Shown: piece by piece, positions 1 through 64,000 of the stretch | Layout: each line of letters begins with the position of its first letter | Position numbering within the stretch: the first letter of the stretch is position 1 | Source of the DNA: Onthophagus taurus | Taxonomy: Eukaryota > Arthropoda > Insecta > Coleoptera > Scarabaeidae | DNA length: 64,000 nucleotides | NCBI RefSeq assembly: GCF_036711975.1 | Contig: NC_091973.1 | Span: 2,542,001-2,606,000 of the forward strand | Direction: 5' to 3' | Made by a program: the position numbers and the translations under genes | The notes under the pieces: model-generated | Databases searched by the model: none | What the model was told of the DNA's origin: nothing | What the model saw: the letters and a program-made list of their open reading frames with translations, nothing else

Positions 1-130
1 TAAAATACTCGCTACTGAGATATTCACCCCCAAACGGAGATGATTCAAACTGGTTTTTCGATTATAACTTTTTTATTTAAATTTGGTGAGTTGCCGCAGT
101 AAATTAAAATGTTGTTAAAACCCTAAAAAA

Positions 131-287
131 TACACTATCCTTGTGTATTATGCAAGCAAGTATGCAACCAATATCACAGTATTGGGATTGCCATACTCAT
201 ATCGCGTATAAAATAATAATACTGTTATATTGGTTGCATACTTGCAATGATGACGTCGGGTACGATAATTAATTAACACACTGTATA
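131..287. mobile_element. Hairpin MITE, copy 1
   Basis: Short palindromic element whose two arms carry the same sequence inverted: GCAAGTATGCAACCAATA near the left and TATTGGTTGCATACTTGC near the right. The right end reads GATGACGTCGGGTACGATAA then TTAATTAACACACTGTA. Five more copies lie in this window. Ends beginning TACACTGT and the absence of any ORF fit a non-autonomous DNA transposon (TA target, mariner-like; superfamily inferred). It abuts the left edge of the first SAT1 array. Confidence 0.75.
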
Positions 288-295
288 TAATATCA

Positions 296-1090
296 GGATC
301 ACGAATTCGAAGACGTCGGTCGCCTCAAGTATTGTTCATGATACTTGGGGCGGCCGACGTCTTCGAAGTCGGCCGAGATTGTTTCTTATATCACGAACAA
401 TACTTAGGTCGGCCGACGTCTACAAAGCAAATAAAAGAATGAAGTTATCTCGGCCGACTTCGAAGACGTCGGCCGCCCCAAGTATTGATTGTGATACTTG
501 GAGCGGCCGACGTCTTCGAAGTCGGCCGAGGTTACTTCCTATATCATGAACAATACTTGGGGCAGCCGACATCTTCGAAGTCGGCCGAGATTTAGCCGAG
601 TTCAAATAAAGGAATGAAGTTACCTCGGCCGACTTCGAAGACGTCGGCCGCCCCAAGTATTGCTTGTGATATAGGAAGCAACCTCGGCCGACTTCGAAGA
701 TGTCGGCCGCCCCAAGTATTGATTGTGATACTTGGAGCGGCCGACGTCTTCGAAGTCGGCCGAGGTTACTTCCTATATCATGAACAATACTTGGGGCGGC
801 CGACTGCTTCGAAGTCGGCCGAGATCATTTCATTCTTTTGTTTGCTTCGTAGATGTCGGCCGCTCCAAGTATTGATTGTGATATAAGAAACAATCTCGGC
901 CGACTTCGAAGACGTCGGCCACCTCAAGTATTGCTTGTGATATAGGAAGTAACCTCGGCCGACTTCGAAGACGTCGGCCGCCCCAAGTATTGATTGTGAT
1001 ATTTGGAGCGGCCGACTTCGAAGACGTCGGCCGAGGTTACTTCCTATATCATGAACAATACTTGGGGCGGCCGACATCTTCGAAGTTCGA
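296..1090. repeat. SAT1 palindromic satellite array, locus 1
   Basis: Tandem units of about 60 bp in alternating orientation. Each has a CpG-rich core with 8-bp inverted arms CGGCCGAC and GTCGGCCG around TTCGAAGAC. Cores are separated by AT-richer spacers such as CCCCAAGTATTGTTCATGAT followed by ATAGGAAGTAACC, or by a TACAAAGCAAATAAAAGAATG spacer. The array stays open in several frames on both strands, giving Arg-rich spurious peptides. No gene is supported. It is flanked on both sides by MITE sequence. Confidence 0.9.
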
Positions 1091-1114
1091 TGATTTCTGC
1101 CATAAAGTTGTTAA

Positions 1115-1192
1115 GTATAGTGTGTTAATAACACAATACGCAATTTGCGTATTGCAATAACAATACTGTGATATTGGTTGCATAAACTAATA
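1115..1192. mobile_element. Hairpin MITE, copy 2 (partial)
   Basis: Starts TATAGTGTGTTAATAACACA, then the inner palindrome and ACTGTGATATTGGTTGCATA. It matches the MITE family but one arm is shortened. It lies just right of the first SAT1 array, so that array is bracketed by MITE copies. Confidence 0.6.
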
Positions 1193-1195
1193 ACT

Positions 1196-1897
1196 TTATA
1201 ATCTAAGATCGTTTGCGGAAGAGGCGCTACATTGATTATTTATCATCGATTAACACATCGATTAATTATTTTTTTTAATTATGAAAACTTAAATGATCGA
1301 TATTTACTTTTTAAACAAAAGAATATTATGAGACATACCCTAGACAGTATACATATAGTTATTAGTATTTTCTTTCATCTTCTCTTTGTTTTCAAGAGTG
1401 GTTCTCACGAATGCGTAGTGCCGTCATAAATAACCGTGGGGATGCGTGACACGCCCCCCATGCCATCGTTTTTTAGCAGTACGTTCTCGTAAAACTTGAT
1501 CAAATGTTACAAGTAGCGATACGACGGTGCTCTGCAGTTTCTTCCCCTCGTTATGTAGAGGGGGGTCGTGGTACATACCGAGGTTTAAATGAAGATTTAG
1601 ATGATTACATATTAGCGTGATGACGTCGTACGCATGTTGTCTCGTTTGCGATCGTTTCGTTGGAGGCACTTTAAAAACTTTCCGGACTTTCCATCCACGA
1701 AGGCTTTTCCCGCGAAGTGTATCTTTCATCTTTCATAAATGCCCGGAGAAAAAAACTTGAGAACAAGTACCTCGGTCGCATTGTCCGAGTTGAATGCCTG
1801 TTCCGCCGGCAGCTTTTGAGAGCGCGCAAAGTTGGAATTTATACGCCTTTTTTGTTTGTTTGATATTAATTAGAACGGCTGCCTATAGTTTTGTATA
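1196..1897. other. Gene-free stretch
   Basis: AT-rich sequence with one moderately GC-richer part around 1430-1830. Open frames of up to about 100 codons occur but have no recognisable domain and no splice context. Nothing else is supported. Confidence 0.5.
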
Positions 1898-2027
1898 TAC
1901 ACTGTATATAGTTAATTAATTACCGTACTCATTGCAAGTATGCAACCAATACTGCAAATCGCGTATTGCAATACCAATACTGTGATATTGGTTGCATACT
2001 TGCAATGATTAATTAACACACTGTATA
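1898..2027. mobile_element. Hairpin MITE, copy 3 (near full length)
   Basis: Runs from TACACTGTATATAG to ACACACTGTA, with the arms GCAAGTATGCAACCAATA and TATTGGTTGCATACTTGC around GCAAATCGCGTATTGC. About 130 bp, non-coding. It is one of the cleanest copies for defining the family ends. Confidence 0.8.
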
Positions 2028-4103
2028 TACTTGGTTATAAACTGTTATTTATATGTTTTCGAAAGTTGTCCGACGATAACCAGAAAACTCGGAAAGCAAG
2101 GGTATTTATTATTATTTCGAAAAGGGAACCACTTCTCGATGTTAATGCATTCGCTAAGATGGTACATAAATTACATCCCGATTCCAAAGAGAAGCCGCTA
2201 TATAATGCGGCTCCGAGAGGATATATATAAACGCATTGACAAACCTACGTCTACTTAAGCTTATATTTAGACTACTCACTCTATTTCGGCTGAGTCTGCT
2301 TTAAGTTTTTGTCTTCTCTAAACCACATTATTTTTTTAATGTACTCATTATATTTTTATTTTTTATCTCAAAAAAATCGTTTTCAAACTGTACATAAACT
2401 TGGTCGGTTGTCGACAAACGACCCGAAAAAACCTAATGTAATTCGCGTTGTTTCAGCAGAATTTCATGGTTTGTCTAGTGCGTGTGCGCAAAATAAACGC
2501 AACATTTTTTTTCGAAACGAACCAACAAAAATTTAGCTTTGACTGGCAAACAATTTCGCGTTCGTTATCTAACTACGTTTGAATTTTTGTCACGCCTGTT
2601 AGAGTTCCATACAAAATTCAACCGATGTCGAAATTTCGAAATACATTTAATTATATATGTGTTCTTTGCATCCTTGTAATCGGCCCATACGATTTTTATC
2701 TCGCATTTTCATTCCTTGTATTGGCTTCAAACTCTCGCGATTTCGTAGGGCGATTATATTCGAGACGCCGGAAGTAGCGAGGTGGAACAAATTCTTAACG
2801 GAACGACCCGGCTTGATAGCATCTTCAAATACTCTCTGCGTTTTTCCGGCTTAAAGACGCCTTTCTGATACAACCGAGTTTAATCTCGCTTGAACGAAAA
2901 AAATTTTAATAATAATAATTTTATTATTACAAAATGTCAATCAATATAATGCGATAATCATAACTAGATTTGTGGTTTAATACAGAATAACATCAATCAT
3001 AAATTATTAAATGAATCATTAATATGCTCGTTCAGTATTTCCATCCTTTTTTGGTGTTTTTTTTTGATATATTTTTAGATAACCGCCATGAATTTTTAAA
3101 GAGTTTAGAGACAAATACCGGAAACCAGTAGAAAAGTAAACGTGCGTTGCATCACAACAAAATTTTTTTTTAAATAATTTATTTAATATTTCAAGTTCAG
3201 AAAAAATCCCTAAATTGTAAACGAATCGTAAATACTCAATTAGAAGAGTTTTGAATAATTAAATGCTTAGTTCAAACTGTCTGCGTTGACCATTAGCGAA
3301 ATATATAATTCGCAGGTTTAAATGAACCCTTTTAAGCATTTTTAATGAGAATTTTCCTTTTGATAGACCTTCGTAGGGCGCCCTTGCGGAACGTTTAAAC
3401 TTTCAAACGTTAACCGAATTAATTTATCCGGTTTTACGAAATCTTTGAACGAATTTTTCCGGTATCGCAAAAACGAAATCAAGAATTATTTATTTAAACA
3501 AAATTTTGAGAATATTTAAAAAAATAAACTTGAAAAACTTACTGAAATCGAATCCAACACCTTGTAAAACGTTGTTCTTTTATCTTAACTGTTTCGGTAG
3601 ACAAGTCCTTCTTCAATGGTTACACTCTTAGAATTGAAGACCGATTGCGCCGCGTGGTTGACAAAATTTCCAAACGTGAGAACGGATCTAGAGGTGGACG
3701 GACGCGTGACCGACGCCTGGGCGTCGCGATGCCGACTGCCGAACAAACCGAAAACCGAAGCGTCGTGCAGCAGGAGGAGCTCGCGCATTCCTGCGACGTT
3801 GGAAGTATTTGTACACGCGCAGTTCCTGCAAAAAAAATCCGCGAACTTGTATACGGTTCGTTATACCGTCATCAACCGACGCCTCTCTCGGGCGCCAACT
3901 TTCTTTCGACCCCATTGCACCCTTTCTACGAAACGGAAGCTTTACGATTTCAAGATCTTCTTAGCTTTTAAGCCTACGTAATTAACATACGAATAAAGAC
4001 CTAACAAAGAAAATCCAAAAAAAACTACCACCTCTTTATGTTTTCTTGACTCATTCTTTTTTTTAGACAACTAAGAAAAGTTCTTTGTGTGTATAAGACG
4101 TAT
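2028..4103. other. Gene-free stretch with a GC-richer island
   Basis: Mostly AT-rich non-coding DNA. Positions about 3600-3960 are clearly GC-richer and open in several overlapping frames on both strands (up to 121 codons). None shows a known domain, signal peptide or matching splice sites. It could be an unrecognised exon or a promoter-type island. I cannot support either. Confidence 0.4.
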
Positions 4104-4217
4104 TATAGCAAGTATGCAACCAACATCACAGTAGTAGTATTTCAATACGAGATTTGCGTATTTGGTTGCATACTTGCAATGATCACGTCGGGTGCGATAA
4201 TTAATTAACACAATGTA
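4104..4217. mobile_element. Hairpin MITE, copy 4
   Basis: Carries GCAAGTATGCAACCAACATC and the inverted TTGGTTGCATACTTGC, ending ATCACGTCGGGTGCGATAA then TTAATTAACACAATGTA. The left terminus is decayed. Confidence 0.7.
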
Positions 4218-4490
4218 GCTTCGTAAAGGTATCACAGTAACAAAGAAAATGCGTACAAAAATTTTTATTGTCTTCTTAACCATAAAGAAATTCAAAAAAA
4301 ATAATAAACAATAAAAAATTATATAATATTAAGTAAGTAATCTTATTTAAAATATACAATACTTTTTTAAATATTTATTATCTTAACAATAGAAATAATT
4401 TTTAAATTTTTTAAGAATTTTTGAACCCACCACCTATTTTTCAATAGGGGAACTAAAAATCTTGTTACATTTATATATTTTTTAAATGAA

Positions 4491-5024
4491 TTAGTACATA
4501 TATATATATTCATTCCTCGCATACAGCTCACACTCCGCCTCCAACACGCAATTACTCTCCTGGCTATTAAAAATCCTAACATACCCATCCTTGCAATCGC
4601 AACCTCCATGGCATGTTCCTATAAACACCCTTGGTGCTAAATCTCCGCAATTTCTGGGGATAAGATTTGCGCACTCTTTGTAGGTTTGATTGACCCTACA
4701 CTTTGGTAAATGGTCGCAATCTTCTTCAGGGACACAATGGATGCTGTCGACGTAGGGTCTTATGTAGCCAGGCACGCAAAAGCAACCAGAAATTAATTTT
4801 GATTTGCAATATTGCAGTTCCAACTCGTTAGGATCCTGGTCGCAGAAAGGTCTACAGATGCTCCCATTTTTGAGTAATTCTGAATTGTAACCACAAGGTT
4901 GACGCACAATCCCTGCGTCTAAACAATTTGAAATTACAATATTTGATAAGATTTGATTAAATCAAAATTACTTACTGCAAATTAGAAATAAGGTGAGAAT
5001 TGAAGCAATTTGAAGACCAACCAT
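4491..5024 (-). CDS. Secreted two-domain TIL (trypsin inhibitor-like) cysteine-rich protein
   Basis: Two exons on the minus strand: 5024-4976 encodes Met plus a hydrophobic signal peptide (MVGLQIASILTLFLIC), and 4918-4491 encodes the rest. The intron is 57 bp, phase 1, GT..AG. The 158-residue product has two TIL-type modules, about residues 22-77 and 82-149, each with closely spaced Cys and the hallmark C-x-C-x2-G-Y (CFCVPGY and CDCKDGY). TIL domains are known as serine-protease inhibitors (serpin-unrelated) and also occur in mucins and zonadhesin. Which protease this one targets cannot be read from sequence. The start is fixed by the signal peptide and a TATA box about 60 bp upstream. A minus-strand AATAAA lies near 4374-4379. 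The exon layout matches the single-domain TIL gene at 31.8 kb. Confidence 0.85.
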
Positions 5025-5083
5025 TTTTTGACGATTACTTCGCTACAGCTTGAGTACTAATACCTATCGATAGTTTCAGGATC

Positions 5084-5094
5084 CCTTTTTATAC
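5084..5094 (-). promoter_or_regulatory. TATA box of the 4.5-5.0 kb TIL gene
   Basis: Minus strand reads GGAGTATAAAAAGGG, about 60 bp upstream of the ATG at 5024. This leaves room for a start site and a short leader. It is a focused promoter, as expected for an inducible or tissue-specific secreted protein. Confidence 0.65.
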
Positions 5095-5394
5095 TCCTTC
5101 TTATCAGTAAAATGTGGAAAATAACTATTAATACTATAATTTTATTGCAATACTCACGATTCTTTTCTTTTTTTAGTAAAAATAGTTTCTAATCATGAAA
5201 TACTACATTTTTATAACGAGACTCACGATTTTTATTTCTAAATTAATGTGCTGAGCTTATCGCCCATTTCTATTATTAATAGCATACGATGAATAACTTT
5301 GGATTGAGTCAATCAGTAGTCATAAGAAATTTTTTATTATATTATTGGTTTCAAGCTCCGAATCCCAAGTGATGCCATTAACAACTTTATGGAA

Positions 5395-5905
5395 GAATAA
5401 TCTCCGCTTTCAAGGTATACAGACCAATTAGCCTAACTTCATTTCTCCTCAAAGGGATGGAAAAGGTAATCGATCAATACCTTAGGAATGGAGTGCTTGT
5501 CACTAATCCACTCCACCCTAGTCAACATGCTTACCAGAAAGTAAAATCAACAATTACTGCTCTCCATGCTTTGACTAGTACTGTTAAATATGATACAATC
5601 ATAACTCAACTATGCAGAAAGCCCTACTCCTCACCAGTACTTGGTGTAAAAGCAATGGGCTCAGCATCAATCCAAATAAAATCGAAGATTCACTCGGAGA
5701 AGAAAGCTACAAATAAAAGCACCCTCCATTGAAAGCAGAACTATTAACATCAAAACAGAAGTTAAATACCTAGGAGTAATACTAGACAGTAACCTAAACT
5801 GGAACTCACACTTAGATAAGGTGAGAAAAAAGGCCATCATGGCAAACCAGATCTGCCGCAGGCTCCTAGGAATCCATTTATATATACAAAAGGAGGCAGC
5901 TTCAC
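5395..5905 (+). pseudogene. Degenerate non-LTR retrotransposon reverse transcriptase fragment
   Basis: Plus-strand reading gives RT-like blocks in shifting frames. One is F-R-P-I-S-L-T-S-F-L-L-K followed by MEKVIDQYLRNGVL and HAYQ near 5415-5530. Another is NGLSINPNKI near 5648-5680. A third is the post-RT block VKYLGVILDSNLNWNSHLDK near 5762-5820. The YADD-containing core between them is missing, so this is a deleted, frameshifted remnant of an R1/Jockey-type LINE. Confidence 0.75.
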
Positions 5906-5909
5906 CTGA

Positions 5910-6817
5910 AAATAGTTTCTTCACTCAAGTTGATGCAGGGCAACCTCAGAGGACACCTCAAAATCCTCAAGGACCCATGTCTAAATCACCTGATTGAACT
6001 TCAAGCTGAGTAATGAAATTATTTTTTCCATAAATTTCATGCAGAATAGACATCTAATATTATACGAGTATTATTACAACTTTTTATTCCTTCCCTACGA
6101 TGCTATCAATAGCAGATTATATCATGTCGGTGTAGTATTGATGTTACATCTTCATTTAACCTAGTTCTGATTTGCTATAATTTATGAAATACAATTGGTC
6201 TATTTCTTGTGACATCCCGAACGCTTGTAGAGATCCCAACTTTGAAACATATAATTTAGTAGGTCATAGATCATGGTTTTGACAGCGGTTTAGACAATAT
6301 GGTGTATATATCCTTTAAATTAATAAAGTTTTTTAAAATTTTAATATCTTTTTATTAATATAAGTTATTGTTTATGATAAATTTAATTTTATATACTACA
6401 TCCAATTATAATAATTAATTCGAACGAGTCTCTAGGGATCAATAATTTTGCGTTTATCTCGAAAGGGGGTTTCGGTCCGATAAAAACGCTTTGTTTAAGC
6501 AGGAATTGCGTACGAGAAATTTGTCTCCGACGCGAATATCGCGTCCCCTTTTATCCGTAGTGCTGAGATTCAGATTCCGTATCCATTTCGAAACGGGGGG
6601 ACAGAAACTCTGCGGAAAGTAGAAGAAGAAGAAGAAGAAGGAGCGCTGACCGTGGAAAACGATAAGGCGTACGAAAACTTTCGACCTTATCTTAATTTTA
6701 TCGTTCACAACGTTTTTCTTCGTCGGCGTTAACGTTATTTCGTCACATCCTTTACACTCCAGGGTTGTAATTAAATTTTTTTTAGAGATATCATGATGGT
6801 TATATTTTTATTTAATT
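5910..6817. other. Gene-free stretch
   Basis: AT-rich. Contains a short AGA microsatellite (about 6620-6640) and a GC-richer segment 6440-6720 with no recognisable coding content. Confidence 0.5.
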
Positions 6818-6937
6818 ATACAGATTGCAAGTATGCAACCAATATCGCAAATCGCGTATTGCAATACCTATACTGTGATATTGGTTGCATAGTTGCAATG
6901 ATGATTCATTATATGATAATTAATTAACACACTGTAT
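6818..6937. mobile_element. Hairpin MITE, copy 5
   Basis: Runs from TACAGATTGCAAG to ACACACTGTA. It has inverted GCAAGTATGCAACCAATA and TATTGGTTGCATAGTTGC arms around GCAAATCGCGTATTGC. Non-coding, 120 bp. Confidence 0.75.
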
Positions 6938-9900
6938 GAGTCCATAGCGACTTTGATATAAGAAATTTTGAGTTGGCTGTATTCTGTTCTTTTTAAAGTA
7001 TTTTCCCTTTTCGAAACACCTCCAAATAATTGCTATAATAACCTTCGACCTTCTTCGATGAGGGTCTGTAGATTGAATGGGCGCAAAATGTCGATTAAGC
7101 CAAGTTCTTGGTCTGAATAGAGCTGTCCGATCGTTTCAAATAGCAAGTAGGCATTGAAATTGAAAATAACAGCGACCGGCAGCAGTGACGTCGTTTTGGG
7201 GGAGACGGAGAGGTTGGAGGCACGTCGAAGGGGGGTGACTTGCCTTCGTTCGAAGGTTGAGGGGTCGCGCAAAAACGGGCAAAATTGCAGCCCTAATTTA
7301 AAGGGTGGGACGGCGTCCTGACGAGCGGTTGTGACACGGAACTGACCGCACTAATCACGATCGTTAGAAAGGCTCCAATTAACGAGCCGCCACTTCTTAA
7401 AAGCCGCCGCAACTGCCCCCCAGGTAACGTACAGTTTCCTCGCTTTGTTACAATTCTCCCCATCCGGTTCGAAAATTGGATGTTTGAATTCCTCGATAAA
7501 TTCTTTTTGTCATTTTTTAAGTTCCAAAGGAGAATTAAAAAATATAATATAAAGGTTTCTATTATTATCGCATTACTTCTACTATTCTAGAGGATTGAAT
7601 AGATTTTAAAAAAATGGTATTTAGGATCTGAATCGGATTTCACAAAGGCTTCCGGATTCAATAGAAAATATTTAGGCCGTTATAGCTAGGGCAAACATTC
7701 AAAAGAATCGTTTTATTATTATTCTTTTTTACATTTAAGTCAAATATCAAAAGGATTTGTTAACTAAACAATCGGTTTAGAGAACCAATCTCAAATTCGG
7801 CCCTTCTTGTTGTCAAATTCACTCGCTACTCCTCCGCATAATTTCTTGCTTAAAATTCGTCGAAACTTAATGAGAGATATTACAATCGCTGAATTTCCAA
7901 CCGGTTTACAAATATTTCCCTAGGGTGTTTGGCACGTTTTGGTAGGTAGTTACAATCCGGCACTCTTTTATATCTTTTGGGAATCGAACCGATCCGTATT
8001 CCGTAGAGTGCCGTATACGGCAGAGGTTAATTTAGTTTTTGGTTTAACTTCGATCAAACCGCGCGAGAAACAAAATAACAAAACTAATCAAAACTAATAA
8101 TCATCTCTTTACTTTTAAAATTATCTATACCACTTATTTTTAAAAAAATTCGATTATTATATTAAATTTTTTATTAAATTCTATTATTATTAACAATTAA
8201 TAGTATTTACTGTTTTAAATGATATTAGCATTATCTAATTTTCTAACAGCACTGTTGTAACCACTGAATCAGAAATAAAGGCGCGACGTCTAGTCTGGAA
8301 CACAAACCAGCAACTTAGGGCTGCCGACATCTTCGAAGTCTATTAGCTGTATCTTAATTAGTAAGAGTCTTCTGTAAGCAGTTTCTAGTCCTCCATAAGC
8401 AATATCTAGTCTTCTGGCTTCAAAACTATACCCTTATTAATTACTTGGAGTAGACCATTTCTAGATGACACCATCTTTTTCGGAAAAAAACCTTTGTAGT
8501 TAACTGATTCCAAAACTTGGAACAATATCTATTAATGAATCGAAGTCATCCACATATTTGTTTGCAAAAAAAAAAATATTTGAGTATATCTCTGGTGTGA
8601 ATGAATGAATTTTTGATTAAATAGTATATATTTACGTAGAAAATGGAGCATAAGGATAGGTTACAAAAGTTAGTGGTGAGTTTGGGGTGTAGCAATTAAT
8701 TGAGTTACAACTAAGTTTGACATCCTGGACAGCCCACGGGATAGAGTCAATAATTTAATGTGAAATTATTATTCGAACGTATAAGGTCTTATTCTCGGCG
8801 GACAGGAAACTTAGAGAATATCAATTATAGATTGTGGATCTATCGCGTATGGTGTTCAGGGATTGTCTTACATGATGAGATCGACTCGCCGGCTGTGCAC
8901 TTGGTAATTGGGTCGATCTATTCAATAATCTCCACAATTACTATTTAAAATTGGATGAAAAGATAATATATAAACTGTAAAATTAATTTTGGGAGAATAT
9001 AGTATGCATATATCGCATTGGAAAGATTGACACAATTCTACCATAAAATGCACAATCTCCGGTCACCTAAATCACAAAACCCCGAAAGGAGATTGTGATT
9101 TAATTGAAATGTACGCGGACGTATCGCCCCCCGCGCTGCCGTATGATTGAAACCTGACGCTGGCAATGGAAGTATCGATCGAAACTGGTTATAACATATT
9201 TTTTAACGTTCCAGCATTTCCGATGTTTTTTTTTTAATTTTTTGACGATAGCCTTAATTGTAAACGTTGAAATTGGGTTTTGGTGTACAGCGTAGTAAAT
9301 TTTCAAATTATGATCGTTGTCAGTCAGATTTCGACCATCTTGTAATCGAGTTAACGTCTGGAAACAACCGATTTTGACACGCATCAATCGGACGAGCCAG
9401 ATGACAAGTAAACGCTAATAAATGGCCTACAATCCGATCCATAACCGGGGTTTCGTCCGCAGTACGTACGCAACGCCTCCTGTACGTCAGCCTTAGATTA
9501 GCTTTTAACCAGAAACCGTTGGCTCATTCTGGAGCATGCGCACGCGTTCCGATCGTGTAATAAGCGACCTTAAGAAAACTATTTGAAATCGCGACATGTT
9601 TTTCAATCGATTTTTTGGAATTCTCGAAGTGGGAGTTAATTATGTCAACGGGGTGGGGATTTCCAAGTTCATTTCAATAAAGGAAAGTGGCGTTTCCGTC
9701 CAATTCGCGCGAACATCGAAAGGGTAGAAAATTTTCATTAGGGAAAACGCCGTGTCCGGGCGGATACTCCCCGCTCGTGCGCAAACTGCATTTAATTTGG
9801 CCCCGACGGCGACGGCAGTAGAAAACGCACGTGATTTGTTTCCGTAAATGACCGAAAGCTCCATCTTACTAGGACGGAGCGTGACGCCGCTAGGCGTCGC

Positions 9901-10420
9901 CGTCGTGACGGATGGATTTGTTGCATGGACTGACCCTTTTCCACCCACGTTCAAAAAATATATTCAATTTTTAACGTAATTATTCGAAATAAATTCAACG
10001 AGCCTCATTTTAGCTTCGATCTTATCCTCATCCTTGTTTCCTGTCTGTGAGGGGGTGAAAGGGGTTTCCTTCAAAATTGAACATATCTTCCGCGGCCTAA
10101 CGACGAAGAGGGTTCGTGCAACCCCTAGGTCTGGAAAATCCGTGTTCCTGAATAATTAGAATGCCTCTTCACCCTGCGATGCGACTACCGCTTGTTGTGA
10201 CATGTGTTCATTAAATATACTGAACAGCCCGGGGCATGCTTAATCAGGTCTAGAAGTGTACACAAAATTATGCCTGGGGAGGGAAAAAACAAAACGGGGG
10301 GAAAGATGAAAGGTAAAGAATTATAGCAAGAAGAATGAATCATGTTTAACAATATAAAATTTTACTTTTCTATTTGGGGTTTCTTATTAATAACACAACT
10401 CTACACTTTGACCTGGATAT
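6938..10420. other. Gene-free stretch with one isolated SAT1 fragment
   Basis: No coding region recognised on either strand. At about 8318-8340 there is a single diverged piece of SAT1 core (GCCGACATCTTCGAAGTC). GC-richer pockets near 7040-7330 and 9640-9930 give open frames without recognisable domains. Confidence 0.45.
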
Positions 10421-10424
10421 CTTT

Positions 10425-11216
10425 TTTATGATTTTTACATATCTTATATTTTGAACAATTATCGGCTTATTAGTAATAAAATTTATTTTCCCAGTCGTGA
10501 TTAGGCTTCTGCGCAACTTTTTCGCGCATACAAACATCCTGTGATCCCCACTCTCAAATTCCTTGCTCCCAGAACAGCTGAGATCTCAGTTATTTGACAA
10601 TATTGAAGTACTTACACGTGAATTTGGATAAGTTGTCATGTGTTAATATTTTGTTTTAATTACGGAATTACGGTGTACTGTAATGATATCGCGAAGCTGC
10701 TTCTAGACATGGGTTTAAAAAAATACAAACCTACTGAGTGGCGCCTTTTTATTGACAGTTGTAAAAGACACAATGGAAATAAATTTGCATCAACTCCAAT
10801 TGCCCATTCAGCAAAACTCAAAGAAAAATATGAAAATGTAAAATTAGTCTTAAAAAAATTAATTACTGGATTTGAAAATGGTTAATTTTTTACTTGGTCA
10901 ACAAAGTGGATACACAAAATACGCTTACTTCATTTGTATGTGGGATAGTGGAGCAAAGCAACTACATTGGGAACAAGATGTTTGACCTGTAAGAAATTCA
11001 TTAACTTGGCTTTACCGACAAAGTAATAGGGGAGTTGGTGAACAGAGACAAAATCATACTTCTACCATTACATATTAAGTTAGGAATGATAAAGCAATTT
11101 GTAAAAGCCTTGGACAAAGAAGGAGATTGTTTCAATTACATTTGTAGAAAATTTCCGAAGCTTAGTATGGAAAAGATGAAAGGTGGAATATTTGATAGTC
11201 CTCAAATACGGAAATT
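10425..11216 (+). pseudogene. Transposon-like element, 5' flank and ORF left part (split by a LINE)
   Basis: Positions 10425-10665 are closely repeated at 44005-44247 (for example TTCTGCGCAACTTTTTCGCG and GTACTTACACGTGAATTT). They therefore form the non-coding head of a dispersed element. From about 10660 a decayed plus-strand ORF follows, with blocks such as VYCNDIAKLL, EWRLFIDS, VNRDKIILLPLHIKLG and CNYICRKFPKLSMEK-like text (actual DCFNYICRKFPKLS). From memory these belong to an unnamed protein family repeated in many insect and cnidarian genomes. Its transposon origin is inferred. The frame breaks at 10885-11035. The ORF stops at the LINE tail at about 11217 and resumes at about 13366. 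Confidence 0.65.
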
Positions 11217-13365
11217 AATAATAATAATAATAATAATATATATGTTTATTGATGATGCAACAAAGAATTTACAAGCCCACAAAAAAATACAAAAAATAAT
11301 ACATAAAAATAATTAAAATAATAAACACTCTGAAATTATCAACAAAACCGGACTTAATAACAGCGCATCATCAAAAAGAGCCGAGTCAATGCAGACATAG
11401 CTTGTCTGCTATTGTTTTTCATCGGCCCTTTTGTAATAGAAATAATAAATAAATTGGTTTCAAACAAGATAGCACTAACTATATATATATATATAAAAAA
11501 ACTATATTAACAGAAGTAAGCACCTAAATTAGTTAGCAATGAAAGATAACAATAATAAGGAATAATAAAAAAAAATACAACAAAATTAAAGAACAAAAAC
11601 ATAGCAAAATGAAGAAAAGGTTGAACAAGCTGCCGCGAACAATCTCCCCCTGCCCTGTTAGGTCATACAATTCAGAAATGTAAAAAGTGAATATTACCTC
11701 TTAATAAGAACTTAAATTTAAAATTTAAATTTAAATGCTGTTCTGCTCAATCAAAAGAATTTTTTTATAATATGACTTGAAACTTCGCTCACTCAGCTGC
11801 TTGACGGAATCAGGAAGGCTATTCATAATAGTAGTTACATTATAAGAGTAAGATCTTTTAAAGATTTGAGGTTCATGGCGTGGTATGCATAACATGTGCC
11901 GATGTCGTATATTAATATTGTGCACGTCACTGCGATACCTGATTCTATCGGCTAAATATGGTGGACATTTATACATAATAATTCTGTGAAAGAGGCAAGC
12001 ACTGTGAAGGATTCTACGACGCGTCATATTCAACCAATTTGCCCAATTCAGAGTGTGTGATATGTTTTCCCGTCTTTTAATACCATATATAAACCTCAGA
12101 CATGAGTTCTGCACTCTTTGGATACGCACTTTGGTTACAGAGTCTAAGCATGGATGATATAAAGCATCTCCGTAATTGAATATGGACAGATCAAGAGCTT
12201 CACATAATTGGATTTTCAAACGTTGGTTAAGTAAGCTCCTGTTACTGTACAATAATTTAAGCGTCACGTAGGCTCTACGAATTAGTGAAGAAACATGTCC
12301 ACGGAATCGGAGTGCGGTATCAAGACGTATACCCAAATTACAGCACTCGTCCGTAAAATTCAATTTAACACCACCCACTCCGACACTCAGAGACCCCTTG
12401 ACCCTGTTCACCACACCACCACTCCCAAATACCATAACTGCTGATTTAGACGGATTAATAATCAAACAATGATTTGAAGCTTCGTGGGCCAATTTGTCTA
12501 AATCAGAATTGATAGCTCTGTCAGCCTTGTCAATGTTATTCTCATTGAATGAGTAATAGACCTGAGTATCGTCAGCATACATGTGAGAAGTGCAATAGTC
12601 TAGTACTTTTGGTAAAGCAGCCGTATAAATTAGATAGAGCAGAGGGCCAAGAATTGAACCCTGCGGCACGCCTGAGGACACCACTGCTGCTGAAGATTCC
12701 TTTCCATGAAGCTTAACAGTTTGTGACCGATTCAGGAGGTAACTATTAAAAAACTTTATGGCACCCTCCGAAAGGCCAATATGGTGGAGTATTGCTAAGG
12801 CCTTAGAGAAGTCCAAGAGAATCAGGATCGTAGCGCTTTTTTGGTCAATTGCATGGAAAATATCATCCGTGACATCGAGAAGGGCTGTCGTACAACTGTG
12901 TCTTGAACGAAAACCAGACTGACGGACTGGTAGAATATTAAATTTATTTAGATGCTGGATAAGTCTAGTAGCAACCACTTTTTCCAGAATCTTGGACAAT
13001 ATAGGCAAAATACTTATGGGGCGGAGATCTTTAAGTTCCCGAGGGCTGGATGTTTTTGGAATTGGCGTGACTTGAGCAATCTTCCAAAGGTCAGGAAACA
13101 CAGACAATTCAAGGCAATAGTTCACAATATGACATATATACGGTATAATTGTTGGACAACACGTATTCAACATTTTAACACTAATACCGTCAACTCCAAC
13201 TGTAGTTGTCTTAATGTTACAAAGAATATCCAATATTTCCTCTTCCGAAGCGAGAGAAAAGGACAGTGATTCGATGACACCAGGGAAGATATTAGATTGA
13301 TTGAATGCCATCGAGGAAAAACTCGTTAACTTGATCGGCGTTGCCTATAGATTCAGGAAGTAGTG
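11217..13365 (-). mobile_element. 5'-truncated non-LTR retrotransposon (Jockey/CR1-type) with RT ORF
   Basis: The minus-strand frame 13311-11731 (526 codons) encodes a reverse transcriptase. It shows DLRPISILPILSKILEKVV, the motif-A stretch ILLDFSKA, GVPQGSILGPLLYLIY, the catalytic YADD box (MYADDTQVYYS), then the thumb region. No endonuclease domain is present; the element is truncated at about 13365 and appears frameshifted near 13300. Right after LDFSKA the expected FD..NH..LL segment is missing and the text runs straight into LAILHHIGL, an in-frame deletion inside the palm. On the minus strand the 3' end has AATAAA followed by an (ATT)n tail (plus-strand 11217-11240). It is inserted in the ORF of the element at 10.4-13.8 kb and is probably immobile. 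Confidence 0.9.
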
Positions 13366-13830
13366 AAAGACACAGATTTTATTAAAGTTATAACTGTTCT
13401 GGAAAGTAAAGCTTGGAAAAGTTTCATAAGCTGACAAACTTTCAAACTCTAGGAGCAAATATGAGTATCAAATTACACTATCTGGATAAATTTCCGGATA
13501 ATTTAGGAAATTATAGTGAGGAACAAGGAGAGCAGCTCCACCAGGATCTAAAAGTGATGGAGGAAAGGTATCAGGGTCGATGGGATTGTCACATGATGGC
13601 AGCTTACTGCTGGTCTTTAAAAAGAGATTGTCCCCTGAAAAATTATAAAAGAAAAGCTCATAAAAGGTGTTCCATGGAAATATAACATATGTATCCTAAT
13701 TTTTTGACATTATGAGATATCAGTTATTTTGTTTCTTGTTTTCCGATTTTTGTAATGTAAAATGAAAATAATGAATTGTGAGCATAAATATATCCAAAAT
13801 CAATCTTATATCTAGGGCAACAAAACCGTG
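13366..13830 (+). pseudogene. Transposon-like element, ORF right part and 3' end
   Basis: Continuation of the split element. It starts with a diverged KDTDFIKV block, then NMSIKLHYLDKFPDNLG, YSEEQGEQLHQDLK and MEERYQGRWDCHMMA, ending near 13683. Its non-coding tail (13772-13830, AAATATATCCAAAATCAATC followed by TTATATCTAG and GCAACAAAACC) recurs at 46900-46950 and 32865-32915. That defines the 3' end of the family. Confidence 0.7.
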
Positions 13831-13834
13831 TAAA

Positions 13835-15170
13835 AAGTGTAATCAATTCGTGAAGGCAAAAGTGAAAAGTTGTCGACAGGGACGAGTTAATTAATGACGT
13901 CAATTTCAATTTAATTAAGTTAAACGCGACTTCCACCCGGGGACGGTAAACAAACTAGCGGAGGTGTCGTTTTTTTTATTTTATTTTTTGGTCGGTTTAT
14001 TTTTTATATAAGAAATCGTTAAACGTACTCTATTGATTCAATTAATTAGTTTCTAAAGTGAACGATTTCTTGTAACTTTACTAGAGTATACTTTGGGATT
14101 GGTTCCTTGGTTAGTCGACCATCGGAGGTTTACATGCAACTGCTAAACGAACGCTAGGAACAAGTCATCCATCATCGGGGTGACAGTCGCATGATTGCAA
14201 GAACACACCCTAGTATGTGCTCGGAGTTTACTACTTCGTAATATGCCCCAGTCGACCCCTTAACAAGGCCAAAGAATTATTCAGCCTTTTATCTCGTCAC
14301 GAATTTAAATATTCCTACGTAGGCCAATTAATTCAAACAACAAAGTTTTACTATAATTACATATTAAAGGTACTTCTTTAAATTACTTGTTTGAATATAT
14401 TAATTAATGATTACATATTGAAAATGTTTAAAGTTCAAGTTAGAAAGCAATGAAAAGTATTGAAAGTTTGCAAATCAATCAAGCGTTTAACCAAATTCTG
14501 ACGTTGAACGCCGGATTGAGCTGGATAATTTAATTTTCCTAATTGCTAGATTCCAGGTGGGGTAAGCCCCGAGCTATGTCGGTAATGAGTTTGTCCGATT
14601 TTTATTAAAACCTCGAAGGCTGCATGCAAATGAAAACGGCAAACTTTGGGAAACATCCGAAGTTCGCGGTTATTAGATAGAGGAATTTCGGCCGGCGCAT
14701 TTTTAACGGAATTTACAACCGTTTCGGGGCCCGCTATTGGATATTAATTATAAATTCGGCAAATAAATTTACCCCTTCGGCCGGAAATTTTGCCAATTCG
14801 TATTTCTATTGGGTTTCTATGCAAATTAAGGGGAATATCACGGAAACGCCTTGTCTTCTTCCCTACTTGTTAGTGCAAATCGATAAAACCCACTTATTTT
14901 ATCTTCTCACATAAATTCATATTTATACAGATTCCTATAAACTATTATGGATAATAAATTGAATTGAATTATTCCGAATATTTCTTATCTAGCTATAAAA
15001 CTTAAATTTTAACCGTCAACTTCATTATCAGCAAAATTAATATCTCTATACAGGTGATTTATTAGCTCACCATCAAACTTTGACATATGATACCTAATCC
15101 AATTACCAAAAAACAATTTTAATGAACATATGTCCTATTTCAATTATTTACGAAATTAATCTTAACCATT
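13835..15170. other. Gene-free stretch
   Basis: AT-rich sequence with a moderately GC-rich middle (about 14500-14880). No ORF with a recognisable domain on either strand. Confidence 0.5.
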
Positions 15171-15173
15171 AAA

Positions 15174-16262
15174 AGTAAAGCGTTTTATTATTTGTTCTTT
15201 TATGAATACTTGAACCACTGCCTTGGCAAACTTAATAACGCAGTGGGTGTCAAGAAACTTTTAATATGACTTTTTAGACTCGAATACGCTCTACAAGCAT
15301 AGTTGCAGACTACCTCGGCTTCCAAGTACCGCATTCTTATTAAAAGTAATTTTAGTGTCTTTTTTGCAATAAAGTAGTCTCCACTTCCTCGGCAGCGTTT
15401 TATTATTTGTTCTTTTTTGAATAGTTGAACCACTGCCTCGGCAGCCAAGCTGCCTCGGCAAACTTAATAACGCAGTGGGTGTCAAGAAACTTTTAATATG
15501 ACTTTTTAGACTCGAATACGCTCTACAAGCATAGTTGCAGACTACCTCGGCTTCCAAGTAACGCATTCTTATTAAAAGTAATTTTAGTGTCTTTTTTGCA
15601 ATAAAGTAGTCTCCACTGCCTCGGCAGCGTTTTATTATTTGTTCTTTTTTGAATACTTGAACCACTGCCTCGGCAGCCAAGCTGCCTCGGCAAACTTAAT
15701 AACGCAGTGGGTGTCAAGAAACTTTTAATATGACTTTTTAGACTCGAATACGCTCTACAAGCATAGTTGCAGACTACCTCGGCTTCCAAGTAACGCATTC
15801 TTATTAAAAGTAATTTTAGTGTCTTTTTTGCAATGAAGTAGTCTCCACTGCCTCGGCAGCGTTTTATTATTTGTTCTTTTTTGAATACTTGAACCACTGC
15901 CTCGGCAGCCAAGCTGCCTCGGCAAACTTAATAACACAGTGGGTGTCAAGAAACTTTTAATATGACTTTTTAGACTCGAATACGCTCTACAAGCATAGTT
16001 GCAGACTACCTCGGCTTCCAAGTAACGCATTCTTATTAAAAGTAATTTTAGTGTCTTTTTTGCAATGAAGTAGTCTCCACTGCCTCGGCAGCATAGCTGC
16101 CTCGGCTTTTAAATAATTCACCTAGATTGTAAAGCGTTTTATTATTTGTTCTTTTATGAATACTTGAACCACTGCCTCGGCAGCCAAGCTGCCTCGGCAA
16201 ACTTAATAACGCATTGGGTGTCAAAAAACTTTTAATATCTCTTTCTAGACTCGAGTACACTA
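15174..16262. repeat. SAT2 tandem repeat, 232-bp unit, about five copies
   Basis: The period is exactly 232 bp between the middle copies, judged from recurring GAACCACTGCCTCGGCAGCC and GACTTTTTAGACTCGAATAC. Copies 2-4 are nearly identical. Each unit holds an inverted pair CTGCCTCGGCAGC / GCTGCCTCGGCA. The first copy (15178-15240) lacks one CTCGGCAGCCAAGCTGCC block, as if deleted between short direct repeats. The last junction (16090-16150) has an extra GCATAGCTGCCTCGGC insertion. As 232 is not a multiple of three, the open minus-strand frames shift between units and are not genes. Confidence 0.9.
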
Positions 16263-17805
16263 GTACAATATATTAAATCTTCTTTTCAAAATAGTGTCCT
16301 GTTGTGGCATCAATCACTAAACAATCTAGTTGACATTACACATAAATAAAGAGATCTGTAATTCGTCTTATTACTTATCACTAGCTTCAAAAATTCTCCT
16401 CAATTACCTTCTTGACTTAGATGTGCAATAATACATGTTCTACGAAGATTTTTCGTAAACCATAAAGAGAATATTAAGACATAAGTGATTATTCAGAAAT
16501 CTCTTTAAAACAAGCGTATTTGGGTAGTTTATGAGTTTCCGCAAAATTCCAACGGGGGTGAGAGGGAGGTTGGCAAAAAGATGATATTCGCCGCCTCAAT
16601 TTATGTAGTGGAAAATAATAGGGTACGGTAGTCTACGTTTATTGCTCGTAAAATTTCTTGCGTAGCGGATACAATGTCATTTTATTCGGTGAAGTCGATG
16701 GCAAAATTGATCTTGTAAACATTTTGCGAAATTGTCGGCAATCCCAACAAAACGAGCAACGTCGAATAAATAAAGCCAACGTTACAATACGCGTATCTCT
16801 GGCGGCCCAATCAATATGAACATTAATGCGATTTTGGGAACTGTATATGTATATATTCAATGTAGATTTTATCAAATATTGCGGGAAATGTATTTGAGGA
16901 TACCAACCGTTCGGTGAAATATGCCGTTTTTAATATTGTTATTACAAAAATATCACAAAACAAAGCGCGTTGTGTTTTAGTTTTATATATCATTATATTT
17001 TATTTTTCTCTATTAGCACAATTAATGTCGGCGGAATAAAATTTAATTTTTCTGCTTTCTTACGTCTTAGAAATTGACTTCGACTTCCTCACCGATATTT
17101 TTAAACTTGTCACATAAAATTTTACGTAACAAGCCAACATGTATAAGTCAAAAATAGAATTGCGCACGCGATAGTCAATAGTAATACGATTGCAGTGGAT
17201 ACAATGGAATATTGGAACCTGCAATTGTCAGTTAAACTAAATTGTATATCACTGGTTATATCGACCGTGCGGTGAAACTCGGTTTTATATAGGTTTTTTT
17301 CTATTTTTGCTCTTTTTTTGAAGAAATAAAATAACAGAAACGTTTTGAAAATTTCTTTATTTATTCCACAATTCCTGGCAGAAAATTTTCTTTGGTGTCC
17401 ATAACAACAAACTATTATTCTGTTACTTATTAGTAATATACATAGATATGTTTCAGATTCTGTCTATTTAAACTGTAAACTAACTCATTAAAACTCGTTA
17501 AATACAAAATTGTTATTGACATTTAAGTTACTTATTCATTAATTTTAGGCTATGTACACAAAGCAATCAATCCTTTCTAGTATAAAAATATTTTTTTGTA
17601 TTTGTAAAACCAAAATACTTTTCACGTAGCACCTTAAACGTAACAACTCGTCGATTTTAATCTCACAAATGCAACGAACATACGCCTAACTTACCTTTAA
17701 TAATACTTTAAATCTACTAATAATTAATTAATAATAACATTTTTTAAATAGTATATTTATATCTGCATCTTTTTGTATTCAATCGTTGAGTATGACTAGG
17801 ATCTT
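16263..17805. other. Gene-free stretch including the FGFR 3' UTR side
   Basis: No coding content recognised. The part next to 17806 should hold the 3' UTR of the minus-strand FGF receptor. A minus-strand AATAAATAAA near 17359-17368 is a candidate poly(A) signal, inferred only. Confidence 0.4.
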
Positions 17806-20800
17806 TTAAAATGGCGGGCTTGATTCGTCACAACTTGACTCTTGACTCGATGGCGGCGTATCCAATTGCGGCAACCCCAAATCCAAATATTCCTCATTCG
17901 CCGTTATCGTTAATATATCATCTAAATCTTCCACCAAATCCGAAAACAGCGGCCTCTCATTTGTTTTATAACTCCAACATTCACGCATTAACATGTAAAT
18001 TTCTAGGGAACAACACGGAGGTTTTTCCATTCTATGACCATTCCTTAATAATTGGAATAACTTTTCTACACTCGGTACAGATGGATATGGTGTACCTCCC
18101 AGTGTCATAATTTCCCATAATAATATTCCATAAGACCAAACGTCTGATTGTGTGGTGTAAACTCTATGGAACAAAGCTTCTGGTGCCATCCATTTAACAG
18201 GTAATCTTCCATCCGTAGTTTTTCTGTAATAATCGCTGCAATGTATGTCTCTGGCTAATCCAAAATCGGCGATTTTAAGAATGTAATCTTCGCTAACCAA
18301 CACATTTCTAGCAGCCAAATCGCGATGGATACACTAAAACAAATCAAAAAATTAGAACAAAAACAAACAATTTACCAAAAACTAACCCTCCGCGAAGCTA
18401 AATACTCCATCCCTTTCGCAACTTGATAAGCAAAAGAAACTAAATCCTTCTGAGTTAGAGTTTTCTTTTCCTTTTCTGGCATTCCAATTGCTGGTTCATA
18501 CCCAGATGACGGTCTATGTTGACGAAGAAAATCCCTTAAATTTCCATAAGGCGCATATTCCACCACAACATACAACGGCCCATTTTGAGTACAACATCCC
18601 AAGAGGTTTATAATATTAATGTGTTTTCCAATCATTTTCATCATTTCCATCTCTGAGACTAAATCCATCATTTCGTTATCTGTATGACCCTCTATGAAAA
18701 AAAAATTAATTTGTAATACTATTTATTATTTGTTATTAATGTGATGTACCTTTTAACATTTTTACCGCAACAATGCTGCTCACTCCAGCTTTAACGACAT
18801 CAATAGCTTCAGCTTTCATGACTTTCCCGAAAGCTCCCTCCCCAAGACTTTTACCTAGATGTAAACTTTCCCTGGGAATTTCCCAATCCGAATCCATCGG
18901 GAGTTCATATTCCGATATCATTCCATCAACAGCGTTGTTGTTTTGAGTTTTTTGTTTCTCAATTTTTACAATCGGCATTAGTAAAGGTTCGGAAACATTT
19001 TCTGAATGATTTTTCTCTATTATCACTTTTTTCGTCCATTGAGTTACTACTGCCGCTCTTGCGGTTTCTATAGCAACTAATTTTTTAATTTTTTCTCTAT
19101 TTTATAAAAAAAAAAGAATTTATATTAGTATTATTAAAATAGATATATGCAGTAAAATCTTGATATAATGGACCTTGTTAAATCTTGTTGTTGAAAAAAC
19201 AATTATTAACATTTACTTACTGTTTCCATTTAGTGATGACATAAATAACAATTACTAACGCTCCTGTGAATAAAATCGAAACAACAATTCCCATTATAAT
19301 GATTAATAAGGGTTGTCCATGAGTTTCTGAATCTAATGCTAAACAAAATTTATTATTAATTTTTTATAAATGTTTAATTAATCATACTTACAATCAACGA
19401 TTTTTAAATAAGCACTTCCTGTTGTATGACCAAGAGTATTAGCAGCATAACAAGTGTACCATCCCTCGTGGTCATAGGTGACGTTAACCAGTTTAAGAAT
19501 TTCAGGAGATGTTTCATCGTTCTATTATAAAAACGAAATTGTTAATAAATGACTACACTGTATTAATTAATTATCGTACCCGACGTCATCATTGCAAGTA
19601 TGCAACCAACATCACAATACTCGTATTGAAATACGCAAATCGAGTTATTGGTTGCATACTCACAATGATGACGTCGGGCACGATTAAAAAAATACAAAGT
19701 TGTGATACCTGAGTAATAACCGTTCCCTCATTATCATCGTGAATTGTATTATTACTGAAGACCCAGTAAATTTTAGGGTTTAAATCGGAGAGGATTTTAC
19801 ACGTTAGATTAACACTGTCACCGACTGCCACCGTGGTGTTTTTGGGATTCTCTATCATGATCGGACGGTTATGGTAACGCTCTAAAAAGTGGACGTGCAA
19901 AGGAACAGATTTGAAAAAATAGTTAGGACACTAAATGTTGAATAACCAACACCAACGTTAATAGCTACAAAAGAACCTTCACCACGAAACCAAAGAACAA
20001 TATAAAACCTTCACCGTCAAATTTCTTTTTTTTTTTTCGTAAAAAATACCTTTAGTAGAAATTTGTCGTCATAAATAGTTTCGTTTTCGTTAGTCCGAGG
20101 AAGTCCACGAAACCACTGAATGAATGGTAACAAATCGGAAAATTGCGGACATTCCAACTCAACTGTAGAGTTAACTACAGCTGTTACGTTTTTCGGGTAG
20201 CCAGTAACGATGTATGGTTTTGCCGGGAACCGTTCTATGTAGTGGTTCCGAAAAAATTATAACACGCAAATACGGAAACTAATTTCATTCACTTACCAAC
20301 AACTGTCAACGTGTAGGTGTAGTTAATGCATCCCACCTCGTTGCAGGCCTCGCACATGTATTTCCCGGCATCCGTAATTATCAAATCTTGCATCTGCATG
20401 TTCCATGTGGTGTACTTGATCTCACCCAAGCTTCGTACCGGTGGCGTTTCACCATTCTTGTACCATGTTATATTAGGAACGGGATAACCTCCAGCTTTAC
20501 ATTTAAAAGTTACCATATTCCCCGCAACTTTTACGTTAAGCCCATTTTCGGTCATTTTTTTTGTAAAATAAGGTATATGGGGTGTTTTCTTCCCCGATGG
20601 GGTGTAATCTTCTTCGTCGTCATCTTGAGTTCCTTGATCTAAAATGTTTTAATTAATATCTATTAATAAAATGACGAAGTCTTACGTACCAATACTAAAA
20701 TTTTTTTGAATACATTGCCCATCTAAACAAACTTTACAACTGTAATTTCCATAATCTTCGATCGTCATTATTTTTACATTGATAGAAAACTTTTTTTGTT

Positions 20801-22241
20801 TAACAGATGATTCGATGGAATCGTTTTTGTTATTGTACCAAGTAATTGTGGTCGAGTTCATTTCGTTAACATCGCAGTTTAAGGTGAGGTTAGTACCCAA
20901 AGATACTTGGATGATTTGCTCGGCCTTATTGTTCAAAAAATTTAATTTTGGTTTATACTCATTCGGATCTTCTGCCACCAATGAAAGGCTTTTTAAACGA
21001 AATAGATTGTTTGGGATAAAATCCAAATTTTTTGGGTCGTTGATAACATTTGAAAGAGTATTAGCAATTGATTCGTAATCATCGACTACTTTTAAGTAAG
21101 CGCTTTTTATTGCACGACCAACTGAATTAGTAGCATAACATGTGTACCACCCCTCTTGGTCATGGGTGACGTTAACCAATCTAAGAATTCCAAGAGATGT
21201 TTCGTCGGTCTATTACAGAAATGAAATCGTTAATAAATTAATAAAATGATGATAACTATTATATACCTCATTTTCATTATTATTAACACTGTTATTATTG
21301 TACACCCAGGAAATGTTATGGTTTAAGTCGGATATGACTTTACACGTTAGATTAACACCGTCACCAACTGCCACCGTGGTGTTGCTAGGATTCTCTATTA
21401 TGTACGGAGGGCCTAAAAAGACATGGACGTGCAAAGGAACAGATTTGAAAATAAGTTGGGATAATAAATGTTGAAAAACCAACACCAACGTTAATCGCTA
21501 CAAAAACCTTCACCATCAAATTTCCTTTTCTAATACGAAATACCTGCGGCAGAAATTTGTTGGCATAAATAGTTTCGTTAGTCCGAGGAAGTCCACGAAA
21601 CCAATGAATGAATGGTAACGAATCGGATAATTGCGGACATTCCAACTCAACTGTAGAGTTAACTACAGCTGATACATTTTTCGGGTAGCCAGAAACGATG
21701 TTTGGTTTTGCCGGGAACCGTTCTATGTAGTGGTTCCGAAAAACTTGTAACACGCCAATACGGAAACTAACTTCATTCACTTACCAACAACTGTCAACGC
21801 AAAGGTGTGATTAATGCATCCTAGATCGTTGCAGACTACACACGTATAATTCCCAGTATCTCGATACACCGCATCTTCCATCACCATAAACCATTTGGTG
21901 AATCTAACCCTCTCTAAATTTCGAACCGGTATTTCATCATTTTTATACCACGCTACATCAGGAACCGGATAACCTTCAGCTTTACATTTCAATCGTACCA
22001 TATCACCCTCAACATACACGCGAATTTTCGACATTTTCTTTGGAAAATATGGCAAAAAATGTTCCGATTCAACTTTGCGCTCATCTAAATTTGAATAAAA
22101 TTCAAGTATATGTAACCCTATTAAAAATTTATTCTTACCAATCTCGGAAGACGCATCATCCATTAAATTGTCATTTGAAAAATTCGAAGCTGACGTGTGA
22201 AAAAGAAGAATAGACACTAAGAATGTTATTCTGAGAGCCAT
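17806..22241 (-). CDS. FGFR: Fibroblast growth factor receptor tyrosine kinase
   Basis: Thirteen minus-strand coding exons: 22241-22139 (signal peptide [18 protein letters not shown]), 22084-21785, 21722-21544 or 21412-21267, 21209-20690, 20638-20297, 20234-20050 or 19881-19709, 19521-19392, 19338-19221 (membrane helix), 19096-18750, 18691-18387 and 18333-17806. Using one exon of each alternative pair gives about 1018 residues. The ectodomain has five Ig-type domains: D2-like, D3-like, a linker Ig, then a second D2/D3 pair. The kinase has [30 protein letters not shown], the DYYRKTT activation loop and WMAPEAL, all intact and typical of FGFR. FGFRs bind FGF at D2-D3 and signal through Ras/MAPK; in flies they guide trachea and mesoderm. 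An acceptor (TTTTTTAG) at about 22267 just before the ATG implies an upstream 5' UTR exon. Five Ig domains recall Drosophila Breathless. Confidence 0.95.
19554..19700. mobile_element. Hairpin MITE, copy 6, inside an FGFR intron
   Basis: Starts TACACTGTATTAATTAATTA, with TCGTACCCGACGTCATCATT, then the GCAAGTATGCAACCAACATC arm and the inverted TTGGTTGCATACTCACAATG arm. It fills most of the 187-bp intron between FGFR exons 19709 and 19521. The homologous intron of the other cassette (21210-21266) lacks it. Confidence 0.8.
19709..20234 (-). other. FGFR alternative exon pair 2 (7/8), first half of second Ig III
   Basis: Exon 20234-20050 ([10 protein letters not shown].., ELECPQ, IQWFRG) and exon 19881-19709 ([10 protein letters not shown].., NLTCK, IYWVFS) repeat the arrangement of the first pair, with the same phases (1 in, 0 out). 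They share the downstream exon 19521-19392, which supplies the F-strand Cys (WYTCYA). Confidence 0.85.
21267..21722 (-). other. FGFR alternative exon pair 1 (3/4), first half of Ig III
   Basis: Exon 21722-21544 ([10 protein letters not shown].., ELECPQ, IHWFRG) and exon 21412-21267 (GPPYIIENP.., NLTCK, ISWVYN) each encode the B-strand Cys and core Trp half of the same Ig domain. Both acceptors accept phase 1 from the preceding exon and both donors leave phase 0. Including both, or neither, breaks the frame. Confidence 0.85.
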
Positions 22242-24335
22242 TTTTCTCTTTTTTGGGAAGCATCTAAAAAAATAAAAAAAAATAATTTACTAAAATCAAT
22301 ATATGTTATAGCTGACTTATACAAAAAAGCAATTCAAATTGGAGCTTAAATCATGGAGTTAAAAAAATTATAGCCTAACCGATTTCGGTGTTACACCATC
22401 TTCGGGGGCATCTTGAAAATTACAAAATTTAACATCTTATCGTCTAGCTTAATTTGTTATTGTAAATTTATATAAAAATAAGAAATAATGATAATGTTAA
22501 GATAAATCTAGAAATAAATAGTATAAAATTTTGGAAATATCGTTTCCGTTTGAACAGGAAATGGTAGAAAAGCGGTATTTCTAAATCTGTCTCACCTACT
22601 TAGAGAGCGCTAGTGAAGTAATTCAAATTCAAGTCGTAGACATTACATAAAACTCCCGGGTCACGTTTTTGTGTTTCTCTTTTGGTCTCGACAACCTACC
22701 GTATCTATTCCGCGGACCGGAAATCGCGATGGAAATAGACTATCGACGGATTTAACCAACGCGCGGGTACGGACTTTTAAAACCACCAGGAAACAGCGTC
22801 TATTTCTATTGCGAATTTGTAAACCCGCGAAATTTAACGCAAACAAACACGTCGAGTGAAACGGATTTTGAGTTAAGTGAGGAAATTGTTTTAAATGGGT
22901 TTTAGACGCGTCAGAACCAACTCCGGACACGCGAGAACGGTAGTCGATGGAATGGCAACTTGAAGAAGGCGACAAGAACGAGGGGCACATGTGGCCTGCA
23001 CGTGTCTTTAAAACAAAAATCCCTTTGCGGTCTCTCTCTTCGTTTTCCGTACCTGCCAAGTTTCTATAGTCTCTAACGGGCAGAAGGTAGTCGACGGATA
23101 TTAAAATATATTTCTTGGAATTGATTCACTGTGGTTTACGCATTAACGCTTCCAGCTAAACCGGATGTTACTCCGAGAATCAAAATGATCGAATTATTAA
23201 AACTAACCATCACTTTTAATCTAAACATTATGGTTATTTATTTTTTCTATTAAACGCAATTTTTTTGATATAAAAATAAATAATATTTTAATAGATTTAG
23301 GGTGTCAAATTTTGTTATTAGAACTACCCCGATCCCTTGATGCTTGTGACGTCATCTGTTTGTATCCGGTAGGTGCCAGATGTAGTAGCTTTAGTGGTCT
23401 AGCACCATTTTAGTATTTATTTATCGTTAATGAATTGTAAATTATTTTGCTTTTGTTATTCTTAATTTAATTTGTATTCATGTAGTATAAAGGATAAATG
23501 AGTCACGGTATGGATCATTAATAAATTAATCTCGTGTCTTAATCTATATACGAGATGTAAAGAACATTACTAATTGAACGAACCGCCATTTTGAAGGTCG
23601 ATTTTATTTATTAATTATTTGCGATGTGCATTCATCTCAAAACAGTCCGCGTCCGTTTCTTGGTTCGTTTCGTTGTTTTTGGTTTACTTTTGGTTTTGCG
23701 GTCCTTTCCATTGCGCACCGCACACATGCAGTGGCATTGACTTCTAACAGTTGAAAATTTATTTTTGGATGTCGCCCGTGGAATATTATAGGCGTGACTT
23801 GTGGAAGTTACTTAAAATCTCGCTCTGTTTAGAGTCGGATTTAAGACGGCGACGTTGAAGACGTTGTTCTTGCGATGCACTCAATTGAGCGCATTATGGA
23901 GCGCGAATAACAAACTTATTGATGCGGCTGCCGCTTTGTTTGATTGTATAATGAGCTCGTTTTATTAAATAAACAGCGCGAGTCCTACTGGACTCTTCGT
24001 CCTCTCTGTTAATGATATTTAACGATTGAACCATTTTAATAAACGAACGTGCTTTTGATGTTAATTAACCAAATCACCACAAATTAATACTGATTACTAT
24101 TACTAAGATATACCAAGACGAATTTATTAAAACAGAAAACTTGAAGTATCACTTATGTTATTTGCTTTTTGTTATGTCTTATGAAACACTATCACATTCT
24201 TTTTTTTTTTTTTGAGTTACTCAATTTACAAAGGAAGATTGAATTTCAATCTCAACAAGTTTTAGAACATGTTTTATATCAACGTCAAATTATATATTAC
24301 TAAGCTGATAAAAAATTAAATGATTTACAAACATT
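22242..24335. other. FGFR upstream region, no coding sequence
   Basis: A splice acceptor lies at about 22267, so the FGFR leader exon and promoter should be further right (higher coordinates). GC-richer pockets near 22640-23070 and 23640-24000 are candidate leader exon or promoter areas. No TATA box or initiator can be assigned with confidence. Confidence 0.4.
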
Positions 24336-24339
24336 CGTG

Positions 24340-24416
24340 TTTTTCTTGAAATTTACGCATCTGAGAGCAAAAGTGAAAAAGAGTTTTTTGTATTATGCTC
24401 CGATTATTGTTCATGA
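24340..24416. repeat. Single diverged SAT3 monomer
   Basis: Reads TTTTTCTTGAAATTTACGCA, TCTGAGAGCAAAAGTG and TTTTTTGTATTATGCTCCGA. These are in the same order as in the reverse complement of the SAT3 units at 44.4-46.9 kb (GATGCATCTGGGAGCAAAAATG, TTTTTCTGTATTATGCTCCG). It sits directly against the left edge of the second SAT1 array. Confidence 0.6.
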
Positions 24417-26715
24417 TACATGGGGCGGCCAAGTATCATGAACAATACTTAAGGCGGCCGAGATTTTTTCTCATAACCTGCTTGAAACTTATGGAAGAAA
24501 TACTCTTTGAAATTATCTCGGCCGACTTCGAAGATGTCGGCCGTCCCAAGTATTATTCATCATATAGGAAGTAACCTCGGCCGACTTCGAAGACGTCGGC
24601 CGTCCCAAGTATTGTTCGTGATATAAGAAACAATCTCGGCCGACTTCGAAGACGTCGGCCGCCCCAAGTATGGCGACGTCTTCGAGGTTACTTCCTATAT
24701 CATAAGATATTTGGGGCGGCCGACGTCTTCGAAGTCGGCCGAGGTTACTTCCTATATCACAAGTAATACTTGGGTCGGCCGACGTCTACAAAACAAATAT
24801 AGGAATTAAATTATCTCGGCCGACTTCGAAGATGTCGGCCGCCCGAAGTATTGTTCATGATATGAGAAACAATCTCGGCCGACTTCGAAGACGTCGGCCG
24901 CCTCAAGTACGGTGACGTCTTCGAAGTTACTTCCTATATCACAAGATATTTGGGGCGGCCGACGTCTTCGAAGTCGGCCGAGGTTACTTCCTATATCACA
25001 AGTAATACTTGGGGCGGCCGACGTCTACAAAACAAATATAGGAATTAAATTATCTCTGCCGACTTCGAAGACGTCGGCCGCCCCAAGTTTTGTTCATAAT
25101 ATGGGAAGTAACCTCGGTCGACTTCGAAGGCGTCGCCGTACTTGGGGCGGCCGACGTCTTCGAAGTCGGCCGAGGTTGCTTCCTATATCACAAGCAAGAC
25201 TTGGGGCGGCCGACGTCTTCGAAGTCGGCCGAGATTGTTTCTTATATCATGAACAATACTTGGGGCGGCCGACGTCTACAAAGCAAATAAAAGAATGAAA
25301 TTATCTCGGTCGACTTCGAAGACGTCGCCGTACTTGGGGCGGCCGAGCTTACTTCCTATATCACAAGCAATACTTGGAGCGGCCGACGTCTTCGATTCGG
25401 CCGAGATTGTTTCTTATATCACGAACAATAATTATCCCGCCCCAAGTATTATTCATGATATAGGAAGTAACCTCGGCCGACTTCGAAGACGTCGGCCGCC
25501 CCAAGTACGACGACGTTTTCGAGGTTACTTCCTATATCACAAGATACTTGGGGCGGCCGACGTCTTCGAAGTCGGCCGAGATTATTTCTCATATCACGAA
25601 CAATACTTGGGGCGGCCGACGTCTTCGAAGTCGGCCGAGGTTACTTCCTATATCACAAGCAATACTTGGGGCGGCCGACGTCTTCGAAGTCGTCCAAGAT
25701 TGTTTCTCATATCACGAACAATACTTGGGGCGGCCGACGTCTACAAAACAAACAAAGGAATGAAATTATCTTGGCCGACTTCGAAGACGTCGGCCGCCCC
25801 AAGTATGGCGACGTCTTCGAGGTTACTTCCTATATCACAATATATTTGGGGCGGCCGACGTCTTCGAAGTCGGCCGAGGTTACTTCCTATATCACAAGCA
25901 ATACTTGGGGCGGCCGACGTCTACAAAACAAATATAGAAATTAAATTATCTCGGCCGACTTCGAAGATGTCGGCCACCCGTAGTATTGTTCATGGTATGA
26001 GAAACAATCTCGGCCGACTTCGAAGACGTCGGCCGCCTGAAGTACGGTGACGTCTTCGAAGTTACTTCCTATATCATAAGATATTTGGGGCGGCCGACGT
26101 CTTCGAAGTCGGCCGAGGTTACTTCCTATATCACAAGCAATACTTGGGGCGGCCGACGTCTACAAAACAAATATAGAAATTAAATTATCTCGGCCGACTT
26201 CGAAGATGTCGGCCGCCCGTAGTATTGTTCATGGTATGAGAAACAATCTCGGCCGACTTCGAAGACGTCGGCCGCCTGAAGTACGGTGACGTCTTCGAAG
26301 TTACTTCCTATATCATAAGATATTTGGGGCGGTCGACGTCTTCGAAGTCGGCCGAGGTTACTTCCTATATCACAAGCAATACTTGGGTCGGCCGACGTCT
26401 ACAAAACAAATATAAGAATTAAATTATCTCGGCCGACTTCGAAGACGTCGGCCGCCCCAAGTATTGTTCATAATATGGGAAGTAACCTCGGTCGACTTCG
26501 AAGGCGTCGGCCGCCCCAAGTATTGTTCATGATATGGGAAGTAACCTTGGTCTACTTCGAAGCAATACTTGGAGCGACCGAGATTGTTTCTTATATCACG
26601 AACAATAATTATCCCGCCCCAAGTATTATTCATGATATAGGAAGTAACCTCCCAAAAAAACGCCCCAAAAATTGTTCGTGATATAAAAAATAATCTTGGC
26701 CGACTTAGAAGATAC
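24417..26715. repeat. SAT1 palindromic satellite array, locus 2 (largest)
   Basis: About 2.3 kb of CGGCCGAC / GTCGGCCG cores in alternating orientation. A higher-order unit of 239 bp, made of four sub-blocks, is seen from the recurring TATTTGGGGCGGCCGACG junction at about 24711, 24950, 25846, 26085 and 26324. Sub-block types include TACAAAACAAATATAGAAAT spacers, AAGTATTGTTCATGATATGAG spacers shortened here to key words, and a truncated core next to GTGACGTCTTCGAAGTTACT. Left and right edges decay into broken cores. Long open frames (up to 251 codons) are a by-product of the CpG-rich repeat. Confidence 0.92.
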
Positions 26716-26729
26716 AACATTGTTAAGAA

Positions 26730-29700
26730 TGAAATTTTCACCAACTTTTGTATTAAAACTTTTCTAATAAATAGATAAAATTAAATAATTAAAATGATTT
26801 GTAATAGTCGTAACAGTCATAAAGAATTTCTAAGTGTTCGTAAAATTTTAATGTTCGTTGTGTCTATATTTTCCTATTTCTGACCAGCCAAGTCACCTTG
26901 ACTATAAAATGAAAGTTGATGGTATTAAATGGTATTTTCAATTAAGGTGTTTGCAAATTCTTTATAATTCTCCTAATTTCAAAGGAGACTGATCGACAAA
27001 GTAATATATATGAAATAATATTTTTTGCAGCACGTGGTATTAACGGAGAGGAAGCGTGTTTTAGATCATCGTCGGGCGAGTTTATAATTTAACTTGTTTA
27101 GTTTTTGAAAATCCGATATCATAAACCCTTATTTCCTGCCTTTAAAATATGATGTCTATAATTAGAATACCGCTTAAAAACACGAATAAACGCAGCATCG
27201 GCTTCGGCTTTTGTTTCTCTCGAACCGTGCCCAGTAGATACATTTTTTTCAAACGGTCCGAGAGAACATTTCGAAGCGTTTTACGACCCTCCCCCCAACA
27301 AACGAATTTTTATTCTCTCACGATAAAAATCCTCGAAACGAAATACTATAAATTCTAACTAATAATACACCAGACGTGCCGTTATGGGGGTCAATTTAAG
27401 TGCAGTCGGTGCTTCTTTTATAGCTCATTGTTAAGGACCACCTATGGACGGTCCGCTTATAGACCAAAACCTCATGGTCAACGCTTTATGTACCAAACAA
27501 TCAGAAACTCTTTTTAAATATTTACTAATTTAGTTGTAATTAAATTCTGTATTTCAATTGATCGCATATAGAATTCTAATTAGGTCAATTTGGTATATGG
27601 AAATTGAGTTAGAAAAGAAAATTCGTATGAAATTGATTGATTCCCGTTTATGCATTACCGGGCCTACGCAATTTTCGACGGTCAGGACGATGAATATTGC
27701 TCAAAACAATATAATTATTGCACACCTTAATTAAATTTGTGCGTCGATCGGTGCATACAGTGTTGGCTGGATGGTCGAATCAATTTCGCGAGTTTCGGGT
27801 TAAATGCGTTATTGAAATCAATTATGATTCTAATTTATATGAATATTTAACACAGACATTGATACCAATGAATAATAAAGATAACAATTCTTACAAAGAA
27901 ATTTGTTAATTTCACTAAAATTAAAGTGAACCTGATGAAGTAGTTTTATAACTTGGGTTGATGTAGGAATGATTTAAAGTGATTAAAATTCCGGGAGTGT
28001 TCGCATCCGGTGTAACCGGAAGTCGGTGTAACCGTGATAAGTTAAGAAAGAAGAAACAAAGAAGTAGTTTTGTTCAAAACCCTCAGAGAAAATAAAAATA
28101 AAATTAAATTAGCCTACCGGGTGGCGGTGAGAAGTTTGATTACTAGAAACAGATTAAAACGGACGGATTAATCTAACAATAAAGAGACGAAAGCAGAGGC
28201 GTAGTCACGTATTTGTACGAGTACCATTGTTTTTCTCTATGCATAAAATACTCTCCTCTGGCAAGCGAGACGAGTCGCATACGAAATGAGTAATTGCTGG
28301 CCAGCATGTTGATAAGGTTTCGGTTTGAATTGCTTGTTAAATATGATATCCGGTGGAGCGTCTCTCCTTCAAGGACCGTCTTAAGAAATTTTAACAACTC
28401 GCCCTCTTCACAACCAGTGGATCGACTTTCTAATGGTGTCCGGTTTCACGCTAACCATCCACCGATTTTCTGTTTACATTCTACATTCGATTATTTACTT
28501 TAACACACCATTTTTCAAACCCTTTTACAACTCGACAGTCACAAAAAAACTAAGATTCCAATTCAGAAACAAAATAAAATAAACATTAAAACTATTGTGA
28601 TGATTGTATTTCAAAGAGGGGATCTATAAATAATGTTGAATCAGAAATTGTTTTCAGAACATTTTCAATAACGAACTTGGTTTCGAACACGAAAATATTG
28701 GCTACTAGGAAAAAATTTAAGTGCGGCCGATTTTTACAGCTGAAAATAGATTTGCTATTGGCGTTTATTGGCCGAATCGTGGTCAGAAACTTAAACAAAA
28801 CCAGAACCAGGCTGCTCTCGTTCTCGATACTTCACCTTACCCTACAAAAGGCACTTTTTGGTCACGTTAACCTAAACAAACTAACAAACGAGTATTCAAA
28901 CATCTTTCCTTTTCCTAACACGATTGACCCAAAAAAATCTCAGACCGCTTTTAAAATTTCATTTTTTCCTCAACATTTATAATAAAATCTAAAATTGGAT
29001 CCGCGTTGTTTTGATAAATCCTTAATGATTAGAGATTTCGAAGTAATGAAAACATTAAAGGATTCAAACAAACCGTTTTGGCAGCGAAAATGTTTTCTGC
29101 GTAAAGAGTGCGTCTATATAAGCGTAGGGTTCATTCCAGAAATCGTAAACTGGGTACATAAAACCTACAAGTCTGCAACGAGATTAAATATAGAAAGCAC
29201 ATGTGTACCGAAGGCTCGCAATGCGCCACGTACGGACGTCGAAAAGGCTGATGTTTGGCGTCCCGACGTCCGAAAATCTGCCATTTTGAAAAAAAAACCA
29301 AACGAAACCGACCCAAAAAAAAACGATCATTTTTAATCCTCTTCCAACCAACCACCACTCTATTACGATCAATTAGTTTAATTAAGATCGCTACTCCTAT
29401 ACGCGACGATATCTTAAAAAGAATTTAATTCTTCACAATCATTTCAAAAAACAAATATTAATCACAACCAAAATTACACTAAATCCAAAACTTACCAATT
29501 CCGAATGATTTGTAACAATGAAGATAACCAAAAGATCAAAAACTGTGCACACTCCGAAATGAAAAACAAAAATTGTCTAAAATTTAACCGCGAAATTACG
29601 ATGCGTTAAAATGACGCGATTTCGAACATACACCATCGGCGGGAGAAGTCGACTACTGTCTGAGTATTTGAGCGCTGCTCACGCTTTATGTGGGCGATAC

Positions 29701-29900
29701 GTCTTAAGTCGGGAGTCTATTTCTACTTCGGTACCGCTACCGACGCGTTTTAACACCCGAAAGCCCCCCTCGTACGAGATCTTCATGATTTTAAACTTAA
29801 ACATTAACTTACCCCTAAAATAAAAAATTAATAATTAAAAAAAAAATTTTTAAAAAGATAAAATTTACAACCTCGTTTCTGTAATGGTAAAGATAAAGTG
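26730..29900. other. Gene-free stretch
   Basis: No recognisable gene. GC-richer pockets near 27150-27480, 28200-28500, 29200-29340 and 29600-29790 give open frames with no domain. At 28000-28035 the word CGGTGTAACCG is directly repeated beside CCGGAAGT. Confidence 0.45.
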
Positions 29901-29904
29901 GCTT

Positions 29905-30120
29905 TGTTCGTTTGCGGCCGAGGACCTAAAATGGAGACCATTCAAGATAAACTGTAATCGAGGTAGAACCTCGGCCGCAAGTGACCTTGACTTGTATTTG
30001 TGCTGGTCTTCAAAAAATGTTGCCGAGGTTGCTTGCAATCGAGGCAGTACAATGAAGAGTATTCAAGATAAACTGCAATTGAGATAGAGACCTTGGCCTG
30101 TATTTGTGCTAGTCCCTGAA
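29905..30120. repeat. Two-copy diverged tandem repeat with CCTCGGC motifs
   Basis: ATTCAAGATAAACTGTAATC near 29941 recurs as ATTCAAGATAAACTGCAATT near 30060. Both are followed by GAGGTAGA/GAGATAGA and by CTTGTATTTGTGCTGGTC / CCTGTATTTGTGCTAGTC. The first copy also carries GCGGCCGAGG and CCTCGGCCGC in inverted orientation, resembling the CTCGGCCGA word of SAT1. No coding function is seen. Confidence 0.65.
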
Positions 30121-30124
30121 GTCT

Positions 30125-31720
30125 CTTCAAATATTCTACCAAAGTGCAGCTTTGGGCGGGTCCGGCTGTAATATAAAAAGCTTTAAGTTAATATGTACAA
30201 AAAAATAAATAAAAGTTAATATGGCTAGAAATATCGATATCTTGATAATTTAAAATTTACAACTTGATTAATTTTTTTATTTTGAAAATCAATAACAATT
30301 TTGGTCCCCCATAATCTTATTAGTTTATATCTTAGTAGTTTTTTGAAAGTCACTAATCCTAAAACCTAAAAAATAGAAGAAAAAAATAAAAAATGAAGAA
30401 AACGTAAACAACAAACGCAATTTACCTCTGGAAAGATTTACGTCTACCATACCTTTTCTTCGAAAGACAACCGTACGATGAAATCCTAATGTATGACCCA
30501 TTCATACGGAATTTCAAGACGACATCCCGCGATAAGAAAGGTAATTTGTGGTTAACCACAGACTACGCGGTAAATTATCAATGAATTAATCTAAAAATAA
30601 ATAGAGGGTTTAGATTCAATTGAATATTTAATTTGTTTTCCCAACAAAAACTGATATTAACATTACTTTTTCATATAATTACTTGGATAAAAATATTAAA
30701 AAAGAATGATAATCATGTAAACAAGGTCGTAGGTAAATATAACGAGACGTTAAACTGTGCTATTTTGTTTAACACGAAAGTCCAACGTTGAACACACAAC
30801 AACTATGATCACAAATCATGTGAACGATACGTCCGGTGATAAACCGTGAATAATTGTCGAGCCCTCGAAATAAAAATGCGAAAAAAAGTGACGCTTAAAC
30901 CTAATGCGAAAGCAAGATTAATCTAAAATTATTGTGAGTCATGGAGAAAAGATAGTTTTATGCGATATCAAAACGTGAAGGGTTTAAGATTAAACTTTGT
31001 ATGCCGTGACTGAGCTTAAAAAATTTATGAAAATATGTAAAAATTATTCATCATAACTGTAAGCTGAAAATATCAAAAAAAAAATAGCTTCTATTATATT
31101 ATGATTTATTAAATTAATCCATCATTTTTGCTCATCATCCATAACATTATTATTTCTGCATACATTGGTTAAGGAAGTGAGGCTCTATAAATACCTAAGC
31201 CAATTCGCAATAATATCCGGTTAAACATTAAGATCTGGTTAACGTTCAAAGTTTATCCGTCCCCATAACATTCTTATTTTAGAATTATTTTCTAAGAATC
31301 TTATTATATTTATTTATTTTTTTAAGAGAAATCTCAAACAACTACCAAAACGATCGATACATCGGCAGCTTGAGATCGCAATTTGCAATTCAACACTTTG
31401 CTATCCCTTCCTAAATACTCCTGGGTACTAATTTGATACAGGGCGAACTAACTTTTGACACTCCCCCCGTCTTTAGTTCCGGTTGTGTCTGGAGGCTGTG
31501 AGGAAATCCAAGTATTTCCACCTTATTCAAGACAGCCTGACGTTTTGGTTTGACATTCGAATTATTATTTAGACCTAATACAACATTTTTATCGATCATT
31601 TTTCGAAATACTATTTCGATACAATAATAAATGTGAGAATTAATAGAAAAAGAATTTACAAAAAATGCCCAATTCATGACAAGGTATGAAAATATGAGGT
31701 TGCTCATACTTTTGCAACAA
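30125..31720. other. Gene-free stretch
   Basis: AT-rich intergenic DNA upstream of the plus-strand TIL gene. No domains or RNA genes recognised. Confidence 0.5.
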
Positions 31721-31727
31721 TATCATG

Positions 31728-31736
31728 TATAAAAGG
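31728..31736 (+). promoter_or_regulatory. TATA box of the 31.8-kb TIL gene
   Basis: TATAAAAGG, 60 bp upstream of the ATG at 31796. Box-to-ATG distance is almost the same as in the TIL gene at 4.5-5.0 kb. Confidence 0.7.
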
Positions 31737-31795
31737 CCTACTTATACTGTTTTGTGAACATTTCAATTTTAATTTTTGAATCATTTGTATTGAAA

Positions 31796-32230
31796 ATGAT
31801 TAAAATTGTGTGTACAGTTATTGTGGTTTATGCAATTTGTAGTAAGTATTTAAAACAATACTCCAAATTTCATATTTTGAGTTTGAAATGGAATTCCTCA
31901 AATTTTGACATTCACCAAAATCCTTCATTTCGAACTCGAGATATATTTCTTATTTCCTAAAATTAAAATAAATTTTTTTAATATTATTTAGCGAATAATA
32001 TGCGAATACCTAAATGCATGAGCAACCAAAAATATTCCAGGCGTGTACAACAATGTCCAGATTATTGTAACGAAGTGCGTTCTCCATTAATTCCTAGTTG
32101 TAAAAGGACGTACGCTCAGGGTTGCAAATGCAAAAAAGGCTACATCAAAGAATCCATCGATTCGGAATTATGCATCCCGATTAAAGACTGCGAATTGATA
32201 TCCTTGAAATCAAATATATTCGAGAAATAA
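31796..32230 (+). CDS. Secreted single-domain TIL cysteine-rich protein
   Basis: Exon 31796-31841 encodes the signal peptide (MIKIVCTVIVVYAIC). Exon 31992-32230 encodes the mature part. The intron is 150 bp, phase 1, the same position and phase as in the 4.5-kb TIL gene. The product has 94 residues with one TIL-like module from KCMSNQKY to KDC, containing the hallmark GCKCKKGY. Only eight cysteines are seen in the module, whereas classical TIL domains have ten. The missing pair (one expected just after the CPDYC segment, one before GCKC) suggests loss of one disulfide. It is probably a protease-inhibitor-like secreted protein; the target is unknown. TATA box at 31728 and AATAAA at about 32248 frame the gene. 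Confidence 0.82.
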
Positions 32231-34658
32231 TCCAAATTCTTCTAAAAAATAAAAATGTATTAATATTTTACAAATAATCAAAATTGTTTTTAATAAATTT
32301 TTTTTAAATAAAATTCTCAGGAAGTCCTAAAAAATTTCCTCTATTTTCTTAGTAAATACAAACAGATGTTTGAATCGAAAATAAGCCCTCTACCTATGCC
32401 GTTTGGAACGTCAATCATTTGAACGTAAAAAATAAGTATCCGAACGAAGGAAAAGAACCGGTATGTATAGACAGACAGAAAGAAGAAAAAAAAGGGGTGA
32501 AAAATCACCCGCAACCGAAATAACGAGTCGTTCTTCATCCCTTTTCTTCTCGTTTCGATCTCGAAACTCTACGGAGCTTTGCCTACGCAGGAAACGGAAG
32601 TATCAGCGCGTGCCTTGTTTTCGGGCTCACGACGACGTCGTCTGTACGTCTCCGACGCAGGTGTTTCTCTTTATATTTAAACGTTGGAACCCTAACGTTC
32701 GGTTTGTTACCTCAGTCGTTAAGATGATACATTAAAAAAAAACTTTTTTTTGCATTTCAATGTCTAAAATAACTCAGCTCTACAACAAAAATTTTTTTTA
32801 TGCCCTGAATATCTTTGCAAATTTTTATGTTTCCAAGTGCCCAGAATACGAATATATTTATGAAACTAAATATATCCAAAATCAATCTTATATCTAAAGC
32901 AACAAAACCATTGTAGATGTAGACCAGTGTAATTTAATCCACAAATATAAATATGATTGAAGTTATTTGAGTTATTCGAAATTAGCGAAATAATTTTACA
33001 TATTCAAGTTAAAATGAATTAATCATGATCAATTCAGTGACTAAAACTGACTATCATTTTACTCGTGCAAACAAACGTAAATCGAGTACATTTATAAATT
33101 AATAATTCATTTCCGTCATAAATAATTTGCATAAGCAGAAATCTCACGTAAAGCATATATTCATATGCCGAAAGAGTGAATGATACGCGATTCGAATGTG
33201 GTTAAAGAAGTAAATAACAAAAAGAAACAAAGCGGAAGAAGTAGAAGTAACCAAACAAAACTGTTCGAAAACGATCGCCTTAGCGTTTTTCCACACGCCT
33301 CAAAATCATTTTCTTTGTGTTGTCGTTTCGCTCGGGCGTATTGGATCGCAAAATATACAATCCGATACGCTAGCTGCCGAGCGCAGTTTTGTTCCTTGGC
33401 CATTCGCCGTGCGTAAATATTGATGTTCAAGACTAAACAAACATCTCCCTCCCGCGAATATGTGCAATATCGCCCAGTTTGAAGGCAGATTTATGTTTCA
33501 TGTCTGCCAAATAAACTCCCGCAAACGTCAGTACAAATCCAACCTTATAGTATTGACTATTTTTAAATTATTCAAGTTAATATTCTTAATGAAATTATAA
33601 TTATGTAATCCTTGACACGATTTTGTACACGTATTTAACATTGTACATCGCCAAAAATAATTACACATTGTTATTCGTTTTAGTACGTATGATTCCATTT
33701 AAGTCGTTGTTTTGTTGCAAAAATTTATTTTTGGGTTTGATTATCCTTGCGTTGAAAAGTTAAGTGTTTTCGTATGTTCAAAAGCGTTTTTGGATGTGGG
33801 ATAACAAGGGAACAAATAAACACATTTTCCAAGAAACTGCAACATATTAAATATTTATTAGCTTTGGTAACTTTGAGTCATCTTATTATTGAGGATCTTA
33901 TTCCTAAATCAACCCCGAATTCAAATGAACAATTCTCATCTCGCCATCTATCCTTAAGTTTACAAATTAAATTTAGGAGTGGGAATTGATTGCGTAGGTT
34001 GAAAAGTAGATGGCACACCTTAACTTCTTCCGAAGTTAAAATGAAAATTAATTTTGGATAATCTTTAGGATGTAAGATATAAATGAGGAAATTAATTTTG
34101 AGATTTTCATAACCAAGCAAGTTATATTTCATAAACAGCCAACAATATTTTATCTGATTACTCTGAGATATTTTTAAAAAATAACTCTAACGTCTATCCA
34201 TTAACAGCGTTTTATAACTTTAAATTTTTAATTCATTATCGTTATTTCGTTATGAATCCTACGGTTGTTTTTGACAATGCGCATACAGAAAAACGTTGCC
34301 ACTTTTATAACTAATAATAATAAAATACACAGTTACAGTTCGTTTTCACATAAGTAAGGATATTACATCGCACCTATTTCGTGATATGAACTTTATTCAG
34401 CATTGACTAGGCAAGAGTAAACGATAGGAAAATGAAAGGAATGCATCTCAAAATAATATACAATGTGTTTTGAAAGTTTAAAAATGTAACATTTAAATTT
34501 AACTTAATCTTTTAAAACACCTGTACATGATTTTTTTTGTATAAGTAAACTTTTATTGGTCATTTCTTTTAATGGCCGCAAAAAGCATACTTACCTCAAC
34601 ATAAAATAATTATTATAATAATAATACTAATTGGCTATCATCTTTTTTTTTAAATTTT
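32231..34658. other. Gene-free stretch with a transposon remnant
   Basis: No coding sequence recognised. GC-richer pockets at 32460-32720 and 33180-33500 carry spurious frames on both strands. About 32790-32915 holds a short internally deleted copy of the element seen at 10.4 and 44 kb (listed separately). Confidence 0.45.
32790..32915. mobile_element. Solo remnant of the 10.4/44-kb element family
   Basis: TTTGCAAATTTTTATGTTTC (also at 43980, the left part of the 44-kb copy) is followed within 60 bp by AATATATCCAAAATCAATCT then TATATCTAAAGCAACAAAACC. The latter is the family's 3' tail, found at 13.8 and 46.9 kb. Everything between head and tail is missing. Confidence 0.6.
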
Positions 34659-37600
34659 TTAACGAGGTCGAGCCGGTAACGGTGGAGGCGGAGCTGATCG
34701 TGCCGGTACCGGAGGTGGACCTCGTTGTGGCAATGGAGGTAGGGTCGGTTCCGGTCTTGGGGGCGGCGGAGGCGGTCCCTGCGGCTCCGGACAACTTACC
34801 ACATCATCACTTATCTCTTCATAAATTCCCGTCTCTTCTTGTGTTAATATTGGAGCGGGAAAATCTGGTATCGTTACTGGTTTTGTCGCATTTGGAATAC
34901 TTATTACTCCAGCCTAAAAAAATTTAGTATTATTACTTTAATTTAATTAATTAATTTAATTTCTCACCCTTGGTAAAAGTTTTTTTGGTGCAGCTGGTGA
35001 TTTAACACTAGGTGGTGGAGGTCTTGAAGGTGGTCCAGTTCTCCCACCACTTGATTTAACTTCGGGTATACCAAGACAATTATATTCGGGGGTTGATATG
35101 TGTAAAGGAACGGTGTTGCTCGAACATAATCCAATTTCTTCTTTGGCTTGTTCGACCCAATTCGGCGTTTTCAAGGATAAAGTAAGATCACAATCTAAAA
35201 CGCGCACAAATTTCTTTGCAGCTGCGGTCAGCGCGCATTGTCCATCTCGGAAAGTAACCCACATCGTGTCCACAACGAATCTAACTAAGATGACGTCACC
35301 GATTTGAGATAATTCTTGAAGTAACGTGTGGGTGAGATTGTCGTCGAAAATTGTGGTGTCTTCGTTGACATTTTTGTCTTCACATTGGACTATTATTGTA
35401 CCATCCGGTGGTCCTAAATCGGCGATTACTTGATAAAATACATTTTGCCTACGTTCAATATCAACTTTTCTTATATCAATATCTACTATGGCTATAACTG
35501 GTCGATGATCGCTTTGTTTCAATTCCGCCCGGCCGTAATGTACTAATTTACCAGAATTATGATCATCATCAGGGGAATTATCGGGATATAGAGGGCGTCG
35601 TTTCCAAAGTACACGATCCGTCCAAGCTGGCGCTCGACATTTTTCACTGGTATCATAATCGTCACTAAATAAATCATATTTGTAAGTAGGCGGAAACGTT
35701 ATTTCACCCTCTATAAAATTTTTAAACACTTTCCCGCATTCTTGTTGCTTTTTCAACTGATCAAATTGAAGCACACTTTCTACATCGCCTTGTTTTAACA
35801 AATCTTTCATCTCATCTTTATCCAAATCCACTCTATAATTAAAATCACCACACCAGAAGAGGTATTCGTGTGAATTTAACGTTCTACCCTGGAAATGAAG
35901 TTAAAAATGTTTACACTATGATTATGTTTTGCGTATCTCACCATTGGAAATGTCACTTTTCGTGTTATTTCGGCGTAATCTTCATTTCTTTCATTCACTT
36001 GCGATTGGCCAGCGGCGAAATGAGCACAAACAAAACACAGCGATGTTGCATGAAATACCATGCGGATCGCAGCAGCACCTTTATTACCTAAATAAAATTA
36101 AAAAATAATTTTGAAGGTAAATCTAAAAAATTAAATATTTTTTAGATTTACCTGTATGTCCACCTAAACCAGTTTTAACAGAATCAACAGCTACATCACG
36201 GATATAAGGTGCATGTTCAGGTCGTACAAATAAATACAAACAAACCCCAACTAACTGTTGATATGAAACCAAAACGTACGGTCGATCCCTCGATAAAACT
36301 TTCTGCAACTCCTCCATCCACGATTTCGCATTTTCCGAGCTAGCAGCGACGATATTCGCAGCGTTGAGATCCACGATTTCTTCAAAACCGATCGCGTAGA
36401 TATCAACGGGAAGATTTGCGTCGTCGCTATTGTGCGAAACATCAACCAAGTTGTTTAATTGATTGTTATCTAACAACCAATCGGATAGCGACAAATCCCG
36501 AAACACTAAACTACGGAAATGTTTTCCCCCATTAACGTTATATGTTCCTACAGCGACACGAATTTGCATCGGAGTTGTATATTCTATGTAACGGTTACAC
36601 ATCTCGCGTAAAACATGTGGTGGAGCTGAATAAAATAAATTTTTAATGTATTTTTCTACTTTACTTAATATTATTTACCGTGTAATGTATTATATGGAAG
36701 TAAAGTCCTTGCTCTATCAGCTAATTCAGTACTAAGTGTAGATCCAACTAATAAAACATCAATTGCTTCTTGTTTAGAATTATCCAATAAATTATTTTGT
36801 ATAGTTCGCGCTGCGGATCTCGCCCCATCCATTAATTTTGATCCACCCTGTATAGCTCCAGTTCCTGCATATATTTTACTTATCTCATTTCCATTATTGA
36901 TCCACATTTGTTTAAATACTTCCTCAAAACGAGAAATAATTTGCTTTTTATCCACCAGCTGCATTACTTGTAATTGTTTACCCAAAATCTTAAATTACAA
37001 AGATTATTTTTTGAAATAATAAAATTATAATTAATTACCTCCAACCCAATAAAAGTTTGTACACAATTCGTTCTATCAAGACAATCCAAACAATTTGTTC
37101 TTAAAGTACCGATTTGAGAACTAAAATAAATAAGATTAAAAAGCTTGAAATTACGCCACAAATACGTACTGGAAAACTGTATTGTTTTCAGCATGATAAA
37201 ACCCGAATTCGGTTAATTGCGGGTCAATCTTCGCTTTTAATTTGACTAAATTTGTTTGATTTCCGCCTCGACATTCCTGATGGTAATCAAAAACAACATG
37301 TGGAACGTCAGTGTGATCAGACTCAAAATGATGCCTCTAAGAAATTGATAAAATTATAAAAAATTACTATAAACGTATAAAGTTTGTACTTGAAATTCTT
37401 GACTCAAAGTTGCTTCCCCTTCTTTACTACCAATTAAACTAGTACCTAATAAATTAATTATCGCCTGTTTTCCATAACGTTCTTTAATTAACGTTAAATG
37501 CCTATCAAAGGCCGATTTTGATGCCTCATAACCCCTTGATAATTTTACTTTATGAGATCCGACCTAAAAAAGAGTATTTATTGAGCGTTTATTAAAATTT

Positions 37601-39908
37601 TTTGCACTTACTTGTACACCCGGTTGTTCCCAAAACAACGGGACAGAACCTCTAGTTTGTAAATACGACGAAACTTCGTTGTCTAAAAATATAACTTGTT
37701 CCGTTTCGACGAAATTCGCGACGTGCCCTTCATCGTTAGTACCCCGTACGTTAAATCTTGTCCCGGCCCTTTCACAACTTAACCTAGACATTACGGCAGC
37801 TAAAGCTTTCCGATGACCGATGTAAACCGTTCTTATCTCGACTGAACCGCACATTGCTTTTACTAACCATGATTTACAATCAACCCCAAATCGAACAAGA
37901 TGTACAAACAACATTCTATTCCTGTAAGATTTTATTTAGAAATAGTAAGGAATTATTTATTGTAAAACTTTGATATAACAGACTAATATGGGGAAGGGAG
38001 TGTCTGTTATAGTCAACAGTTCAATGAAAGATATATTAAATATATATTTAATGTATAAGTATTATCAATTGCGTTCTCTTCGACTAAAATATTTTCAGAT
38101 TTCTAATACTTCCGGTTATACCGGAAGTCGCTACTTTATTTTTTTAACTGGATCACCCTGTATATTTTTACAAGTTTGGATTTGTCTGTTTTCAAGGCTT
38201 ATGAATAACTTTACTTCCTGCAATTTGATTCAGCCGTTCTCGAGTTATTCGAATTTTTTTAGAAAAATCTGCTCCAGCAAACATTTGGTCAAAAAATCAG
38301 AGAACACTCGATTTTTGAGATATCAATTTAGGATTCAGAACATGCCTAAGCAACATGATGGAGTATGTTTTGGTGCCGAGAACGGCTGCCTAGATCGTTT
38401 GGTCACTTTACGTTAACTTTTCGAAATTTTGAAGTACCATAACTTAATTTTTCTAAATGGCAACCCCCATATTTTATTACTTAGTCGTCTTCGGCGTCTC
38501 ATTTTACATCTTTTATACTCCATATGTCCTATACCTAACATTAATAGTTTGGAAAATAATTATGGTTTTTTTGAAAATGCTCACATGTACAAAAAAGCCT
38601 CAATTCGAGCTGCCAAAGAAGATCTGGGAATGATACTACGAACTTTGTCGCGCTTAAAAAATAAATTAAGAATTTCTTGATTTGTGTAAATATTATTTTC
38701 ATTATTGTTATCGATTTTAACTCTTTTTAGTACTAATATTAAGGGACCTAACAGATAATTATTAGCTCACATGCATCAAGTGACCTAAACAAGTGAGTCT
38801 TTGACAAGAACTCATTGAGAAGGCTAAATAAAGAAGCTAAATATCCATATATGTGTGCATTTTTCAAAAAACCCTATTACCTCCCAAACTATTAATGTTA
38901 GATATGGGACATATGGGATATAAAAGATGTAGAATGGGACACCGAAGACGACTAAGTAATTAAATCGCTATTGAACGACTTTAAACAATGCAAGTGAGGT
39001 TATTATAAACATTTCGAAAAACTTTTATTACAAAAATCGCTTCAGAATAATGCATCCAACCATATAATGGTCTGATGTGGAAGATATGGGACAGTCTGTA
39101 TAATAGACATCTCAGGGAATACCCTGATATTATATCCATGACTCTACTTCTTTGGTAAAGTGTTTATATCCTGATATATTAAATACTTAAAAATATTTTA
39201 TCCATTATATCTAAAGTCTGTTATATCAAGGTTTTACTACTACTGTATATATAATACAGGTGTTTCTAAATTAATGTGAAAGATTTAGAAACACCTGTAT
39301 GTTAATATTCTATACCAAAAGAAACGATGATCTGTTTGTGTTGTTTTCTGCCTCCTTTGAGCACATAATGTAAGATCTAAAGGTGTTCCACCTACATTCC
39401 ATGAAAAATAGAATGTTCCAGAGTTTAATAATTTCCTGACCTACAAATATATGAAGTTAGAAAAGGATTTGATGAATTCTTTGGACTACCTCTATGATTC
39501 TGTCTTCGTTTTGTTGATAATGTAAAGGAATAAATTGAGTTTGTGTAATCCTAAATATTTCAGAGTCACCAACTTTTCCAACAGAAAAACAGCCGGTGAT
39601 CATAACAAGATAAAGTACAGTATTTTCTCCTGCATTTAACTGTAATACTCCTAAACAACCATAAGCATCTAATATCTTGGTGTATTGCTTTCGTACGGCT
39701 TCGGTTTCTTGAACAGCTACAAAAATTGCAAAAGTATAATATTATTAATTTATTAAATGTACTATTTTTTTAATAACCTACATAAAACGGCAACCGCTTG
39801 ACTCTCAAAAAGTAAAGTATTCTCTTTTCCCCTGTATTCTAATAAAACGCTGTGAGGATTTGGAGGCTGCGATTTTTCCAGGACCCGAAAACCTTTGTAC
39901 ATCGCCAT
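34659..39908 (-). CDS. Synj: Synaptojanin (SAC and inositol 5-phosphatase)
   Basis: Twelve minus-strand exons: 39908-39782, 39716-39490, 39440-39316, 37921-37612, 37563-37390, 37336-37170, 37120-37039, 36988-36679, 36625-36152, 36087-35942, 35888-34968 and 34913-34659. Together they encode 1105 residues, with phases consistent throughout. The start [16 protein letters not shown] matches the family N-terminus. The SAC phosphatase domain (about 1-500) has the catalytic CLDCLDRTN. The 5-phosphatase domain (about 525-860) has [29 protein letters not shown] and SDHRPV. It is followed by an RRM-like DUF1866 region and a short proline-rich tail ([16 protein letters not shown], ending PARPR) suited to SH3 partners. 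The enzyme strips PI(4,5)P2 and other phosphoinositides to uncoat endocytosed synaptic vesicles. The tail is only about 120 residues, without visible NPF motifs. Intron 3 (1.39 kb) carries a transposon; the other introns are short. Confidence 0.96.
37962..39240. mobile_element. Non-autonomous pogo/Tigger-like element in Synj intron 3
   Basis: Near-matching inverted ends: AAACTTTGATATAACAGACT at 37964 and AGTCTGTTATATCAAGGTTT at 39213. Both resemble pogo/Tigger termini (CAGTAAAACCTTGATATAAC type, recalled). Inside there is a long inverted repeat with arms of about 85-115 bp (about 38476-38590 against 38846-38965) and CTGGATCACCCTGTATATTT near 38148, a typical end of other insect transposons. 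There is also a perfect palindrome ACTTCCGGT-TAT-ACCGGAAGT at 38108-38128. No transposase is recognised, so it is probably a composite of nested elements. Confidence 0.55.
39254..39300. repeat. Perfect 18-bp inverted repeat beside a Synj splice donor
   Basis: ATACAGGTGTTTCTAAAT and its exact inverse ATTTAGAAACACCTGTAT are separated by 11 bp. It begins about 15 bases inside intron 3 on the gene strand, just after the donor at 39315. It would fold in pre-mRNA. It could be a minimal MITE end pair. Confidence 0.8.
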
Positions 39909-40550
39909 CGTATTAAATAATTATTTTGTTATTGCATTTAACGAATTTTTTTTATATTCTGTGTATTCAACTTTTGACAGCACTTGACAGATACCCCCAC
40001 CAAACTACTTGTTAGATCGATTTCCACCCCTTATTAAAAATACAATCAAAATATTAATATAATTATTAAATTTTATTTCTACATTAACCCCTTAACATTT
40101 TTAAATAACTAAATAACAAAAATTATCATTCAATTTAATTAATCTTCCTCAATAACTAGGTAGTGACATCTATTCGATTTATTAAGAACCATTAGAGTGT
40201 TAAATAGGTTGCCTATTAATAAAAAATTAATTTAAATTATTAAAAAAATACATAAAAAATTTCTTAATTTCACACAATAATTTTAACGGAACTAAGAAAC
40301 AATGCACGAAAATCAGGGTCAAGGTTTTAATAGAAAAATTAGTATCAATTTATATTGTTATCAAATACCATTACACATATTGACATAACAGGCGCGAACG
40401 GTTCTTAAATGTGGAGCATATTTGACGAAATGTTTTGTATAACCGTAACGATCACACGAGATAATTATCACTTCGTGTAACCGTGTAAAGATTCACAAAG
40501 CCAATTCCACAATCGTTTAAACCTCCGGCTCAGTGAACGTCTCCTGGACA
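39909..40550. other. Divergent intergenic region between Synj and the 40.6-kb gene
   Basis: Should contain the promoters of Synj (minus) and of the plus-strand secreted protein gene. No TATA box is seen. A TCAGTG initiator-like word lies near 40530, about 20 bp before the second gene's ATG. AT-rich otherwise. Confidence 0.4.
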
Positions 40551-42012
40551 ATGTATCGCTTTGAGGTTTATTTATTTATTTTAAGTGTAGTCTACGCGAA
40601 AAGTTTACCTGAAGACACCCCGAGTGGATACGCTAAAGTTTCTAATTTTGGTGTAAAAACATCTTCGGGTGCAAACGAAGCACGTAGCAGTGGATTATCT
40701 TTATATTCTCAAAGGTTAATCTACTTTAACATAAAGTTAATTAATTTTTTATTTACTTGTATTGATTTCTTATAGTTCAAACGCCAAAATATCATCCGGC
40801 CAAAACTTAAGGAGTAAAATCACTTACTTCAACCCAAGTTCTTCGAGAGTTGGAGAAGATCACAACGAAGATTTACCCGGTAAAGGTGAAGTACAAGAAC
40901 GATACAACCCCAGACCTTATTTCCAGTATCTCAACGTCCCCTCAAGTTCAAATGACCCAAAACCCGAGCAAAAACCAGCTGTGGTTTATGGATCTCCATT
41001 CAAACCAGCTGCAAGTCCACCCGTTCCAACTAATTTAGACTCTCCTCAACCTGATTCAATTCCGGATTCAAACCCAAATTCAGATTTGGATTCAAATCCA
41101 ATTTACAATTCTGGGCCACCATCTCCAGGAAATTCTCCAAGCATTTATGATTCACCTTACGATTCTTATAACCCATCGAAACCCACAAATTCGGATGATT
41201 CAGACTCTCAAAAACCACCAGGAAATTTATATGAATCTCCTTATGATTCTTATAACCCAAAACCTGATGATAAACCGGAAACTCAATATTTACCAGCTAA
41301 CAACCCTCCACCTCCACCATCAATGCCTCCATCACCAACAAAAAACGAATATCCTGGATATCCTTACGCCCCACAAGAATTAGATCACCCACCGAAAGAT
41401 TCTGATATGTATCATCCACCTCAAAAACCGATGGAAGTTGATTCATACATGCCGCAAGATGAGAAGCCAAGTCATGATTTTTCTGGATACAGCGATCAAG
41501 GGCCACAAATCGTAGCTACTGTAAAACCCCCAGAATCAGTTCATGGCCATTATCAAGAATATTCGCCACCCTCAACAAGTTTTGATCACCATCATGAACA
41601 TATCGTCGATTCACCACCAACATCATACAATTACCCCGCAAAAATTCCGGAATACGTCGATCACGACCCTAAAGGCCATCACTTTCAATATCACGATCAC
41701 GATTACCACGACCACCACGTCTACCACGAGGTAACAACAACCACGGAAATGCCCGAAGAACGTGTTAACAAAGGACATTACAGTTATTATTATTTGGGAA
41801 GAAAACTGTGGTACATTCCGTTGTATTTTAGCGCTTATTTCATTTTATACATTACCGTTTTAATTTTGAAATCGATCGCCAGACATAAAGTCAATTTTAT
41901 ACACGATTTGCACGATTTAGGTAAAGGACGAAGTGGGAGGGATATGAAAATTGATGAAATCACTCATAATGTTACTAATGCTATTAATAATGCCACACAA
42001 AAGTATATGTAA
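40551..42012 (+). CDS. Secreted proline/His-rich protein with C-terminal membrane segment
   Basis: Exons 40551-40714 and 40776-42012 (61-bp intron, phase 2) encode 466 residues. MYRFEVYLFILSVVYA is a signal peptide. A long low-complexity ectodomain follows, rich in Pro, Ser, Tyr and Asp, with repeated SPYDSYNP and PPPPPSMPPSP-type runs. Then comes a His/Asp-rich stretch (FDHHHEH, HHFQYHDHDYHDHHVYHE) and a hydrophobic helix near the C-terminus (WYIPLYFSAYFILYITVLIL), leaving a basic tail of about 50 residues. I do not recognise the family. His clusters could bind metal ions, which is inferred. The next gene (43.0 kb) has the same plan, so the two look like a diverged pair. The in-frame GTG upstream is not used as a start because the ATG directly begins the signal peptide. 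Confidence 0.8.
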
Positions 42013-42987
42013 TTTTAAGTAAATTGATTAATAAATTTTTTTTTAATAAAAATTTTTGTCTTTTTTTTTTTAGTATGTATTTTATAAAATTATATCTTTT
42101 ATGCCATCTTATTGACATCTTCTTAGTTTCTTTTTATTGGCTTCTCTTATTTTTGTAATATGTATGGAAGATTGAATTATTTGTGCGTTTGGTCAAATTG
42201 AAAATTTCATCAATTGATTGCCGAAGCACGTTTTGAAGTGTACCAGTGTGTGGCAGAATAAAAATATTCATGTATGGACTACTTGTTCATGTAGATATTA
42301 AGAATTTAGTTATGGCAGATGATATTTTGACTAGCATATTGATATGGACAAAATTTACATGGATTGCATTAATCCTAAATTTGATAGCTGACTTGATATT
42401 TGATAAATGGAGTTTTTGGCAGTTACCACAAGGGCTTTAATAGAGTTTTGAATTAGAGGACGGCTTAAAAAGGAAATTATAATAATAATAACAAACCAAC
42501 CCAACTCTACTCCCTCCTTATTAACAGGATTAATAATTAACAGTCATGAAATCCTACCCAACCCAACTCCAGCCATGAAAATTAGGAAATCTGTGAGATA
42601 GTCTTCTGGTTTAAAGATCTTAGTAGGATCTAGCTTTAGTAGTTATTTTTTTTAGACATTTAAAAATTGTTTAAATAAAAATTTTTAATTGACCTAATTT
42701 AATTTCTAGTTAATCTTAATAACCGTTGTTCAATTAACGCCCAAAAAAATATTTTTCATAATTTACGTAATTGAGACAGTGTTTGTTATAAAAATTATTA
42801 ACCTTGGGAGCCGTTACATTTTCAAAGGTGTTAATTGTCTAAACAAATCATATCACGACGTGAAGATATCTTTGCTTAACATCAGTACATTATCTCCTCG
42901 CGGTGCAGTCTCATTGTTAAGTCAAAACTTAAAAGACTCTGATATTTTTTCCCATATTTAGCCAGAGTTGTTTTTAAGAAAAGAAAG
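42013..42987. other. Gene-free spacer between two His-rich protein genes
   Basis: AT-rich. Contains the poly(A) region of the upstream gene (TTAATAAA at about 42030-42050). No coding frame with support. Confidence 0.45.
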
Positions 42988-43607
42988 ATGTGTTCGTACT
43001 CGTTTATATTGTGCGTAACGATCGCTTTGTTCAAACAAACGGTTTGTGGTACCGTGAATTATCCGGTTGCCACAACACCCATGCCTCAGATTTACGACAG
43101 GTAAATTTTTTTAAAGTTTTTTTTGATTACTTGATGGGTGATTTTAGTGAAGAAAGAGAGGGGAGAGGAATGATGATGGATTACGATCACGTTGATGTTC
43201 ACGATCACGATGATCACGACCACGACCACATTGTAGAGCATAAAGAAGAACAAAAAGCCGTTAAAACCGATATATGGTCAAATTATTATAATTTTATTAT
43301 TCAAGAGGGTTCATTTAAGTTTTGGGCGGCCTTCCAGGTAATAAACTTGATTAATAATGAATAATTATTAATAATTACGTTTTTTATTTAGCTTGGAACT
43401 GCCATTTTACTTATCTACTCGGCATTTGCTGCAATTTACTACGCCAAGTTCAATGTGATCTCGACTGATTATGATTATTACGATGCCTTCTTCGGACGAT
43501 CCAGTGCAAGGTCATCATCCAGTTCTTCTAGTGGACAGTGGTTCGGTCTTAGCTCCGACGTCGTTCAAAGAATATATACAGCATTAACATCTAAAAAATT
43601 TTCATGA
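42988..43607 (+). CDS. Small secreted/membrane His-Asp-rich protein
   Basis: Exons 42988-43100, 43148-43337 and 43392-43607 (introns 47 and 54 bp, phases 2 and 0) encode 172 residues. The signal peptide MCSYSFILCVTIALF.. is followed by a short ectodomain with an alternating His/Asp run (DYDHVDVHDHDDHDHDH), then KTDIWSNYYNFI. After that come a membrane helix (LGTAILLIYSAFAAIYYA) and a Ser-rich tail. No family recognised. Architecture and position make it a likely relative of the 40.6-kb gene. The two short introns, clean GT..AG sites and consistent frame support a real gene. Confidence 0.75.
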
Positions 43608-43960
43608 AAAAAAAATGGGATGATTAAAACTTGCAAATAACTCTTAAATAATAAAAAATGAAAATAAATTTTACGTTTTATTAATGTACTTTATATTATT
43701 TAGAGTAGGGTTTTAGATCGAAAAATGAAGAAATGGATAATAATAATAATAATAACGCAGTTGAAATGTGTTACAATGGTACAACTGACGCGTTCTTTCG
43801 ACAGATGTGATCTTTAAAGATCAACATAGTCTTTTTGCCTAATTACGCGATTCCGTGATCTCCTCTCAACGTTATATAGCGACAATACAAATGTACCGTT
43901 AGTGAGACACTAACATAGAATTACTACGTGAGAACTTGTAACTTTGCAAATTTTTAGATG
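43608..43960. other. Gene-free stretch with AAT microsatellite
   Basis: Contains (AAT)n at about 43738-43756 and 3' UTR sequence of the upstream gene. Nothing else seen. Confidence 0.45.
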
Positions 43961-43964
43961 AAAT

Positions 43965-44400
43965 TAAAAACAGCTTTGCAAATTTTTATGTTTTCAAGTA
44001 ACTGTTTTTTATGATTTTTACATATCTTATATTTTGAAAAATTGTCGGCTTGTTAGTAATAAAATTTATTTTCCAGTTATGATTAGGCTTCTGCGCAACT
44101 TTTTCGCGCATACAAACATCACGTGATCCCCACTCAAAGACCCCTTGCTCCGCAGAACAGCTGAGATCGCAGTTATTTGACAATATTGAAGTACTTACAC
44201 GTGAATTTTGATAAGTTGTCATGTGTTAATATTTTGTTTCAATTACTTGATGTCTTTATATAACAATTAAAGTATTAAAATTATTAAAAAAACAAAAAAG
44301 AAATATCAAAGATGTTCTTTGGTATTCCTATGATCTGGATGAAGCCTAATGATTGTTACTTTTGCGTAGTAGATGCTAAAGGTTTGAATCGAAATCAAAC
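43965..44400 (+). pseudogene. Head of the second copy of the 10.4-kb element, with ORF fragment
   Basis: 44005-44247 closely repeats 10425-10665. From about 44310 the plus strand encodes a fragment FGIPMIWMKPNDCYFCVVDA. From memory this is the N-terminal signature of the same unnamed protein family as at 10.7 kb (…DCYFC…). The ORF is then interrupted by the SAT3 array. The element's 3' tail reappears at 46895-46950. Confidence 0.65.
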
Positions 44401-46872
44401 GTGGAGATGCAGCACTGTGGAGAATTTTTCGAAAATATGAAAATTAGAGGAGTGTTGAAAAAAACGGAAATAATAATACAGAAAAACTTTTACTACAAAA
44501 GTTGTAGCAAATTGTACCCTTAACACAATGGTCTGTAACATTTTTGCTCCCAGATGCATCAATGTGGAGAATTTTTCAAAAATGTGAAAATTAGAAGAGT
44601 GTTGAAAAAAACGGAAATAATAATACAGAAAAACTTTTACTACAAAAGTTGTAGCGAATTGTACCCTTAACACAATGGTCTGTAACATTTTTGCTCCCAG
44701 ATGCATCAATGTGGAGAATTTTTCAAAAATGTGAAAATTAGAAGTGTTGAAAAAAACGAAAATAATAATACAGAAAAACTTTTACTACAAAAGTTGTAGC
44801 AAATTGTACCCTTAACACAATGGTGTGTAACATTTTTGCTCCCAAATGCATCAATGTGGAGAATTTTTCAAAAATGTGAAAATTAGAAGAGTGTTGGAAA
44901 AAAACGGTATCCGGAGCATAATACAGAAAAATGTTTACTGCAAAAGTTGTAGCAAATTGTACCCTTAACACAATGGTGTGTAACATTTTTGCTCCCAAAT
45001 GCATCAATGTGGAGAATTTTTTAAAAATGTGAAAATTAGAAGAGTGTTGAAAAAAACGGAAATAATAATACAGAAAAACTTTTACTACAAAAGTTGTAGC
45101 GAATTGTACCCTTAACACAAAGGTCTGTAACATTTTTGCTCCCAGATGCATCAATGTGGAGAATTTTTCAAAAATGTGAAAATTAGAAGAGTGTTGAAAA
45201 AAAACGGTATCCGGAGCATAATACAGAAAAATGTTTACTGCAAAAGTTGTAGCAAATTGTACCCTTAACACAATGGTGTGTAACATTTTTGCTCCCAAAT
45301 GCATCAATGTGGAGAATTTTTCAAAAATGTGAAAATTAGAAGTGTTGAAAAAAACGGAAATAATAATACAGAAAAACTTTTACTACAAAAGTTGTAGCAA
45401 ATTGTACCCTTAACACAATGGTCTGTAACATTTTTGCTCCCAGATGCATCAATGTGGAGAATTTTTCAAAAATGTGAAAATTAGAAGAGTGTTGGAAAAA
45501 AACGGTACCGGAGCATAATACAGAAAAACTTTTACTGCAAAAGTTGTAGCAAATTGTACCCTTAACACAATGGTCTGTAACATTTTTGCTCCCAGATGCA
45601 TCAATGTTTAGAATTTTTCAAAAATGTGAAAATTAGAAGAGTGTTGAAAAAAACGGAAATAATAATACAGAAAAACTTTTACTACAAAAGTTGTAGCGAA
45701 TTGTACCCTTAACACAATGGTCTGTAACATTTTTGCTCCCAGATGCATCAATGTGGAGAATTTTTCAAAAATGTGAAAATTAGAAGAGTGTTGAAAAAAA
45801 AACGGTATCCGGAGCATAATACAGAAAAACTTTTACTACAAAAGTTGTAGCAAATTGTACCCTTAACACAATGATGTGTAACATTTTTGCTCCCAAATGC
45901 ATCAATATGGAGAATTTTTCAAAAATGTGAAAATTAGAAGTGTTGAAAAAAACGGAAATAATAATACAGAAAAACTTTTACTACAAAAGTTGTAGCAAAT
46001 TGTACCCTTAACACAATGGTGTGTAACATTTTTGCTCCCAAATGCATCAATGTGGAGAATTTTTCAAAAATGTGAAAATTAGAAGAGTGTTGGAAAAAAA
46101 CGGTATCCGGAGCATAATACAGAAAAACTTTTACTACAAAAGTTGTAGCAAATTGTACCCTTAACACAATGGTGTGTAACATTTTTGCTCCCAAATGCAT
46201 CAATGTGGAGAATTTTTCAAAAATGTGAAAATTATAAAAGTGTTGAAAAAAACGGAAATAACAATACAGAAAAACTTTTACTACAAAAGTTGTAGCGAAT
46301 TGTACCCTTAACACAATGGTCTGTAACATTTTTGCTCCCAAATGCATCAATGTGGAGAATTTTTCAAAAATGTGAAAATTAGAAAAGTGTTGAAAAAAAC
46401 GGAAATAATAATACAGAAAAACTTTTACTACAAAAGTTGTAGCGAATTGTACCCTTAACACAATGGTCTGTAACATTTTTGCTCCCAGATGCATCAATGT
46501 GGAGAATTTTTCAAAAATGTGAAAATTAGAAGAGTGTTGAAAAAAACGGAAATAATAATACAGAAAAACTTTTACTACAAAAGTTGTAGCGAATTGTACC
46601 CTTAACACAATGGTCTGTAACATTTTTGCTCCCAGATGCATCAATGTGGAGAATTTTTCAAAAATGTGAAAATTAGAAAAGTGTTGAAAAAAACGGAAAT
46701 AATAATACAGAAAAACTTTTACTACAAAAGTTGTAGCGAATTGTACCCTTAACACAATGGTCTGTAACATTTTTGCTCCCAGATGCATCAATGTGGAGAA
46801 TTTTTCAAAAATGTGAAAATTAGAAGAGTGTTGGAAAAAAACGGTATCCGGAGCATAATACAGAAAAAATCT
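44400..46872. repeat. SAT3 tandem repeat, about 147/153-bp units, about 17 copies
   Basis: Unit starts judged by ATGCATCAATGTGGAGAATT recur at 44554, 44701, 44846, 44999, 45146, 45299 and onward. That gives periods of 147, 145, 153, 147 and 153. Two unit types alternate irregularly: type A with ACGGAAATAATAATACAG (about 147) and type B with ACGGTATCCGGAGCATAATA (about 153). Copies are highly similar. As 147 and 153 are both multiples of three, a minus-strand frame stays open over several units (46926-45934, 330 codons), but this is best seen as a repeat artefact. Confidence 0.93.
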
Positions 46873-46892
46873 TCCAAAATCATTAATAGCTT

Positions 46893-46952
46893 CATGAATT
46901 GTGAGCATAAATATATCCAAAATCAATCTTATATCTAGAACAACAAAACCAC
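46893..46952. mobile_element. 3' tail of the 44-kb element copy
   Basis: ATGAATTGTGAGCATAAATA followed by TATCCAAAATCAATCTTATA and CAACAAAACCAC matches 13772-13830. It shows that SAT3 lies inside a copy of that element. Confidence 0.75.
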
Positions 46953-46954
46953 TA

Positions 46955-47370
46955 GACCAATGAAATATATAAAAAAGTATGAGAATTATAAACGTTTTTA
47001 AGTTAATAATTTTTGTAGTCGATGATAAAGAAGAAATTTAAAATATATTTAAAAAAAAATGTGTGTAAGTAATTTTCTAAATAAGATAGAGTAAGGTTCT
47101 GGGTAAAAGGGAACCTCAAGTAAAATAAAAAACATGTAAAGGAACAACCGTTAACTCCGTGTTGGCTTCTTCTTCAAAAGAGACGTGACGACCACGAATT
47201 TAACCAACAGATCGTCTTTGGTGTCCGCGAAGAGCGGACGTTCGCGAGAAGCGGTTGCGGTGATCATACAAAAAAATATACGATGAAAAAAATGTAGTTA
47301 AGAGTTTTGCGTTAAAACAAACAAAAAAAAAACGAAAGGTTTTCTGTAAAAGTGTCAACGTGCGTATGAC
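46955..47370. other. Leader/promoter side of the Nudel-like gene
   Basis: No coding sequence. 47160-47270 is GC-richer and has the small inverted pair GTCCGC..GCGGAC at 47223-47239. It probably belongs to the promoter or 5' leader of the gene starting at 47371. No TATA box. Confidence 0.4.
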
Positions 47371-50300
47371 ATGGAAACTTTTTGTGCAAATTCGGCTCGT
47401 TCCAAATACAGGCCGGCTTTAGCAAATGGAACATTTTATCATCCGAGTTATAATACAAATTTTAGACAGGTAATTAAAAATTTGTAATTAAAAATTTTGT
47501 TATACATTTCTTGATTGAGTGTTTTATATTGATATTATTCAACAGTTACTGTTGTTGCATGAATTAAACATCTGGCATCGGTGTCCGTCTAACAGTTTCT
47601 TCGACATATTGTTAATTGAGCGACTATTATCGCGCCTACTTAGTTTAATTTGATTTAAAAATTTGTTCCAATAAACAAATTATTCAATTTTTTTTTCGCC
47701 AATTTAAATCAATTTCTTATTTATTACTCTATCGAGTTAAGGGTAAACAACCTCTTTTCTAAGCAAGCCGCATTCTGGCCAGGTAACTGACCTGTTAATG
47801 CACCAAAGCGATATTCAATTCCCCATTAAATCTAATTTTTATCTAGCACATCACAAAAAAATTTATAAAATTATCTTTAACCCTATATTGAATCCACAGT
47901 TGCAAAAGATGCATAAAAAAATAAAAGCAAAAAAAAGTTAACTACTTCCTCACGACGACGTCGCCGCTGAGTAAAAACGAGTCTGGTCTTGAAAGAAAAA
48001 CTAGAAACTGAGCAAACCTAGCGCCTCAAAATGCAAAGGAGTGAACGAACTATGTAAGACTATAAAGTGAAAAGAAGCTCGGAGACTCTTCGGGCGTTTA
48101 ATGAAAGAAGAAAATGGGGGGCAACCAACTTACAAGGTCGCTGAGGTGTAGTCCTTTCAAAGATATATCGGAACTTGCAACCTCTAAGATCTTCAATCTC
48201 CCATCATCATTCGCCCAACAAAAAAGAATAACAAAAACGGTTCAAATTAAATTTATTTTATTCTTTTTTGAATTTATTTAAAGCAAACCTCTTTTTGGTT
48301 CTCCTTTGTTCTTTTGACCAAAGAAAAGCATTTTAATTGGTTCACATTTGGCCTTCGAGTATTTCGAATATGTCGCTTCGAACAATTATCTCTTCTCGGT
48401 ATTCCGATGATGGGTGGCCGACCAAAAAATGTTGCTCATCCAAAACAAAAAAAATCTTATTCTTTAAAGAAAGAAAAAAAATTACTCATCCCGTTGTTAT
48501 CGAAAAATCTAACACGTCTCACACTTCCTGTGTTAAAAAAAAACGACTTCATCCGCTTCTTTTATTATAACTTAAAAATAAAAATTAAATTGTATTTGAA
48601 ATCGTTCTTTTTCTTCGTTGCCTCGAATTAAGTGTAAATCTAACACCTTTGGATGTTAGGAAAAAAATGTTAAAGCGACATTCTTGAGCGAACGTCCGCG
48701 CAATTATTGCGCTGTAAAAGGCATTGAATCGGGCAGCAATCGAACATTTCGCATTTTTCTTAAAGAAAAAAAAATTAATCGAAGTGAAATTGACTTTCCA
48801 AATCTTATTAATTCAATGTTATCACCTAACACAAAGACTTGCATAGAATTGAAATTTGTTATTATCTGCATTTCAAGTTAAAGTGGAGTACCATTTCAGC
48901 TCATTGTATGTCAAAATCATAACAGAAATTAGAAATAAAATTAAACTAGAAATTATTCAGAAACAAGTTCAAAAGTGATAAAATCGATGGACTTTTTATT
49001 AATTTTTTGGTTTAATTACTCTTCGCTAATTGCCGCGTTCAATTATCGCGATAGGATTAAGCAGAATCCCACGATTAAATGATGAAGAACTTAATTAAGT
49101 CGATGGATTTACCGCAGGAACAGGTAACGACAAGAAGTTCGGAGAGTTAACAACAGGAAGAGATGAGATCCTTAAAGTAGTTGAAAACTTCTAGAATTTG
49201 CTGTTCTGGCCAAGTTTTGTCACATCATATCGTTGCAGAATAACATCCAGGCTACTATATTCTGAACTAATAGAAGAAGAGATGGCAAATTTTACTATGT
49301 TAACTGTCAAAATAGTTAATAAATGTTTAGGAATGGGAGAAAGACTAACAGATATGTTAATAGCAATATATTTAGAATAAATGTGTTTTAAAACTCAATC
49401 TTGTTAATCCTTGGAACGGATTCCATATCCAACTTTATTTTGTTTAATGGAACAACTTATCAATTATAACATTTTCTAACAGAGCTAGTAACATGGCGCC
49501 CATCTCCCCAAGTATCATAAGCTGGTATTCTCGAGTATTTGAAATAAACATACTCGCCCCAAATATCATGAAGTGATATTTTCTTGTATGCAAAATACAT
49601 TTTTTTCCATCCATTTCAAACAAGGTACGATCATACTCGGCCGACTTCGAAGACGTCGGCCGCCCCAAGTAAACCCCACCCAAGTATCATGAGCTAGTAT
49701 TCTCTAGTATTCCAAATATGCGAGAGCGGCCGACGTCTTCTAAGTCTGCCAAGGTTTCTTTTTCAATCTGTTTCAAGCAAGATGTGATCATACTCGGCCG
49801 ATTTCGGAGACGTCGGCCGCCCCAAGTATCATGAGGTGTTTTTTTCTGGTATTGGAAATACTCGGTGGCGGCCGACGTCTTCGAAGTCGGCCGAGGTAAG
49901 TTTTTCGCAACCAAATCCAACCCAACCCAAGTATCATGAGGTGGTATTTTCTGGTATGCGAAATATTCGGTGGCGACCGACGTCTTCGAAGTCGGCCGAG
50001 GTTACTTTTTCCCAACCAAATCCAACCCAACCCAAGTATCATGAGGTGGTATTTTCTGGGGAGGCCGACTCTTCCATCCATTTCAAACAAGGTAGGATCA
50101 TACTCGGCCCCAAGTATCATAACCTGGTATTCTCTAGTATTCGGGGCGTGATGATGCATATTAACATCTAATTTTGGACATTCCTTAACATCATCTCATC
50201 GTAGTCCAAAACATCTCTAAATATATATATATTATTTTTTCACAACATATCGTTCTTTCTTGGATCTTTCTGGCCAAGTTTTGTCACATCACAGAAGGAT

Positions 50301-53300
50301 GATGACAAGTTGCAGAATAACATCCAGGCTACTATATTCTGAACTGATAGAAGAAGAGATGGCAGATTTTGTAACTGATGATAATCATGAATGCAGCTAC
50401 GTTAACTCTCAAAATAGTTAATAAATGTTTAGGAATGGGAGAAAGACTAACAGATATGTTAATAGCAATATATTTAGTATAAATGTATTTTAAAACTCAA
50501 TCTTGTTAATCCTTGGAACGGATTTCATATCCAACTTTATTTTGTTTATCAATTATAACATTTTCTAATAGAGCTAGTAACATGTCGTCCACCGCCCCAA
50601 GTATCATAAGCTGGTATTCTCGAGTATTTGAAATAAACATACTCGGCCGACTTCGAAGACGTCGGCCGCCTCAAATATCATGAAGTGATATTTTCTTGTA
50701 TGCAAAATACGTTTTTTAGTATCATGAGGTGTTTTTTTCTGGTATTGGAAGTACTCGATGGCGGCCGACGTCTTCGAAGTCGGCCGAGGTTACTTTTTCC
50801 CAACCAAATCCAATCCAACCCAAGTATCATGAGGTGGTATCTTCTGGTATGCGAAATATTCGGTGGCGGCCGACGTCTTCGAAGTCGGCCGAGGTTGCTT
50901 TTTCAATCCGTTTCAAGCAAGATGTGATCATACTCGGCCGACTTCGGAGACGTCGGCCGCCCCAAGTATCATGAGGTGGTATTTTCTGGTATTGGAAATA
51001 CTCGGTGGCAGAGGTAAGTTTTTCGCAACCAAATCCAACCCAACCCAAGTATCATGAGGTGGTTTTTTCTGGTACTGGAAATACTCGATGGCGGCCGACG
51101 TCTTCGAAGTCGGCCGAGGTTACTTTTTCCCAACCAAATCCAACCCAACCCCAAGTATCATGAGGTGGTATCTTCTAGTATGCGAAATATTCGGTGGCGG
51201 CCGACGTCTTCGAAGTCGGCCGAGGTTGCTTTTTCAATCCGTTTCAAGCAAGATGTGATCATACTCGGCCCCAAGTATCATGAGGTGGTATTTTCTGGTA
51301 TTGGAAATACTCGGTGGCAGAGGTAAGTTTTTCGCAACCAAAACCAACCCAACCCAAGTATCATGAGGTGGTATTTTCTGGGGAGGCCGACTTTTCCATC
51401 CATTTCAAACAAAGTACGATCATACTCGGCCCGAAGTATCATAACCTGGTATTCTCTAGTATTCGGAGCTTGATGATGCATATTAACATCTAATTTTGGA
51501 CATTTCTTAACATCATCTCATCGTAGTCCAAAACATCTCTAAATATATATATATTATTTTTTCACAACATATCGTTCTTTCATGGATTTTGAAGGCACGA
51601 GGTGAAGATCCGGACTCCGCCGCAACTCCAGAACTCTGCACACCAAACCATATCGAATTGTTAGAGCATTCCGTTGATATCTCATTTTGCGCAAAATTTT
51701 TTTCTTAATAACATTGGTTTAGTTTTAAGACAAAGCTTTTTAATAAAATTTTTGGTTTAATTTTTATTTTATAAAGAATGAGTACAACTTGGGTTTATCA
51801 TCACGACATTCAACTCTTTTGTGGCGGGAGCAACCCCAACCTAGTAGTAATAAACCAAAAGGAGGAGGTAGAACGTGTTCGATTGCGTTGGCAGCAGCCT
51901 CTCTTGTAGTTTTAGTGGCTGTGGTTTCAATAGCTGGATTAGCTTTATATATGGGAACGTTGAGAGGAGAACCAACAAACCGTAAATAAAAGAAATTGTT
52001 TAAAAATATCGGTATTTTTATAAAATTTTTTTAGCGTTGCTGATGTTTAGTTGCAGCGTAAAGGTTTTACGCGGAGATCGATTCGTTGGTAATTTACCGG
52101 AGAAAGCGCGTAGATACAAAAATCAATTAGAAATATTATACCAAAGGACGCCGTTAAGCGCTGCAATCGTTGGTTGTAATGTTGAAAAATTCGGTAACGA
52201 TACCCAAACTATTTATTATAAAGTAACGTTGAATAAAAGAAAAATTCCTAGAACGATAACGAACATAGAAAAAATTTTAAGGGACGCCCTAGTAAGCGAT
52301 GCTTTATCGAAAAAACCAATTTTCAAAAACATTCGTTTCGACTCACGAAGTATTTCAATTAAATTAATAAAAGAACAAAATTTATACCAAAGATCTTCTA
52401 AACCAAAACCCATCGAAATTTTAAAACCCGATAACTCAAAACCATTAGAAAATTTAAAACCAACAACAAAATTACGAATAGAGAAACCAATAAAAGATAA
52501 CATAACCATCCCAACAAAAAGGCCGGAAATACAAGAAGTTAACGTCGAAGAGGAAAATCTACCAGTTATCCAAGGATCGTTTCAAATTAGCAAAACCGAG
52601 GCGGATATCGCCGTTAATAAGAAACCAGAGCAACAACAAAGCGTTAAAAAGGGTAATTTAAAGGAAACTGCCGTTACCAGTTCTTATTATAAAATCGCTT
52701 CGGTTGATCAAGTCTCCAAACCAACCGTTAAAGTCCCAACTGAAACAACGAAAAAATTCGATTTTATGCCACCTGAAATCAATGACCAACCGTGGATACC
52801 AATCGTTTCAAAAGAAAAATCACCTACTTACACCAGCTTTACAAATCCTGGTTTAACTTACAACGTAAATCCTTTAAACATTCTTTCATCCGCGCATCCA
52901 ATCCCGCTTAATAAATTATCAGAGGAAAATTTAACATCCACAACGCTAAAACCACCAAACATTATAACCGAAGAAATTATTTCAACATCCGTAACAACCG
53001 AAAGTTTTGGCCAAGGTCAAGTAGAGGTCGTTGACGCTGAAGATTTAATTCCATCGTTTTCCTCAACGACAAAACAACCTCTCGTTACGCTAATGCCCGT
53101 TAAATCTAATTCGGGAATTGGACGACCATTAAGAAGACGCCCAATTGATGTCGAAGAAAGAAGCTTTTTTAAAGAAACTTCCACGGCTAAAATAAATAAT
53201 AACGATATTAAAATAATGGGGATGTTAAATTTTGAACACGATGAACATCAAAATGAGAGCAAAGGTTTGATCAGAAACCAAAAGATGAGTGTCCCGGATA

Positions 53301-56185
53301 TTGATGATGCTGAAATTGAAAGAATTATCGCCGGAGAAAATACCAGCGTTTCCGTTGATGTCATAAGGGAGTATTTAACACCGAGCGAATTAAAAAAATT
53401 ATCAGAAATTAGTCGGCTATCTCAAAATGAATCAGATATAACCAGCAATAGTAAAGCTGTAAGAAATAGTTACACAATTAATCGGGATGGGTTCGAAGTT
53501 TTAACCAAAAATTTTAACAAAATGGATAAAGAAATTAGCGAAAAGAATTTATTTCCCATCCCACTTAACACAACAGGTAACTTCATAATAAATCATAAGT
53601 CAAACATTAAATCATAAAATTTTTTAGAATGCACAGAAAACACCGTTAAATGTGATAACGGACAATGTTTACCAAATACAGCAAGATGCAATCAATTAAT
53701 CGACTGCGAAAACGGAAAGGACGAAGAAAATTGTACTTGCGCCGATTATTTAAGATCGCAGCTTTTAAAGGGGAAAATTTGTGATGGCATAGTTGATTGT
53801 TGGGATTATTCCGATGAAAATGAATGCGGTAAGTAATTATAATATTTAAATAAAGAAATAGTTATTTATATAACAAGTGGGCTAGAAACATAATTACAGT
53901 ACGAGTGTGAAGAATTTCACGACGAGGTCAAAATTATGCTCTAGCCCACGTGTGATATACAACATTTTATCTACGACGAATCAATGTCTTTAAAAAGGTC
54001 TATTTTGACATTTATAAAAATATTTTGAAATGATTGTTGACAATTTTGAATTAAATAGTATTATTTCTCTTTAAATATGTAGCACTTTTTCTTTAGTATT
54101 GTTGCTCGTTTTAATAGAATTTATTATTGAATTAGTCTGTTCTGATTGGGCTAAAAATGCGTTACGTAATGAAACCAGTGCGGTAATGAACTTCATTACG
54201 TAACTTAAATGAGTGTGATAATGCTAATGTAATAATGACTTATCCAAGCAGTCGTAGATAAAATATTTTACCTAATTCCATTATGAAAATTAAATTTTAC
54301 ATATCTTTCTGACGTTATGTAACGTCGCTTTTTTATAACTAGTGATGTAATGAATTCCATAACCTAACTACAAATTGACATCTGTCACTAATAGAATAAG
54401 TCAAGTTTTGAACAAAATTTGCTTTTTCAATGGAATTAGATAAAATTTTGTACTTAACACGTTATGAAACGGCTAATTTTGTTTAACTCACGTAATTTGT
54501 AAAACTCGCTCACTCGTTATGGCAAATATTACATTCGTCAAACAAAATTAGTCTTTTCATAACTAGTTAAGTAATAACTATTAACTTAATTTCTTAGAAT
54601 GGTGTAAACCAGGAAATTACGTCTGTGCAAATTCAAAAAAATGTATCGAAAAATCAAAAATATGTGATGGTGTTAATGATTGCCCATTGGGCGATGATGA
54701 AAGACGTTGCGTTACAATATCGGAAAAAATCGAAGAAGCCGACGAATTTTCGTACAACGAAAGTGGTTATTTATTGGTTCGTAAATACGGGGATTGGTTT
54801 AAATTGTGTTTGGATGAAAATAAAACGTCTGAATCGGGTTTGAATGATTTGGCGCAATCTGTTTGTAATGCGATATCTTACCAGTACTAAAATCCAAAAA
54901 TTGTTAAATAAATGTTTAATTTTTTTTCATTTTTAGGACTTTAGAAGAAACTGAAATTATTCATGAAAATAATTTAGACACTAAATATTTTACGATCGAA
55001 AAAGGTTTTCAAAAAGAAACTTTTAATAGTAGCATTATTTTCACAGAAACTAATTGCACCACGAAAGATGTTCTTAAGATTAAATGCGGCCACTTAGAAT
55101 GCGGTACGCGTCCCCAAGTAGGGCGAGTAGCCAGGTAACTTTTTGTATTTATCATTAAACAATTTCGCAGCGGGAATCAAGTTATACAAGATCTTCTATT
55201 CTAGAATCGTAGGAGGTATTAATGCTGGTTTAGGAGCTTGGCCTTGGCAGGCAGCTTTGTACAAAGAAGGAGAATTCCAATGCGGAGCTACTTTGCTTTC
55301 AGAGAAATGGCTTATTTCAGCTGGACATTGCTTTTATCGGTAATTAATTTAAACTCGTTAAGATCAAAAGAAATTTAAACATTTTTTAGAACCATGGATG
55401 AGCATTGGGTGGCTCGTTTAGGTACTTTAAGACGCGGAGCTACTTTAACATCACCTTACGAGCAACTTAGACACATCGTCAAAATCATTTTACATCCTGA
55501 TTATATCGATGCAGGATTTGTGAATGATGTGTCTTTGTTGAAAATGGAATTTTCAGTCAGTTTTAGTGATTATGTCAGACCTATTTGTTTACCAAAAGAA
55601 AATTCACCAATTTCTGATGGCACTATGTGCACCGTTATTGGTTGGGGGCAATTATTTGAAACTGGGAGAATTTTTCGTAAGGAATAATGTATATTTATGT
55701 AGAGTGTGTTTGATTTTAGTTGATGTGTTTTAGCTGATACATTACAAGAAGTTCAAATACCAATAATATCAACTGAAGAATGTCGAAAACGCACCGTGTT
55801 TTTGCCATTATATAGAATAACTGATAATATGTTTTGTGCTGGGTTTGATCGTGGGGGGAGAGATGCGTGTTTGGGTGATTCCGGGGGTGGATTAATGTGT
55901 CCTGAAGAAGATGGTCGTTGGACTTTACAAGGAGTTACAAGTAACGGTTATGGTTGCGCAAGAAAAGATCGTCCCGGAGTTTACACGAAAGTCTCAAAAT
56001 ACATCAAATGGATATTTTCGCATTTAAACGAAAGTAATGAAACGATTTCGTCGAGTAAATCAATTTGTAACGGGCACAGATGTCCGCTGGGCGATTGTTT
56101 GCCAACGAATCGACTTTGTAATGGTTATATTGAGTGCAGCGATGGCAGTGATGAGATGGAATGCTCCAAAAGAGCGGGGTTGTAA
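47371..56185 (+). CDS. ndl: Nudel-like type II membrane serine protease (SEA, LDLRA, SRCR-like, trypsin)
   Basis: Nine exons: 47371-47469, 51777-51981, 52035-53576, 53628-53828, 54598-54883, 54937-55134, 55205-55339, 55390-55676 and 55734-56185. They encode 1134 residues, with phases consistent. An N-terminal cytoplasmic part of about 66 residues precedes one membrane helix (about 68-90). Then come a SEA-type domain (about 103-215), a Thr/Pro-rich disordered stretch, LDLRA modules (about 616-685 and 690-720; the second is a four-Cys half-module) and an SRCR-like region. The trypsin domain follows activation site GRVAR/IVGG (R844). Catalytic residues are present: His in SAGHCF, Asp in NDVSLL, Ser in GDSGG, with D189-type specificity for Lys/Arg. 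A final LDLRA precedes the stop. The text around WGQLFETGRIF and LPLYRIT resembles insect Nudel, which starts the dorsoventral protease cascade in the eggshell. Nudel proper is longer, with further LDLRA and a second protease domain not found here. Another SEA-type TTSP remains possible. Confidence 0.8.
47470..49189. other. First part of the Nudel-like gene's intron 1
   Basis: AT-rich intronic sequence; 47940-48140 is GC-richer. No coding exon or repeat family recognised before the tandem duplication at 49.19 kb. Confidence 0.5.
49620..50115. repeat. SAT1 array, locus 3a (intron 1, duplication unit 1)
   Basis: The core is the same (CGGCCGAC, TTCGAAGAC, GTCGGCCG), but the spacers are different from loci 1 and 2. 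Here they are AAGTATCATGAGGTGGTATT, TTCTGGTATTGGAAATACTC and CCAAATCCAACCCAACCC. Confidence 0.88.
50600..51440. repeat. SAT1 array, locus 3b (intron 1, duplication unit 2)
   Basis: Same core and spacer types as 49.62-50.12 kb, but longer. An internal repeat of about 300 bp (compare 50726-51010 with 51055-51310) shows recent expansion after the segmental duplication. Confidence 0.88.
53829..54597. other. Nudel-like gene intron 4 with inverted repeats
   Basis: 769-bp intron. GTGGGCTAGAAACATAATT (53877-53895) is inverted at 53932-53949. TTTTATCTACGAC (about 53968) is inverted as GTCGTAGATAAAA (about 54251). Several CATTACGTAAC-type words also occur. This looks like one or two foldback/MITE insertions. 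No transposase. Confidence 0.55.
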
Positions 56186-56575
56186 TTTCTTTTTTCGTAT
56201 TACCAGAAATAAGCGAGTTAAGCAATCTTAAATGTTGGTGATATTTAGATTAAGATTAAAAAGAATCGATGATAATATATTAATTTAATTATTAAATAAA
56301 TATTTTATCAAGTTTTTTTTCAAAATTTCTTTAAAACATATTTTTGTCATAAATTGTTTTTATTTAGGTTATGGGAGCAGGTTCATTTATTCAAAGTGAG
56401 CTTTCTCCTTGACAATTTTTACAAAAATATATTTTTCTTTCCCATTTTTGCTACATTTGAAAAATTACTTGATCGAATCCAAATCTCTTTGTTTATTAAT
56501 TCTGTTTCTTAAAAACAAATCGAGATTTTGATATGAATAAATTGATTTCTTTTAATTTTTTAGTTGTTAAGTAGA
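56186..56575. other. 3' UTR side of the Nudel-like gene
   Basis: AT-rich. AATAAA at about 56295-56300 is a likely poly(A) signal for the protease gene. No further LDLRA or protease coding sequence is present. Confidence 0.5.
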
Positions 56576-57349
56576 CTATTTATTGTAATTATTTTTGCTT
56601 ACTTTTTATATTTTTTTTTTACACTTATAAGAATAAAAAATTATCTAAATTACGTTTTAAAACTTTTTATTAGATTTTTATTGTCTACTACAAAATAATA
56701 CTGTTAACTAAATAAACATTCATCAAAAATAACTCAAACTAAACGCTGAAAAAAAAAACTTAAACTTTTAGAAGACTTAATAGTCTTTAAGAATATCGAG
56801 AAATAATAAAATAAACATTTTAAGCCACGTACAGCATAAAACAAAACCTAATTGCAATAACTATTTTAATTACAAAACTATTTATTGTAATTATTTTTGC
56901 TTACTTTTTATTTTTTTTTTACTTATAAGACTTACAAAATAATACTGTTAACTAAATAAACATTCTTCAAAAATAACTCAAACTAAACGCCGAAAAAAAA
57001 ACTGAAACTTTTAGAAGACTTAATAGTCTTTAAGAATATCGAGAAATAATAAAATAAACGTTTTAAGCCACGTACAGCATAAAACAAAACCAAATTGCAA
57101 TAACTATTTTAATTACAAAACTATTTATTGTAATTATTTTTGCTTACTTTTTATATATTTTTTTACTTATAAGACTTACAAAATAATACTGTTAACTAAA
57201 TAAACATTCTTCAAAAATAACTCAAACTAAACGCTGAAAAAAAAACTGAAACTTTTAGAAGACTTAATAGTCTTTAAGAATAGCGAGAAATAATAAAATA
57301 AACGTTTTAAGCCACGTACAGCATAAAACAAAACCAAATTACAATAATA
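56576..57349. repeat. Triplicated 3' end of the downstream-copy Porcupine gene
   Basis: Three units beginning CTATTTATTGTAATTATTTT at 56576, 56878 and 57121 (steps 302 and 243). Each repeats the last codons of the minus-strand gene (reading LYVA then stop) plus 3' UTR. Unit 1 keeps a 60-bp segment lost from units 2 and 3. Each has a minus-strand AATAAA (TTTATT on plus). Confidence 0.85.
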
Positions 57350-59546
57350 AGGTGCGAAAGTAATCCAAAATCATGTCGCCATATACGACACAAATCCCAA
57401 ACGGTGCTTCCATCGAAATCCTTGTGCATGATGTGGCCCGTAAATACTAAATGCAATATATTCAAGAACATGTTGATGCCGTTAATAACCAAAGTAATCG
57501 GGTGCCAAAATTTCAATCGATGTCCACATCCGGCACGACAAGCGTAAATGCGACAGCAGCTACTAAGTCTCATCGCCAACTTGTCTTGGATGATTTCTTG
57601 AGTATAGGTCCAAATTCCCAAACTTAACAGAACCACCGTTGTGCGTATATTAAGTCCATGAATCAACATCGTTACCAAAAATGACATAAGAACTGCGGAA
57701 GTTTTATTTATTTCTGCAAATGGGGAGTAAATATCTAAAAAAAAAGTTTTAAATTAATTTCCAAAGAGATGTTTTGACTTAGGTTGGGTTATATCTGAGA
57801 CAAACTTATCTTAATCAGATTAAGAATTTCCCCACCAATTTTTTGAATATGTATCTATTAAATTAAAAATTAATATTGATCAACTCTGTACATCGCATTC
57901 TCATATCGCGCATGCGCAATTTTTACTTAATATATAACACGCAATAACACATTTAATCTTTTATGTGCATTTACCGTGATGTTAATAATTTTATTTCCAT
58001 TATCCACTTTCCCAATAATTAGAAAATTCTTTTAAAAGTATTAAATTAATAGCAACATTAATAAGGTAAGTATGTATAAACATAACCTAAATTGTAAAAA
58101 ATTAAGATAATCGCAAATTCTAACTTTGTTACACACAGTGTGAAGATAAATAACATTTAATTAAATATTATAATTGAGAAAAGAAGAAATTAAATCATAC
58201 TTACTTTGAACCAAAAAGTGATAAGCCGGAATATTCCAATTCTGCACAGCAACATCCATAGATCTTGGAAATTCGACTGTAAGAGCTCGAGTAACAGGAT
58301 AACGCCAACGTTGTTGGGGATCAAAATGATGATAAGCATTAAATCCTGCTGTAATCATAGTAAATTCAGCCATATAACCAACATAGTAATTGCTAGCCCG
58401 GAATGCGAAAGCGTTTTGTGTAACTTTGGGCACAATGAAAGCCACATTCCAAGAACGAATTGTTAACACAGGAATGAGATATGCGTCGAAATAGTTGATT
58501 AAAGCCAAATGTATCATGGCATAGTTAAACAATTCGGCTATTTTAACAGCCCATTTCCAGTTCAATTTCATGTGGCGAATGTAATAGATAGTGTAAGTTT
58601 CCAAAGATATCCATGGGCCAAAAAGAACGGTTGCTGGGCTAAGCAAGTAACCCATCAACTCTGCGCAAGTTGTTCGCTTTATAAAGTACTCCTCCATTGA
58701 TATACTAATAGTTTTCATAGTCATTATCATCATTATACGCCGACATGCCTGCCAATCATGTGGATAAGGGAAAAACAACTCTCTAAAAAAAGAAACAAAA
58801 TTAAAACAATAAATAAGTAGTAAAAGAGGATTTACCCCAAACAAAGAACTCCAATCAAAGTCAACGAAACAACATAAATAGGACGAATTATTGGTATATC
58901 CCTCTCCACCAGGATCTTGACGCGTCGTACCAACAAAAGAATTATCATGATAAATCCTACGATCAAAATCATATTTTGCCAGCAATAATTTATTTGCAAT
59001 AAAAGATATCCGATGACAGCAGAGGTGTAGTGATATTTCCGGTAAGATATCAAACCTAAAAGTAGCCACCAAATAAAATCAATCAAAAATAAATAGTTGA
59101 ACTCACCACAACGCAACACAAAATTGAAAATCAAATTAAGCACAAAATTCGATACGATGAGTATGATTAAATTTTTACCAGACGGTGTAATATAACTCAT
59201 CATCTGCCGAACAACCTCGAAAATCTCGCTCTGCTCTGGAACCCTGTATAATAGAAACATCAACAATAATCTTATTTTAAGAATTTAATCTACTTACTGT
59301 ACTAGTTGTACTAAATAATCATGATACATCAACGACAATGTAATAATCATCCAAAAAACAGTCAATGCACAGATATACAAGCTCCATTTTATGATACCCC
59401 AAAATATTTTCAATATTTTCATGTACACCCAGCCTAAATAACATTATTAAATTAATTGAAAAAATCGTGATATAAAAACGAATTTTACCTTCGCCCAATA
59501 ACCTCAGATTCAAAAATCTTGGTATAAATCGATCCATTTTAACCAA
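57307..59546 (-). CDS. por: Porcupine, MBOAT Wnt O-acyltransferase (copy 1)
   Basis: Six minus-strand exons: 59546-59489, 59433-59298, 59243-59107, 59055-58836, 58782-58205 and 57734-57307, giving 518 residues with many hydrophobic helices. Family signatures are SPATVLFGPWISLETY, the N-containing VEFPRSMDVAVQNWNIP and the catalytic His in MLIHGLNIRTTVVLLSL (codon at 57658-57660). Porcupine is an ER membrane enzyme that attaches palmitoleate to a conserved Ser of Wnt ligands and so allows their secretion. Start may be the first ATG or the in-frame ATG three codons later (MDRFIPRFL). The tail ends FMLYVA; this end is triplicated downstream. A paralogue with the same exon structure lies at 61.4 kb. 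This copy keeps both key residues, so it is the likely active enzyme. Confidence 0.93.
57908..57917. promoter_or_regulatory. NRF1-type GCGCATGCGC palindrome in Porcupine copy 1 intron 5
   Basis: Exact GCGCATGCGC, the consensus of NRF1 (Ewg in flies). The same word is upstream of both Porcupine copies. Function is inferred. Confidence 0.4.
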
Positions 59547-60300
59547 TTAAGGAAAAAAAGGCGTCTTGAGCAACCTAAAAGGAATTTAGTAATCTTAAAA
59601 TAATCTAAATCAACAAGAAATCGGAATAAATGCCCAATAACGAACTTTATGAAGCAACGTGGTGGCTACCCTGACGATACTGCACATGCGCTTTGAGTTT
59701 GGGGCCTCAAAAAACATGCGGAAACAAGTTCTTTTTGTTTTGGATGTTCATTTAGATTTAGATCAAGGATAATTATTAAAAAATCGCTTTACGAAGCAGC
59801 GTGGTGAACGCTATCAACAATTGAGTATGGAGCGCATGCGCGTTAGCCATGGGGCTCCGAAAGAATCATGCTGCAACAAGTTCTTTTTGTTCAACAATTA
59901 CAAATCGCGTTAAATTACAACAAACTTTTAACTTTATGTAGGAAAAAATTTGCTTACCGCCTTCTAATCAGCAAGGAATGTGAATTAACTTTGAAGAAAC
60001 AGCCAAAATTAAGGTTCAAATGCAGCGTGGTGCACGCTGACGAAGCTGATGACGCACTGTGGACTACGTGAGCTATGAATCTGGCGAATCGGAAATAAGT
60101 ACAGCTAAAAAAATAGTTTCATCTTTTTTTAATTCTTTACCAATTTAAATTATTGCAACATAGTAACTTTTTTTAGTCTATTATAGGAATATGCCATATG
60201 TTTAAATTAATAGTTTTAAATTAATACAATTAATAACATTTCCAACCGGAAGTGACCTTCTTCACTTCATCTTTCTCTAACATCCATTATAAATTACGTT
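59547..60300. promoter_or_regulatory. Divergent upstream region of Porcupine copy 1 and the 60.3-kb small ORF
   Basis: A segment repeats three times with decay. GAAGCAACGTGGTGGCTACC (59649), GAAGCAGCGTGGTGAACGCT (59794) and GCAGCGTGGTGCACGCT (60019) are followed, in the first two, by CAACAAGTTCTTTTTGTT-like text. An NRF1-type GCGCATGCGC lies at 59832-59841. A CCGGAAGTGA (ETS-type) lies at 60246-60255. No coding frame of note. Confidence 0.5.
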
Positions 60301-60304
60301 AGGT

Positions 60305-60439
60305 ATGTTTGCGACAAAGTTAAGTTGGTCGGTGGTGTCAATTGTTGTGATGGGATTGGATTTAATCCTTCGATATTTAATAAATATTTATCTACCTGAA
60401 CGTTCTCAAAATGTTGGAGGAGTCAGCTTATTAAAATAA
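60305..60439 (+). CDS. Candidate 44-residue membrane microprotein
   Basis: ATG-to-TAA frame of 45 codons. It has one hydrophobic segment (SWSVVSIVVMGLDLILRYLI) followed by a polar end (NIYLPERSQNVGGVSLLK). It is preceded by a promoter-like sequence: CCGGAAGTGA 50-60 bp upstream and a pyrimidine-rich TTCATCTTTCTCT. That is the style of nuclear genes for small mitochondrial or ER membrane proteins (inference). I do not recognise the family. An isolated short frame can be chance, so confidence is low to moderate. Confidence 0.4.
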   Translation: MFATKLSWSVVSIVVMGLDLILRYLINIYLPERSQNVGGVSLLK

Positions 60440-60654
60440 TATTGAAATAGAGAAACGAACATTAAAAATCTTTGATTTCTACCATAAACTTTGCTGAAAT
60501 CGCATTTAGTCGCATCTAGTTTAGTATCGATGTTGTCAATTGTAACACCTCAGCAGCAAGCAACCTCAACTTGCACAGGCAAAATATTAGATTCGTTACT
60601 GTGAGCTTAATCCAGATTGATCTTAAGTTCTCTTTAAGAACTCAATAAAATGTT

Positions 60655-60910
60655 AAATCCCCATGCACTGTCTAATTCTGCGATACATGCTCTGAATGAG
60701 ATGATCAAAGATATCTTGTAGAATCCTATCCCAGGCTAGCTGTAGATGACGACAAAGTTCTGCTAGGTGTTTGCTGTTTGTGGTAAACGCCTTATATAGC
60801 GACCCATCATGTATCAAACATGCTTGATCGAGTTTAAATCCGGAGAGCGAGCAGGCCAGGGGACAATTTTTACTCCTTCTTCGTGTAGGAGGTTCTGACA
60901 ACTGACATTT
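60655..60910 (-). pseudogene. Tc1-like transposase C-terminal remnant
   Basis: On the minus strand, one frame reads KIVPWPARSPDLNS (the conserved catalytic-domain text around the second Asp region of Tc1 transposases). After a frameshift another frame reads LAELCRHLQLAWDRILQDIF and HLIQSMYRRIRQCM, the typical C-terminus. Only this end remains. Confidence 0.8.
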
Positions 60911-61447
60911 AGTTTGTGATGCAGTTTTTAAGTTTATGATATGATGTTTTTATCACCTACTTTTTACATCATCCAGTTGTTTTGTTAAGATTCCAGCTTA
61001 GTGACTCATCTTCAAACTCTAAACTCAATAATAACTTTAGAAAAAACTGTCCCAACCCAATGTCTGGGATTAAATAAAGGACAGTCTATTAAGGAAGCTG
61101 CTTTACTCTTGCCATGAGGCAAGTTTTTGATTGTAATTTGAAATACGCTGTAAAACTAAGCTGCAAATGTTGCTGAGGTGGTTAACAAATACAAATACAG
61201 GATAAATATTGAAGCTTTGGTGAAATAAGAAAAAGTCCACAAATTATTTTTTAAACTTTTATTAGAACATTATCAAAAAAACGTACGATACAAACAGGTT
61301 ATCATTAAAATTGAACATCAAATCGTACATCTACCACAAAATAATACTGTCTTTATTAACTAACCTTGCGTATTTTAAATACTTAACTAAATAAAAACAT
61401 TACAAAAACATTTTTTTTTACTGATAAATAATAGACAAAAATACATT
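60911..61447. other. Gene-free stretch, 3' side of Porcupine copy 2
   Basis: AT-rich. 61335-61365 (ACCACAAAATAATACTGT) matches the 3' UTR of Porcupine copy 1 (56692), which supports a whole-gene duplication including UTR. No ORF. Confidence 0.5.
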
Positions 61448-63247
61448 TTAATTCATGCAGAGCAGGGTTACACTCCAAACGAAAGAACTAACGTGGGAAT
61501 AGATTCCCAAATCATCCCATGCTTGATATAAATCCCAAATTGATTTCGTTTCAAAATCGCTGTGCATAATATGGCCCAAATAAGCTAAATGGAGTATGTT
61601 CAAGACGGTGTTAAAACCGTTTATAATCAAAGTAATCGGATGCCAAAAACCGAAACGATGGTCACAGATGTCACGACAACCGGATGGTTGACAACAACAG
61701 TTAAGCCAGCGAGCCAACTTATTTTGGATGAGTTGTTGGGACTGCGCCAAAAGTACCACGTTTAATAAGATCATCATTACACGTACTTTTAAACCAAACA
61801 ACAACGATGCTTGTAGATATGTCATTAATATTGCGTAGCCCGGTCCTATTTCAAAAAATGGGTTGTAAATACCTAGAAGAAAATAATTACTTGTGAAAAG
61901 AATTTCGCAAAAAATGATTAAAAGTGACTTACACTCTCTTAAAAAACGATAAGTGGGAATATTCCAGTTTTCCGCAACAGTTTGCATCGATCTTGGAGCT
62001 TCAACTGTAAGCGGTCGAGTAACAGGATAACTCCAACGTTGTTGGCGGTCGTAGTAGTGATAAGCATTAAATCCCGCTGCTAACATGGTAAATTCCCCCA
62101 AATAACCAATGAAATAATTGGTTCCCCGGAATACGAAAGCGTTCCGAAAAGCTTCATGCCATTTCCCCGGAAGAAATGTTCCCCCTTCAATCGGAATGAG
62201 GGCGTTTATCAAACAGTTGCTTATAACCATATAAATCATGGCATAGGTGAAGATTTGGATCATTTTGACAAGCCATTTCCAGTTTAATTTCGAATGGTGA
62301 ACGTAATAAAGCATGTAGGCGTCGTGAGACATCCATGGACCAAAAACAACGCTGGCCGGGCAAAATAAATAACCCAAAAATTCCTTATAAGATACACGTT
62401 TTAAACTGTAATCATCAATCGATATACTAATAGTTTTCATAGCCATTATCACCATAATTACACGACATTCCTGCCAGTTACTCGGATATGGGTAAAAAAA
62501 TTCCCTAAATTAAACAAAACAAAAAATTTACAAAAATATATCAGTAAAAACAAATTTTTTTACCCTAAACAAAGAATTCCTGTCAAAGTAACCGCAACAA
62601 TATATACAGGACGGATGATTTGAACTTCTCTATTCATCAAAATCTTGAGACGTACTATCAACATCAAAATCATTGTCAAAAATCCTAGAATTAAACCCAT
62701 ATCCCCCGAGGCACAATTCAATTGCAATGCCAGGTATCCAAGCACAATTGACATAAAATGATATCTACGGTACGATGGGCGACCTAAAATGGTTACAAAA
62801 TCAATAAAATTTGCTAAAAACAAACTAGTTTAACTTACGATAACGTACTACAAAATTGAAAATTAAATTTAGTACAAACACCGATCCCATCAGCATAATC
62901 AACTCCGAAACTGGTGGTCTAATACACATCAGGATGATCTCACGTAAGAACTTACACTGGTCTGGGTACCTGTTTATAAATATATCAATTTAATCTATTT
63001 ATTAATCTAAATTAAATGCACTTACAGAAAATAAACTTTATGCAGTAATGGTGGAAGAATAATCATCCAGAAAAAAGCTAACAGCAAAATTTGGAAGCTC
63101 CATTTCATAAAACTCCAAGTTTTGGACCAATTCGACCCCGCTTTTAAAAATTAATAATAAAAAACGATTTTTATAACGGTTTATAAAATTAAAATAAAAC
63201 TTACTTTCCAAAGGTAACTCAATTTCCTCCACTTCTACTCTCTCCAT
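61448..63247 (-). CDS. Porcupine-like MBOAT protein (copy 2), catalytic His replaced
   Basis: Six minus-strand exons: 63247-63205, 63140-63026, 62969-62839, 62783-62564, 62504-61933 and 61872-61448. Intron phases are identical to copy 1; the product has 501 residues. It keeps the Porcupine signatures SVVFGPWMSHDAY-type text and VEAPRSMQTVAENWNIP, including the conserved Asn. The helix that holds the MBOAT active-site His reads ASLLFGLKVRVMMILL, against MLIHGLNIRTTVVLL in copy 1. The His position is therefore Phe (codon TTT at 61796-61798). The last intron (61873-61932) is in frame, so read-through would add 20 residues (60 bp). Intact frame and splice sites argue against a dead pseudogene. 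It is a candidate pseudoenzyme or altered-function paralogue. Confidence 0.9.
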
Positions 63248-63780
63248 TTTCGTAAGCTTTTCTTAATCACCAGCAAAAAATAGACTAGACTAGAAACTTT
63301 ATTTAGGATTAAGGTGACTTACTTTGTCGCAGATAGTTTAGAAAAATGTTTCAAACACAAACTACAACAGCGTGATGAATGCTATAGCGGCGCCACCGAT
63401 GTCGGTAACTGTAATTTTTAGGTTATGTCATTATCAGATTAATTATTTAAAAAAAAACGGCAAAATCAATTACTGCGTAATTTTAACGGAGTTATATTCA
63501 ACAACTTCAACTTACGGGAGTTCTCGATAAATAATTTAACTCGAAATGCACGTTATTTACCACGAAAAACCGAGCCAACATGAGATTCGGACGTACACAA
63601 AATGGCGGCAATTTTTAAGGTTAGGAATCGGTTTGGTAATTTTGAATTTAAGCGCCGCGCATGCGCGGTAACTACCACGAATTCAAGTGTTGAAATAACG
63701 ATTTTAATAACGAAATTTATTTATTGAAAATTTTGTTTTTCAAGCAAAGTAGATTAATAACTCGTAAAACTACGAATTCA
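63248..63780. promoter_or_regulatory. Upstream region of Porcupine copy 2 with NRF1-type site
   Basis: ACAGCGTGATGAATGCTATA (63367) resembles the AGCGTGGTG..CGCT words upstream of copy 1. GCGCATGCGC is at 63657-63666. AAAATGGCGGCAATTTTTAAG at 63599 resembles a YY1-type start (ATGGCGGC) and could begin a plus-strand transcript with a donor AAG/GTTAGG, which I cannot confirm. Confidence 0.4.
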
Positions 63781-63782
63781 GC

Positions 63783-63888
63783 AAATTTTCATATTTTTCT
63801 TGACATTTATGCATCTGAGAGGAAAAATGAAAGAGAGCAATTTGTTTTAAAAGTTTTTTTGTAATATGCTCCGAATTCCGAGTATTTT
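63783..63888. repeat. Single diverged SAT3 monomer
   Basis: AATTTTCATATTTTTCTTGA, TTTATGCATCTGAGAGGAAA and GTTTTTTTGTAATATGCTCC follow the order of a reverse-complement SAT3 unit. This is similar to the fragment at 24.34 kb. Near the window edge. Confidence 0.6.
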
Positions 63889-64000
63889 ATCATGAAAAAT
63901 TGATTAATTTTGGTCGTTTTAAATGAGTTATGTTAGAATCTTAGCTTTGTTTGCTTCATTTTTTTTTGAATATGACAGATAATAGAATATATTTTGTCAT

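Follow-up and report, generated by a model that had tools for sequence, protein, structure and literature searches.

Ig III is the domain by which FGF receptors select their ligands, and it has acquired different splice switches in different animal lineages. The window analysed here, a stretch of 64,000 nucleotides of Onthophagus taurus contig NC_091973.1, contains a complete-looking FGF receptor gene on its minus strand, with its start codon at 22241 and its stop codon at ~17805 (exons past C2 were bordered by eye; Table 1). Between a D2 exon and the sole second-half exon for D3 (Ig III) of its first cassette lie two homologous exons, A1 and B1, for the first half of that domain. The locus therefore raises the question of whether the two exons are alternatives to one another and, if so, how the choice might be made and what it would change in the receptor. 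The exons and their phases, the early stops that follow from either wrong combination, a second cassette downstream and a tract of low divergence between the cassettes lead us to conclude that A1 and B1 are probably a mutually exclusive pair of the exon IIIa type and that the D2–A–B–C block to which they belong was duplicated within the gene, giving two switches.

Table 1. Exons and other features of the predicted FGF receptor gene (positions are those of the window)
Feature	Position	Strand	Description
E1	22139..22241	-	Holds the start codon and what by eye resembles a signal peptide; leaves in phase 1
D2_1	21785..22084	-	First D2 Ig domain; phase 1 in, phase 1 out; aligns to FGFR1 D2
A1	21544..21722	-	Cassette 1 exon for the first half of D3, first of two versions; 179 nt; phase 1 in, phase 0 out
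B1	21267..21412	-	Cassette 1 exon for the first half of D3, second of two versions; 146 nt; without the Glu-Arg linker residues
C1	20690..21209	-	Second half of D3 and a further Ig domain in a single exon; entry phase 0
D2_2	20297..20638	-	Acidic stretch and second D2 Ig domain
A2	20050..20234	-	Cassette 2 counterpart of A1
B2	19709..19881	-	Cassette 2 counterpart of B1; Glu-Arg linker residues kept
C2	19392..19521	-	Second half of D3, cassette 2
Exons for the transmembrane segment and the split tyrosine kinase, ending with the stop codon	17805..19338	-	Borders by eye
Low-divergence tract between cassettes	21424..21798	-	Covers the D2_1 end, the D2_1–A1 intron, A1 and the greater part of the A1–B1 intron; gene conversion inferred

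A probable pair of alternative exons in the first half of Ig III

The initial annotation had read A1 and B1 as a mutually exclusive pair coding for the N-terminal half of D3, with exclusivity enforced by the reading frame. Exon borders, phases and early stops support the exclusive pair. All of the junction ends that had been named proved exact, with GT donors or AG acceptors at 21785, 21722, 21544, 21412, 21267 and 21209. Both exons have entry phase 1, exit phase 0, a length of 2 mod 3 and an open frame (59 whole codons in A1 and 48 in B1). An open frame of such length arose by chance in ~3–4% of base-shuffled copies of either exon, and the protein matches given below are far stronger than chance would yield. 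Both also code for a Cys and a Trp set in an Ig-like context (VELEC...FIHWF in A1 and NLTC...NISWV in B1). As had been claimed, using both exons or neither shifts the frame: counted from the predicted start codon, joint inclusion of A1 and B1 leads to a stop at residue 199 and omission of both to a stop at residue 144, while inclusion of A1 or B1 singly leaves the reading frame open through C1. The expectation that the two exons are not joined in frame through other splice sites held within a narrow scan, in which none of four products was open; these combined the own donor of A1, the sole one found with the donor patterns used (weaker donors fall outside these patterns), with four YAG acceptors. 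The description of the exclusivity as frame-enforced stands in part: the wrong products would indeed be useless, but the choice made by the spliceosome is left unexplained, and other in-frame splices exist, namely D2_1 to A2, A1 or B1 to C2, and E1 to D2_2. The frame thus accounts for the uselessness of mistakes and not for the manner of the choice.

The A1/B1 pair holds up and belongs to a type already known from insects. In the available portion of their paper, Burguera et al. (2017; PMC5703972) report an insect-specific mutually exclusive event at Fgfr exon IIIa, known from the honey bee and the red flour beetle (for the latter with reference to Sharma et al., 2015, whose title speaks of a single fgf receptor gene and two isoforms), and describe the Ig III splicing events of Fgfr as having evolved independently in several lineages. 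Just as in the insect exon IIIa pair, two alternative first-half Ig III exons stand here ahead of one constitutive second-half exon, and the frame makes double inclusion or skipping nonproductive. The present case differs in that the pair occurs twice, in two tandem D2–D3 cassettes of one gene, a doubling not mentioned in the available portion of PMC5703972. It had been proposed that swapping the first half would be an independent solution to the problem that vertebrates solve by swapping the second; the independent evolution is in print, but the solution is not new, the insect exon IIIa having been published (PMC5703972).

That vertebrates swap the second half of D3 agrees with what is available of PMC5703972 and PMC10284700. 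The IIIb/IIIc exons of vertebrate FGFR1–3 resemble the A/B pair in being mutually exclusive exons for half of Ig III, with ligand binding expected to change, whereas the part exchanged here is the first half together with the D2–D3 linker. Second-half alternatives of the vertebrate type were not met in this gene, each cassette having one second-half exon (C1 and C2). Mutually exclusive exons for Ig-domain halves are likewise described for the arthropod Dscam arrays in the accessible text of PMC3236188 and PMC4244043, but these arrays comprise dozens of exons, in contrast to the two per cassette found here. What looks new at this locus is that the cassette is doubled, that a conversion tract is likely and that B1 has lost the linker arginine; the available parts of the open-licence literature on duplicated or converted exons and domains name no duplicated D2–D3 cassette in an insect FGFR.

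How the choice between A and B might be made

Steric exclusion was set aside as the cause of exclusivity, because the A–B introns, at 131 and 168 nt, give no indication of it on their own. Competing RNA structure was set aside as well, with three intron duplexes in cassette 1 ranking 88, 116 and 29 of 200 shuffles and the fold of the A1–B1 intron itself ranking 22 of 200, none of which gives clear support. In cassette 2, the duplex between introns 1 and 3 beat all 200 shuffles, but the intron holds the strong hairpin of a repeated element.

These intron lengths, and the lack of a significant duplex among the cassette 1 introns, are points in favour of a different explanation, according to which A and B are spliced loosely and exclusivity arises only by quality control, with double inclusion or skipping removed by nonsense-mediated decay. 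Such an explanation would also fit the early stops in both wrong combinations, which lie well upstream of later junctions. We nevertheless consider it somewhat unlikely. The published insect case is described as mutually exclusive (PMC5703972, available portion), and the A and B donors are alike in a weak-looking +5 position, as expected of regulated exons: G occupies donor position +5 in 0 of the 4 A/B donors compared to 7 of the remaining 8 donors in the predicted gene (Fisher p = 0.01, the four A/B donors representing two independent events by descent). In the reading that we prefer, regulated splicing would use exactly one of A or B per cassette, and the products of wrong A/B combinations would be lost to nonsense-mediated decay.

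As a separate observation, the A1–B1 intron (21543–21413) is open throughout in the frame of A1, with the first stop lying within B1, and its retention would yield a truncated receptor.

A second cassette and a tract of probable gene conversion

The D2–A–B–C order repeats at 20638–19392 as D2_2, A2, B2 and C2, with phases identical to those of cassette 1. Its frame logic is alike, since A2 and B2 together lead to a stop at residue 219 and neither of them to a stop at residue 151 (with E1 joined straight to D2_2). A1 and A2 share 50 of 60 residues and B1 and B2 share 28 of 49, as against 14–22 of 49–55 in comparisons of A with B. Because A and B thus sort by type across the cassettes, the A/B pair probably existed before the cassette was duplicated, which accords with its having been reported from other insects. 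Conversion blurs the comparison of the A exons, so that this argument on age rests on B.

Divergence between the cassettes differs from exon to exon, with dS values of 0.83 for D2, 0.075 for A, 0.31 for B and 0.40 for C, and the D2–A intron is identical between them at 58 of 62 sites. Within the low-divergence tract, 22 of the 247 intron and third-codon sites differ, compared to 83 of 255 outside it, and none of 1000 permutations reached this contrast. Recent duplication alone, without conversion, was set aside given the synonymous divergence of D2 relative to that of exon A, and the simplest reading of the data suggests later gene conversion across the tract. Since the tract spans exon A together with the short upstream intron and most of the downstream one, splicing signals located there would be common to both cassettes, and through such shared signals the A/B choices of the two cassettes may be coordinated. 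Of the two switches, that of cassette 2 would adjoin the membrane and that of cassette 1 would be distal.

Length differences between the cassettes are multiples of three in exons A (6 nt) and B (12 and 15 nt), whereas the A–B introns align with gaps of 5, 34, 1 and 3. Both length differences in B align at exon edges, which makes shifted splice sites an alternative explanation for them. For A1 and A2, dN/dS is 1.03, a value obtained from 13 differences only.

The B2–C2 intron carries a near-perfect hairpin of 108 bases (19575–19682) that is absent from the cassette 1 intron, and the minimum free energy of the whole intron is −83.1 kcal/mol, compared to a shuffle mean of −36.4. A genome search with the hairpin element gave at least 80 matches over both strands (40 of 1056 candidates scored), and the matches listed include copies at 88–94% identity, in the better orientation, on several contigs. 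Given this distribution, the hairpin looks like a short mobile element with inverted repeats that has inserted into the cassette 2 intron.

FGFR identity and what the swap would change

Human FGFR1 is the best PDB match both for cassette 1 with A1 (whole-chain score 127.1 bits, E = 5.8e-36) and for cassette 2 with A2 (124.5 bits, E = 3.4e-35). It scores 120.2 bits (E = 8e-34) for cassette 2 with B2, where titin and Dscam rank higher by whole-chain score, and 108.1 bits (E = 3.9e-30) for cassette 1 with B1, where titin, Dscam and some other multi-Ig chains do so. The titin and Dscam whole-chain scores sum several Ig stretches, and the best single stretch is far weaker than the FGFR1 score. The idea that the B forms are less FGFR-like than the A forms was discarded because their ranking below titin and Dscam reflects this summing, only B1 being clearly lower. 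In the swapped half, human FGFR1 is matched at 24 of 58 positions by B2, 22 of 60 by A2, 17 of 60 by A1 and 15 of 49 by B1, counts that go against simply taking A as the ancestral form.

The swapped part begins with Glu249-Arg250 of the linker (residue numbers count from Arg250 as given in PMC10284700) and takes in the Cys and Trp that lie in the first half of D3. According to the available text of PMC10284700, Arg250 is a crucial ligand-binding residue in human FGFR1, and the D2–D3 linker and first D3 strands are placed in the receptor–receptor contact. Because the swap replaces this linker and these strands, and with them Arg250 and part of the receptor contact, it should by analogy alter ligand binding or dimerisation. 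The Glu-Arg pair is present in A1, A2 and B2 but lost from B1, and we propose on this basis that FGF binding by the distal module in its B form may be altered, weak or absent. Cassette 2 would present the Glu-Arg pair in either form. An insect switch that is present twice, with one copy minus a key ligand contact, would offer a natural way of testing whether ligand choice depends on the first half of D3 as it does on the second half in vertebrates. Such a gene would also make it possible to test how one FGF receptor gene fills the roles that are split in Drosophila between Heartless and Breathless.

A predicted five-Ig receptor from what looks like a sole FGFR gene

In its full-length form the gene is predicted to encode the layout D2–D3–Ig–acidic stretch–D2–D3–membrane–kinase with five Ig domains, which follows from the two D2–D3 cassettes, the extra Ig domain in C1 and the acidic start of D2_2 (DDDEEDY, ahead of its D2 domain). 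An acidic stretch, a transmembrane segment and a split tyrosine kinase thus occur in one gene (the last two read by eye, and the kinase compared within its own genome only). The extra Ig domain has a Pfam match, its PDB matches being weak and of a generic Ig kind. Within C1, this poorly matched domain (the 20690–21085 portion) is joined to the second half of D3, and no GT donor is present at the position where C2 ends.

Searches of the beetle's own genome gave four matches to the A query, the strong ones being only A1 and A2, and 13 to the B2 query, the strong ones being B2 and B1 (the latter at E = 9.2e-15). The D2 query gave 24, led by its two copies here and followed by others at E = 4e-8 or weaker. 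The kinase query gave 28 matches (127 of 193 candidates scored), three of which, at 96–99% identity, are exons of this gene. Beyond these, the highest identities were 57%, for a match labelled C7, and 55%, for a match labelled C1 (distinct from exon C1) that was judged by eye only; further listed matches include longer ones at 39–45% identity. C7 was rejected as a second FGFR since it scores best with RET in the PDB, FGFR1 being close behind, where RET comes after one EGFR-labelled chain without any stretch that passes alone. Among the kinase candidates scored, this gene therefore looks like the sole FGFR gene in the genome.

The absence of a second FGFR gene from these candidates and the in-frame junction of E1 to D2_2 would both suit a model in which the whole of cassette 1 is an optional unit, so that an E1–D2_2 splice gives a Heartless-like receptor with an acidic box and two Ig domains, and retention of the cassette a Breathless-like receptor with five. 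The predicted layouts match those given in the available part of PMC3634451 for Drosophila Breathless (Btl), with five Ig domains, and Heartless (Htl), with an acidic region and two Ig domains beside the membrane. The likeness is one of layout. Btl and Htl are two genes, and the fly orthologs are intronless (PMC5703972, available portion), whereas the beetle has one exon-bearing gene that could make both layouts. In-frame skipping, moreover, follows simply from the phase 1 common to these exon borders, and an optional cassette 1 is compatible with the A/B choice and does not exclude it. We regard this model as unlikely to be the explanation of the locus.

The preferred reading, of an exclusive A/B pair in each cassette, can be extended into a conjecture that combines these elements and that we hold to be doubtful as a whole. 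The receptor would comprise two serial D2–D3 modules with their own switches, which may take the same setting (A in both or B in both) given that gene conversion keeps exon A and the surrounding introns nearly alike in both cassettes; the distal B form, without an equivalent of Arg250, would be a ligand-blind spacer, and skipping of cassette 1 would give the Heartless-like two-Ig form. Were this true, a single gene would cover the work of two Drosophila receptors.

Is B1 a functional exon?

The loss from B1 of the Glu-Arg linker residues and of five codons near its end, together with its Asn-rich composition, could alternatively mark it as a leftover, only A1 having been used in cassette 1 since the cassette duplication, with B1 drifting to decay and B2 the real alternative. 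Compatible with this, dN/dS between B1 and B2 (0.80, bootstrap 0.32–2.57) is indistinguishable from 1, and in a neutral simulation of B the frame stayed open in 40% of runs, so that an open frame alone says little. We nonetheless find a leftover exon very improbable. B1 retains both splice sites intact, with the right phases and an open frame, and cassette 1 with B1 keeps a full Pfam I-set match that spans the domain end to end (profile positions 1–90 of 90, residues 137–224). In addition, both of its length changes are multiples of three, and the fraction of neutral runs with an open frame falls to ~4% once both changes must also be in frame by chance.
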